The translations under genes and the position numbers were made by a program. 43,915 bases of DNA. Origin: Chloroflexota bacterium (lineage in GTDB: Bacteria > Chloroflexota > Limnocylindria > Limnocylindrales > CSP1-4). This document shows positions 1 to 43,915 of this stretch, piece after piece. Position 1 is the first letter of the stretch. Every line of letters starts with the position of its first letter. The notes under the pieces were generated by a model. That model saw nothing but the letters and a program-made list of their open reading frames with translations. It was not told where the DNA came from and searched no databases. The stretch lies in contig JAJYNP010000356.1 of assembly GCA_021786265.1 (NCBI GenBank), positions 1 to 43,915 on the forward strand. Reading direction: 5' to 3'.

Positions 1-41
1 GGGGGTGGCGGGGGGGGGGGGTTCGGGGCGAGGCCGCATGC

Positions 42-47
42 TAGACT
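42..47 (+). promoter_or_regulatory. -10 box (TAGACT) before the sigma factor gene
   Basis: TAGACT matches the TAnnnT pattern seen at several other starts in this window. It lies 30 nt before the GTG start, leaving room for the GGAGGAGG Shine-Dalgarno-like stretch at 56-63. No -35 box can be judged because the upstream sequence is almost pure G. Assigned by inspection only. Confidence 0.4.
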
Positions 48-77
48 CGGCCGCCGGAGGAGGCTGGCCGCCGTACC

Positions 78-689
78 GTGGAAGAGCTCGCGCAGTCCGT
101 CGACCGGACGGCCGATCCGTCCCGCGAGCGCGACCTCCGCCTGGTCGAGCGGACGCGACAGGGCGACCTCGACGCGTTCAACGAGCTGGTCGTCCACTAC
201 CAGGATCATCTCCTCGCGCTCGCCACCCGCCTGACCGGCGACGTCGAGGCAGCGCACGATGCCGTCCAGGACTCGTTCATCCGCGCGTACCGGAACCTGC
301 ACGCCTTCCGGGGCGACTCGTTCCGCGCGTGGCTGATCCGCATCGCAGTCAACGCCTCGACCGACGTGCTGCGACTGCGCAAGCGGCGTCCGAGCGAGCC
401 CTATCCCGAACGTGAGGACGAGCCCTGGGAACCGCCGGCGGGCGCGTCGGCGGACCCGGAGCGTGAGGCGGTGCGTCGGGCACAGGCGCACGCGCTGTCG
501 GCGGCGCTCGCCGCACTGACCGAGGGCCAGCGCGCGGCGATCCTCCTGTACGACGTCGAGGGTTTCGACTACCCGGAGATCGCGCGCATCGCGGGGGTGT
601 CGCTCGGCACCGTCAAGTCCCGGATCCACCGCGGCCGCCTGGCGATGCGGGCGCTGCTGGAAGATTCCATGGAACTCTTCCGGGACTGA
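78..689 (+). CDS. ECF-type RNA polymerase sigma-70 family factor
   Basis: The 203-residue protein has the two-domain layout of extracytoplasmic-function sigma factors. Region 2 (about residues 30-105) includes DAVQDSFIRAYRNLHAFRG and AWLIRIAVNASTDVLR. Region 4 (about 140-195) has the helix-turn-helix YPEIARIAGVSLGTVKSRIHRGR. The two are joined by an acidic, proline-rich linker. Such factors direct core RNA polymerase to a small regulon and are usually held by a membrane anti-sigma factor, and the next gene (706-1755) fits that role. The GTG start is chosen because GGAGGAGG lies upstream and the protein begins at the usual distance from region 2. The regulon cannot be deduced. The family assignment is very secure. 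Confidence 0.95.
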   Translation: MEELAQSVDRTADPSRERDLRLVERTRQGDLDAFNELVVHYQDHLLALATRLTGDVEAAHDAVQDSFIRAYRNLHAFRGDSFRAWLIRIAVNASTDVLRLRKRRPSEPYPEREDEPWEPPAGASADPEREAVRRAQAHALSAALAALTEGQRAAILLYDVEGFDYPEIARIAGVSLGTVKSRIHRGRLAMRALLEDSMELFRD

Positions 690-705
690 GGGCGTCAGGA
701 GGGCC

Positions 706-1755
706 GTGAACATCGATCCCACCGGCGCCGGTGAGCGTCCCGATCAGGCCGGGCAGGGCGTTGTGCCTGCCGGGTCCGCCGTTGTGCCTGCCGGGCAGGG
801 CGCTCACCCCGTCGGCCATTCCGCCGAACACGCCCGGCACGACCAGCTGCTGGTCGTGCGCTTCGCGGCGGGCGATGTCACCGATGCGGAGGCCGAGGCG
901 GCGCGCGAGCTCCTGTCGATCTGCTCGGACTGCCGGTTGCTGGCGTCCGACCTGCTGGCGATCTCCCGGGCGACGGCCGACCTGCCCGCCCCGACCCGCA
1001 CGCGCGACTACCGGATCTCCCCGGAGGAGGCCGCCAGGTTGCGCCGTTCGGGGCTGCGGGACTGGCTCTCGCGGCTCGCCGAAAGCGTGGATGCCGCACC
1101 CGGTCGTCTGGTGCCGCTGCAGCGTCTCGCTGCGGCCGCGGTCGCGATCGGGCTGGTCATGGCCGTGGTCACGTCACCGGCGGGCATCCCGGGCTTCTCG
1201 TCGGGCGCCACGACGCTGAAGACGGTGGGTCAGGCGGCGAGCGGGGCGGGGGCAGACACCTCCGCCGCGGGGGCCGCGCCGGCCGCCGCCCCTGCGGCGG
1301 CACCGGCGGCAAGCGCTGCTGCCCCGGCCGCGATGGCGGCGGCGAGTGCCGCTGCGGCGCCGGCCCCTGCGACCAGCGCACCTCCCGTCCTCGGAGCCGC
1401 CGGGCAGGCCTCCCCGGCGGGCACGCCGCCGTCCGCGGCCGCGACCGAGGGTCCGGTGTCCGCTATCGGCCCCGCCGCCACGGCAGCTCAGCTGACCGTG
1501 CCGGTCCCGAGCGGCCCGCCGAGCGTCGAGCGACCCTCGGCCAGCACGGCGCCGACCCCTCCGACGGCCGCGATCGTGCCGGCACCCGGGCAATCGGCCC
1601 AGCCGGGGGTCGCGTTCAACCGGGCCTCGCCGCCAACCGGCCCATCGCCGCCAACCGGCCCGCCCGTCGCAGCGTGGCAGGCATGGCTGCTGCTGGCGGC
1701 GGCCGGGCTGGTCGCGTTCGGGTTGATCCACCTGCGGATGCGGCGCGCCGGGTAA
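706..1755 (+). CDS. Probable membrane anti-sigma factor with degenerate zinc-binding motif
   Basis: It lies 16 bp after the ECF sigma gene, in the usual sigma/anti-sigma order. Residues ~44-90 resemble the anti-sigma zinc-binding domain: the CSDC pair is present, but the histidine expected three residues earlier (HLxxC) reads as Leu in LLSICSDC, so zinc binding is doubtful. A hydrophobic segment (~145-165, AAAVAIGLVMAVV) is followed by ~150 residues rich in Ala, Pro and Ser, then a C-terminal membrane segment (WLLLAAAGLVAFGLIHL) ending in RMRRAG. I infer a cytoplasmic sigma-binding head, two membrane passes and a disordered extracytoplasmic stalk. The GTG start has AGGAGGG only 2 nt away, so a slightly later start is possible. 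The stalk is low complexity and says nothing about the signal. Confidence 0.7.
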   Translation: MNIDPTGAGERPDQAGQGVVPAGSAVVPAGQGAHPVGHSAEHARHDQLLVVRFAAGDVTDAEAEAARELLSICSDCRLLASDLLAISRATADLPAPTRTRDYRISPEEAARLRRSGLRDWLSRLAESVDAAPGRLVPLQRLAAAAVAIGLVMAVVTSPAGIPGFSSGATTLKTVGQAASGAGADTSAAGAAPAAAPAAAPAASAAAPAAMAAASAAAAPAPATSAPPVLGAAGQASPAGTPPSAAATEGPVSAIGPAATAAQLTVPVPSGPPSVERPSASTAPTPPTAAIVPAPGQSAQPGVAFNRASPPTGPSPPTGPPVAAWQAWLLLAAAGLVAFGLIHLRMRRAG

Positions 1756-1780
1756 CGCGCGTCCTGAGCGGCAGGCCGCA

Positions 1781-1864
1781 TCCGCCATTCGTGCGTGGGT
1801 GGAGCGGCGTCGTGGCGGGGACGGGGCCCGGCGCCGCCTCCGCCATTCGTGCGTGGGTGGAGCG
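1781..1864. repeat. Two identical 26-bp copies in an intergenic region
   Basis: The 26-bp sequence beginning TCCGCCATTCGTGCGTGGGT occurs at 1781-1806 and again at 1839-1864, 58 bp apart. Both copies lie in the 582-bp stretch between the anti-sigma-like gene and polA, where no convincing gene is seen on either strand. The copies are perfect while the sequence between them is not repeated, which suggests a mobile or recombining short element rather than slippage. Function unknown. Confidence 0.85.
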
Positions 1865-1972
1865 CGAAACTGACCGAGTTCGAGGTTCCGCCGTTGGCGG
1901 TTCCTCATCGCGAGCACGAAGCTGGGCGCGGGTCGGCGGCCGACACGCACCCAGCCGCCAACGTTTCACGTG

Positions 1973-2151
1973 GTGCACACCTGGCGGCGCCAACCTGCCA
2001 CGCGTTCCCGGGATGTGCACCTGGCGGCCGTGACCTGCTGCCTGTTCCCCCGGTGAACGTTCGGAAGCGCTGACCCGCGTTCGCGTTCCCCGGGCGCACA
2101 TCTGGCGGATCATCCCCGGGCGCCGCTCCCCCGGCGCGCATCTGGCGGATC
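1973..2151. repeat. Four diverged copies of a short CTGGCGG-containing repeat
   Basis: The core GTGCACACCTGGCGGC appears at 1973-1988, GTGCACCTGGCGGCC at 2015-2029, GCGCACATCTGGCGGATC at 2094-2111 and GCGCGCATCTGGCGGATC at 2134-2151. Each of the last three follows a C-rich TTCCCGG-like stretch, so the full unit is probably about 30 bp. The copies differ enough to exclude recent slippage. They lie directly upstream of the polA promoter. Apart from these and the 26-bp repeats, nothing recognisable is seen in 1756-2299. Confidence 0.7.
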
Positions 2152-2299
2152 GTCGAGCTCGCGTGCCCTCGGCGCAAGCTCGCCCGACGCGCGAAGCCCG
2201 ACGTCCGACACCCGAAGCGAGTAACTCGAAGTCCGCAGCCCCGGGCCCGCTCGAGGCCCGCACCGCGGTCGGCGGAGTTCAGCTCACGAATCCGGCGAT

Positions 2300-2305
2300 T
2301 ACAAT
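2300..2305 (+). promoter_or_regulatory. -10 box (TACAAT) of polA
   Basis: TACAAT is a near-consensus -10 hexamer 33 nt before the polA ATG at 2338. A weak -35 candidate, TTCAGC, lies at 2278-2283 with a 16-bp spacer. Assigned by inspection only. Confidence 0.5.
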
Positions 2306-2337
2306 CGAGTGCGTCCCTCCCCATCGTGCGAGGTCCC

Positions 2338-5300
2338 ATGGACCGCCTGATGCTGCTCGACGCGAACGGCCTCATCTACCGGGGCTACTTCGCGCTGATC
2401 AACACGCCTCTGACCACCAGCCGTGGCCTGCTCGTCAACGCCGTGTTCGGGTTCTGGTCGATCGTGCTGCGCGGGCTCCAGGACGTGAAGCCCGACTACG
2501 TGATCTGCGCCTTCGACCTGTCCGGTCCCACTTTCCGGCACGAGGCGTTCGCCGATTACAAAGCCACGCGGCAGAAGATGCCGGACGACCTGCGGGACCA
2601 GTTCCCGCGCGTCCGCGAGCTGGTCGAGGCCTTCCGGATCCCGATCTACGAGATGCAGGGGTTCGAGGCGGACGACGTGATCGGGACGCTGAGCCGGCAG
2701 GCCGAGGCGCGCGACCTGCAGACCACCATTGTGTCGGGCGACCTCGACATGCTCCAGCTGGTGACGGACCGCACGCACGTGATGACGACCCGCGGCGGCG
2801 TCCAGATGACGGTCACGTACGACCCGGCGACGGTGCACGCGCGCTACGGGCTGGTCCCGGCGCAGATGATCGACTTCAAGGCGCTCAAGGGCGACACTAC
2901 CGACAACATCCCGGGGATCCCCGGCGTGGGGGAGAAGACCGCCTCGAAGCTGCTCCAGGACTTCGGCACGCTCGACCTGGTCTACCAGCGGCTCGACGAG
3001 GTGAAGCCAGAGTCGCTGCGCGCGAAGCTGGTGGAGCACCGTGACCAGCTGTTCGCCTCCCGGGAGCTCGTCACGATCCACCGCGACCTGCCCGTCGATC
3101 TGCGCCTTGACGACGCCCGGATCGGCGAGTACGACCGCGACGAGGTCCTGCGCCTCTTCCGCGAGTACGAGTTCCGCTCGCTGATCGAGCGCCTGCCCGC
3201 GCTCACCGGGGAGGCGCCACGGGAGCCCGGCGCGCTGCTCCGCGCGGCCGACGAGGGGGGCCAGGTGCCCGCCGCGATCGTGCCGGGACGCGAGCTCGCG
3301 GGCGGCCGGCAGACGGGGATCGCGGGATCGCACGGGATGGGCGGCGAGGGCCGCGGCGACGACGGGCGGTCGGGCTCCGGCCTCCAGCTGACGCTCGACT
3401 TCGACGCGCTCGGCGAGCCACGCGGCGCATCCGGCGAGCAAGCCGACGCATCCGGCGAGCCACGCGGCGCATCCGGCGAGCGTCGCGCGGCGAACGTCGG
3501 GCAACCGGAACGCGGCGCCCCGATGGCGGTCGCGCGAGCGGCGGCGGCCGAGACCCAGGAGCCCCAGATCGCCGTCGGCGTCCCCGACCCGGTATCCGCC
3601 CTCACGGGAGCCCTCCGCGACCCCGACCGGATCGAGCGTCTCTCGGGCGATCCATCGTCGTTGCGCCTGTGGCTCGCCGACCAGCCCGAGCTTGCCGTCG
3701 GGCTCGTCCTCGACCATCCCGGGCCGCGCCGGGGCCATCCCGTCGGGCTGGCCGTTGCCGGCGCCGACGGCCGGGTCGTGTCGGCCGGTCCGGACCTCGC
3801 CCCAGCGCTCCTGGCCGAACTGGTCGACGCGGGCCGCCCCATCGCGGGCCACGAGGCGAAGCAGTTGCTGGTCGCCCACGTCGACGCCGTGGATCCCCGC
3901 GCGGAGCGCTCGGCGTCGGAGATCCCGCTGCCGCGCGTCGCCTTCGACACCCAGGTGGCCGCCTACATCCTGAACGCCACGCTGCGCAGCCAGCCCCTGG
4001 TGGATATCGCCTTCGAGCGGCTGGGCCTGCAGCTCCCGGCGCAGTCGGGTCTTGAGCCGGCACATGCCGCCGCCCTCGAGGCGCTCGCGGTGGCCGCCGT
4101 TCGCGGGCCGCTGCGCGATGCGCTCGCCGCCGAGTCACTCGATCGGCTGTACGACGAGATCGAGCTGCCGCTGATCCCCGTGCTCTCCGGCATGGAGGCG
4201 ACCGGGGTCGTGATCGACCGGGAGGCGCTCGGGGGCCTGAGCGCGCGGTTCGGCGAGGAGATCGGCCGGCTCGAGGCGGAGATCTACGCGGACCTCGGCC
4301 ATGAATTCAACCTCGGGAGCCCGAAGCAGCTCGAGCAGGTCCTGTTCCACGAGCTGAACCTGCCGACGGGGAAGCGCACCAAGACGGGCTACTCCACCGA
4401 CGCCGCCACGCTCGAGGGGCTGAAAGGCGCGCACCCCATGATCGAGAAGCTGCTGGACTGGCGCGCCTACACCAAGCTCAAGAGCACGTACGTGGACGCG
4501 CTGCCGGGTCTGATCGACCCGGACACCGGCCGGCTCCACACGACGTTCCATCAGGCCGTCGCCGCGACCGGCCGCCTCAGCTCGTCCGACCCGAACCTCC
4601 AGAACATCCCCATCCGCACGGAGCTGGGCCGGCGCATCCGCCGGGCGTTCGTCGCCGGCGACCCGTCGCTCACGCTCCTGGCGGCCGACTACAGCCAGAT
4701 CGAGCTGCGGATCCTGGCCCACGTGTCGGGCGACGAGCACCTGCGCGAGGCGTTCGCGCGCGGCGAGGACATCCACCGCGCGACCGCCGCCCGCGTGCTG
4801 CACAAGGACCCGGCCGATGTGACGCCGTCGGAGCGGTCGATGGCGAAGATGGTGAACTTCGGGATCGCCTACGGGATGAGCGACTTCGGGCTGTCGACCC
4901 GGGCGGGGATCCCGCAGCAGGAGGCCCGCGAGTTCATCACGACCTACTTCGCCACCTACAGCGGCATCAGCTACTACATGCTCCACATCAAGGACGTGGC
5001 ACGGACCCAGGGCTACGTGACCACGCTGCTGGGGCGGCGGCGCTTCATCCCGGAACTGCAGGAGCGCAACCCCAACCTGCGAGCGGCCGGCGAGCGGATG
5101 GCCATCAACATGCCGATCCAGGGCACGGCGGCGGATGTGATCAAGCTTGCGATGATCCGGATGGCGGAGCGGCTGCAGCGCGATGGGTTCCGGGCGCGGA
5201 TGCTGCTCCAGGTGCACGACGAGCTGCTGTTCGAGGTGCCGCGCGACGAGGTGGCGCGGCTCGCGCCGGTCGTCAGGGAGACGATGGAGGGAGCGCTGCC

Positions 5301-5388
5301 ACTCGACGTACCGCTGACGGTCGACCTGAAGTCGGCCGACGACTGGGAGTCGATGACGCCGCTGCCGGACGAGCTGCCCGCGATCTAA
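2338..5388 (+). CDS. polA: DNA polymerase I, with degenerate 3'-5' exonuclease domain
   Basis: The 1016-residue protein fills gaps and removes primers in replication and excision repair. Residues 1-~290 are the 5'-3' flap nuclease domain (LMLLDANGLIYRGYFA at the start, FEADDVIGT, and the GIPGVGEKTA helix-hairpin-helix). Residues ~400-590 keep the proofreading fold (AFDTQVAAYILNATLRSQP) but I cannot find the catalytic DxE of motif Exo I, so proofreading is probably lost, as in Taq polymerase. The polymerase domain has motif A AADYSQIELRILAH (Asp784), motif B RSMAKMVNFGIAYG and motif C LLQVHDELLFE (Asp961). It is longer than the ~930 residues of E. coli Pol I because of a low-complexity linker with 7-residue repeats at ~359-386. 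ATG 2338 is preferred over an in-frame GTG at 2326 because the conserved N-terminus starts there. Confidence 0.98.
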   Translation: MDRLMLLDANGLIYRGYFALINTPLTTSRGLLVNAVFGFWSIVLRGLQDVKPDYVICAFDLSGPTFRHEAFADYKATRQKMPDDLRDQFPRVRELVEAFRIPIYEMQGFEADDVIGTLSRQAEARDLQTTIVSGDLDMLQLVTDRTHVMTTRGGVQMTVTYDPATVHARYGLVPAQMIDFKALKGDTTDNIPGIPGVGEKTASKLLQDFGTLDLVYQRLDEVKPESLRAKLVEHRDQLFASRELVTIHRDLPVDLRLDDARIGEYDRDEVLRLFREYEFRSLIERLPALTGEAPREPGALLRAADEGGQVPAAIVPGRELAGGRQTGIAGSHGMGGEGRGDDGRSGSGLQLTLDFDALGEPRGASGEQADASGEPRGASGERRAANVGQPERGAPMAVARAAAAETQEPQIAVGVPDPVSALTGALRDPDRIERLSGDPSSLRLWLADQPELAVGLVLDHPGPRRGHPVGLAVAGADGRVVSAGPDLAPALLAELVDAGRPIAGHEAKQLLVAHVDAVDPRAERSASEIPLPRVAFDTQVAAYILNATLRSQPLVDIAFERLGLQLPAQSGLEPAHAAALEALAVAAVRGPLRDALAAESLDRLYDEIELPLIPVLSGMEATGVVIDREALGGLSARFGEEIGRLEAEIYADLGHEFNLGSPKQLEQVLFHELNLPTGKRTKTGYSTDAATLEGLKGAHPMIEKLLDWRAYTKLKSTYVDALPGLIDPDTGRLHTTFHQAVAATGRLSSSDPNLQNIPIRTELGRRIRRAFVAGDPSLTLLAADYSQIELRILAHVSGDEHLREAFARGEDIHRATAARVLHKDPADVTPSERSMAKMVNFGIAYGMSDFGLSTRAGIPQQEAREFITTYFATYSGISYYMLHIKDVARTQGYVTTLLGRRRFIPELQERNPNLRAAGERMAINMPIQGTAADVIKLAMIRMAERLQRDGFRARMLLQVHDELLFEVPRDEVARLAPVVRETMEGALPLDVPLTVDLKSADDWESMTPLPDELPAI
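3412..3495 (+). repeat. 21-bp tandem repeat inside polA
   Basis: Units at 3412-3432, 3433-3453 and 3454-3474, plus a degenerate fourth at 3475-3495, encode GEPRGAS, GEQADAS, GEPRGAS and GERRAAN. Units one and three are identical. The array sits in the linker between the nuclease and proofreading-like domains, so the reading frame and both folded domains are preserved. Confidence 0.9.
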
Positions 5389-5400
5389 CGGGCAGCTCGT
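5369..5400 (+). terminator. Hairpin spanning the polA stop codon
   Basis: ACGAGCTGCCCG (5369-5380) and CGGGCAGCTCGT (5389-5400) form a perfect 12-bp stem with an 8-nt loop that contains the polA TAA. No U-run follows, so it would be a Rho-type or U-less terminator or an mRNA-stabilising stem. It also lies between polA and the convergent small gene ending at 5460, as expected for a shared terminator. Confidence 0.6.
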
Positions 5401-5459
5401 GCTGGCCTGGCCTTCGGCCGCCGGCGCCCCCGTCACGCGGTCAGCGCCAGCGTCCCGGA

Positions 5460-5609
5460 TCAGGCGTGGTGCTGCGGGTACCCCTCGTCCGAGTGCGTGC
5501 CGGGCCACCAGTGCCGGGCGTCGTCCACGGGCCGGGAGTCAGAACCAAGCTCAGCCGCGAGGATCGCGAAGGCGAGCAGGAGGAGAACCATGAATACGAG
5601 CGATTCCAT
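5460..5609 (-). CDS. Small single-pass membrane protein (49 residues)
   Basis: This short frame reads from an ATG at 5609 to a TGA at 5460. Residues 4-20 (LVFMVLLLLAFAILAAE) form one strong membrane helix. The polar tail that follows, GSDSRPVDDARHWWPGTHSD, is acidic and aromatic, like the small one-helix proteins common in high-GC bacteria. The hydrophobic head plus charged tail and codon use unlike a random frame make it a likely real gene. It is divergent from the LysR gene (5664), sharing a 54-bp promoter region, and convergent with polA. Function unknown. A competing 25-codon frame on the plus strand (5590-5667, with AGGAGGAG upstream) overlaps it and looks less protein-like. Confidence 0.65.
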   Translation of the reverse strand: MESLVFMVLLLLAFAILAAELGSDSRPVDDARHWWPGTHSDEGYPQHHA

Positions 5610-5663
5610 GTCCGTAACTGTATTCGCCGCACTTGATCAGAGCAAATCCAAGTGGTTCAATAG
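5610..5663. promoter_or_regulatory. Divergent promoter region with repeated TGATCA sites
   Basis: This AT-richer 54-bp gap separates the small membrane-protein gene from the LysR gene. TGATCA occurs at about 5634-5639, and again twice across the lysR start (about 5666-5671 and 5678-5683). LysR-type regulators commonly bind dyads in such divergent gaps and repress their own gene, so these are candidate operator elements. No clear Shine-Dalgarno precedes the lysR ATG. Confidence 0.4.
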
Positions 5664-6623
5664 ATGATCATGGAAACTGATCATTGGGCCGACCTCGAAC
5701 TCCGCCATCTCCAGAGCTTCCGCGCCGTCGCCGAGACCGGCTCGTTCCACGCCGCAGCCGATCTCCTCGACTACACGCAGTCGGCGGTCAGCCAGCACCT
5801 GGCCGCTCTTGAGTCCATCGTCGGCCTGCGCCTCGTCGAGCGTTCCCGCGGGCGCAGGACGGTCGAGCTGACCGAGCCCGGGCGCCTGCTGCTGCGACAC
5901 GCCGAGGCGATCGTCGCGCGTCTCAGCGCCGCTCAGGCCGACCTGCGCTCGTATGCCGAGGGGGCGTCGGGCGTGCTGCGCGTGGGGACCTATCAGAGTG
6001 TCGGCGCCCGCATTCTGCCCGCACTGGTCAGCCGGTTCTCCGCCGCGTGGCCGGGCGTAGAGGTCCGCCTGCGGGAGGATCACGACGATATCCGGCTGCT
6101 CTCGTTCGTCGAGTCGGGCGAGATCGATCTCGCGTTCACCGTGTTCCCCCTGCCGGCTGGGCCGTTCGATGCAGTCGAGCTCCTGCGCGATCCGTACGTG
6201 CTGATGGTCGCGAGCGGCTCGCCGATGGCGCGGCACACCGGGGGGCCCGTGCTGCGCGAGATTGCCGGCCAGCCGCTGATCGGGTTCAGCGCCTGCCGGA
6301 CGACCGAGCTTGCGGAGGAGCACCTGCGACGCAACGGGTGCGAACCGAGGGTGGTGTTCCGGTCGGACGACAACGGCACGGTCCAGGGGCTGGTGGCCGC
6401 AGGTGTGGGGTCCGCGCTCGTGCCGCTGCTCACGGTCGACGCGGATGACCCGTCGGTGGCGCTGGTGCCCGCGGACGTGCCCCCGCGGATCATCGGGCTG
6501 GCCTGGCATCGTGACCGTCACCGGTCGCCGGCGAACCGGGCGTTCGTCGATCTCGCGCGGGAGGTATGCGCGGCGGTGGGGGTCCAGATCCCGACCGTGG
6601 CGACGGCCATTGGGTACGCTTGA
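5664..6623 (+). CDS. LysR-family transcriptional regulator
   Basis: The 319-residue length is typical of the family. Residues ~10-70 form the winged helix-turn-helix (LRHLQSFRAVAETGSFHAAA, then YTQSAVSQHLAALESIVGLR and VERSRGRRTVELTEPGR). Residues ~95-310 form the periplasmic-binding-like effector domain (GVLRVGTYQSVGARILPALV). These proteins bind DNA as tetramers and respond to a small metabolite; nothing here identifies the ligand. The natural target is the divergent small membrane-protein gene or lysR itself. The start could be ATG 5664 or ATG 5670. The gene ends 3 bp before mutM, and the mutM -10 box overlaps its last codons. Confidence 0.93.
   Translation: MIMETDHWADLELRHLQSFRAVAETGSFHAAADLLDYTQSAVSQHLAALESIVGLRLVERSRGRRTVELTEPGRLLLRHAEAIVARLSAAQADLRSYAEGASGVLRVGTYQSVGARILPALVSRFSAAWPGVEVRLREDHDDIRLLSFVESGEIDLAFTVFPLPAGPFDAVELLRDPYVLMVASGSPMARHTGGPVLREIAGQPLIGFSACRTTELAEEHLRRNGCEPRVVFRSDDNGTVQGLVAAGVGSALVPLLTVDADDPSVALVPADVPPRIIGLAWHRDRHRSPANRAFVDLAREVCAAVGVQIPTVATAIGYA
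6615..6620 (+). promoter_or_regulatory. -10 box (TACGCT) for leaderless mutM
   Basis: TACGCT lies 6 nt before the mutM ATG, inside the 3' end of the LysR gene. This spacing puts the expected transcription start at or next to the A of the start codon, as at five or more other genes here. There is no Shine-Dalgarno, which agrees with leaderless translation. Confidence 0.5.
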
Positions 6624-6626
6624 GGC

Positions 6627-7787
6627 ATGCCCGAACTTCCCGAGGTCGAGACGATCGCCCGTGACCTGCGTCCGCTCGTTTCCGGTCGCGTCATCGTCAC
6701 CGCCCGGACCGACTGGCCACGCATCGTCGCGCACCCGGACCCAGAGGCATTCGTCCGCGGGCTCCCGGGGCGCCGGATCCTCGGTGTGGAGCGGCGGGCG
6801 AAGTGGCTCCTGCTCGACCTCGACGGCGGGTCGGTGCTCGCGATCCAGGTGATGATGACGGGCCAGCTCTTCGTGGTTCCCGCCGATGCGCCGGCGGACC
6901 GGCACGTCCACGTGGCCATCGACCTGGATGACGGGCACCAGCTTCGGCTGCGCGACATGCGGAAGTTCGCGCGGGTCGGGCTCTACCGGCGGGACGAGGC
7001 GGGGCGGGTGGTGCGGGCCTCGGGCCCCGTGCGGGCCGGCGACGCCACGGCCGCCGGCGACCGGGACACGGACGCCCCGGACCGCATCCCGGGCATCGAC
7101 CGGCGACACAGTCGCGATCCCGACGACGTCTTCGCGCGGCACGGCCCTGAGCCACTCGCGCCCGAGTTCACTCTCGCCCGCTTCCGGGAACGCCTTCGCG
7201 CGCGCCGGGGCCGCCTCAAGCCCCTGCTCCTCGACCAGTCGTTCGTGGCCGGCGTGGGCAACATCTACGCGGACGAGGCGCTCTGGCGCGCCCGCCTGCA
7301 TCCGCTCCGGACCGCCGCCACGCTCCGGCCGGACGACGAACGCCGCCTTTACCGCTCGCTGCTCGACGTGCTCGCCGAGGCGGTGGAGCGCCGCGGCAGC
7401 TCGGTCGACGACTACACGGCCCCCGAGGGAGACGGCGAGATGCAGGACCACCTGCAGGCGTACCAGCGCACGGGGCTCCCGTGCCTCCGCTGCGGGCGGC
7501 CGATGCGGCGGATCACGGTGGGCCAGCGCGGGACCCACTTCTGCTCCTGGTGCCAGCGGCTTCCGGCTGCCGACCGGCCGGGGGCGGCCTCGCTGCTGGC
7601 GAGGCAGCACGACCGCGGGCAGAGCGGGAGCCGCCGGGGCCCACGCTGGACCGAGCTGGCGGGGGAGGGGACGCTGGGGCTCACGGTGTCCGAGGCGGCC
7701 CTGGCGGTGGCACGGGCGCGGGCCGAGCGCGCCCGGCGAGCGGCGGAGACGCGGCGCCGCAACGCCCGCGCGGGCGCCCGGGGCTGA
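6627..7787 (+). CDS. mutM: Formamidopyrimidine-DNA glycosylase (8-oxoguanine repair)
   Basis: The protein begins MPELPEVETIARDLRPL, the hallmark of Fpg/Nei glycosylases in which the N-terminal Pro attacks the damaged nucleotide and Glu follows. RRAKWLLLDL carries the conserved lysine, VAGVGNIYADEALWRARLHP the conserved Asn motif, and CLRCGRPMRR...HFCSWCQR (about residues 286-309) is the Cys4 zinc finger. It excises oxidised purines such as 8-oxoguanine and cuts at the abasic site. At 386 residues it is over 100 longer than E. coli MutM. One insert (about residues 125-170, charged and proline-rich) sits before the helix-two-turn-helix domain, and a ~75-residue basic tail follows the zinc finger. 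The stop is 1 bp before the ABC-F GTG start. Confidence 0.95.
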   Translation: MPELPEVETIARDLRPLVSGRVIVTARTDWPRIVAHPDPEAFVRGLPGRRILGVERRAKWLLLDLDGGSVLAIQVMMTGQLFVVPADAPADRHVHVAIDLDDGHQLRLRDMRKFARVGLYRRDEAGRVVRASGPVRAGDATAAGDRDTDAPDRIPGIDRRHSRDPDDVFARHGPEPLAPEFTLARFRERLRARRGRLKPLLLDQSFVAGVGNIYADEALWRARLHPLRTAATLRPDDERRLYRSLLDVLAEAVERRGSSVDDYTAPEGDGEMQDHLQAYQRTGLPCLRCGRPMRRITVGQRGTHFCSWCQRLPAADRPGAASLLARQHDRGQSGSRRGPRWTELAGEGTLGLTVSEAALAVARARAERARRAAETRRRNARAGARG

Positions 7788-7788
7788 C

Positions 7789-9876
7789 GTGTCCATCCTC
7801 CGCTTCGAGCATGTCCGGCGCGAGATCGGCACCTTCGTGATCCTCGACGATGTGACGGTCGCGATCGCCCACGGCGACCGGGCCGGGCTGGTGGGGGTGA
7901 ACGGCGCCGGCAAGACCACCCTGCTGCGCCTGGCCGCGGGCCTCGACGAGCCCGACTCGGGCACCGTCGAGCGCAAGCGCGGCCTGCGGGTCGGGATGCT
8001 GGCCCAGGAGACGAACCTCGACGAGCGGTTCACCTCAGCACCGACTCTGCGCGCGGCCGTCCGGTCGGGCGCGGCCGAGACCGAGCGGCTGGAGCATGAG
8101 CTGGCCGCGGTGGAGGCCGCCGGCGCCGCCGCCGTGAGCTCGCCGCACTACGCCGACATTCGCCACCGCTTCGAAGTGCTCGACGGCTACCGGCTCGACC
8201 AGCATGTGGACGAGGCACTGAGCGGCCTGGGCTTCGAGCGCGACCAGTGGGAGCGGCCGCCGACCGGGCTCTCCGGGGGCGAGCAGACGCGGGCCGCGCT
8301 GGCCCGTCTCATGGTGGCCGACCCCGACCTGCTGCTCCTCGACGAGCCGACGAACCACCTGGACATCGCGGCCCTGGAGTGGCTCGAGCTCGCGCTCGCC
8401 CGTCGCACGCGCGCGCTCCTGGTCGCGTCGCACGACCGGGCGTTCCTCGACGCGGTGGTGACCCGTGTCTGGGAGCTGCGGGACCGGCGCCTGGAGATGT
8501 TCCGCGGCGCATACAGCGCCTACGCCGCGCAGGCCGCGGAGCGCGACGCCCAGCTGGCCAGGCAGGCCGAGTCGGCGCAGGACGCCACTGCCCGGGAGCT
8601 GGAGCTGATCCAGAACTACCGCAGCCACCGCAACTACGCGAAGATGCACGAGCATGAGCGCCGCCTGGCCGCGATCCGGCAGGTGGAGGCGCCGCGACCC
8701 GGACGCCGGATGCGGCTCCCGCAGGGTGCCCTCGTGGGCGGCGGTCCGATCCGATCGGGCGACATCGTCGTCTCCGTCCGGGATTCCGTGGTGGGTTTTC
8801 CGCCGGCTCCCGGGTCGGCCGGGGGGACGCCCATCCTGCGGATCCCACGGCTCGAGGCGCGACGGGGGGACCGCATCGGAATCGTCGGCCCGAACGGCGC
8901 CGGCAAGACCACGCTGTTGCGGACGGTGGCGGGCGAGCTCTTCCCGCTCGACGGGGTCGTCCGGATCGGGCACGGGATCCAGTTCGGGTATCTCGCTCAG
9001 CTGCGAATGGCGGCGTTCCCCGGCGAGACCGTGCTGGATGCGCTGCTCGACCGCGTGGACCTCGGGTCCGGCGAGGCTCGCGGCTATCTCGCGCGGTTCC
9101 TGTTCCGTGGCGACGACGTGTTCAAGCCGGTCGCGGAGCTGTCGGGCGGCGAGCGGTCACGACTCGAGCTCGCACTGCTGGGGATCTCCCCGGCCAACCT
9201 GCTGCTGCTCGACGAGCCGACGAACCACCTGGACATCCCGGCACGCGAGGCGCTCGAGGGCTTCCTGCGTGAGTCGCCGGCTACACTCCTGATCGTCTCC
9301 CACGACCGCCGCCTGCTGGAGGCGACGTGCGGGTCGCTCTGGGTGGTGCAGCCGGGTGAGGGCGTCACACCGGGCTCGGCGGTCCCGTTCGATGGTGGCT
9401 GGCGCGACTGGCGGGCGGCCGTGGCGGGGGGCTGGACGGTGGCCGGGGCCCTCGAGGCCGAGTCGCACCGCTACGATCCGCGAGCGGCGATCGGCCCGCA
9501 GGTGGTGGCGCGGCGACGCGCGACCGGCGGGACATCGGCGTCCACCGATCGGCGGGCGGCTGCGGGGCGGGAACTGGTACGCACCGACCGGGCTCCATCG
9601 GCCGACCGGGCGGCGCGTCGCGTCGCGGGTTCGCGCGACGGGCGCCTTCCACCGCTCTCCAAGGACGCCTACCGGCGCCAGAAGGACGCGGTCGACGCCG
9701 ACCTGACCCGACTCGGTCTGCGCAAGAGCCACATCGAGCTCGCGCTCGCCGACCCGGCGGTCCAGGCCAACTACGTCGAGCTGCGCCGGCTGACCAGCGA
9801 GCTCGTGGACGTGGGCCGCGCGCTTTCCGTGGCCGAGGACGCCTGGCTCGCCCTCGAGGAGCGCGCGCCGCGATGA
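7789..9876 (+). CDS. ABC-F family ATPase (ribosome-associated type)
   Basis: Two ATP-binding cassettes lie in one 695-residue chain without membrane segments, which defines ABC-F. Cassette 1 has Walker A GVNGAGKTT (36-44), LSGGEQTR (~161) and LLLLDEPTNHLD (~180). Cassette 2 has GPNGAGKTT (~367), LSGGERSR (~450) and LLLLDEPTNHLD (~470). The arginine-rich coiled linker between them (about 240-310) is the P-site tRNA interaction motif region, and a C-terminal helical hairpin (~617-695) resembles the Uup/EttA-type tail. Members adjust translation on stalled ribosomes or give antibiotic resistance; which applies cannot be told. The start is GTG 7789, giving the conserved N-terminus VSILRFEHV; the frame continues upstream only as antisense-like sequence over mutM. 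Its last 4 bp overlap coaE. Confidence 0.93.
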   Translation: MSILRFEHVRREIGTFVILDDVTVAIAHGDRAGLVGVNGAGKTTLLRLAAGLDEPDSGTVERKRGLRVGMLAQETNLDERFTSAPTLRAAVRSGAAETERLEHELAAVEAAGAAAVSSPHYADIRHRFEVLDGYRLDQHVDEALSGLGFERDQWERPPTGLSGGEQTRAALARLMVADPDLLLLDEPTNHLDIAALEWLELALARRTRALLVASHDRAFLDAVVTRVWELRDRRLEMFRGAYSAYAAQAAERDAQLARQAESAQDATARELELIQNYRSHRNYAKMHEHERRLAAIRQVEAPRPGRRMRLPQGALVGGGPIRSGDIVVSVRDSVVGFPPAPGSAGGTPILRIPRLEARRGDRIGIVGPNGAGKTTLLRTVAGELFPLDGVVRIGHGIQFGYLAQLRMAAFPGETVLDALLDRVDLGSGEARGYLARFLFRGDDVFKPVAELSGGERSRLELALLGISPANLLLLDEPTNHLDIPAREALEGFLRESPATLLIVSHDRRLLEATCGSLWVVQPGEGVTPGSAVPFDGGWRDWRAAVAGGWTVAGALEAESHRYDPRAAIGPQVVARRRATGGTSASTDRRAAAGRELVRTDRAPSADRAARRVAGSRDGRLPPLSKDAYRRQKDAVDADLTRLGLRKSHIELALADPAVQANYVELRRLTSELVDVGRALSVAEDAWLALEERAPR

Positions 9877-10664
9877 GCGACCGGCATGCCGCGGGTGCCG
9901 ACGCCCCGATGCAGGATGGACGTACCACGGCGCCCGAGCCCGAGCCGCGCGACACGGCCGAGCTGAAGCCCGAGCCGCGCGACACGGCCGAGCCGAAGCC
10001 CGAGCCGCGGGACTCTGCCCGGCCGGCCCACCGCCCGGTGCGGATCGGGCTGACCGGCCCTATCGGCTGCGGTAAGTCCACCGTGGCGGGCTGGCTGACG
10101 GCCATGGGCGGGCGTCGCATCGATCTGGACGTGCTGGCCCGCGAGATGACCGCGCCGAGGGCCCCAACGCTCCCGGCCATCCGGCGGCGCTTCGGTGACG
10201 GCGTCTTCGCGGCCGACGGGTCGCTGGACCGCGCCGCGCTGGCCGCAATCGTGTTCCGGGATCCCGCCGCGCTGGCCGACCTCGAGCGGATCGTTCATCC
10301 CTCCGTGCGCGAGCGGCTGGTCGAGGAGGTCGCTGCCGCGGGCGCCGCGGGCGTGCCGTTCGTCGTGATCGAGGCGATCAAGCTGGTCGAGTCGGGCATC
10401 GCGGCCGCCTGCGACGTGGTCTGGATCGTGGACTGTGGGCCGGAGATGCAGCGAGCGCGCCTGTCGGGGCGGGGCGTGGCGCCGGACGACGCGGAGCGGC
10501 GGATCGCGGCACAGGGCGCCGACCTGGCCGGCCGGCTGGTGGCGCGGCTCACGTCCGAACGGCCGTCGCTGCCGGTGCGGCGGCTGGTCACGGACGGCCC
10601 GGAGGCCGAGGTCCGAGGCGCGGTGGAGACCGCGCTCGGGGAGGCGCTGTCGGTCGGGCGCTGA
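9873..10664 (+). CDS. coaE: Dephospho-CoA kinase with repeat-bearing N-terminal extension
   Basis: The enzyme phosphorylates dephospho-CoA in the last step of coenzyme A synthesis. The P-loop GPIGCGKST is at residues 62-70, followed by RRIDLDVLAREMTAP, the nucleotide/CoA-binding stretch, and IVHPSVRERLVEEV, which matches the family's conserved HP motif. The kinase core is normal length (~205 residues) but is preceded by ~55 extra residues made of Pro-Glu-Pro-Arg-Asp-Thr repeats. ATG 9873 overlaps the ABC-F stop (ATGA), implying coupled translation. A later start just before RIGLTG is possible but lacks a good start codon at the right place. The repeats are probably a disordered tail. Confidence 0.93.
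   Translation: MSDRHAAGADAPMQDGRTTAPEPEPRDTAELKPEPRDTAEPKPEPRDSARPAHRPVRIGLTGPIGCGKSTVAGWLTAMGGRRIDLDVLAREMTAPRAPTLPAIRRRFGDGVFAADGSLDRAALAAIVFRDPAALADLERIVHPSVRERLVEEVAAAGAAGVPFVVIEAIKLVESGIAAACDVVWIVDCGPEMQRARLSGRGVAPDDAERRIAAQGADLAGRLVARLTSERPSLPVRRLVTDGPEAEVRGAVETALGEALSVGR
9938..10020 (+). repeat. 30-bp tandem repeat in the coaE 5' end
   Basis: Units at 9938-9967 and 9968-9997 differ at one base, and a partial third unit runs to 10020. They encode repeats of PEPRDTAE followed by Leu-Lys or Pro-Lys. The 30-bp period keeps the frame. Confidence 0.9.
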
Positions 10665-10713
10665 GGGGGGAGTCGGGTGGTGCCCGACGGCGCCGTTCCG
10701 CGCCAATCGGGTC

Positions 10714-10787
10714 CCCGACCCGGCCACCACGCGACCCGGCCAGATTCCCGCCCGACCCGGCCACCACGCGACCCGGCCGGATTCCCG
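10714..10787. repeat. 37-bp tandem duplication downstream of coaE
   Basis: The 37-bp units at 10714-10750 and 10751-10787 differ at one position (A/G). Each also contains an internal pair of CGACCCGGCC elements. They lie in the ~400-bp stretch between coaE and the broken MmeI-like gene. Nothing else recognisable was seen in 10665-11067 on either strand. Confidence 0.85.
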
Positions 10788-11067
10788 CCAGGCGTCGACT
10801 ATGCACTGCGGTGCTCCGGCCGCGGCAGGAGCACGCGCCCTCCCGGCCGTCGACGGGACCCGAAACGCGGGCGTCCGTGCACGACCACCGGTGTTGCCGT
10901 CCGTCGAGGGGAGCCCAGCCCGTCCGCCGTCAGCCCTGGACCATCGAGCAGAGTGCATAAGCGTCGTGTCGCGGGAATACGGCCACCTCGCATGGGGGGA
11001 CAAGGCCACTTCACGTCGCGCGAATGCCACCCCTCTTCCGGTGGTCGGCCTGCTGCGCTCCGCCCCG

Positions 11068-11930
11068 ATGACCTCCGCCGAGTTCGCCGCCAGGTGGGAC
11101 GCCAGCACGCGGACCGAGCGGACCGCCGCGCACGAGCACTTCATCGACCTGTGCCAGATGCTCGGCGTCCCGACCCCCAACACGGACCCCCACGGCACCG
11201 ACCACGCTTTCGAGAAGGGCGCCGAGAAGACCGGCGGCGGGGACGGCTGGGCCGACGTCTGGATGCGCGGGCACTTCGCCTGGGAGTACAAGAAGAAGCA
11301 CCGTGACCTGGTCGCCGCGTACGCGCAGCTCCTGAAGTACCGCGAGGCGCTCGACAACCCGCCGCTCCTCGTGGTCCGGACGTGGCGCGCTTCGAGATCC
11401 ACACCAACTTCACCAGCACCCCGAACCGCGCGTACGCTTTCACCCTGGCCGACCTGGCGGAGCGGCCGGCGGAGCCGCTGCGCCTCCTCTGTGCGCTGTT
11501 CGGCGACCCGGACAGCCTGCGCCCGGACGTGGCGCGGGCCCTCGTCACCGAGCAGGCCGCCGCCAGGTTCGCGGGCCTGGCGCAGAGCCTCCGCACGCCG
11601 GATCGTGGAGTCGAGGGGCCATCATTCGCAGCCGGCCGTGGCGCACTTCCTCGACCGCGTCCTCTTCTGCCTGCTCGCCGGGGATGCCGGCCTGCTGCCG
11701 CACGGCCTGATGAAGCGCCTGGTGGAGAACCTCTACGCGAACCCCGCCAGCTTCAACTCCGGGCTGGCGCTCCTGTTCGAGGGGATGGCGCGCGAGGGCG
11801 GGTCGTTCGGGACCGACTGGATCGACTGGTTCGACGGGAGCTGTTCGACGACGCGCCCTCCATCGACCTGCGGGCCGACGAGATCCGGGTGATCCGCGAT
11901 GCGGCCGACCTCGACCGACCAGACCGGCGA
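11068..11930 (+). pseudogene. Broken MmeI-like restriction-modification gene (N-terminal remnant)
   Basis: The first ~105 codons align well with the intact enzyme encoded at 37135-39891: MTSAEFAARWDASTRTERTA here versus MTPSEFASKWTGNARTEKAA there. The nuclease motif Asp-X9-Glu-Tyr-Lys (DVWMRGHFAWEYKKK) is still legible. The frame shifts near 11385 (FEIHTNFTSTPNRAYAF continues in another frame), returns near 11600 (AVAHFLDRVLFCLLAGDAGL), and shifts again near 11845 (DAPSIDLRADEIRVIRDAAD). Homology stops before any methyltransferase motif, so about two thirds of the gene is gone. At least three frame changes plus a truncation indicate a dead gene rather than one sequencing error. Confidence 0.88.
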
Positions 11931-11954
11931 TGGCCAGCACGCCCGACGGGGTGT

Positions 11955-12249
11955 GCTCATCACGACCCCAACCTTCTCCGCCGAGGCGCGTGCCCGCGTG
12001 GCCGGGATCGCGCGCGCATCGCCGCGTCGTCAACGGCGTCGATGCCCTCGTGCCCACCACCGAGGTGGCCGCCCGCCGGGCAGGGGAGCTGCAGGCCAGG
12101 GCGGGCACGTCTGACGCCGTCGACGCCATCGTCGCCGCCGAGGCGCTCCTCTCGCTCCGGCGCTGATCCTCACGAGCGATCCCGCCGACATGACGCGTCT
12201 CCTCGCGGGCCAGCCGGAAGCCGTGCGCGTTCGGGTGATCGCGGTCTGA
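11955..12249 (+). pseudogene. Remnant of a PIN-domain (VapC-like) toxin gene
   Basis: Three frames join into the C-terminal half of a PIN-domain ribonuclease. RARVAGIARAS leads into TTEVAARRAGELQARAGTSD plus AVDAIVAAEALLS, and after a one-base shift near 12160 comes LILTSDPADMTRLL ending in VRVRVIAV and TGA at 12247-12249. ARRAGELxxxxGTSDxVDA and TSDPxDM are typical of this family, whose acidic residues bind the metal for RNA cleavage. No start, no N-terminal half and no antitoxin gene are present. It follows directly on the MmeI-like remnant. Confidence 0.72.
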
Positions 12250-12291
12250 GCGCCCCGTGCGCACCGGGCTCGCCATCAGGCCAGCTCGCCG

Positions 12292-12819
12292 TCAGGCCAG
12301 CTGGCGCACGCGCGGCAGCAGGTCGGGGCGCGGTCTCCCCTCGGCGCAGGCCGCCCAGCCGGCGAGACGGGGGCGCGGGCCGAAGAGCACCAGCACGCGC
12401 TCCTCGCGTGCTGGTCCCGGGCGCAGGCCGCCGTCCGTGCGCCACCCGCTCGGGGTCCCGGGCAGGAGCGCGGCCGACGTGGCGACCAGGCCACGCTCGC
12501 CGAGGGCGCGCAGCCGGCGGGCCTCCGCGCGGCAGGCCGGATACGACGACGCGCCCCCCGAGAGCACGTCCGCCGGGACGTCGGGCCGGGTGCGTGGCGG
12601 GCGCGGGATCTCGATGGCCCACAGGGCACGGGACACCCCCGCCAGGTCGTCCGGGTCGGTGATCCCCTCGTGGCGCAGGAACTCGACCCACGCGCCGTCG
12701 GGGGTCTCCGAGATGTACTGGACCGGCCCCTCGCCCTCATCGTGCCAGCGCGCGCGGGGCTGGTCCGCGCTCTCCCAGAGGAACGGGAAGCGCGAATCGA
12801 CGTGCCGGAACCCGATCAC
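12292..12819 (-). CDS. RES-domain toxin (NAD+-degrading type) of a type II toxin-antitoxin pair
   Basis: The 175-residue protein matches the RES domain, named for conserved Arg, Glu and Ser. Candidate residues are Arg24 in RARWHDEGEGPVQYISE, Glu46 in DGAWVEFLRHEG, and a Ser in GLVATSAALLPGTPSGW. Characterised relatives such as MbcT break down NAD+ and arrest growth unless bound by their Xre partner. The GTG start at 12819 overlaps the antitoxin TGA (GTGA), so the toxin is translated by coupling after the antitoxin. The same frame runs on for ~1000 codons upstream only because it is antisense to uvrB. Activity is inferred from family and gene order. Confidence 0.82.
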   Translation of the reverse strand: MIGFRHVDSRFPFLWESADQPRARWHDEGEGPVQYISETPDGAWVEFLRHEGITDPDDLAGVSRALWAIEIPRPPRTRPDVPADVLSGGASSYPACRAEARRLRALGERGLVATSAALLPGTPSGWRTDGGLRPGPAREERVLVLFGPRPRLAGWAACAEGRPRPDLLPRVRQLA

Positions 12820-13439
12820 GTCGCGGCGCCGGGCCCGGCCAGCGCGGCCGCCAGGGAACGGACCTGCTCGGCGCCGGGACTCGTGGGGTCCCAGTCCGTG
12901 CCGAGCGACTGTCGCGGCGAGCGGCCGCCGAGCTGTGCGCGCGGTCGCTCGAACCAGCTCCGTATGCCCAGCTCGTTGTAGGCGCCGGCAAGATCCGACA
13001 CCACGAGCGCGAGCCAGTGGACGCGGGCCGCGGTCCGGTCGGGCATCGCCCGGCTGCCGGAGACGTAGCGACGCAGGCTCACGCCCGACGTCCCGAGCAG
13101 CGCGGCCAGGCCTTCGACGTCGAAGACGTGCAGGAGCTCGCGCAGCTCGCGGTCGGGCATGGGCGATTCGGCGAGCGCTTCGTCGAGCCGCCGGATGAGC
13201 GTGCCCAGCCGGCCGGGGCGTTCCTCGTGCGCCAGCTCGAGTGCGGCGTCCTGGCCGACACCTGCCGACGATGCCGCCCGGGCGATCCCGCGGAGGAGGT
13301 CGAGGTCGAGGCGCTCGATCACAGCGCGATCGGAGAGCAGGCCCAGGGCCAGCGCCCGGCGCACCAGGCCGACCGAGGGAGACAACAGGCGCGGGCCGTC
13401 GAGCGGTGCGTCGACGGACGTGATGCGGACCACGGTCAT
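12816..13439 (-). CDS. Xre/MbcA/ParS-type antitoxin
   Basis: The 207-residue protein precedes and overlaps the RES toxin gene. The middle contains a helix-turn-helix-like stretch (DVEGLAALLGTSGVSLRRYV). The C-terminal part has the toxin-binding pattern of this antitoxin family: VHWLALVVSDLAGAYNELG, then SWFERPRAQLGGRSPRQSL and WDPTSPGAEQVRSLAAAL. Such proteins neutralise the RES enzyme and repress their own promoter. The ATG at 13439 is chosen because TATATT lies 7 nt upstream (leaderless) and the repeat-derived sequence MLCLCVLCLCV further upstream is not protein-like. The N-terminal ~100 residues are longer than in the smallest MbcA proteins. Confidence 0.82.
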   Translation of the reverse strand: MTVVRITSVDAPLDGPRLLSPSVGLVRRALALGLLSDRAVIERLDLDLLRGIARAASSAGVGQDAALELAHEERPGRLGTLIRRLDEALAESPMPDRELRELLHVFDVEGLAALLGTSGVSLRRYVSGSRAMPDRTAARVHWLALVVSDLAGAYNELGIRSWFERPRAQLGGRSPRQSLGTDWDPTSPGAEQVRSLAAALAGPGAAT

Positions 13440-13446
13440 GATCCGA

Positions 13447-13452
13447 AATATA
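13447..13452 (-). promoter_or_regulatory. -10 box (TATATT) of the antitoxin-toxin operon
   Basis: On the minus strand TATATT lies 7 nt before the antitoxin ATG, the spacing expected for a leaderless transcript. It is divergent from the uvrB promoter, and the 15-bp repeats at 13498-13542 lie between the two. Confidence 0.55.
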
Positions 13453-13497
13453 TCCGCAGGTGCACCGACGAGCAAGGGAGAGATCGCGGCGCGCACG

Positions 13498-13542
13498 CAC
13501 AGACAGAGCACACACAAACAGAGCACGCACAAACAGAGCATC
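13498..13542. repeat. Three 15-bp direct repeats between the antitoxin and uvrB promoters
   Basis: Units at 13498-13512, 13513-13527 and 13528-13542 read CACAGACAGAGCACA, CACAAACAGAGCACG and CACAAACAGAGCATC. The last runs into the LexA-like box at 13536-13547, so each unit repeats the AGAGC half of that box. A 15-bp period (about one and a half helical turns) could array a regulator along the DNA. Candidates are LexA or the Xre antitoxin. Confidence 0.75.
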
Positions 13543-13547
13543 TGTTC
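13536..13547 (+). promoter_or_regulatory. Candidate LexA (SOS) box of uvrB
   Basis: GAGC-ATCT-GTTC matches the GAAC-N4-GTTC LexA consensus of Bacillus and actinobacteria at 7 of 8 positions. The wider dyad AGAGCA-TC-TGTTCT has one mismatch per arm. It sits 17 bp upstream of the -10 box, over the -35 region, where a repressor would block polymerase. uvrA has the same CATCTGTTCTAA at its promoter. Confidence 0.6.
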
Positions 13548-13563
13548 TAACCGGCCTCTCCGG

Positions 13564-13569
13564 TAGTAT
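13564..13569 (+). promoter_or_regulatory. -10 box (TAGTAT) of uvrB
   Basis: TAGTAT lies 9 nt before the uvrB ATG. There is no Shine-Dalgarno, so the message is probably leaderless or nearly so. The LexA-like box overlaps the -35 region. Confidence 0.5.
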
Positions 13570-13578
13570 CCTCATCCC

Positions 13579-16005
13579 ATGCCCCCGTTCAAGCTCGTCG
13601 CCCCCTTCCAGCCGACCGGAGACCAGCCCCAGGCCATCGAGCGGCTCGCGGACGGCCTTGCGCGCGGCATGAAGCACCAGACGCTGGTCGGCGTGACGGG
13701 ATCCGGGAAGACCTGGACGGTTTCCAACGTCATCGCGCGGCACCAGAGGCCCACGCTGGTGCTGGCCCACAACAAGACCCTGGCCGCCCAGCTCTACTCC
13801 GAGTTCCGCGAGTTCTTCCCCGAGAACGCCGTCGAGTACTTCGTCTCGTACTTCGACTACTACCAGCCTGAGGCGTACCTGCCCCGGAGCGACACGTACA
13901 TCGAGAAGGACTCCAGCCGGAACGACGAGATCGACAAGCTCCGCCACGCGGCCACCAAGGCCCTCTTCGAGCGGCGTGACGTCATCATCGTGGCCTCCGT
14001 CAGCTGCATCTACGGCCTGGGCGCGCCGGTCGACTACGGCGCCACCGTCATCCGCCTCCGGGTCGGCGGGCAGTACCGTCGCGACGGCGTCCTCCGCCAG
14101 CTCGTCGACCTCCAGTACCAGCGCAACGACCAGTCGCTGACGCGTGCCCGGTTCCGGGTCCGCGGCGACACCCTCGAGCTGCAGCCGGCCTACGACGATT
14201 TCGTCGTGCGGGTCCAGTTCTTCGGCGACGAGGTCGAGCGGATCGTGGAGATCGACCCGCTGACCGGCGAGGTGCTCGCGGAGCGCAAGGAGGTCGCCGT
14301 CTACCCGGCTTCCCACTACGTCACGCCGGCGGACAAGCTCAAGGCAGCCATCGTCGACATCGAGACCGAGATGGAGGAGCGCTGCACGCAGATGGAGGCG
14401 GAGGGGCGCGCGCTCGAGGCCGCCCGCCTGCGCCAGCGCACCACGTTCGACCTCGAGATGATGCGCGAGCTCGGCTTCTGCTCCGGCATCGAGAACTACT
14501 CCCGCCACCTCGCGCGGCGGCCGGCTGGCTCGCGGCCGTGGACGCTCCTCGACTACTTCCCGCCCGATTGGCTGCTGGTGGTCGACGAGAGCCACATGAC
14601 CATCCCGCAGGTCGTGGGCATGTACAAGAACGACCGGACCCGCAAGGAGATCCTGGTCGACTTCGGCTTCCGGCTTCCGTCGGCGCTCGACAACCGCCCG
14701 CTCACGTTCGAGGAGTTCGACGAGCACCTCAACCAGGTCGTGTACATGAGCGCGACGCCGGCCGCGTACGAGCTCCAGCGGAGCGAGCAGGTGGTGGAGC
14801 AGCTGATCCGGCCCACCGGGATCGTCGACCCGCCGGTCCAGGTCCGGTCCACCCGCGGGCAGATCGACGACCTGCTCGACCGGATCCACGAGCGGGTGGC
14901 GCGCGGCGAGCGCGTCCTGGTCACCACGCTCACCAAGAAGATGGCGGAGGACCTGGCCGAGTACCTGAAGGATCTTGGCGTCAAGGTCTCGTACCTGCAC
15001 AGCGAGGTCGACACGCTCGAGCGGGTGCAGATCCTGCGCGACCTTCGCCTGGGCGTCTACGACGTGCTGGTCGGGATCAACCTGCTGCGCGAGGGGATCG
15101 ACCTGCCGGAAGTGACGCTGGTCGCGATCCTCGACGCGGACAAGGAGGGCTTTCTCCGCAGCGCGTGGTCGCTGATCCAGGTGTCCGGCCGCGCGGCGCG
15201 CAACGTGGGCGGCGAGGTGGTGATGTACGCCGACGCCATGACGGACTCCATGAAGCTGGCGATCTCCGAGACGGAGCGGCGGCGCGGGATCCAGCAGGCG
15301 TACAACGCGGAGCACGGGATCGAGCCGACCACGATCGTGAAGGAGGTCCACGACCTCAACGACCGGCTGCGCGCGGTGGCGGAGGCGCCGGGCGCGTACG
15401 TGGACGGGGCGGGCGGACGCCAGCTCTCGGAGATGAGCCGCGAGCAGGTGGAACAGCTCGTCACGCGCATGGAGGCGGAGATGCGGGCCGCGGCGCGCGA
15501 GCTGGAGTTCGAGAAGGCTGCGGCGCTGCGCGACGAGATCCAGCAGATCCGGCTGCGCGTGCTCGAGGAGGACGCGTCGGTCCAGGTCGAGCGAGCGGCC
15601 GAACGGGCGGCGGCGGGCGCGCGGGGCGGGCGCGTGGCCGTCGCGGCGGGCCGATCGCGCGGGCGAGGTGACGGCCGGGGGCGCGCGGCGGGCGCGAGGG
15701 CGCCGGGCCGGGCAGGTCCGGAGGGCGTCGACATCGACGCGGGGGGCGTGCGGGTGTCGTCCGTCGAGGTGCTCCCGGCTGCCGACGAACCGGCGCTCGC
15801 GCTGGCGGGCGTGGGTGACCCGGCGCATGGTGACGGGGAGGCGACCGACGAGGGCACGGCCTCAGACTGGCTCCCCGGCATCCGTGATGAGCACGACGAC
15901 GAGGGCGGATGGCAGGCGAAATGGCTGGAGCGCCAGGCCTGGGACCATCGCGTGACGCCGAACGTCATCCGGCGCACGGGCCAGCGGCCTCGACGGCGGC
16001 GCTGA
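13579..16005 (+). CDS. uvrB: Excinuclease ABC subunit B
   Basis: UvrB is the helicase-fold damage-verification subunit of nucleotide excision repair; it is loaded by UvrA and recruits UvrC. Walker A GVTGSGKT is at residues 38-45. The beta-hairpin that probes DNA reads [26 protein letters not shown] is the Walker B region, and VSGRAARN is helicase motif VI. The UvrC-binding UVR motif ends the normal protein at ~620-660 ([17 protein letters not shown]). The chain then continues for ~150 extra residues: an Ala/Arg/Gly-rich stretch and a final [20 protein letters not shown] segment. Total length is 808 against about 670 usually. The tail is of unknown role but is in frame and has no stop, so it is probably real. 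Likely SOS controlled. Confidence 0.98.
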
Positions 16006-16222
16006 GCGAAGAAGGGCTCGCGCTGCGGTTTCGGTCGGGGAGCTGCTGACCCATATCGTTGGCATCGAGCACGGTCTGCACCCAGGCGGGGAGCTCGGCT
16101 ACTCGCCCGGCATGCACGGCCTCGCTGGGCCGGACATCTGACATCGCGCTCGTTGGTCGGGTGCTGGCTCTACGTGGCGGAGTACCGATCCGGGGGGCGG
16201 TCGGCGGCATGTCCTGGCGGGC

Positions 16223-16477
16223 GTGGAGGGTGACGCGTCCGTTCGGGCCGCAGCGTTCGCGTGGCTGCGTGCCGAGAAGGAGCGGGCCGGCTCGGACACC
16301 GTGAGCTGCTCGATGCCGCCCACGTCGATCCGGATGCCTCGGACGAGGGCGATCCCGAGGTGTCGAACGGGTTGTCGCTGTGCAAGCTGCACCACGTCGC
16401 GTTCGACAGCCAGTTCGTGGCGGTTCGGCCCGGGCCGGCTCGAGCGACGATACGAGGCGTTCCTAGCCGCGTCCTGA
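16223..16477 (+). pseudogene. Collapsed HNH endonuclease gene remnant
   Basis: Pieces of one HNH nuclease family can be read in two frames. DASVRAAAFAWLRAEKERAG matches the family's N-terminal (D)xxRxxAFxxL helix. After a frame change, ELLDAAHVDPDASDEGDP and VSNGLSLCKLHHVAFDSQF give the catalytic HNH core. The original frame resumes with RLERRYEAFLAAS and a stop at 16475-16477. Roughly 150-200 residues that normally lie between the N-terminal helix and the HNH core are missing. The combination of internal deletion and frame changes indicates a pseudogene. Nothing recognisable lies in 16006-16222. Confidence 0.78.
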
Positions 16478-16521
16478 GGGGCAACGGCTTCGGCGACAGC
16501 GCCCGCTCCGACGGCTGCGCT

Positions 16522-17058
16522 TCAGCCGCGCCTCGCGTGGTGCTCGGCGAAGAGATCGACCGCCTCGTGCAGGAACGCCGGGATGTCCTCCACGACGCGT
16601 CCCCATGCCAGGTTGCCGTCCCGGAATGCGGGTTCGTCCACCCACGTGGCGCCGGCGTTCACCAGGTCGTCCTTGATCCCCTTGGAGCCCGTGGCGCGGC
16701 CGCCCTCCACGATCTTCGCGGAGATCGCGACGAGCCCCCCGTGGCACACGATGGCGATCGGCTTGCCTGCGGCGTGGACGCCGGCCACCAGGTCGGTGAC
16801 CGGGGCATAGCGCCGGAGCTTGTCGGGGGCCCAGCCGCCCGGGATCACCAGGGCGTCCACGGACGCCTGGTCGATGTCGGCCGCCGCCCGCTCGACCGGC
16901 ACCTCGAGCCCGTTCTTGCCATGAACGGTTCCCGGTGCCGAGCCCACGCTCGTGACCCGGGCTCCCTCCTCGCGCAGGCGCATCACGGTGCACCAGTACT
17001 CCAGGTCTTCCACTCCTTCGGCGGCGAGCACCGCCACGCGCATGCCCTCGAGTCGCAT
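16522..17058 (-). CDS. DJ-1/PfpI family protein
   Basis: The 178-residue protein has the class I glutamine-amidotransferase-like fold: MRVAVLAAEGVEDLEY at the start, VDALVIPGGWAPDKLR in the middle, and the nucleophile elbow AIVCHGGLVAISAK with catalytic Cys and adjacent His. The length and the pattern closely match PfpI/YhbO-type proteins, annotated as proteases, glyoxalases or deglycases depending on the study, usually linked to carbonyl or oxidative stress. GGGAGG lies at the right distance before the ATG. The gene is divergent from the transporter at 17098, with a 39-bp gap. The exact reaction is not predictable from sequence. Confidence 0.9.
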   Translation of the reverse strand: MRLEGMRVAVLAAEGVEDLEYWCTVMRLREEGARVTSVGSAPGTVHGKNGLEVPVERAAADIDQASVDALVIPGGWAPDKLRRYAPVTDLVAGVHAAGKPIAIVCHGGLVAISAKIVEGGRATGSKGIKDDLVNAGATWVDEPAFRDGNLAWGRVVEDIPAFLHEAVDLFAEHHARRG

Positions 17059-17085
17059 CTGTCGCCTCCCTGCGCCTTCCTCGGC

Positions 17086-17091
17086 TACCTT
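17086..17091 (+). promoter_or_regulatory. -10 box (TACCTT), leaderless transporter start
   Basis: TACCTT lies 6 nt before the ATG at 17098 and no Shine-Dalgarno is present, matching the leaderless layout found repeatedly in this window. Confidence 0.45.
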
Positions 17092-17097
17092 GTCCCG

Positions 17098-18360
17098 ATG
17101 CTACGCGTGCTGGCAGGGACCGTCCTGTTCCTGGTCGTGGTCGCCTCGACGATCGCGCGGCCACGCGGCGTCCCGGAGTGGGCGTCAGCGCTGGGAGGTG
17201 CCGCGATCGCGATCGCACTGGGCCTGGTCGGCCCGGTGGACGCGGCGCGCGCGGTGGCCGCGGACTGGAACGTGCTGGCGTTCTTCGTGGGGATGACCGG
17301 GCTCGCAGCGGTGGCGGAGCGCAGCGGGTTCTTCGTCCGTGCCGCGGAGCTCGCGGAGCAGTTCGGCGCCGGCAGCGGGCTCCGGCTGCTCGCGGCGGTG
17401 ATCGGGCTGGGCGTGGTGATCAGCACCTTTCTCTCCAACGACGCCACCGCGCTGATCCTCACGCCGGTCGTGTACGGGCTCGTCGTCGCCCTCGGGATCG
17501 ACGCGCTCCCGTACGTCCTGGCCTGCACGTTCATCGCCGACGCCGCGTCGCTGATCCTGCCGGTCAGCAACCCCGTGAACCTCCTGGTCCTGGACGGGCT
17601 CGGACTTCCGCTGGCGCACTACCTGGCCGCCATCGAGCCGGCCGCGCTGGCGTCGGCGGGGTTGACCGCCCTGGCCCTGGTGTGGCTGTTCCGGCGGAAG
17701 GTGCCGCGCCGCGTGCCCGCGGCCGGATCCCGGGTGGAGGGCGCGCGCGTGCCCCGGGTGTGGATCGGGCTTGCCGTCATCGCGGTCGCCTTCGTCGCGG
17801 GCGGCCTGGTCGGCGCCCCGCTCGGCATCGTCGCGTGTGCCGGGTTCGCCCTGCTCCTCGCGCTGGAGTGGACGGTCGCCCGGAGGCTGCGTCCGCGGCC
17901 GTTCGAGGGCGTGAGCTGGCCGATCCTCGGTTACGTCGGCGGCATGGTCGTGCTCGTCGCCGCGCTCGAGCGGCTGGGTGTCGTGGCCCGCGTGGTCGGG
18001 ACGGTGCTCGGGTGGGCGAGCGGCTCACCGGCGCTCGCCGCGATCGCATCGAGCCTGCTCGCGGCCGCCGGCTCGAACCTCGTGAACAATGTGCCGATGA
18101 CCCTCGTCATGGTGAGCGGCATCCAGGGCGCGCACCTTGCGGGACCGGTCCGCGACGCGGCCGCGTACGGGACGATCATCGGCGCGGACCTCGGCCCGAA
18201 CCTGACCACGGTGGGGTCGCTGGCCACGGTGCTGTGGTTGCTCATCCTGCGCGAGCGGGGGCTGGAAGTGCGGGCCGGGGACTACCTGCGCGTCGGCCTC
18301 CTGATCACGCCGCCGATCCTGGTCGTCTCGACGCTGCTGATGGCAGCGATGCTCCGGTAG
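17098..18360 (+). CDS. ArsB/NhaD-type (ion transporter superfamily) membrane transporter
   Basis: The 420-residue protein has about 11-12 hydrophobic segments in two similar halves, as in the arsenite/anion permease family. TFLSNDATALILTPVV and SNLVNNVPMTLVM are the duplicated pore motifs (SNDATALxLTP and NxxNNxPM), and YGTIIGADLGPNLTTVGSLA is the second-half helix-loop conserved in ArsB. ArsB itself expels arsenite or antimonite; relatives carry Na+/H+ or organic acids. No arsR or arsC gene is adjacent, so arsenite is only one possibility. It runs with the universal stress gene 9 bp downstream. The start at 17098 is supported by the leaderless -10 box and the hydrophobic first helix. Confidence 0.88.
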   Translation: MLRVLAGTVLFLVVVASTIARPRGVPEWASALGGAAIAIALGLVGPVDAARAVAADWNVLAFFVGMTGLAAVAERSGFFVRAAELAEQFGAGSGLRLLAAVIGLGVVISTFLSNDATALILTPVVYGLVVALGIDALPYVLACTFIADAASLILPVSNPVNLLVLDGLGLPLAHYLAAIEPAALASAGLTALALVWLFRRKVPRRVPAAGSRVEGARVPRVWIGLAVIAVAFVAGGLVGAPLGIVACAGFALLLALEWTVARRLRPRPFEGVSWPILGYVGGMVVLVAALERLGVVARVVGTVLGWASGSPALAAIASSLLAAAGSNLVNNVPMTLVMVSGIQGAHLAGPVRDAAAYGTIIGADLGPNLTTVGSLATVLWLLILRERGLEVRAGDYLRVGLLITPPILVVSTLLMAAMLR

Positions 18361-18369
18361 GAGGCGAAG

Positions 18370-18831
18370 ATGGCAGATCAGACGCGTGCGCTGGTGGCCG
18401 TGGCGGGAGCCGAGGCGGAGCCGTTCTGGGAACGGGTTCGCGAACTGGTTCCGCCGGGTGCCGCGGTCGAGCTGTTCCACGTGATCGACGAGGCCCCGGT
18501 CCACGAGCTCGGGATGCAGTTCGCGCGACGGCCGGGGCATCCGCGACCGCCCGACCTGGACGCGAGGGCGCGGGAGGCCGAGGCTCGGGGATCGGACGCG
18601 ATCCTCGAGGAGGCTCGGGCCGCGATCGGCAGGCCGGCCGCGACGGCGGTCGGACGGGGCAGGCCCGAGCGCGAGATCGTGGCGCGTGCCCGGGAGACGG
18701 GGGTGTCGCTGGTGGTGGTCGGGGCGCGGCCCGGGGATCTGCACACGCCGCCGGAGCCGCACAGCCTCGGCCACGTGTCCCGGTTCGTGGTGGACCATGC
18801 GCCGTGCCCGGTGCTGCTGGTCCGGGTGTAG
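18370..18831 (+). CDS. Universal stress protein (UspA family)
   Basis: The 153-residue protein shows the family's opening strand ALVAVAGAEAEPFW, the middle helix rich in Ala and Glu, and the closing pair VSLVVVGARPGDLH and SRFVVDHAPCPVLLVRV. The second corresponds to the usual G-S-V-S...APCPVLVV end. The ATP-binding GxxGxxxxxx(S/T) loop is only partly kept (GARPGDLHTPPEPHSLGHVS), so nucleotide binding is uncertain. GGAGGCGAAG before the ATG is a good ribosome-binding site. It is probably co-transcribed with the ArsB-like transporter. Confidence 0.85.
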   Translation: MADQTRALVAVAGAEAEPFWERVRELVPPGAAVELFHVIDEAPVHELGMQFARRPGHPRPPDLDARAREAEARGSDAILEEARAAIGRPAATAVGRGRPEREIVARARETGVSLVVVGARPGDLHTPPEPHSLGHVSRFVVDHAPCPVLLVRV

Positions 18832-18842
18832 CGGGCGGGGGT

Positions 18843-18930
18843 GCGCCCCGGCCCTGCGCCCCGGCCCTGCGCCCCGGCCCTGCGCCCCGGCCCTGCGCCC
18901 CGGCCCTGCGCCCCGGCCCTGCGCCCCGGC
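18843..18930. repeat. 13-bp GC-rich tandem array
   Basis: GCGCCCCGGCCCT is repeated six times without a mismatch (18843-18920), followed by a partial seventh copy to 18930, starting 12 bp after the universal stress gene. Thirteen is not a multiple of three and there is no plausible frame, so it is a non-coding minisatellite that may vary in copy number between strains. Confidence 0.97.
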
Positions 18931-19020
18931 GGGCGCGGATGCTCTGGCCCGAGCGTGCACTCCGCCGGCTCCGCACCGGCCGCGCGCCTCGCACCCGACC
19001 GACGCGCGTCGCACCGGGGT

Positions 19021-19298
19021 GTGCACCAGGTGCACGAAAGCGACTGCCTCGGCCCAGGTCGCGCAGGTTCCGTGCTTGAGGTGCACGGAACCTGCGAGCG
19101 GGGCCGCGTTGTTGCCCGAAACGTGCGCGCCACGCACGATCTCGGCAGCCATGAGGCCGGAGACGCCTCCCGCTCTCCCGAGATGGTCGTTTTCGTGCAC
19201 CACATGCACGACGAACCGGGGATCGGCCAGGGGCCGGAGGCCGGCGTGGACGATCGCGCACGCTTGGACGGCGGGCACGACGAACCGGGGATCGGCCA
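19021..19298. repeat. Repeat-rich non-coding block: palindromes, 14-bp inverted repeat, 24-bp direct repeat
   Basis: GTGCACC-A-GGTGCAC (19021-19035) is a perfect 7-1-7 palindrome. CGCAGGTTCCGTGC (19062-19075) and its exact complement (19083-19096) form a 14-bp stem with a 7-nt loop. A GTGCA/TGCAC dyad lies at 19195-19209. A 24-bp sequence beginning GCACGACGAACCGGGGATCG occurs identically at 19206-19229 and 19275-19298. No convincing gene is seen on either strand between 18832 and 19398. The density of dyads suggests regulatory DNA or a small non-autonomous repeat element. Confidence 0.85.
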
Positions 19299-19313
19299 CC
19301 GGCAGTTCACGGG

Positions 19314-19350
19314 CCGATTTCGCCCACACCGATTTCGCCCACACCGATTT
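19314..19350 (+). repeat. 15-bp iterons just upstream of the dap promoter
   Basis: CCGATTTCGCCCACA occurs at 19314-19328 and 19329-19343, with a third partial copy (CCGATTT) at 19344-19350. The array ends 10 bp before the TTGACA -35 box, a typical activator position. The unit differs in sequence from the 15-bp repeats near uvrB but has the same period. Confidence 0.85.
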
Positions 19351-19360
19351 GACCGTGCCA

Positions 19361-19389
19361 TTGACAGGCCAGGAACAGCCCGGTATTGT
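19361..19389 (+). promoter_or_regulatory. Strong sigma-70-type promoter of the dap operon
   Basis: TTGACA (19361-19366) and TATTGT (19384-19389) are separated by exactly 17 bp, the best consensus promoter in the window. Expected initiation is near 19396, so the leader ORF at 19399 would be leaderless or nearly so, and a transcribed leader of about 225 nt would precede dapB. Confidence 0.8.
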
Positions 19390-19398
19390 CCGGCGACC

Positions 19399-19458
19399 AT
19401 GAACCACGTCGCACTGAAGGCGAAGCGCTGGCGGCCCTGCCGGGAGGCACGGGCCTAG
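19399..19458 (+). CDS. Possible 19-residue leader peptide of the dap operon
   Basis: A short frame, MNHVALKAKRWRPCREARA then TAG, begins 9 nt after the -10 box and is followed by two hairpins and an intrinsic terminator before dapB. This layout matches ribosome-mediated attenuation. Lysine codons occur at positions 7 and 9 only, so a lysine-sensing role is suggestive but weaker than in classic leaders with runs of the regulated amino acid. The codons near 19443-19448 (GGAGGC) can pair with GCCTCC at 19485-19490, which would disrupt the first leader hairpin. No homology is claimed. Confidence 0.4.
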   Translation: MNHVALKAKRWRPCREARA

Positions 19459-19480
19459 AGGCTTCGCGTCGGACGACGAA

Positions 19481-19506
19481 CGGGGCCTCCAGGCACGGAG
19501 GTCCCG
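19481..19506 (+). promoter_or_regulatory. First hairpin of the dap leader
   Basis: CGGGGCCTCC (19481-19490) and GGAGGTCCCG (19497-19506) form ten consecutive pairs, one of them G-U, with the loop AGGCAC. Its 3' arm can alternatively form GGTCC-CGAA-GGGCC (19500-19513), which overlaps the terminator's 5' arm. The leader can therefore adopt mutually exclusive folds, as an attenuator requires. Confidence 0.6.
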
Positions 19507-19510
19507 AAGG

Positions 19511-19544
19511 GCCGCGGAACCCACCAGGGTGTCCGCGGCTTTTT
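19511..19544 (+). terminator. Intrinsic terminator/attenuator upstream of dapB
   Basis: GCCGCGGA (19511-19518) pairs with TCCGCGGC (19532-19539); inside it CCC pairs with GGG around the tetraloop ACCA. Five T residues follow directly (19540-19544). It lies 79 bp before dapB, not after a gene, so its natural role is to stop transcription before the operon under some condition. AGGGTG...CCGCGG weakly recalls the T-box consensus, but the TGGNA core is absent. Confidence 0.82.
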
Positions 19545-19622
19545 CACGTCCGCCACCGGATCGGATCCCGGGAACGGATCGGACCCCCGGCCTCCAGGCC
19601 TCTCCACTGGGAGGACTGCGAG

Positions 19623-20489
19623 ATGCGAGCGATCATCCTGGGAACCGGACCGATGGGCCGGGCCCTGGCGGCCGGCCTCGAGGACCGGGGCCACGAGGTC
19701 AGGTCGGTGCTGGGGCGCCCCGGCACGACCCATCCGCCCGGCGCGTTCTCGGGCGTTGACGTCGCGTTCGAGTTCTCGCGCGGCGACGCCGTGTTGCCGA
19801 ACCTGGCCGCAGGCCTCGCGGGTGGATGCCGGCGGTTCGTAGTTGGCACGACCGGGTGGAGCGTGGCGCCCGCGGAGATCGCGGCCATCCTGATCCAGCA
19901 CGGGGCGTCGGCAGTGGTGTCGCCCAGCTTCAGTCCGGGCGTGAACCTGCTCGCTCGCCTCGTGGAGTCCGCCACGCGCATGTTTGCGGCCCTTCCCGCC
20001 TACGACCCGTACGTGGTCGAGTGGCACCGTCGGGGGAAGGCGGATCGGCCATCCGGCACGGCGTTGGAGCTGTCGCGCCGCATTCTCGCCGCGCACCCGG
20101 TCAAGCGGCAACTCGCGGACACGGGGCGGAGCGGTCCGCTCCGCCCCGACGAGCTGGAGGTCGCCAGCGTCCGAGCCGGCTCGTCGCCCGGGATGCACGT
20201 GGTCGGCTTCGATGCCGCCGGCGAGACGATCGAGCTGCGCCTCACGGCGCGCGATCGTTCTGCCTACGCGATGGGCGCGATCGCGGCGGCCGAGTGGCTG
20301 CTCGCGACGGCACGTGCGCCCGGCATCCATGCGTTCGGCGAGGTGGTCGACGCGCTGATCACCGGCGGCGCGGCCGCCACGCCCGTGCTCGACGGGCCCG
20401 CGGCTCCGGCCGCCACCGCGGCTCCGGCCGCCACCGCGGCTCCAGCCGCCACCGGCGGCATGGCCGCCACCGCGGCTCCGGCCGCCTGA
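19623..20489 (+). CDS. dapB: 4-hydroxy-tetrahydrodipicolinate reductase
   Basis: DapB reduces the DapA product with NAD(P)H in diaminopimelate/lysine synthesis. The dinucleotide-binding start is MRAIILGTGPMGRALAAGLE. The catalytic signature WHRRGKADRPSGTALEL corresponds to the family's E(I/L)HHxxKxDAPSGTA; the first His of the HH pair reads as Trp here. Length is 288 residues including an Ala/Pro/Thr-rich C-terminal repeat of ~30 residues, so the core is about the usual 260. GGGAGGAC precedes the ATG. The frame is open further upstream, across the leader, but conservation begins at 19623. It heads the dapB-dapA-dapD-decarboxylase operon behind the attenuator-like leader. Confidence 0.92.
   Translation: MRAIILGTGPMGRALAAGLEDRGHEVRSVLGRPGTTHPPGAFSGVDVAFEFSRGDAVLPNLAAGLAGGCRRFVVGTTGWSVAPAEIAAILIQHGASAVVSPSFSPGVNLLARLVESATRMFAALPAYDPYVVEWHRRGKADRPSGTALELSRRILAAHPVKRQLADTGRSGPLRPDELEVASVRAGSSPGMHVVGFDAAGETIELRLTARDRSAYAMGAIAAAEWLLATARAPGIHAFGEVVDALITGGAAATPVLDGPAAPAATAAPAATAAPAATGGMAATAAPAA
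20400..20489 (+). repeat. 18-bp tandem repeat at the dapB 3' end
   Basis: Five 18-bp units (20400-20417 and onward to 20489) based on GCGGCTCCGGCCGCCACC encode AAPAAT-type hexapeptides, the last unit containing the dapB stop codon. The fourth unit is diverged. This is a low-complexity tail added to a conserved enzyme. Confidence 0.93.
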
Positions 20490-20529
20490 TGCCCTACCCG
20501 AACTTGAGCTCTTCCCGAGGAGAAACACG

Positions 20530-21519
20530 ATGCACCCGACCCCCACTCCCGACCCGTTGACCATTGCGACGGGCGCGCCACGTCTGCACGGCGCCTTCAC
20601 CGCACTCGTCACGCCCTTCCGGGCCGACGGCTCGCTGGACGAGCCGGCACTCCGCCGCCTCCTGCAGTGGCAGGTTCTGGCCGGCATCGACGGCCTCGTG
20701 CCGTGCGGCACGACCGGGGAAGCCCCGACGCTCACCCCCGTGGAGCGGGAGCGCGTGATCGCGGCCGCCGTCGAGGTGGCCGCGTCGCGCGCCGGACGGG
20801 GACGCGTGCCGGTCGTTGCGGGCACCGGCACCAACGACACGGCGGCCACCATCCGGGCCACCCGGCGTGCGGCCGAGCTCGGCGCGGACGCCGCGCTCGT
20901 GGTCGCCCCGTACTACAATCGGCCCGACCAGCGGATGCTGGCCGCGCACTTCACCGCGGTCGCCGACGAGGGCGGGCTCCCGATCGTGGTCTACAACGTG
21001 CCGTCGCGGACCGGCGCGAACGTCGAGGCCGAGACGGCCCTGCGCCTGGCCGAGCATCCCCGGATCGTCGCGGTCAAGGAGGCGTCCGGCAACCTCGAGC
21101 AGATCGCAACGGTGATCCGCGACCGGCCCGAGGGGTTCGCGGTCATGGCCGGCGACGACGCCTGGACGCTCGCCGTCCTGGCGATGGGCGGCGACGGGGT
21201 GATCAGCGTGGCCTCGAACGAGATCCCCGGCGAGATGGCGGCGCTCTGCGCAGCCGCGCTCGATGGCGACTGGGCGCGCGCCCGCCGTCTGCATGACCAC
21301 TGGCTCCCGCTGTTCCGGGCCAATTTCCGGGGCGGCCCGAACCCGGTGCCGGTGAAGTCGGCGCTGGCGACGATGGGGCTGATCGAGGATCGGCTCCGCC
21401 TGCCGCTCCTGCCGCTCGACGAGCCGGCGCGGGGGCGGCTGGCGGCGCTCCTGCGCGACGCAGGACTTCTCGGGGGCCAGGTCACCGCCATGGCCGGCGT
21501 CGGCGAGGGGGCGGCGTGA
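20530..21519 (+). CDS. dapA: 4-hydroxy-tetrahydrodipicolinate synthase
   Basis: DapA condenses pyruvate with aspartate semialdehyde, the first committed step of the pathway. It is a 329-residue TIM-barrel aldolase with the phosphate/carboxylate loop PCGTTGEAPTL, the proton-relay Tyr155 in IVVYNVPSRTG, and the Schiff-base Lys183 in RIVAVKEASGN; APYYNRP is also family typical. The N-terminal ~18 residues (MHPTPTPDPLTIATGAP) are an extension relative to most DapA proteins. Related lyases (N-acetylneuraminate, KDG-type) share the fold, but the operon setting supports DapA. CCGAGGAGAAACACG precedes the ATG. The stop overlaps dapD (ATGA). Confidence 0.94.
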   Translation: MHPTPTPDPLTIATGAPRLHGAFTALVTPFRADGSLDEPALRRLLQWQVLAGIDGLVPCGTTGEAPTLTPVERERVIAAAVEVAASRAGRGRVPVVAGTGTNDTAATIRATRRAAELGADAALVVAPYYNRPDQRMLAAHFTAVADEGGLPIVVYNVPSRTGANVEAETALRLAEHPRIVAVKEASGNLEQIATVIRDRPEGFAVMAGDDAWTLAVLAMGGDGVISVASNEIPGEMAALCAAALDGDWARARRLHDHWLPLFRANFRGGPNPVPVKSALATMGLIEDRLRLPLLPLDEPARGRLAALLRDAGLLGGQVTAMAGVGEGAA

Positions 21520-22334
21520 TGACCGGAGCAGGGCGCGTCGAGCTGACCCCGGCCGGTTCCAGCCTGCCGGTGGCGTCCCGCCTGCTCGACGATCTGGACG
21601 CGGGGCGCCGTCGCGCGGCCTGGCCCGACCCGACCGCTCCCGACGGCTGGCGGGTGGATGCGGCGCTGCGGACGGAACTGCTCGCGCTGTTCCGGGCGCC
21701 GGACATGCGATCGTGGCAGGTCGAGGACCTGTTCGCATTCCGGGACCGGGCAACGTTGCCCACCAAGCGGCTCCTGGACGGGCCGTGGCGCGTGGTGCCG
21801 GGCGGGACGAGCGTGCGGGCCGGCGCGTACCTGGGCGAGGGCGTCGTGATCATGCCGCCGGCGTTCGTCAACGTCGGGGCGTGGGTCGGCGACGGCACGA
21901 TGATCGACTCGCACGTGCTCGTCGGCTCGTGCGCGCAGATCGGGTTCCGCGTCCATCTCGCCGCCGGGGCGCAGATCGGTGGGGTCCTGGAGCCGCCGAA
22001 CGCACGGCCCGTGATCGTGGAGGATGAGGCGTTCGTCGGCGCCCAATGCGGACTCTTCGACGGCGTGCTCGTCGGACGCGGCGCGGTGCTGGCGGCAGGC
22101 GTGATCCTGACCGGCACGAGCCGGCTCTACGACCTGGTCGAGGAGCGGGTGCTGGAGGGGACGCCGGACGTGCCGCTGTCGGTCCCGCCCGGCGCGGTCG
22201 TGGTGCCGTCGACCCGGGCCGCCCGGGGCGAGTTCGCGGCCGGCCACGGGCTCGCCCTCCAGTGCGCGGCGATCGTGAAGATGCGCGATGCCTCCACGTC
22301 GGCGCGGACCGCGCTCGAGGAGGCGCTCCGGTGA
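21516..22334 (+). CDS. dapD: Tetrahydrodipicolinate N-succinyltransferase
   Basis: DapD acylates tetrahydrodipicolinate with succinyl-CoA, which commits this organism to the succinylase branch. The 272-residue protein has the family's N-terminal helical domain (WRVDAALRTELLALFR) and a left-handed beta-helix: VVIMPPAFVNVGAWVGDG, SHVLVGSCAQIGFRVHLAAG, then QIGGVLEP, ending in a C-terminal cap. MIDSHVLVGSCAQIG is diagnostic of DapD. It overlaps dapA by 4 bp and the next gene by 4 bp (GTGA), indicating coupled translation. No dapC or dapE gene is present in the window; they must be elsewhere or replaced. Confidence 0.93.
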   Translation: MMTGAGRVELTPAGSSLPVASRLLDDLDAGRRRAAWPDPTAPDGWRVDAALRTELLALFRAPDMRSWQVEDLFAFRDRATLPTKRLLDGPWRVVPGGTSVRAGAYLGEGVVIMPPAFVNVGAWVGDGTMIDSHVLVGSCAQIGFRVHLAAGAQIGGVLEPPNARPVIVEDEAFVGAQCGLFDGVLVGRGAVLAAGVILTGTSRLYDLVEERVLEGTPDVPLSVPPGAVVVPSTRAARGEFAAGHGLALQCAAIVKMRDASTSARTALEEALR

Positions 22335-23662
22335 GGGGAGGGGACGCGGCGGACGCATCGACAGGGACGGACAGCCTGAGGACCGCCCGGGACGAGCCGC
22401 CCCCGACCAGTGGCCACGCGCGAGCACGCGACGAGATCTGGCGCGACGGCCTCCTGGCGGGCCTCGAACCTCGCGAGCTCGCGCGGACGTTCGGCACGCC
22501 GCTCTACGTGTACGACCTCGACGCGCTGGCCGGCCGGGCGGCGCACCTGCGGGCGGCACTTCCCGGCCAGGTCGACGTGGCGTACGCGGTCAAGGCGAAC
22601 CCGTCGCTCGCGGTGATCGCGCGCCTCGCGTCGACCGGCCTCGGGGCCGACGTGTCGTCGGAGGGCGAGCTGGAGGCGGCGTTGCGCGCCGGGGTGGCGC
22701 CGCGGACCATCGTCGTCACGGGCCCCGGCAAGAGCGATCGTTTCCTGCGACGCGCGGTCGAGTCCGGCGTGCGCGCGATCGCCGTCGACTCGCCCGGCGA
22801 GGTGGCGCGCGTCGAGGCGGCCGCGAAAGCCGCCGGCGAGCGAGCGCGCCTCCTCTTCCGCCTCGCCCACCCGGGACAGTCGTTCGGCGTGTCGTGGGAC
22901 GACGCCCTCGCCGCGGCTGGCCATGCCGTCGCGTCGGAGCACCTCGAACCGATCGGCGTCCACGCGTTCGCAGTCTCGGCCGTCCTCGACCACGAGGTCC
23001 TTGGCAGCCACATTGCCCGCACCATCGACGCCGGCCGGCGGCTCGCGCGGGCGGCCGGCTTCTCGCTCCGGATCGTCGACGCGGGCGGAGGGCTGGGGAT
23101 CCCGTATCGCGACGGCGAGGCGCCTCTCGACCTGGCCACGTTCGCCGCCGCCGTCGGGCGCCTTGCCGCTGGCTGGAACGACGACCCGGACCTGCGCGAG
23201 ACACGCATCCTGATCGAGCCGGGACGCCACCTCTCCGGTCCGACCGGTGCCTACCTCGCGAGCGTGATCGACGTGAAGCGGCTCGACGGCCGGCATGTCG
23301 CGGTGCTCGACGGTGGGATCAACCACCTCCTCGCGCCGGCACTGGTCGGGCGGTGGCACAGGCTGCGGCTGGTCGGATCGTCTCCGCTCGACCTGCGCCC
23401 GCTTGTCCCGGTGACGATCACCGGGCCCCTCTGCACGAGCCTGGACGTCATCGGCCGGCCCGAGGCGCTCCCCGAGCCACGCCCGGGCGACCTGGTCGCC
23501 GTCCTGGACGCCGGCGCGTACGGCTTCACGCAGTCGATGCCGTGGTTCCTGTCGCACCCGGGCCCCGCCGAGGTCGCGGTGTCTGGCGGGCGGGCCGCGC
23601 TGATCCGGCCGCGGCTCGACCCCGCGGAGTTGCTGAACGGCCAGCGGCTCCCGGCCTGGTAG
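22331..23662 (+). CDS. PLP-dependent decarboxylase, LysA-like (diaminopimelate decarboxylase or relative)
   Basis: The 443-residue protein is a fold-III PLP enzyme: Lys88 in VAYAVKANPSLAVI binds PLP, and VDAGGGLGIPY and LIEPGRHLSGPTGAY are the phosphate- and substrate-site motifs. Last gene of a dap operon, it would be expected to be LysA. However, the LysA signature C-E-S reads C-T-S here (TGPLCTSLDVIG, Cys368), and the GxHxHxGSQ loop reads IGVHAFAVSAVLD. Both changes resemble LysA relatives that act on carrier-bound or other amino-acid substrates (BtrK/VinO-like and exosortase-linked groups). Either a divergent LysA or a paralogue; operon position favours LysA. GTG 22331 overlaps dapD. The N-terminal ~35 residues are variable. 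Confidence 0.78.
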   Translation: MRGGDAADASTGTDSLRTARDEPPPTSGHARARDEIWRDGLLAGLEPRELARTFGTPLYVYDLDALAGRAAHLRAALPGQVDVAYAVKANPSLAVIARLASTGLGADVSSEGELEAALRAGVAPRTIVVTGPGKSDRFLRRAVESGVRAIAVDSPGEVARVEAAAKAAGERARLLFRLAHPGQSFGVSWDDALAAAGHAVASEHLEPIGVHAFAVSAVLDHEVLGSHIARTIDAGRRLARAAGFSLRIVDAGGGLGIPYRDGEAPLDLATFAAAVGRLAAGWNDDPDLRETRILIEPGRHLSGPTGAYLASVIDVKRLDGRHVAVLDGGINHLLAPALVGRWHRLRLVGSSPLDLRPLVPVTITGPLCTSLDVIGRPEALPEPRPGDLVAVLDAGAYGFTQSMPWFLSHPGPAEVAVSGGRAALIRPRLDPAELLNGQRLPAW

Positions 23663-23711
23663 CGGTGCGGGCGCGCGGGCCGATCGGCCGCCGCGCGACA
23701 GCGTCGATCTC

Positions 23712-23723
23712 GTACATCTGTTC
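23712..23723 (+). promoter_or_regulatory. Candidate LexA (SOS) box of uvrA
   Basis: GTAC-ATCT-GTTC matches GAAC-N4-GTTC at 7 of 8 positions and shares the longer string CATCTGTTCTAA with the uvrB promoter. A -10 box TACACT lies at 23742-23747, 9 nt before the uvrA ATG, so the box again covers the -35 region. Confidence 0.6.
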
Positions 23724-23741
23724 TAATCTGGCGCGACCGGC

Positions 23742-23747
23742 TACACT
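23742..23747 (+). promoter_or_regulatory. -10 box (TACACT) of uvrA
   Basis: TACACT lies 9 nt before the uvrA ATG, with GGGAGG just downstream of it. It has the same box-to-promoter geometry as uvrB. Confidence 0.5.
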
Positions 23748-23756
23748 TGGGAGGTC

Positions 23757-26700
23757 ATGCCGCAGGATCTCCTGGTGGTTCGCGGTGCCCGCGAGCACAA
23801 CCTCAAGAACATCACGGTCGAGCTGCCGCGCGACCGGCTGGTGGTGATCACCGGTCTCTCCGGGAGCGGAAAGTCCAGCCTCGCGTTCGACACGATCTAT
23901 GCCGAGGGTCAGCGCCGGTACGTCGAGAGCCTGTCGGCGTACGCGCGCCAGTTCCTGGGGCAGATGGAGAAGCCGGACGTCGACCAGATCGACGGCCTGA
24001 GCCCGGCCATCTCGATCGACCAGAAGGGCGCCAGTCGCAACCCGCGGTCCACCGTGGGGACCGTCACCGAGATCTACGACTACCTGCGGCTCCTGTTCGC
24101 CCGCGCCGGCCACCCCCACTGCCCGGTCTGCGGCCGCGAGATCGCGCGCCAGAGCGTGCCCCAGATCGTGGACCGGATCCAGGAGCTGCCGGACGGCACC
24201 CGCCTGCTGGTGCTCGGGCCGCTCGTGAAGGACCGCAAGACGGAGGGTGACCGGGTCTTCGAGGCGGCGCGCAAGCAGGGCTTCGTGCGGGTCCGGGTCG
24301 ATGGTGAACTGCTCGACCTCGACGAGGCGCGCTCGCTCGACAAGTACAAGCGCCACACCATCGAGGTCGTGGTCGATCGCGTGATCGTCCGCCACGCGGA
24401 CGAGGATGGCGTCCCGTACACGGTCGAGCGCCCCAACCCCGACCTGCCCCGCCTGGCCGACTCGGTCGAGACCGCCCTCCGCCTGGGCGAGGGCGTCATG
24501 GTCGTCGCGCCGGCCGACCCGGGGGCCTTCGAGGAGCAGCGCTACAGCGAGCGCTACAGCTGCCCGTTCGACGGCACGATCCTGGAGGAGCTGGAGCCCC
24601 GCAGCTTCTCGTTCAACTCGCCACACGGCGCCTGCCCGACCTGCACTGGCCTCGGCGTCCGCCTGGAGATCGACCCGGCGCGGCTGATCCCCAACCGCGA
24701 CCTGTCGCTGCGCGAGGGCGCGCTCCAGCCGTGGGCACGCATGCCCATGGAGAACTCCTGGCAGCTCAAGATCATCGAGGCGATCGCGGAGCGGCGTGGG
24801 TTCCGCACCGACGCGCCCGTTCGCGAGCTGCCGGAGGAAGCGCTCCACCACCTGCTCTACGCGGAACGCGGCGAGCGCGTGGTGGTGCGCTACCAGCACG
24901 ACCGCGGCGAGAACTCGTACGAGGCCACGTTCGAGGGGCTCGTCCCCAACTTGGAGCGCCGGTACCGCGAGACCGAATCGGAGTACGTCAAGTCCGAGAT
25001 CGAGCGGTACATGGTGGAGCGGCCGTGCCTGGCGTGCGGCGGCAAGCGGCTTCGCCCCGAGGCGCTCAGCGTGACCATCGACGGGCGGACCATCGCGGAC
25101 GTCTCCTCGCTCTCCGTGACCGACGCGCTGGACTGGGCGACCGACCTGCCCGCGCGACTCTCCGAGCGCGAGGCGACCATCGGCCGGCAGGTGCTCAAGG
25201 AGATCCGCGCCCGGCTCGGCTTCCTGGTCGACGTGGGCCTGGACTACCTGACGATCGACCGGACCAGCCAGACCCTCTCGGGTGGGGAGGCCCAGCGGAT
25301 TCGCCTGGCCACGCAGATCGGGTCGAGCCTGATGGGCGTCCTGTACATCCTCGACGAGCCCTCCATCGGGCTCCACCAGCGCGACAACGCGAAGCTCATC
25401 GCCACGCTGACCCGGCTGCGCGACCTGGGCAACACGCTGATCGTGGTCGAGCACGACGAGGAGACGATCCGCACGGCCGACTGGGTGGTGGACGTGGGGC
25501 CGGGGGCGGGCGAGCACGGCGGCGAGGTGGTGGCGGCCGGCCCGCTCGAGGCGATCATCGAGGAGCCGCGGTCGCTCACCGGCGCGTACCTGCGGGGCGA
25601 GCGGTTCGTCCCCGTGCCGGCCCGCCGGCGCCCTGGGAACGGACGGTCCCTGGTCGTGCGGGGTGCGCGGGCCCACAACCTGCGCGGGATCGACGTCGCA
25701 TTCCCGCTCGGCACGTTCATCTCCGTGACCGGCGTGTCGGGCTCGGGGAAGAGCACGCTGATCGCGGAGGTGCTGTACCGCGGCCTCGCCAAGGCCCTGT
25801 ACGGCTCGCGCGACGAGCCCGGCGAGCACGACCGGATCGATGGCGTCGACGCGATCGACAAGGTGATCGAGATCGACCAGAGCCCGATCGGGCGGACGCC
25901 CCGCTCGAATCCGGCGACGTACACCGGCGTCTTCGGACCCATCCGGGAGTTGTTCGCGGGTGTCCCCGAGGCGCGGCTGCGCGGCTACCGGGCGGGGCGC
26001 TTCAGCTTCAACGTGAAGGGCGGCCGCTGCGAGAACTGCAAGGGCGACGGGATCATCAAGATCGAGATGCAGTTCCTGCCCGACGTCTACGTGCAGTGCG
26101 AGGTGTGCAAGGGCAAGCGCTACAACCGCGAAGCGCTGGAGATCCACTACAAGGGCAGGTCCATCTCGGACGTGCTCGAGATGACGGTCGAGGAAGCGCT
26201 CGAGCTGTTCTCCGCGGTGCCGGCGATCCGGAACAAGCTGCAGACACTCAACGACGTGGGGCTGGGCTACATCCACCTGGGGCAGCCCGCGACGACGCTG
26301 TCGGGCGGCGAGGCGCAGCGCGTGAAGCTGGCCACCGAGCTGTCACGCCGGGCGACCGGGCGCACCGTCTACGTGCTCGACGAGCCCACGACGGGCCTTC
26401 ACTTCGCGGACGTCGAGAAGCTCCTGCAGGTGCTGCACCGGCTGGTCGACGCGGGCAACACGGTGATCGTGATCGAGCACAACCTCGACGTGATCAAGAC
26501 GGCCGACTGGATCGTGGACCTGGGGCCGGAGGGCGGCGCGCGGGGCGGCGCCGTGGTGGCGGAGGGGAGCCCGGAGCAGGTCGCCGAGGTGGCGGCGTCC
26601 GCCACCGGTGAGTACCTGGGTCGGGTCCTGCGCGGCGAGCCGCTGGTGCCGCTGACCGACGTGACGTTCGCCGAGGCCGCGGGCCGTGCCGGCACGACCC

Positions 26701-26774
26701 CGGCCAGGGCTCGCGGCGCCGGGGCGGTCGTCGCGAAGCGAGCCGGCGCGAAGCGGCACGCCGTCGAGGCGTAG
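23757..26774 (+). CDS. uvrA: Excinuclease ABC subunit A
   Basis: UvrA is the damage-sensing ATPase of nucleotide excision repair and loads UvrB. The 1005-residue protein has two ABC modules: Walker [10 protein letters not shown] (~33-41) and GVSGSGKST in the C-terminal half, signatures [16 protein letters not shown] and [15 protein letters not shown], and Walker B motifs [15 protein letters not shown] and [15 protein letters not shown]. The DNA-contacting zinc finger is intact ([10 protein letters not shown]...[12 protein letters not shown]). The first zinc site keeps CPTC, but its other pair reads CPFD, as in several non-proteobacterial UvrAs. The last ~45 residues are a basic Ala-rich tail. 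uvrB is about 10 kb upstream under the same promoter motif. Confidence 0.98.
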
Positions 26775-26811
26775 GCTACCGACCGGATGCCACCGGGACG
26801 ACTGCACGCGC

Positions 26812-26817
26812 TAGCAT
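26812..26817 (+). promoter_or_regulatory. -10 box (TAGCAT), leaderless start
   Basis: TAGCAT lies 6 nt before the ATG at 26824 without any Shine-Dalgarno, repeating the leaderless geometry seen elsewhere in this window. Confidence 0.5.
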
Positions 26818-26823
26818 CCGCTC

Positions 26824-27282
26824 ATGCCTGAGATCGACTTCGCTTTCCTTGCGGATGCCGCGGACGCGCGGCCCGGCCAGAAGTTCCACATCCTCGGTGG
26901 CGGCGTGACCCGCATCGGCGGCCCGGCGTTTCCGCTGGTGCATCCCCACCTCGCGCTCGTCGTCGGGCTCACCGTGACCGCCGCGGAACTCGGCCAGGAC
27001 CATGAGCTGCGGTTCGTGCTGCTCGCCCCGAACGGTGCCGAGCTGTCGCGCGCCGAGGCGCAGATCCGCGCCGACGGGTGGTCCGCGGGCGGTGGGGACA
27101 CCTCGGTGACGTTCGCGCTCGACCTGTGGAACCTGACGTTCGCCGAGCCCGGTGACTACTCGCTCCGGATCCTCATCGCGGGCTCGGAGCGCAAGCGGAT
27201 GACGCTCACGCTCGAACGGAGCACGACGGCGCCGGGCAGCGGCGTGGTCCCCCCGTTTCCGCCCCCGACCGGGCGCGCGTGA
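26824..27282 (+). CDS. DUF6941-like protein of unknown function
   Basis: The 152-residue soluble protein begins MPEIDFAFLADAADARPGQK, followed by FHILGGGVTRIGGPAFPLVH and PHLALVVGLTV. I recognise the pattern of a small actinobacterial/Chloroflexi family of predicted beta-sandwich proteins annotated DUF6941 (recalled, not searched). Beta strands alternate through FVLLAPNGAEL, VTFALDLWNLTF and YSLRILIAGSERKRMTLTL, an immunoglobulin-like layout. The tail is Pro-rich. No function is known and the neighbours give no clue. It has its own leaderless promoter, so it is a separate transcription unit from uvrA. Confidence 0.72.
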   Translation: MPEIDFAFLADAADARPGQKFHILGGGVTRIGGPAFPLVHPHLALVVGLTVTAAELGQDHELRFVLLAPNGAELSRAEAQIRADGWSAGGGDTSVTFALDLWNLTFAEPGDYSLRILIAGSERKRMTLTLERSTTAPGSGVVPPFPPPTGRA

Positions 27283-27373
27283 TCGGCGCCTCGCGCGGTG
27301 TCGGGACCCCGCGCCATGCCGGCGCCACGCGCCGGCCACGACAGGGGCCCCGGGTCCCGCTGACCGCCGCCTC

Positions 27374-27706
27374 GTGAGTCCGCGCCGCCCGCCCGGTCCC
27401 CCGCGCTGGCAGGACCCCGCGCTCGACGAGGCGGCGCTGGAGGTCGCGCGGCTGGTGCGCGGCGCTGTCGCGGCTCTCCGTGGCCTGGGCCACGAGCGCT
27501 GGGCGGCCTTCCTGGAGCCGCTGGTGCCGGCATTCGAGGACGGCGACCGCGCCGATCTGCTGGCGGCGGCCCGGCGGGCCCGCGCCGCATTCGGCGCGCG
27601 CGACTCCGTCCTGGACGCGTGGCCCTCCGACGACGCGCGGCGGCTCCGCGATGCCGTCGATCGCCTGCAGCACCTGATCGACCGCCGCCTGGCGACCGAG
27701 TCGTGA
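27374..27706 (+). CDS. Small helical protein, unrecognised
   Basis: A 110-residue frame starting at GTG 27374 and overlapping the next gene by 4 bp (GTGA). After a proline-rich start the sequence is almost all helix, with regular Leu/Ala heptads: EVARLVRGAVAALRGLG, then WAAFLEPLVPAFEDGD and ARRLRDAVDRLQHLIDRR. The tight coupling with the MFS gene and the amphipathic pattern support a real gene. I do not recognise a family. A small regulator or partner of the transporter is only a guess. Confidence 0.6.
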   Translation: MSPRRPPGPPRWQDPALDEAALEVARLVRGAVAALRGLGHERWAAFLEPLVPAFEDGDRADLLAAARRARAAFGARDSVLDAWPSDDARRLRDAVDRLQHLIDRRLATES

Positions 27707-28967
27707 CCGCGACGCGGGCCTCCGCGCGCATGCCCGCGGACGGGGCCGCGGCAGCCGGGCAGTCGTGGGTGGTGCTGCTCGCCCTCTACGGCCTCGCCTC
27801 GTTCGTGGAAGCCTTCGGCGTCAGCCAGGTCTTCGCGTTCATGCTGCTGTACCTGCAGGGCATGGGCGTGCCGAAGGCCGAGATCGGCCCGACGATCGGC
27901 GTGCTGAGCTCCCTGGTGTTCGTGCTGGGCCTTCCGATCGTGCCGCTGTGGGGTGTCTGGCCGACAAGTACAGCCGCAAGGCGGTGATCATCCGCAGCGC
28001 GGTCGTCGAAGCGGTCGTGTTCGGCGCGGTCGCGCTCAGCCGGACGCCCTGGCAGCTCGGGCTCAGCCTGCTGCTGGTCGGGTTCCAGCTGGGCAACACG
28101 GGCGTGATGCTGGCCGCCATCCGGGACGTCACCCCCCGGCGCCGCCTGGGCACGGCGATCGCGCTGTTCGGCGCGACTTCGCCGGTCGGGATGGCGGTCG
28201 GCCCGTGGATGGGCGGCATCATGATCGGCGTCGCGGGGCTGCCGGTCTCGAGCGTGTACTGGCTGGCCGCCGCGCTCTCGATCGCGGTCGCACTGCTGCT
28301 CGCGTTCGGATCCCGCGAGGTCCGTCCCGAGATCGTCCCCCAGGGATCCGTCCGTTCCCTGGCATATGGCGCCGTGCGCGGCGTCCTCGATGACCCGACC
28401 GTGCGCCGCCTCTTCCTGGTGTTTGGTCTGGCGTTCTTCGCGCGCCAGATCGCCAACCCGTTCCTCCCCCTGCTGGTCGAGCGCGTGGTGGGGCAGGGAA
28501 CCGGGCTGGCGGGCGCGATCGGCCTGGTCACCGGCACGGCGGCGCTGGTGGGCGGGCTCGCGTCGCCCGTCGCCGGACCCCTCGGCGACCGCTTCGGGTT
28601 CCGCCCGGTGCTCGCCGTGGCCTTCGCGGGTGGCGCGCTTGGTCTGCTCCTGATGCCGGCCATGCCGACCGTGGGTGCGCTGGCGATCGTGGTCGTCGGC
28701 TGGTCGGCGTGCGTGGCTGCGGTCAGCGCGATGGTGTTCGGGCTGCTGGCCGTGGAGGTGTCGCCGGAGCGACGATCGGCGACGCTCAACCTGGTGTACC
28801 TGCCCCTGTACGTCGCCGGCATCGTCGGCCCCTCGATCGGCGCGGCGCTGGTGGGCAGCGGGCTGGCGACGGTGTTCGCCGCGGGGGGAGGGCTGCTCGC
28901 TGCCGGATCGGTCGCCGTGGGCGTGCCGCTCCTGCTCGGACGGCGGGCGGGCAGCCCGGCCGCGTGA
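27703..28967 (+). CDS. Major facilitator superfamily transporter, with a frameshift near 27956
   Basis: Two overlapping frames form one MFS protein of about 421 residues. The first (from GTG 27703) gives MPADGAAAAGQSWVVLLALY and helices 1-2, up to IVPLWGV. After loss of one base (GGTGTCTGGCC where GGTGTCCTGGCC would restore it) the second gives LADKYSRKAVIIRSAVVEA, containing the motif-A-like loop D-K-Y-S-R-K between helices 2 and 3, and the remaining ~10 helices. Everything on both sides is conserved, so it is either a very recent mutation or a sequencing/assembly error. The pattern suits a drug or metabolite exporter; the substrate is unknown. The start overlaps the preceding stop. Confidence 0.8.
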
Positions 28968-29017
28968 GGCGTCGGCCCGGAGATTCGTAACCCCTCCCCA
29001 GCGCTGGACGCGCTGGC

Positions 29018-29023
29018 TAGACT
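29018..29023 (+). promoter_or_regulatory. -10 box (TAGACT) of the LysM lipoprotein gene
   Basis: TAGACT lies 59 nt before the ATG, leaving a leader that ends in CGGAGGGAAGCC, a good ribosome-binding site. It is the same hexamer as before the sigma factor gene. A small hairpin (AGCGC-TGGAC-GCGCT) just upstream could end the MFS transcript. Confidence 0.4.
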
Positions 29024-29082
29024 GGTCGGAGCGTAGCGCTCGATTTCGGGGTCGAGCGGCGCGGAGGTGCCGGAGGGAAGCC

Positions 29083-29421
29083 ATGCGTGTCCGTGCGGCT
29101 CTGGTTGCGGTGGCCCTCCTGGTGACGGTGACCGCGTGCGGCGGCTCGGCCGCCTCTCCGAGCCAGCCCGCCGCGTCGGTTGCGCCGGCCGCGTCGTTCG
29201 CCGCTCCGTCGGCGGCTCCGCCGCTGGCGACACCGACGCCCGTGCCATCGGTGGCTCCGGCCACGAGCGGCACCACGTACACGGTCAAGAAGGGCGACAC
29301 GCTGTGGGCGATCGCCCAGCGGTACAAGATCACGCTCAAGGCCCTGCAGGACGCCAACCCGCAGCTCAAGGACCCCAACGTCCTCAAGATCGGGGAGAAG
29401 CTGGTGATCCCGAAGCCGTGA
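29083..29421 (+). CDS. LysM-domain lipoprotein
   Basis: The 112-residue precursor has a signal peptide (MRVRAALVAVALLVTVTA) ending in a lipobox at Cys19 (VTACGG), so it should be lipid-anchored outside the membrane. A ~40-residue Pro/Ala/Ser linker leads to a single C-terminal LysM domain: TYTVKKGDTLWAIAQRYKI, then LKALQDANPQL and LKIGEKLVIP. LysM binds peptidoglycan N-acetylglucosamine. There is no catalytic domain, so it is probably a wall tether. GGAGGGAAGCC precedes the ATG. The stop overlaps the HD-domain gene. Confidence 0.9.
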   Translation: MRVRAALVAVALLVTVTACGGSAASPSQPAASVAPAASFAAPSAAPPLATPTPVPSVAPATSGTTYTVKKGDTLWAIAQRYKITLKALQDANPQLKDPNVLKIGEKLVIPKP

Positions 29422-29984
29422 GCGGCCCATCGCGCGACGAGGCCTGGGCGCTCCTGTGCGAGTGGACGCCGAGCGACGCCCTTCGGCGACACGGGCTGGC
29501 GGTCGAGGCCTGCGTCGCCTGGTACGGCGAGCACCGGTTCGGGATCGCCGGCGACGAGCTGCAGACCTGGCGGGCGGCGGGGCTGCTCCACGACTTCGAC
29601 TACGAGCGCTACCCGGAGACGCACCCCATGCGGGGCGCAGAGGAGCTGCGGCGGCTGGGGTACCCCGACGACGTCGTCGGGGCCGTGCTCGGCCACGGCG
29701 ATCACACCGGCGTGCCCCGGACCAGCCTGCTCGCGAGGACCGTGTACGCCTGCGACGAGATGAGCGGCTTCGTCATCGCGGTGGCGTACGTGCGGCCGAA
29801 CCGCAGCCTGGACGAGGTCGACCCGCGGGCCGTGACGAAGAAGATGCGGGACAAGGGTTTTGCCCGGCAGGTGCCGCGCGACCAGCTGGTCAAGGGGGCC
29901 GAGGAGCTCGGCGTGCCGTTCGAGGAGCACGTCACGAACGTGGTCGAGGGGCTCAAGACGGTGCGGGACGTGCTGGACCTGTGA
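29418..29984 (+). CDS. HD-domain hydrolase (HDIG-like)
   Basis: The 188-residue protein has the metal-binding HD pattern: His in LRRHGLAVEACVAWY, the HD pair in AAGLLHDFDYERYP, and His/Asp in VLGHGDHTGVPR. It continues with helices SLLARTVYACDEMSGFVIA and RDKGFARQVPRDQL. Family members are phosphohydrolases acting on nucleotides or cyclic di-nucleotides; this stand-alone single-domain group is widely conserved but its substrate is unclear. The GTG start overlaps the LysM gene stop (GTGA), so the pair is translationally coupled. Confidence 0.87.
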   Translation: MSGPSRDEAWALLCEWTPSDALRRHGLAVEACVAWYGEHRFGIAGDELQTWRAAGLLHDFDYERYPETHPMRGAEELRRLGYPDDVVGAVLGHGDHTGVPRTSLLARTVYACDEMSGFVIAVAYVRPNRSLDEVDPRAVTKKMRDKGFARQVPRDQLVKGAEELGVPFEEHVTNVVEGLKTVRDVLDL

Positions 29985-30074
29985 GAAGAGCGCGCATCCG
30001 AGCGATGCGTGCGTCTCACCGGGCTCCACCTCGTCACCCGGCGCCGCGCTATGCCATGCCCTCCGGAAGTTGTG

Positions 30075-30938
30075 TCACGCCGGCCGGAGTTCCGCATCTA
30101 CGAACGCCTCTCGCAGGAACTGCGACGGGGCATCCGGGTCGTACACGAGGGTGAGCGAGCGGCGCGCCCGGGTCCAGGCCACGTAGGCCAGCCTGCGTTC
30201 CTCTTCCAGGGTCCGCTCGGGATCGTCCGACTCGTCGACGCTCCGAGCGCTCGGGAACCGCCCCTCGTCCAGCCCGACCACCGCCACGTGATCGAACTCG
30301 AGGCCCTTGGTGCTGTGCGCGGTGGCGAGCAGCAGCGGCGCATCGTCCCGGCGGATGGCGGCCCGGCGGATGGCGGCCCGGCGGGCCCGCGCCTCGACGA
30401 CGGCGGCCGCGAGCGCCGTGCCGTCCGCGTGCCCGGGTGCCCAGGCGAGCAGGGCGGCGGCAGCCCGCGGGTTGTCCGGTCCGGATGACGCGCGGGCGAG
30501 CAGGAGCCGCTCGAGGAGTGGCGCCGCTCCCGGCGCCGAGGCGGCCTCGAGCAGCCCGTCGATGGCCGGATCATCCAGCAGCAGGCCGTCGTCGGCCGCG
30601 CGGTACGGGACGCCGGCCTCGAGCGCCACCGCCGCATAGGGCGCGAGCTCGGCGTTGGTCCTGGCCAGGATGGCCCGCGTCTCTCCCTCCGGCGAGCGCC
30701 ATTCTCGGAGCAGCCGGCGCGCGCGCGCGACGTCATCACCCGGGTCCGGCAGCAGGTACAGCCGGCCAGTCGACGACGGTCCGGCACGGATCGTCTTGGC
30801 GAAGCGCTCGCGGTTGTGCTCCACGAGCCGGACTGCCCGCGCGACGACCTGTGGTGGGCAGCGGTAGTTGGTCACGAGGTCGACGCGCCGGAGATCGGGG
30901 AGGGGAGCGGCAAGGTCCAGGACCCGGCGCACGTCGGC
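30075..30938 (-). pseudogene. UvrD/PcrA-type helicase, C-terminal fragment cut by the mobile element
   Basis: The frame encodes the last ~285 residues of a superfamily 1A helicase. It opens with ADVRRVLDLAAPLPDLRRVD and LVTNYRCP (motif IV), carries LLATAHSTKGLEFDHVAVVG (motif V) and EEERRLAYVAWTRARR (motif VI), and ends normally at 30075. The nuclease-like or ATP-binding half (motifs I-III, GxGKT) is missing. Homology stops exactly at 30938, where the DNA turns into the start of the serine recombinase unit. In relatives this point follows a conserved IYGWR motif, so the break falls inside the gene. The other half is not found in the window. A 15-bp duplication at about 30352-30380 encodes RRAAIRRAAI. 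Confidence 0.85.
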
Positions 30939-30964
30939 TTATCGTTGGGTTTACCATATGCGGC

Positions 30965-32224
30965 ATGAGCAAGCAGCCCGTCGCCTACATCCGCAAGTCC
31001 CGCGTCCTCAACGGGCACAGCGTGAGCTGGGAGGTGCAGGAACAGGCCGTCCGCTCCCTGGCGGGCGCGGGCGACCTCCTCATCCTGTCGGACTGGAACC
31101 GCTCGGGCCGGGGCACCGCTCGTCGCCCGGGGTACCAGACCATGCTCAGCATGATCGAGCGCGACGAGGTGTCGGCCGTCTACGCCTACTCCCTCTCGCG
31201 CTTCGCGCGCTCGCTCAAGGACTTCACCGCGCTCGTCGAGCTGTGCTTGAGCCATGGCGTCCCGATCCGCTTCGCCGTGGATCACCAGTTGAACGTGGAG
31301 GGGGCCACCGCGACCAGTACCCTGCTCCTCAACGTGATGGCCGCCTTCGCGCAGTTCGATGCCGACATCGCCCGAGAGCGCGCCCGGGAGGCGGTGGCCG
31401 TGCGCCGTCAGCGCGGCGATCGCATCGGGCACCCCTTCTACGGCGAGCGCGAGGGCGAGGACGCCGAGGCCGTGGTGGCCGCCTACCGCGAGGCCGGCAG
31501 CGTCATGGGCGCCGCCCGTCTGCTCAACGCGCGCGGGATCCCGACACGCAGGGGCGGGCCGTGGGCCACGACGACGACGCGCGAGACCCTGGTGCGCCTG
31601 GGCGCCATGCCGGCGCGCTCCCGGCCGGGGGCCAAGGCCCGCGCCCCGTTCGTCCTCTACGGCCTGCTGCGCTGCCACTGCGGGCACCTCCTGACTGGCA
31701 CGCGCTACCGGAACGGCCCGGCCCTCGCCTATACCGCCTACAAGTGCCACTTCGCGCGCACGGTGCCCGACCATGGCCTGGGTGCCGTGCCGGAGAAGCG
31801 CCTGCTGCCCTGGGTGCGGGCAGAGGCCGCCCGGCTCCAGACGCCCTCTGCGGTCGAGATCGAGGCGCAGCATGAGACGACGCGCGCCGCCCTCGCCGCG
31901 CGCCGCCAGCGGGTCGCTGAGGCGTTCCTCGACGGTCTGCTGGATCGGGCCAGCGCGAACGAGCAGACGGCCGCCATCGACGCCGAGCTTGATAGCCTGG
32001 GTGCCGCGCGCGCCGTGGTGGCCGTCCCGGCCCTCGACTGGAGCTGGGAGCCCGAGACCATCAACGAGGTGTTGCGGGCGCTCTGGTCGGAGGTCCGGCT
32101 CGACACGCAGCTGCGCCCCCTGGAGGCCGTCTGGCGGGTGCCCGAATGGCGGTCGGACGATGCCGCCGCGGTCATGCAGTTGCCGGCCGTGTTGGACGGC
32201 CGCGAGGCCGGGGGCCGGCCGTGA
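30965..32224 (+). CDS. Large serine recombinase (site-specific integrase)
   Basis: The 419-residue protein has a resolvase-type catalytic domain with nucleophile Ser12 in VAYIRKSRVLNG and YSLSRFARSLKDF in the arginine-bearing active-site helix. The Recombinase domain (about 150-225, RLLNARGIPTRRGGPWATTT) and a zinc-ribbon-like region (LRCHCGHLLTGTRY, about 234-275) follow, then a short helical C-terminus. Such enzymes cut attP and attB through Ser-DNA bonds and integrate elements without host factors. ATG 30965 is chosen because TACCAT lies 7 nt upstream and the conserved YIRKS motif starts at residue 8. It sits immediately inside the element's left end, the usual integrase position. The stop overlaps the next gene (GTGA). 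Confidence 0.92.
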   Translation: MSKQPVAYIRKSRVLNGHSVSWEVQEQAVRSLAGAGDLLILSDWNRSGRGTARRPGYQTMLSMIERDEVSAVYAYSLSRFARSLKDFTALVELCLSHGVPIRFAVDHQLNVEGATATSTLLLNVMAAFAQFDADIARERAREAVAVRRQRGDRIGHPFYGEREGEDAEAVVAAYREAGSVMGAARLLNARGIPTRRGGPWATTTTRETLVRLGAMPARSRPGAKARAPFVLYGLLRCHCGHLLTGTRYRNGPALAYTAYKCHFARTVPDHGLGAVPEKRLLPWVRAEAARLQTPSAVEIEAQHETTRAALAARRQRVAEAFLDGLLDRASANEQTAAIDAELDSLGAARAVVAVPALDWSWEPETINEVLRALWSEVRLDTQLRPLEAVWRVPEWRSDDAAAVMQLPAVLDGREAGGRP

Positions 32225-32811
32225 GCCGCGCCTATCCACCGGCGGACTTCGACCCCCCGCAGCTCGCAGAGGGGTACGGTGGCGCGGTATGGTTCCGTGT
32301 CTTCCGCTGTCCCGACTGCCGCACGATGCTCGGCTGCCAGCGCATCGGCCGGACCTACGGGCGGGATGCGAGCGGGTACGGCTCGGTGGCCACGGGCTAC
32401 ACCATCGAGCGGGTTGAGCTGTGGTGGGAACTTATCAAGATCAAGCCCACCGCCGATGGTCTGCTCCGGTTCGGTCTCTCGAGGCGCGCATACCTGGCGG
32501 CGCCGAGCCCGTCCGGGGCGCCGCGTCGGCCGTCCGTCCGCCGGGCCACCTCGGTGCTGCCAAGCGTGGAGACCACCGACCAGTTCAACATCACCCAACG
32601 CGGCGATCCCTACCACGTCGGACGGCACGATCCCCGCCGAGCTACGAGCGCCGACCATGGCGACTTCGTGCTGGCCCTGAGCCAGGCGCAGGCGCGCCTG
32701 CCGTTCGTGGTGACCTGCCCGAGCCTCGCGTGTCGGCGCCACCGGCGCCACTGGCTGGTGGCCGGGCTGCCGTCCGAGGCCGCACTAGCGGCCTCGACGC
32801 CGCCCAGCTAG
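32221..32811 (+). CDS. Element protein with Cys pairs, unrecognised
   Basis: The 196-residue protein starts at a GTG overlapping the recombinase stop, so both are translated together. It has a CxxC near the N-terminus (RVFRCPDCRTMLGCQRIG) and a second Cys pair near the end (VVTCPSLACRRHRRHW), which could together bind zinc; the basic His/Arg cluster after the second pair suggests nucleic-acid contact. Such a small zinc-motif protein next to a serine integrase could be a recombination directionality factor or accessory protein, but this is a guess from position alone. Confidence 0.7.
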   Translation: MSRAYPPADFDPPQLAEGYGGAVWFRVFRCPDCRTMLGCQRIGRTYGRDASGYGSVATGYTIERVELWWELIKIKPTADGLLRFGLSRRAYLAAPSPSGAPRRPSVRRATSVLPSVETTDQFNITQRGDPYHVGRHDPRRATSADHGDFVLALSQAQARLPFVVTCPSLACRRHRRHWLVAGLPSEAALAASTPPS

Positions 32812-32820
32812 AATCGCCCG

Positions 32821-32936
32821 TGGAACTGGAGGAAACCCTCCGTTCCAGCAATCCCCGCACCGGGTGAACAGCCGGGATCGGGCCCAGGTCTTCCGGTGAG
32901 CCGGAGAGACGGAAGCCGTCGCGTAAGGCGCGACGG
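32821..32936 (+). ncRNA. Candidate structured RNA in the element operon
   Basis: The 142-nt gap between two element genes holds three strong stems. TGGAAC-T-GGAGG pairs with CCTCC-GTTCCA (32821-32847, 11 bp, one bulge, loop AAAC). CTTCCG pairs with CGGAAG (32890-32895 and 32910-32915). CCGTCGCG pairs perfectly with CGCGACGG (32916-32923 and 32929-32936, loop TAAGG). A G/C-rich segment between the first two may pair across. The next start codon is 18 nt after the last stem. This could be a riboswitch, a translational control element, or an origin/transfer structure in DNA form. No known class was recognised. Confidence 0.5.
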
Positions 32937-32953
32937 TCTGAGGTTTCTTCGGC

Positions 32954-33127
32954 ATGTCCACGCATCGCTCCGCTCCCCGTTCGCGTCTGAACGCGGGCAC
33001 CCCTGACGTTCGCCCCCTGAGTTCCTTCTCCCCGCCCCAGCAGCGCCTGCTGCGGGCGTTGATCGAGGCCGGCCGCCAGCCCCTCGGCGGAGCCGGCCAG
33101 GCGGGACGACCCCGGGTGGCGCGATGA
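32954..33127 (+). CDS. 57-residue basic protein of the element
   Basis: A short frame from ATG 32954 ends in a TGA that overlaps the ATPase start (ATGA), the same coupling seen across this operon, which is the main argument that it is real. It encodes an Arg-rich, Pro-rich N-terminus (MSTHRSAPRSRLNAG) and an amphipathic helix (PPQQRLLRALIEAGRQPLGG). No SD is obvious; the structured RNA upstream ends 18 nt before it and could control its translation and thus the ATPase. No family recognised. Confidence 0.6.
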   Translation: MSTHRSAPRSRLNAGTPDVRPLSSFSPPQQRLLRALIEAGRQPLGGAGQAGRPRVAR

Positions 33128-34494
33128 ACGCGGCGCAGTTGGCGTTCATGGCGTCCTACGACGGGCCGCCCGACGAACGCTACTTCGCCGAGCTCGCACG
33201 CCTGGAGGCCGGCGTCGGACACGGGGAGGATGGCCGAGTCGTCGGGCGCCCGCCCCGGGTCGCCGACGGGACGATCGACCGGCCGGCCCTCGCGGTCGCC
33301 ATCCCCTCGAACGGTCAGCCTGCCCAGCCGATGGCCGGACTGCGTCGCGGACCGAGCCCGTTGCTTTCTGCCCAAACCGCACTCCCAAGCAGGGCCGGAA
33401 GCAACCTGCGCTTTCAGACGGCCCGCGAGATCGCCGCGCAAGTCGCCGAACAGGTCGAGTGGTACGTGCCCGGCTACATCGCCGCGGGCGCGACCACCGA
33501 GCTCGTGGGCAAGATCAAGGCGGCCGGCAAGACGACCTTCCTGACCCACGCCATCGGCGCGATCGTGACCGGCGAGCCCTTCCTCGGCCGCGGCACGCGT
33601 CGGACGGGCGTCGTGTACCTCACCGAGCAACCACCGTCGAGCTTCCGGGTCGCCCTGCGACGCGCCGGGCTGCTCGACCGGGACGACGTGGCCGTGCTGT
33701 TCTGGCGCGACACGGCGGGCCGGTGCTGGCCCGAGGTGGTGGCGAGCGCGGTGCGTGAATGCCAGCGACGCGGCGCCGGCATCCTCGTGGTGGACACGCT
33801 GCCCCGGTTCGCCGGTCTGCGCGGGGATGCCGAGAACAACGCCGGCGACGCCGACGAGGCGATGGCGCCCCTGCAGATCGCGGCGGCCGATGGGTTGGCC
33901 GTCGTGGTCGTGCGCCATGAACGCAAGGCGGGCGGCGAGGTGGGCGACTCGGGCCGTGGCTCGTCTGCCTTCGGAGGTGCCGTGGACATCGTCCTCGCGC
34001 TCAAGCGCGGCGACGGTGCCACGCGGCCGACCGTGCGGGTCCTCCACGCCCTCTCGCGCTTCGATGAAACCCCGCCCGAACTCGTCGTCGAGCTTACCGA
34101 GGGAGGGTACGTCGCCCTCGGCGACGAGACGGCGGTTGCCCGGGCGGAAGCCCGCGCCCGCGTGGTTGAGTCCCTGCCCACAGATCAGACGGCGGCGCTG
34201 ACCTTCGATGAGCTGCACGCGAGGCTCCCGGGTGCCTCGCGCAGCACCATCCAGCGCGTCCTCGACGATCTGATCGCCGCAGGCAACGCGATCCGCAGCG
34301 GGGCCGGCAGACGGGGCAGCCCGTATCGCTTCTCCCGAGCGGCGCCAGCCGAGTTTCCTGCTGCCCAGCTACCGGAGGAGTCTGGGCAGAACGAAACCCG
34401 GACCCAGGGCGGCAACGATCCGCAGGCAGCGGCGCGGATCGGCACGCCGCCAGCGGAGCCCCAGGGCACCGAGGTGACGACATGGATGGGCTGA
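33124..34494 (+). CDS. RepA-like/AAA_25 helicase-type ATPase with C-terminal winged helix
   Basis: The 456-residue protein has a RecA-fold core: a Walker A variant GKIKAAGKTTFLTHA (about 129-143), YLTEQPPSSFRVALRRAG as the strand/sensor after it, Walker B ILVVDTLPRFAGLRG (about 220-234), and VVVVRHERKAGGEVGDSGRG followed by SSAFGGAVDIVLAL, which is typical of RepA/DnaB-like and RAD55-like element ATPases. Residues ~340-400 (LTFDELHARLPGASRSTIQR) look like a winged helix. These proteins unwind or load at origins of plasmids and integrative elements, so an episomal replication phase is plausible. No primase was found beside it. The N-terminal ~95 residues are variable. It overlaps its neighbours at both ends. 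Confidence 0.82.
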   Translation: MNAAQLAFMASYDGPPDERYFAELARLEAGVGHGEDGRVVGRPPRVADGTIDRPALAVAIPSNGQPAQPMAGLRRGPSPLLSAQTALPSRAGSNLRFQTAREIAAQVAEQVEWYVPGYIAAGATTELVGKIKAAGKTTFLTHAIGAIVTGEPFLGRGTRRTGVVYLTEQPPSSFRVALRRAGLLDRDDVAVLFWRDTAGRCWPEVVASAVRECQRRGAGILVVDTLPRFAGLRGDAENNAGDADEAMAPLQIAAADGLAVVVVRHERKAGGEVGDSGRGSSAFGGAVDIVLALKRGDGATRPTVRVLHALSRFDETPPELVVELTEGGYVALGDETAVARAEARARVVESLPTDQTAALTFDELHARLPGASRSTIQRVLDDLIAAGNAIRSGAGRRGSPYRFSRAAPAEFPAAQLPEESGQNETRTQGGNDPQAAARIGTPPAEPQGTEVTTWMG

Positions 34495-34844
34495 CCCTGC
34501 TTCGGGAGGCTCGTCGGGTCGGTCTCCTCGTCGTGGAGGATGGCGACCGCCTGGTGGTGCGCGGGCCGCGCTACCTGGAGCGAGAGGCCCAGCACCTGCT
34601 CGCCCACAAGGTGCAGGTGCTCCGCGCCCTGGCCACCGAGCGTGGCGAGATCGAGTGGCGCGTCAGCGCCATGCGCGCGATGGCACCCGGCCAAGGACCC
34701 GTCCCGCTCCTGCTGGCGCGGCCCGACGCCGTCCGCGGACCCAACGACTGCTGCTCCTGCGGCGATCCGCTGGGCCAGGACGACCGTTACCGCTGCCGGG
34801 CCTGCGTCGAGGCCGCCATCCGGGTCCTGGCGACGCTCCCATGA
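34482..34844 (+). CDS. TubC-N-like domain plus Cys4 motif, element protein
   Basis: The 120-residue protein starts 13 bp inside the ATPase gene. Residues 1-50 (LREARRVGLLVVEDGDRLVV, then ERQ-like helix EREAQHLLAHKVQVLRAL) match the small docking fold first named for TubC, which also appears in many phage and integrative-element proteins. The last third has two Cys pairs (CCSCGDPLGQ and YRCRACVEAA) that should bind one zinc. A role in element replication or DNA handling beside the ATPase is inferred from position only. Confidence 0.7.
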   Translation: MDGLTLLREARRVGLLVVEDGDRLVVRGPRYLEREAQHLLAHKVQVLRALATERGEIEWRVSAMRAMAPGQGPVPLLLARPDAVRGPNDCCSCGDPLGQDDRYRCRACVEAAIRVLATLP

Positions 34845-35065
34845 GCGACAGCGATACTCGTGCCTGCGTCGTCTGCGGGGAGCCGCTCCGCTGGGGCCGG
34901 CGAGACCGCCTGACCTGCTCGTCCGCGTGCCGCCAGCGCCGCTCCCGCGCGGGACGCGGCGTGGTCCACGGCTGGGGTGGTCCAACCGACCGCCAGGCGC
35001 GTCGGCGACGCGCAGCGGCCAAGGAAGCCGTGACCGGTCAACACCGGGCGCGGGGTGGCCCATGA
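34841..35065 (+). CDS. Small zinc-finger-like basic protein
   Basis: A 74-residue frame joined to its neighbours by ATGA overlaps at both ends. ACVVCGEPLRWGRRDRLTCS followed by SACRQRRSR gives a CxxC...CxxxC zinc site next to a strongly basic helix, a compact nucleic-acid-binding design common in mobile elements. The C-terminus is Arg/Ala-rich. It might regulate or assist the adjacent serine recombinase. No precise family is claimed. Confidence 0.65.
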   Translation: MSDSDTRACVVCGEPLRWGRRDRLTCSSACRQRRSRAGRGVVHGWGGPTDRQARRRRAAAKEAVTGQHRARGGP

Positions 35066-35724
35066 ACGGGACGCTGGACGCCGTCGGCCGCTCCCTCCGC
35101 GTCGCCCTGTACGCCCGCGTCTCGACCAGAGATAAAGACCAGGACCCCGAACTCCAGCTCGACGCCCTGCGCGCGTATGTCGCGGCCCGGGGCTGGGTGG
35201 CCATGGAGTACGTCGACCAGGCGGCCGCGGGGGATCTCGCCCACCGCACCGCCTGGGCACGCCTGCTGGCCGATGCTGCCCAGCGCAAGGTCGACCTGGT
35301 CCTGGTCTGGAAGCTCGATCGGGCCTTCCGCTCCACGCTGCATGCGCTGGCCACGCTGCGCGACCTCGAGCATGCCGGGGTCGGGTTCAGCGCCCTCACC
35401 CAGCCCGAGCTCGACACCACCAGCGCCACCGGCCGGCTGGTGTTCACGATCCTCGCGGCGGTGGCGGAGATGGAACGCGAACTGATGGCCGATCGGGTGA
35501 AGGAGGGGATGCGTCATGCCGCCCGGCAGGGCAAGCGCATCGGCCGGCCCCCGGTGACGGCGCGGCCCGCGTTCACCCGACGCTGGCCAGCGGTCCGGGC
35601 GGAGGTCGTCGCTGGGCGTCTCTCGCGTCGGCAGGCCGCGCGTCGGCTGGGCATCGGCACCGCCACCCTGGCCCGACTCCTGGCCGCGGACGCGGCCGAA
35701 GGCATGGCACATACCCATGACTGA
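35062..35724 (+). CDS. Serine recombinase of the resolvase/invertase class
   Basis: The 220-residue protein has the catalytic motif VALYARVSTRDKDQDPELQL with nucleophile Ser21, the conserved VWKLDRAFRSTLHALATL helix, and the long E-helix FTILAAVAEMERELMADRVK and EGMRHAARQGKRIGRPP. It ends in a Hin-like helix-turn-helix (LSRRQAARRLGIGTATLARL). The size fits a resolvase or invertase rather than an integrase, so it probably resolves dimers of the element or flips a segment. It is the second serine recombinase within 5 kb. The ATG overlaps the previous stop, and its 3' end overlaps the next gene by 8 bp. Confidence 0.9.
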   Translation: MNGTLDAVGRSLRVALYARVSTRDKDQDPELQLDALRAYVAARGWVAMEYVDQAAAGDLAHRTAWARLLADAAQRKVDLVLVWKLDRAFRSTLHALATLRDLEHAGVGFSALTQPELDTTSATGRLVFTILAAVAEMERELMADRVKEGMRHAARQGKRIGRPPVTARPAFTRRWPAVRAEVVAGRLSRRQAARRLGIGTATLARLLAADAAEGMAHTHD

Positions 35725-36178
35725 CATACTGGCCAACCCGACCGATGCCGCCATCTGCGGGCTGCTGGCCGCGGGACCGCTCCCGACGGCGGCCCTTGCC
35801 GAGCGGCTCGGGAGCCCGGAACGGAGCGTCCGACATCGCCTCTATCGGCTGCGGCAGGCCGGGTCCGTGGTCACCGATCTCGATGGGCTCCATCACCTTG
35901 CCGCGCCCCCATCTGGCGCCCCTCTCGCGGGACCGGGCGACCTTGCCGCGCCAGATCGGGCGGTGCCGGAGGCCCCGGCCTCGCGACCGGGCGGGCGCCC
36001 GGGGGCGGTCAGGATCCTTGCCGCGGTCGCGGTCGGGGTCGCGGTCGGGATTGCCGGGTCCGCGGTCATCGCCATCGCGCGGAGGCGTCGGATGGCACCG
36101 CCACGAACCTCACCGCCGCCGGTACCACCGCTGGGGTTCGTCGATCTGGGCGCCCCGTGGGGCGGGATGCCGTGGTAG
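35717..36178 (+). CDS. HTH and single-membrane-helix protein, unrecognised
   Basis: The 153-residue protein combines an N-terminal winged-helix-like DNA-binding segment (AAICGLLAAGPLPTAALAER, then LGSPERSVRHRLYRLRQAG), an Ala/Pro linker, one membrane helix (AVRILAAVAVGVAVGIAGSAVIAIA) followed by RRRRM, and a proline-rich tail. A DNA-binding domain tethered to the membrane could anchor or partition the element or act as a membrane-bound regulator. It starts 8 bp inside the second recombinase gene. Confidence 0.65.
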   Translation: MTDILANPTDAAICGLLAAGPLPTAALAERLGSPERSVRHRLYRLRQAGSVVTDLDGLHHLAAPPSGAPLAGPGDLAAPDRAVPEAPASRPGGRPGAVRILAAVAVGVAVGIAGSAVIAIARRRRMAPPRTSPPPVPPLGFVDLGAPWGGMPW

Positions 36179-36217
36179 CCCGGAGACGTCCGGAGACGCC
36201 AGGAACGCAGCGGACTG

Positions 36218-36304
36218 GTGACCGCGAAGGTCATGCCCTGCACGGTCCCGAGCGAACCCCCACCGCTCCCCATCGCGGGCCGTCCCTGGAGGATCCTGCC
36301 ATGA
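36218..36304 (+). CDS. Possible 28-residue ORF before the methyltransferase
   Basis: A GTG-initiated frame ends in a TGA overlapping the methyltransferase ATG (ATGA), as with most neighbours. It encodes a Pro-rich peptide (MPCTVPSEPPPLPIAGRP in its middle). The coupling pattern is the only support; it may be an upstream control ORF or chance. Confidence 0.22.
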   Translation: MTAKVMPCTVPSEPPPLPIAGRPWRILP

Positions 36305-37077
36305 CCCGTACCACGACCCATCGCCCGCCCGCCGGTCGCGCCCGGCTCTACCGGATGCGCGCCCAGCAGGCTCTGGCGGCCATCCCGGCAGGCTCCATCA
36401 GTGTCCTCCTGACGGACCCGCCCTACACCAGCGTGAACCGGCGTGGGGGGAGCGGGGCGCACCTGCAGCACTGGTTCCCGGGTGGGCTCACCTGGATCGA
36501 GATCGGCCGGCTTCTGGCCCTCGCCCGGCGGAAGCTGCGATCGGACGGGATCGCCTTCGTGATGGTCAACGGCGAGGGGCTCCACGACGCCCTGGGGGCC
36601 CTGCAGCGGGCCGGCTTCGCCCGCGTCCGCACGATCACCTGGGATCGCACCTACCCGGGCCTGGGAGGCGGCCTACGGCATCAGACGGAGTTCATCTTGG
36701 TGGGCCTGCTCCCCGGGTCGCGCACCCTCACGGGGGTCGATCTCGTCTCGGTGCCCGCGGTGGGCCCCGGCACGGCCGGAAGGTATCCGACGCAGAAACC
36801 CGACGCGCTCGGGCGCGTGCTGGCGCGCATGGCCAACATCGGCCCGGGCGACGTGGTGCTCGACCCCTTCGTGGGCAGTGGCGCGCTGCTCGTCGGGGCT
36901 CGTGAACGGGGCGCCATCGTGCTCGGCTGCGACATTGCCCCGCTGGCCATCCGTCAGGCGACGGCCAAGCTCGGGGCCGCCGGGACGATCACGCGGCCGG
37001 GACGATCATCCCCGCCACGCACCCGGACAGGCCGTCGTCGACCCATCCCAAAAAGGCAGCCCCGCCGCGGTGCCTGA
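36301..37077 (+). CDS. Beta-class DNA methyltransferase (N6-adenine or N4-cytosine)
   Basis: The 258-residue protein has the catalytic motif IV first (LLTDPPYTSVNRRGG, DPPY at 39-42) and the SAM-binding motif I last (VVLDPFVGSGALLVGARERG, 188-207). That order defines beta-class enzymes such as CcrM or MboIIA-type. PTQKPDALGRVLARM before motif I is the usual substrate-clamp region. No obvious target-recognition insert is present and the basic tail (RRPIPKRQPRRGA) may touch DNA. No separate endonuclease adjoins it on this strand, so it may be an orphan epigenetic or anti-restriction enzyme of the element. DPPY allows adenine or cytosine amino groups. The AGGATCC before the ATG is a modest SD. 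Confidence 0.88.
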   Translation: MTRTTTHRPPAGRARLYRMRAQQALAAIPAGSISVLLTDPPYTSVNRRGGSGAHLQHWFPGGLTWIEIGRLLALARRKLRSDGIAFVMVNGEGLHDALGALQRAGFARVRTITWDRTYPGLGGGLRHQTEFILVGLLPGSRTLTGVDLVSVPAVGPGTAGRYPTQKPDALGRVLARMANIGPGDVVLDPFVGSGALLVGARERGAIVLGCDIAPLAIRQATAKLGAAGTITRPGRSSPPRTRTGRRRPIPKRQPRRGA

Positions 37078-37134
37078 TCCGTGCGGCGACTCCCCGGCCG
37101 GGCGTATCGGATAGGAGGGGCTTTCGGCCTGGCG

Positions 37135-39891
37135 TCAGGCGGGCTCCCGAGAGAGATTGAGCTCGAGCAGTCGCGCGAGTATCTCCTCGTCCGCAACGTC
37201 ACGCGGCCAGCCGTAGGCGTCCAGGACGGCCCGGTCCAGCACGGCGTGCGCCTGCTCAAGCCACGCCGGACGCGCGTTGTACAGGCGGGTAAGCGTCCGC
37301 TCGCGGAGCGCCGTCAGGTCCATCGCCGCGGGGTTGAGCCAGCCTCGGCGAAGCTCACCTAGCGCATGCGCGGCCATCGCGATTGCAGCACGCTGCTCGT
37401 CGGTCGGACGGGGGAACGGGAAGGTCTCGTAGCAGGTGGTGGGAGTGTATGTGAACCCTGAAACCGCCTCCCTGCGCTGCGCTCCCGCCGTGCGGCGGGA
37501 CCAGACTTCATGTGGACGAGAGTGGAGGACACCCAGGAAGTAGTCATCCTCCCGGGCGAACACGATGATCCGACTGTCCGCAAGGACGGTCGGGGGCAAC
37601 CAGACGAATAGGCGGTGCGGCGACAGGCGAGTCGTCGCGATGTAGCGCGAGAGTCCGGCGAGGGCTGCTCGCATGTCGGGCCGCGGACGTTCGTGTTGCC
37701 ACCAGGCGTCGATCGTCGTGCGTGACGCGGCTCGGGCCGGCCGGACCCGCTTCCGGACGAGTTCGAACGGCGCCTCATAGAGAGCAGCTTGCGCTTCGGG
37801 CATGCCGACCCCGAAGTCGACGATCCACATGCCCCGATCGCGCCCGTTGAGATCCTCACCATTCACCCATCGGCGCACGACATCTGCGTTGGAGCGGCCG
37901 TCGGGGTTGGGAGTGGCAAGCAGTCGCCGCGCGGCTTCCGAGTCGACCTCGAACGGGCCGCCCTTGGTGTCGCCCATGAACGCTATTCCCAGATTCCCCC
38001 GGAGCCGACGGGCACGGGTCAGGTCGAGGCCGCTCGTGAGGTCGGCGTTGATCGACGTCACGGCCAAGCCGTTCAGGGTGCAATCCGCGTCCGACCCGTC
38101 ATCTTGACCAACGAAGCTGATGTGTACGCTCGCTCCGGCGAGCACCCAGGGATCGTCTGAGCGCGCAAAAAACAGATCGCCCGTCTCCTTGATGCGCTGC
38201 AGCACGCGCCGGCTCGCCCCGGACCGGATCGACTGGTTGGCGAGCAGCCCCGCGCGGACCAGGTGACCGGCCGCAATCTGGGCGCGCGCCTTCTCGTGCC
38301 AGTACGTCATCAGGTCGGCTTCACGGGGAACCTTGCCATCGAAGACGGCGAAGAGGGTGTCGACATATCGATCCCCAAGCGCCGACCGCATCACCTTCCC
38401 GCCTAGGAAGGGCGGATTGCCAACCACGACGTCGGCGTCTGGCCATTCGGCCTCCCGCGGGTGCGCCGGGTCGGAGCGGTCGACCAGCGCGTCCGCCTCC
38501 CGAATGTTGTCGAGTGGCTGGAGGATCGGGTCGCGCCGGGCGCTGAAGCCGTGGCTGAGCATCCACTGTAGCTCGCCGATCCAGATCGTCACCCGCGCCA
38601 GTTCGGCGGCGTAGGGATTGATCTCGATACCGAGCAGGTTCTGAGGACCGATCTGCGGGAACTGCTGGGGCGTCTGGAGCACGAGCGAGCCCCAGAAGAT
38701 CGCGTCGCGTTCGAGGTCCTTCAGCAGCTGCAGCGATAGGTAGAGGAAGTTGCCCGAGCCGCAGGCCGGGTCGAGCACCCGGATGGCGCGGAGGTGGTCG
38801 AGGAACGCCTGCAACACGCGCCGCGGGTTCTGCTCGGCCGGCGTGCGCGCCGTGATCTTGCGTCCGGAGAGGACCAGCTGCGTGACCGTCGCTTGCATCT
38901 CGGCGTACTCGCGCCGCAGGGGCGCCATCAGCACCGGCTCGACAAGCTTCAGGATCGCGGTCCGGTCCGTGTAGTGGGCCCCGAGCTGCCCCCGCTGATC
39001 GGGGTCGAGTCCGCGCTCGAAGAGCGTGCCGAAGATCGCCGGCTCGACCTGACTCCAGTCGAGATGCGAGACCTGCCGGACCGTCTCGATCTCACCCGTG
39101 GTCAACGAGAGCACGTTGGCGTCCTCGAAGAGGCCGCCGTTGAACCACTCGATGCGCTCGACCCCGAAGAGCCCGCCTCCCTGGGCCATCTTGCCAAACA
39201 GCTCGCCGAGGCCCGCCGCGAACATGGCCGGATCGACACGCGTCACCTCGGCCAGCCGTTCGAGGAGCCCCTTGGGTAGGAGGCCCACGTCCTCGGCGAA
39301 CATGACGAACACAAGGCGGTCGAGGAAGTGGGCGACGGCACGGGGCCCGTGTCCGCGCGTGCGGAGTGCGGCGGCGAGTTCGGCAAAGTGCTGGGCCGCC
39401 TGCTCAGTGAGTTCCTCACGCACCTTGGTTGGCCGGAGCGCTTCAGGATCGGAGAAGGCTGCCCGGAGGACGCGCAGGGGCTCCACCGGGTCGGCCGCGA
39501 GATCCGCGAGGCTGAAGCGGTGCACGATGGGTGCGGTGCCAGTGAAGTTCGTGTGCACCTCGAAGCGATCGAGGTCGCACACCACGAGGAGCGGCGGGTT
39601 CTCAAGCGCCTCGCGGTAGCCGTTCAGCTGGTGGTAGGCGGCCGCGAGGTCCTTGCGCTTACCCTTGTACTCCCAGGCGAAGTGGTCGCGCATCCAGACA
39701 TCGGCGAACCCTTCGCCACCTTCGGCCTTGCCGGCTCCTTTCTCGAACGCGTACCACTCGCCGGTCGGGTCGGCCTCGTTGGGCGTCGGCTGCCCGAGCA
39801 TGCGGCACAGGTCGATGAAGTGCTCCTGCGCTGCGGCCTTCTCTGTCCGCGCGTTGCCCGTCCACTTGGACGCGAATTCGCTCGGTGTCAT
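37135..39891 (-). CDS. MmeI-like single-chain restriction-modification enzyme (type IIL/IIG)
   Basis: The 918-residue enzyme has the MmeI domain order. The N-terminal nuclease carries Asp64-X9-Glu74-Tyr-Lys76 in DVWMRDHFAWEYKGKRKDL, the exact spacing known for MmeI. A helical spacer spans ~150-330. The gamma-class adenine methyltransferase has motif I VLDPACGSGNFLYLSLQLL (374-380) and motif IV VVGNPPFLGG (NPPF 492-495). The target-recognition and C-terminal domains follow to 918 (SRRTAGAQRREAVSGFTYTP; the final 100 residues are helical). All catalytic motifs look intact, unlike its broken paralogue at 11068. Such enzymes modify one strand and cut about 20 bp away. ATG 39891 begins the region shared with the paralogue; an in-frame upstream extension is not conserved. 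Confidence 0.93.
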   Translation of the reverse strand: MTPSEFASKWTGNARTEKAAAQEHFIDLCRMLGQPTPNEADPTGEWYAFEKGAGKAEGGEGFADVWMRDHFAWEYKGKRKDLAAAYHQLNGYREALENPPLLVVCDLDRFEVHTNFTGTAPIVHRFSLADLAADPVEPLRVLRAAFSDPEALRPTKVREELTEQAAQHFAELAAALRTRGHGPRAVAHFLDRLVFVMFAEDVGLLPKGLLERLAEVTRVDPAMFAAGLGELFGKMAQGGGLFGVERIEWFNGGLFEDANVLSLTTGEIETVRQVSHLDWSQVEPAIFGTLFERGLDPDQRGQLGAHYTDRTAILKLVEPVLMAPLRREYAEMQATVTQLVLSGRKITARTPAEQNPRRVLQAFLDHLRAIRVLDPACGSGNFLYLSLQLLKDLERDAIFWGSLVLQTPQQFPQIGPQNLLGIEINPYAAELARVTIWIGELQWMLSHGFSARRDPILQPLDNIREADALVDRSDPAHPREAEWPDADVVVGNPPFLGGKVMRSALGDRYVDTLFAVFDGKVPREADLMTYWHEKARAQIAAGHLVRAGLLANQSIRSGASRRVLQRIKETGDLFFARSDDPWVLAGASVHISFVGQDDGSDADCTLNGLAVTSINADLTSGLDLTRARRLRGNLGIAFMGDTKGGPFEVDSEAARRLLATPNPDGRSNADVVRRWVNGEDLNGRDRGMWIVDFGVGMPEAQAALYEAPFELVRKRVRPARAASRTTIDAWWQHERPRPDMRAALAGLSRYIATTRLSPHRLFVWLPPTVLADSRIIVFAREDDYFLGVLHSRPHEVWSRRTAGAQRREAVSGFTYTPTTCYETFPFPRPTDEQRAAIAMAAHALGELRRGWLNPAAMDLTALRERTLTRLYNARPAWLEQAHAVLDRAVLDAYGWPRDVADEEILARLLELNLSREPA

Positions 39892-39908
39892 TGACGGACA
39901 GGGACCTT

Positions 39909-39921
39909 CGTGGCTGCCACG
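39909..39921. promoter_or_regulatory. 13-bp perfect palindrome in the leader of the MmeI-like gene
   Basis: CGTGGC-T-GCCACG lies 18 bp before the start codon, between it and a -10-like TATGCT (minus strand, + positions 39927-39932). A perfect dyad here could be an operator for a regulator delaying restriction, or a recognition site through which the enzyme senses methylation of its own promoter. Confidence 0.45.
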
Positions 39922-40042
39922 CCGCGAGCATACCCTCCTGACGTTGTTCAAGGGACGCGCTACGAGTCACCCAGGCGCCTCTCTGTCGACCGGATGGTGG
40001 CGGCCTGGCGCGCATGCGCCCAAGGCAATGATGGCCCGCACA

Positions 40043-40048
40043 TACAAT
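40043..40048 (+). promoter_or_regulatory. -10 box (TACAAT) before the three-gene cassette
   Basis: TACAAT lies 6 nt before GTG 40055, the leaderless geometry used elsewhere. It is the reason for choosing that start over ATG 40028 or 40031, which would lie upstream of the promoter. Confidence 0.45.
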
Positions 40049-40054
40049 CCCAGT

Positions 40055-40828
40055 GTGGACACGGCGCAGGACCCAGCAGTGACCAAGCGCATTCTCGCCG
40101 CCCTCGCCCCCATTGATGGTTTGCGCCACCGCTGCGAGACATTCAACGCACTATCTGCGTTGCCGCCCGGCTCCACGGCCGCGGGGGACGCAGCCATGTC
40201 GACGCTCCTGGGCGTCGAGCCCGTCCGCCTGGCCATGGTCCAGGTCGCCTACTCACTCGACCACCTGGTGACATGGCGCCACATCCTGACCAAAGGGTTG
40301 CAGCCGGTGGTCGCCCACATGACGTTGCTTCGCGGCTCGATGGAAGCCAGTGTCGTGGCCCGCTGGCTCGTCGATCCGGCTGTGCAGCCGGCCGAGCGCC
40401 TCGCGCGCGCCGCCGAATGGCTGCGCGAGGACTACAGGCTACGTCGCCGGGTCGACGAACTCGCCAAGATCAAGCCCGTTCCCCCGGGCAAGAGCGCGGT
40501 GGACAGAATCGCCGACCTCGACTTCGAAGTCGCCAATCTTGCCCTCCGCGTACTCACAAAGATCAATCTCACAGACCTGTTCCGCAAGTACTCCAACCGC
40601 TCGGGCGATGTGGGAGAGATCAACTACTCCATCCTCAGCGCTTTCGCGCACAGTCGCAACTGGGCCTTGCTCCTCCAGGCCGCCGAGAAGGTCGGCTCAG
40701 GGGTCGCCCCCGGTGGCGCCGTCATGAAGACGTCTGCCAACGACACGTTCGCTTTGGCGTTCACGGTTCACGCCGTGCGGACGGCCACGCTGGCAGTAGA
40801 GGACGTCGGAGGGCTGCTTGCGGCATAG
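40055..40828 (+). CDS. Helical protein of unknown function beside the restriction-modification gene
   Basis: The 257-residue product is predicted mostly helical with no signal or membrane segment. Recognisable patterns are MAMVQVAYSLDHL-like helices, RGSMEASVVARWLVDPAVQP, RLARAAEWLREDYRLRRRVD, and near the C-terminus INYSILSAFAHSRNWALLLQ, where the conserved-looking S-x-F-x-H-S cluster could be functional. It resembles uncharacterised actinobacterial proteins found near mobile DNA, but I cannot name a family. It is divergent from the MmeI-like gene (163 bp between starts) and 18 bp upstream of the next gene. ATG 40028/40031 are alternative starts. Confidence 0.7.
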   Translation: MDTAQDPAVTKRILAALAPIDGLRHRCETFNALSALPPGSTAAGDAAMSTLLGVEPVRLAMVQVAYSLDHLVTWRHILTKGLQPVVAHMTLLRGSMEASVVARWLVDPAVQPAERLARAAEWLREDYRLRRRVDELAKIKPVPPGKSAVDRIADLDFEVANLALRVLTKINLTDLFRKYSNRSGDVGEINYSILSAFAHSRNWALLLQAAEKVGSGVAPGGAVMKTSANDTFALAFTVHAVRTATLAVEDVGGLLAA

Positions 40829-40846
40829 CACCTTGGGTAATAAGTG

Positions 40847-41812
40847 ATGTCAGACGGACTCGATCGCCGGGCGCATGAGCTGGACGAAGTCACCTTGCAG
40901 GACGCCACGCGGAACGCGCTCGTGGCTGGCTCTGCGTACATCCCGGTCGTCGGACCGCTCGTCGCAATCCTCCTGGACAAGTACATGCCGGAGCAGCGGG
41001 CGAGGCGCCTGCTTGCCTTCGTGCAGGACCTCAAGGAACGGCTCGACGAGGTTGCGGACGAGGTCGACCAGAAGTTCACGCGATCGCCTGAGTTCGAGGG
41101 GTTGGTCGAAGAGGTGCTCGAGACTGTCATGCATCGGCGCTCGGAGGCGAAGCAGCGACAGTACGCTGGGGCAATCGCCAGCTCAGCGATGAAGGGCCGG
41201 CCCGACGAGGACGAACGCTTCCGGCTGCTTGACACCCTCGAACGCCTGCGAGAGTCGCATGTCCGTCTCTTGGAGTACTTCGCCCGCATGTCCTACACGA
41301 ACCTGGCAACGTTTGACGCAGTTAGCACGCACGTCTCGCACGACCTCGGGCTTCAGCTCGACGCGCTCCTTCGCGACTGGGAAGACCTCGCGACGTGGCA
41401 TCTCGTGCGGCTCCAGAGGCAGAGCGGACGCGAACCCCGCGATACACGGATTCCCACCGCCGAAGTCAGCGATTACGGCTGGGCGTTCCTCAGGTTCGTT
41501 GAGGGCCGGCCGGTTCCATCGGGACCGCCCCAAATGGTGGTGATGAACGGGCCAGAGAATCAGCGTGTCCGGATTGTCGTGCACGGGGCGATCGCCGGCC
41601 CCAGGACGCATATGGGCCCGCTGAGCCGCATCATTCAGCAATCGGCCGACACGGCCTCGCTCGCTTCAGCTCTGGCTGACTACGCCGCGTCGAGCGGGCT
41701 CGGCCGGCTCGTCCGTAGTCAGACTCAGGTGGCAGGCGAGCTCGTCTTCGAGTTCTCGGGTCCCGGAACGGCAGCCGATGAGGCAGCCGGTCCGCTAACC
41801 GCTGCGCCCTGA
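40847..41812 (+). CDS. Unknown protein with N-terminal hydrophobic segment
   Basis: About 321 residues. The N-terminal part has a short hydrophobic stretch (ALVAGSAYIPVVGPLVAILL) before DKYMPEQRARRLLAFVQDLK, then long charged helices (LVEEVLETVMHRRSEAKQRQ, ERLRESHVRLLEYFARM), and a mixed C-terminal region (VSDYGWAFLRFVEGRP, a wHTH-like core). The helix pattern with ER/QR pairs resembles stress- or defence-linked proteins of the DUF4393 kind in feel only; no family is claimed. GTG 40844 or ATG 40847 may start it. It is the second of three same-strand genes. Confidence 0.68.
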   Translation: MSDGLDRRAHELDEVTLQDATRNALVAGSAYIPVVGPLVAILLDKYMPEQRARRLLAFVQDLKERLDEVADEVDQKFTRSPEFEGLVEEVLETVMHRRSEAKQRQYAGAIASSAMKGRPDEDERFRLLDTLERLRESHVRLLEYFARMSYTNLATFDAVSTHVSHDLGLQLDALLRDWEDLATWHLVRLQRQSGREPRDTRIPTAEVSDYGWAFLRFVEGRPVPSGPPQMVVMNGPENQRVRIVVHGAIAGPRTHMGPLSRIIQQSADTASLASALADYAASSGLGRLVRSQTQVAGELVFEFSGPGTAADEAAGPLTAAP

Positions 41813-41894
41813 GACCGGAGAGGCGCGCCGTAACGACCACGATCCGGCACCGGCGAGGCCCAAACGACTCAGCTCGCTACGAAGGAGGTCAGAT

Positions 41895-42572
41895 GTGTCC
41901 GTGCCGCCTGTCGAACCTCAGCGCGATGAGAAGCTGCCGACCCCTGAGTCGCTTCGATTGAGCATCTCGGAGAACTGGCGGCACGCGCGCCATGCTCAGG
42001 AACTGAGGGATCGGCTGAACAACCTGTACTGGGTCTCTTGGGGAGCCGTCCTTGCCTATCTGCACGTGACGGCGTCCGGATCCAATCCAGCCCCGTCCGA
42101 GGAACCCGCACTGATCTTCGGGCTGCTGGCGCTGTTCTCGGCCCTGGTCCTGTCAGCCACGCTGAAGTGGACGGCGGAGTTTGCCAACCACGTGGCGGGT
42201 GTCTACCACTCTTCACTGGCTCTCGGCCTGGTGACGTTCGACAGGCATGCGGACAGCGAGAGCGTTGCGACGAGGAAGACGTGGCTCCGTCAGATCTTGG
42301 GCGGCGGGGCCTCACTTCCATACCCGGAATCAGTCCGGGGTTACATGGCGTTGCCTCTCAACCTACCGGTGATCTTCAACGTGGGCCCGGCGATTACGAT
42401 CATCGTGTCTGTCGGATTGTCAATCAGTACGGGCCTTTGCCTTCGAGTCCTGTTCGGCGACACCGTCGGTGTCATCGCCGGCCTGACGGTGCTCGTGTGT
42501 GCAATCGGTGTCGCGGCATGGGTGGTTCGTATGACGGGCATTGGAATTGACGGACGCAGTCCTCAACCGTAA
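41895..42572 (+). CDS. Membrane protein with about four helices, unrecognised
   Basis: The 225-residue protein has a soluble N-terminus (~45 residues) and four likely membrane helices: LYWVSWGAVLAYLHVTA, LIFGLLALFSALVLSATL, FNVGPAITIIVSVGLSIS and VGVIAGLTVLVCAIGVAAW. A soluble segment of ~70 residues lies between helices two and three (ATRKTWLRQILGGGASLPYP). GAAGGAGGTC lies 5-7 nt before GTG 41895, a strong SD that fixes the start. It ends the three-gene run beside the MmeI-like enzyme. A membrane partner next to two soluble unknowns is a layout seen in some anti-phage systems, but this is inference. Confidence 0.7.
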   Translation: MSVPPVEPQRDEKLPTPESLRLSISENWRHARHAQELRDRLNNLYWVSWGAVLAYLHVTASGSNPAPSEEPALIFGLLALFSALVLSATLKWTAEFANHVAGVYHSSLALGLVTFDRHADSESVATRKTWLRQILGGGASLPYPESVRGYMALPLNLPVIFNVGPAITIIVSVGLSISTGLCLRVLFGDTVGVIAGLTVLVCAIGVAAWVVRMTGIGIDGRSPQP

Positions 42573-42586
42573 CGACCTCATTTCGA

Positions 42587-42623
42587 CCCACCCTTCGCCC
42601 CAGCTGGGCCGGCGCCGGGTGGG
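42587..42623 (+). terminator. G/C-rich hairpin between the cassette and the Clp_N gene
   Basis: CCCACCC (42587-42593) and GGGTGGG (42617-42623) form a 7-bp stem enclosing the palindrome CCCAGCTGGG (42599-42608) and GGCGCC. It follows the membrane-protein stop by 14 bp. No T-run follows, so termination strength is uncertain. Confidence 0.4.
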
Positions 42624-42673
42624 AGAATGAGCCATCGCTCCGAGGTGGTCGCAGCGCCGAGCGGAGGGAGCGG

Positions 42674-43687
42674 ATGGATCGCTTCGACACGTTCACCGAC
42701 CGTGCGCGCGAGGTCCTCACCCAGGCCCAGGACGAGGCCCAGCGCTTCAACCACGTCTACATCGGCACCGAGCACCTGCTCCTGGGCGTGCTCCGCGTGG
42801 AGGACGGCCTCGCCACCAGGGTGCTGCGGGAGCTCGGGGTCGAGCCGCGCAAGGTCCGCGCGGTCGTCGAGTTCATCATGCAGCGGGGCGATCGCCCGGT
42901 GGCCGGCGAGGTGGGCCTGACCCCGGCCGCCAAGCGCGTCATCGAGCTGGCCATCGACGAGGCGCGGCGCCTGGGCCATCGCTACATCGGCACCGAGCAC
43001 CTGCTGCTGGGGCTGGTGCGCGAGGGCGAGGGCGTCGCGGCTGGCGTGCTGGAGTCGCTCGGGGTCACCCTCGAGCAGGTGCGTCACGAGATCGTCCACC
43101 TCATCGCCGAGCCAGGCTCGGACGTGCCGGGCGGCCCGCCCGGCCGCGTGACCGAGGATCAGCACGATCACCCACGCATCGGCCATGCGGAGATGCGTAC
43201 ATGGCCGCTGAGCCAGCTCGATCCGGCCGCGGCGGCGTACATGCGTCGACAGCGCTGGACCGCCGAACAGCTCGCGCAGCTCGGCAGCAGCCCGCTCGTC
43301 CGCGTGATCACGGTCGGCGCGACCGCCATCACCGCCGGGGTCGCGGTGGAGCTGGTGGCGCTGGAGGTTCGCGGAGCCGGCCTGAGCGCCTCGCTGCGGT
43401 TTCGACCGGCGGATCCGGCGGACCAGACGATGCACCTTGGCGACCCCGAGCTCACGGTGCACGATGACGTGGGCACAGCCTACGAGGTGGGGACGGTTGT
43501 GCCGTCACGGTATGGCGGAGGTGGAGAGGCGCGCGCGGTCGTCGTGCCGCGCCCACCGGATAGCGCGCGGACGCTGACCCTGTCGGTCGTGCGCATCATG
43601 CGTCCCGCCCTCCCGCCGGAGGTCCGCAATCCCTTCGATCGGTCGGTGGACGGACCCTGGGAGTTCACCGTTTCGCTGGCGCCCTGA
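42674..43687 (+). CDS. Clp N-domain protein lacking ATPase modules, with a beta-rich C-terminal domain
   Basis: Residues 1-145 hold two Clp_N repeats like those of ClpC/ClpA: MDRFDTFTDRAREVLTQAQD, YIGTEHLLLGVLRVEDGLAT and YIGTEHLLLGLVREGEGVAA. In ClpC these bind adaptors and substrates ahead of two AAA+ modules. Here there is no Walker A or B; instead residues ~165-337 form an unrelated, strand-rich region (VAVELVALEVRGAGLSASLR, GEARAVVVPRPPDS, ARTLTLSVVRIM, WEFTVSLAP) that looks immunoglobulin-like. It could bind Clp substrates or adaptors without unfolding them. GGAGGGAGCGG precedes the ATG. Whether it belongs to the element or to the host is not settled. Confidence 0.82.
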   Translation: MDRFDTFTDRAREVLTQAQDEAQRFNHVYIGTEHLLLGVLRVEDGLATRVLRELGVEPRKVRAVVEFIMQRGDRPVAGEVGLTPAAKRVIELAIDEARRLGHRYIGTEHLLLGLVREGEGVAAGVLESLGVTLEQVRHEIVHLIAEPGSDVPGGPPGRVTEDQHDHPRIGHAEMRTWPLSQLDPAAAAYMRRQRWTAEQLAQLGSSPLVRVITVGATAITAGVAVELVALEVRGAGLSASLRFRPADPADQTMHLGDPELTVHDDVGTAYEVGTVVPSRYGGGGEARAVVVPRPPDSARTLTLSVVRIMRPALPPEVRNPFDRSVDGPWEFTVSLAP

Positions 43688-43846
43688 CGCGCTGGCCACG
43701 TGGACGGCGGCGGTCATCCTCCGAGAGCCGAAGGCACACTGCAAGGACCCGGTCGCGGATCGACGTGACGAGGATGCCCGACGCTAATCCGAAGCTCCAG
43801 CGGACCGCGAGCACGACTGAGCACGGCCTGCGCTGACGCGTTCTGC

Positions 43847-43915
43847 CTACGTGCCTGCGGGTGAGAGCCCGAGGAGTTCGAAGGCGCGGGCCTGGAGCGG
43901 GGTCGGCGTGGCGGC
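43847..43915 (-). CDS. C-terminal end of an unidentified protein, cut by the window edge
   Basis: The last 22 codons (AATPTPLQARAFELLGLSPA then GT and TAG) are visible on the minus strand, entering from the right edge. The amphipathic TPLQARAFELLGL is reminiscent of the ends of some transposases, but this is too short to assign. It is convergent with the Clp_N gene across a 159-bp gap (43688-43846) in which nothing else was recognised. Confidence 0.4.
   Translation of the reverse strand, partial: AATPTPLQARAFELLGLSPAGT

Follow-up and report, generated by a model that had tools for sequence, protein, structure and literature searches.

A probable lysine-codon attenuator ahead of the dap/lys operon in Chloroflexota, and sister leaders with methionine or cysteine codons

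The dap/lys operon of a Chloroflexota bacterium, found in a contig of 43,915 nucleotides (the whole stretch analysed, hereafter the window), is preceded by a leader that is very probably a ribosome-mediated transcription attenuator. Sequence comparison and model folds show its parts, their conservation in relatives, and two mutually exclusive pairings of one strand inside the leader open reading frame (ORF). The first-pass annotation of this DNA had inferred ribosome-mediated attenuation of lysine synthesis. This is supported and is the best reading; neither a significant Rfam hit to a known lysine element nor a loss of the hairpins and leader ORF in close relatives was found.

All features described here are on the forward strand. 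The promoter (19361-19389) has TTGACA at 19361-19366, a spacer of 17 nt, and TATTGT at 19384-19389. As annotated earlier, it is present, and it is the sole sigma-70-like site found in 17000-24000, where 0.2 would be expected by shuffling. The ATG lies 9 nt downstream of the -10 hexamer. If transcription starts where the sequence predicts, the mRNA is leaderless or close to it. The leader ORF (19399-19458) encodes MNHVALKAKRWRPCREARA in 19 codons, from ATG at 19399 to TAG at 19456-19458, and has Lys at codons 7 and 9, again as annotated. When the Trp codon (19429-19431) is numbered 0, these are codon -4 (19417-19419), the proposed sensor codon, and codon -2 (19423-19425). The Lys codons sit just before strand A, GCGGCCCU (19431-19438), which lies within the Trp-Arg-Pro codons and has B as its partner in the termination fold and E in the antitermination fold.

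The first hairpin, A:B (19407-19478), is formed in and just after the ORF, and its upper stem joins 19433-19441 with 19446-19455. It is followed by the second hairpin, C:D (19481-19506), and the intrinsic terminator, E:F (19507-19544; stem 19507-19543 in the fold, TTTTT at 19540-19544). Strand E, AGGGCCGC (19508-19515), is the 5' arm of the terminator and the other partner of A. The minimum-energy fold of 19399-19545 is -91.8 kcal/mol (z -6.4), and none of 200 shuffles is as stable. The second hairpin and the five-T terminator ahead of dapB, both claimed before, are within this fold. The leader terminator is not among the matches of a simple terminator-pattern scan of 17000-24000. Repeats were seen by eye upstream of the promoter: a 23-base direct repeat in two copies (cacgacgaaccggggatcggcca, in 19205-19300), stretches with GTGCAC (19020-19220), and a tandem 13-base GC-rich unit (ggccctgcgcccc, 18840-18935) between a small gene at 18370 and the leader.

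The gene order after the leader is dapB-dapA-dapD-lysA, and the lysine/diaminopimelate operon of the earlier annotation is borne out. dapA (20530-21519; TIGR00674, 306.7 bits) and dapD (21516-22334; NF008808, 252.9 bits) are over the NCBIfam cut-offs. dapB (19623-20489; TIGR00036, 105.5 bits) and lysA match the right models below the cut-offs, which are 122 and 297.9, respectively. lysA is contained in an open frame at 22046-23662 (TIGR01048, 274.6 bits over residues 139-531), and its true start falls inside this frame. The 3' end of the dapB frame (20405-20486) encodes an Ala/Pro/Thr stretch from GC-rich repeats.

Conservation was examined at dapB loci of relatives. A protein search gave 1093 dapB relatives, of which 120 were listed, and 34 of those 120 were aligned with the window protein (alignment A1). 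A1 was used to scan a one-genome-per-species collection, and the best 80 of 142 confirmed loci were kept. Of these 80, 63 are labelled Chloroflexota (Chloroflexi; one 'Anaerolinea sp.' and two 'Candidatus Limnocylindrales'), and the leader is found at 62 of the 63. At the remaining locus (L047) the contig starts inside dapB and there is no upstream DNA. The peptide regular expression found 49 of the 62 leaders; the other 13 were found by eye and with motifs typed after reading the sequences. At seven of the 17 loci with other labels (L060 and L064-L069), the same expression found no leader. Because it is present at 62 other loci, the leader is more than a chance arrangement. One row (L070) is a letter-for-letter duplicate of another in the leader stretch, and alignment A2 holds 62 leaders, i.e., 61 loci and the window. 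Two loci (L031 and L046) are both labelled MGR_bin130, each with dapB and its own Lys leader.

The leader ORF, the Lys codons, and the hairpins are all kept in these relatives. In A2, codon -4 is Lys in 58 of 62 leaders (AAG 54, AAA 4) and codon -2 in 61 of 62 (AAG 59, AAA 2), i.e., 113 AAG and 6 AAA among 119 Lys codons. Codons -3, -5, -7, and -8 are variable, and all 62 leaders have two or three Lys codons between -8 and -1. An in-frame start codon was found by the search rule in every leader, and its distance to Trp takes six values (10, 11, 13, 14, 15, and 16 codons), which are in frame by the same rule. In 47 of 62 leaders, 8-10 nt separate the end of a NANNNT hexamer from the chosen start (exactly 9 in 40), and in 60 the distance is 4-13 nt. 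The hexamer is missing in two leaders, L046 and L017; the contig of L017 has just 9 nt upstream of the start. Such spacing leaves no room for a Shine-Dalgarno site. From these sequences we infer a leaderless or near-leaderless start across the leaders. One leader (L010) has no T-tailed terminator within its aligned stretch.

The first-pass annotation had listed two alternative pairings, GGAGGC (19443-19448) with GCCTCC (19485-19490) and GGTCC (19500-19504) with GGGCC (19509-19513). Both exist, but the stronger pairing of 19431-19438 with 19508-19515 had been missed, and the best-supported antiterminator is instead this one, in which strand A, within the ORF, pairs with strand E of the terminator. 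All eight in-register A:E pairs are found in 48 leaders, seven in 13, and two in one, the divergent leader L036 (R1 E-value 0.04; model R1 is described below). When A is shuffled, seven or eight of the eight pairs occur in 2.0% of trials, versus 61 of the 62 real leaders, although the leaders are related and 2.0% is not a probability. The best upstream 8-nt complement of E is A itself in 61 of 62 leaders. The RNAalifold consensus of the Lys leaders includes A:E unprompted, and that of 38 mixed Lys, Met, and Cys leaders consists of A:E alone.

Pairs were counted in A2 for both folds. In the antitermination fold 80.3% of cells are paired (outer helix 88.9%, inner part 74.5%), versus 35-50% after a shift of the partners by 1-3 columns. 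In the termination fold (upper A:B, C:D, and E:F) the value is 86.2%, versus 42-52% when slid; by helix over the 62 leaders, it is 92.7% in the A:B upper stem, 79.0% in C:D, and 86.3% in E:F. Pairs changed on both sides number 13 in the termination fold, which 3 of 500 shuffles reach, and 11 in the antitermination fold, which 39 of 500 reach; in the latter, the number of further pair types is no higher than in shuffles (272 of 500). Compensatory changes in A:E are few because A:E is so constant: most of its pairs are nearly invariant, with one two-sided change from C-G to U-A (column 63), and the eighth pair is U-A in 26 leaders, U-G in 21, C-G in 4, and unpaired in 11. In a Lys leader outside A2 (L128), GCGGTCCTG replaces A and CAGGACCGC is found downstream, by eye a matching change.

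Folding was then modelled with a stalled ribosome covering 13 nt from the first base of the A-site codon and with the transcript ending just past E. Before F is present, A:E pairing exceeds 0.5 in 62 of 62 leaders with codon -4 in the A site, in 53 with codon -3, and in none with codon -2 or the stop codon. With each leader's own first Lys codon in the A site (-6 in 17, -4 in 42, and -3 in 3), it exceeds 0.5 in all 62. In silico, therefore, an antiterminator exclusive with the terminator is formed at a regulatory-codon stall before F. Codon -2 is conserved as Lys although a stall there yields A:E in no leader. With no ribosome 30 of 62 leaders favour A:E, and untranslated transcripts would therefore have no clear fate. 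Taken alone, the folding measure is weak. With A shuffled, 236 of 310 folds still pass 0.5 (mean 0.59 versus 0.95 for real A), and with the stretch between A and E shuffled the count is 280 of 310; the shuffles pass because the rest of the fold holds both ends together. Two probably false matches (L171 and L243) pass as well. Other antiterminators were considered. D:E, the GGTCC/GGGCC pairing, was rejected, since E:D exceeds 0.5 in none of the 62 leaders when the ribosome waits at codon -4 and in only 4 when it waits at codon -2. A his-like chain of six strands was given up in favour of A:E after the ribosome-stall folding. In the stalled fold of the window, the bases of GGAGGC and GCCTCC (B:C) take other partners.

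Once F is included, equilibrium folding favours the terminator in all 62 leaders with the ribosome at the stop codon and, even in the stalled state, in 57 of them. Any switch must therefore be kinetic, with A:E forming before F exists. Classical attenuators are likewise based on timing, and their antiterminator pairs before the second arm of the terminator exists. We infer that the leader is translated, that ribosomes stall in it, and that pairing order gives a response to lysine. The near-leaderless ORF would be translated while emerging. When Lys-tRNA is ample, the ribosome would reach the stop codon and cover the A:B region; C:D would form, E would be left free, E:F would form, and transcription would end before dapB. 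When Lys-tRNA is scarce, the ribosome would wait at the first Lys codon with its leading edge just before A. A:E would then pair ahead of the synthesis of F, the terminator would come too late, and dapB-dapA-dapD-lysA would be transcribed.

The class carrying the leader is apparently Limnocylindria. At E<=0.01, the Lys model R1 has matches in 81 of the 177 genomes searched from the class, with 66 matches in 65 genomes below 1e-9. A draw of 400 genomes from the phylum gave 25 with a match at E<=0.001, every one of them on the list for the class. Note that in these large genome searches few candidates were scored per genome and filters were stricter. R1 matched nothing in the other 96 genomes of the class; a search of 20 of these for the dapB seen here gave no hit in 19 and, in one, a partial hit with an internal stop. 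Thus, in the 20 searched, absence of the leader goes with absence of this dapB.

As a correction to the first-pass annotation, sister leaders with Met and Cys codons exist. R1, which is made from Lys leaders only, finds Met leaders in the same genomes as weaker matches (5e-7 to 8e-3), many of which read ...M-x-M-R-[WGR]-R-P-R-R... The codons swapped are -4 and -2. The gene downstream of these many leaders resembles O-acetylhomoserine sulfhydrylase (metY-like); it is over the TIGR01326 cut-off in L091 and L094, and the other metY-like genes were judged by eye from a shared protein start. Three Cys leaders (L166, L172, and L175) read ...C-x-C-P-R-R-P-R-R-R-R before a stop. In L166 the next gene is cysE-like (TIGR01172, 158 bits, below 210.65; NF041874, 150.7 bits, just over its 150), and it is followed by a fragment that resembles cysK, with 133-139 bits across 104 residues, under the cut-off.

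A total of 56 sister places were collected (50 fetched and 6 from the R1 search), of which 43 are distinct and testable; those outside the 43 are 2 duplicates and 11 without a core or E by regular expression, two of these from a misplaced core. The 56 include two Lys leaders (L128 and L131) and three places that are probably false or misread (L129, L171, and L173). With codon -4 in the A site, A:E exceeds 0.5 in 36 of 36 Met leaders, 3 of 3 Cys leaders, and 4 of 4 others. A mixed model, R2, has matches in all 24 genomes searched, and 20 places were fetched. Among these 20, reading by eye picked out leaders of the Met and Cys types and recognised none for His, Trp, or branched-chain amino acids. 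A:E exceeds 0.5 in 12 of 16 testable R2 places, and those that fail are two OsmC-linked and two cysK-linked places, the latter with E probably misplaced by the regular expression. L243, mentioned above, looks spurious. By eye, downstream genes include metY-like, cysE-like, cysK-like, OsmC-like, carbonic-anhydrase-like, sulfite/nitrite-reductase-like, rhodanese-like, threonine-synthase-like, and transporter genes; the OsmC and carbonic anhydrase assignments are weak profile matches. When 10 genomes were searched with a pattern for further sensor types, 9 of them had matches, 16 in total, and the reversed control pattern gave 10 in 4 genomes (7 in G002). Since the reversed pattern matches often, the pattern alone is weak.

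Contig G034:C253 has a Met-codon leader (L155, 3655-3789) before a frame weakly matching carbonic anhydrase, and a Lys leader match about 1 kb away (2566-2704), with a dapB-like frame following in L155; as read from the sequence, these are two putative attenuators of the family adjoining. L237, L239, and L240 have ...MMCMRRRPRR ahead of OsmC-like frames, and the match between strand A and the terminator arm is lost; they may be a variant form of the switch.

Judged by sequence, the Lys, Met, and Cys leader types are probably of common origin. A stretch common to many of them, CGCTGGCGGCCC, is more than A:E needs. The similarity could also come from shared pairing logic rather than from common origin. 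On balance, we lean towards a single modular family of leaderless codon-reading attenuators in one class of Chloroflexota, in which one scaffold of common origin was duplicated ahead of many operons and the codons at two fixed positions were swapped. With the same modest preference, we regard the family as having been retargeted, using Lys for dap/lys, Met for metY, and Cys for cysE/cysK. This two-codon retargeting would then be, somewhat more probably than otherwise, the codon-based counterpart of a specifier swap in T-boxes.

The lysine riboswitch (RF00168) and the T-box (RF00230) control lysine and other amino-acid genes, partly via terminators. It is very unlikely that the leader is such a metabolite- or tRNA-binding RNA with a conserved core that can be read as an ORF by chance. 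The Trp-Arg-Pro stretch is kept at the nucleotide level, as this explanation would have it: codon 1 after Trp is CGG in 61 of 62 leaders, and at codon 2 CCC is replaced by TCC in 10 leaders, with the pairing kept and the residue changed from Pro to Ser. However, an Rfam search of the whole window gave no family reaching its cut-off, in line with the first-pass annotation, which had seen neither the lysine-riboswitch core nor a full T-box sequence. At E<=10, the five matches in 19200-19800 include neither RF00168 nor RF00230; a Yfr1 match inside dapB (19707-19757), the best of the low-scoring ones, is below its cut-off and was taken as chance. In ten relatives searched, the lysine riboswitch is found in none. 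The T-box model matches elsewhere in nine of the ten genomes, all under the Rfam cut-off. Moreover, the Met and Cys sensor triplets fit their downstream genes, which ligand binding does not explain. The nine genomes with sub-cut-off T-box matches (G001, G002, G003, G004, G008, G009, G010, G013, and G050; E-values down to 1e-13) possibly hold a divergent T-box group.

The same core bears on a nascent-peptide arrest, in which the peptide WRPCREAR rather than the supply of Lys-tRNA would stall the ribosome. We consider this slightly less probable still: the residues after the Lys codons are strongly conserved, but changes tend to keep the pairing over the residue, as in the Pro to Ser change above and at residue 3 (Cys 46, Ser 9, Arg 3, others 4), and the corresponding residues are mostly RPRR in Met leaders and RPRRRR in Cys leaders. 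The terminator and hairpins might instead give constitutive partial termination or affect mRNA stability, with incidental Lys codons. The equilibrium preference for the terminator, in stalled and stop-codon states alike (57 and 62 of 62), fits this; the Lys codons at two positions amid variable neighbours (58 and 61 of 62), and their replacement by Met or Cys codons ahead of genes for sulfur amino acids, do not, and we rate it as improbable as a ligand-binding RNA. Attenuation by a ribosome reading Lys codons is the preferred reading.

If true, a lysine attenuator in Chloroflexota would extend the known amino acids and phyla of such control. A modular family would, moreover, show how a regulator that reads codons acquires a new target when two of them are changed. 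It would also allow regulons for sulfur and the aspartate family to be predicted in these bacteria, which are represented here mainly by metagenome assemblies, and could serve as a designable amino-acid sensor.

Passages of a 2010 survey (PMC2965389) give leader-peptide systems as known in Proteobacteria and Actinobacteria only, to which Bacilli were then added. For Actinobacteria, PMC1262725 states in part that no conserved RNA structures were found for lysine or methionine operons, and names riboswitches as the RNA control of these genes in other species. No lysine leader-peptide attenuator of lysine genes was recognised in searches of the open-licence PMC literature. The nearest lysine precedent found is in an excerpt of PMC10117765, where a leader is suggested before an aspartate dehydrogenase gene of Sinorhizobium meliloti; it contains six codons for Thr and three for Lys. 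The same excerpt describes S. meliloti trpL, which like the leader here has a leaderless leader ORF in a transcription attenuator; it is for tryptophan and from another phylum. Mycobacterial polycysteine leaderless short ORFs (Canestrari 2020, cited in PMC13236596) share the leaderless ORF and the Cys codons at cysteine genes. Their control is translation attenuation according to the relevant passage of PMC13236596, and the mycobacterial cys leaders lack conserved terminator hairpins in the account of PMC1262725, whereas the leader here has a T-tailed terminator. As in the E. coli and Salmonella attenuators outlined in PMC1183508, a leader ORF with regulatory codons is combined with an antiterminator exclusive with an intrinsic terminator, and as in his of that outline an extra hairpin precedes the terminator. 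Unlike those systems, it has a near-leaderless ORF, lysine codons, a long-range A:E antiterminator, and codon-swapped sister leaders on the same scaffold in a class of Chloroflexota. What is new is chiefly the existence of sister leaders with swapped codons, and besides this the use of lysine codons, the near-leaderless ORF, and the group of bacteria concerned.
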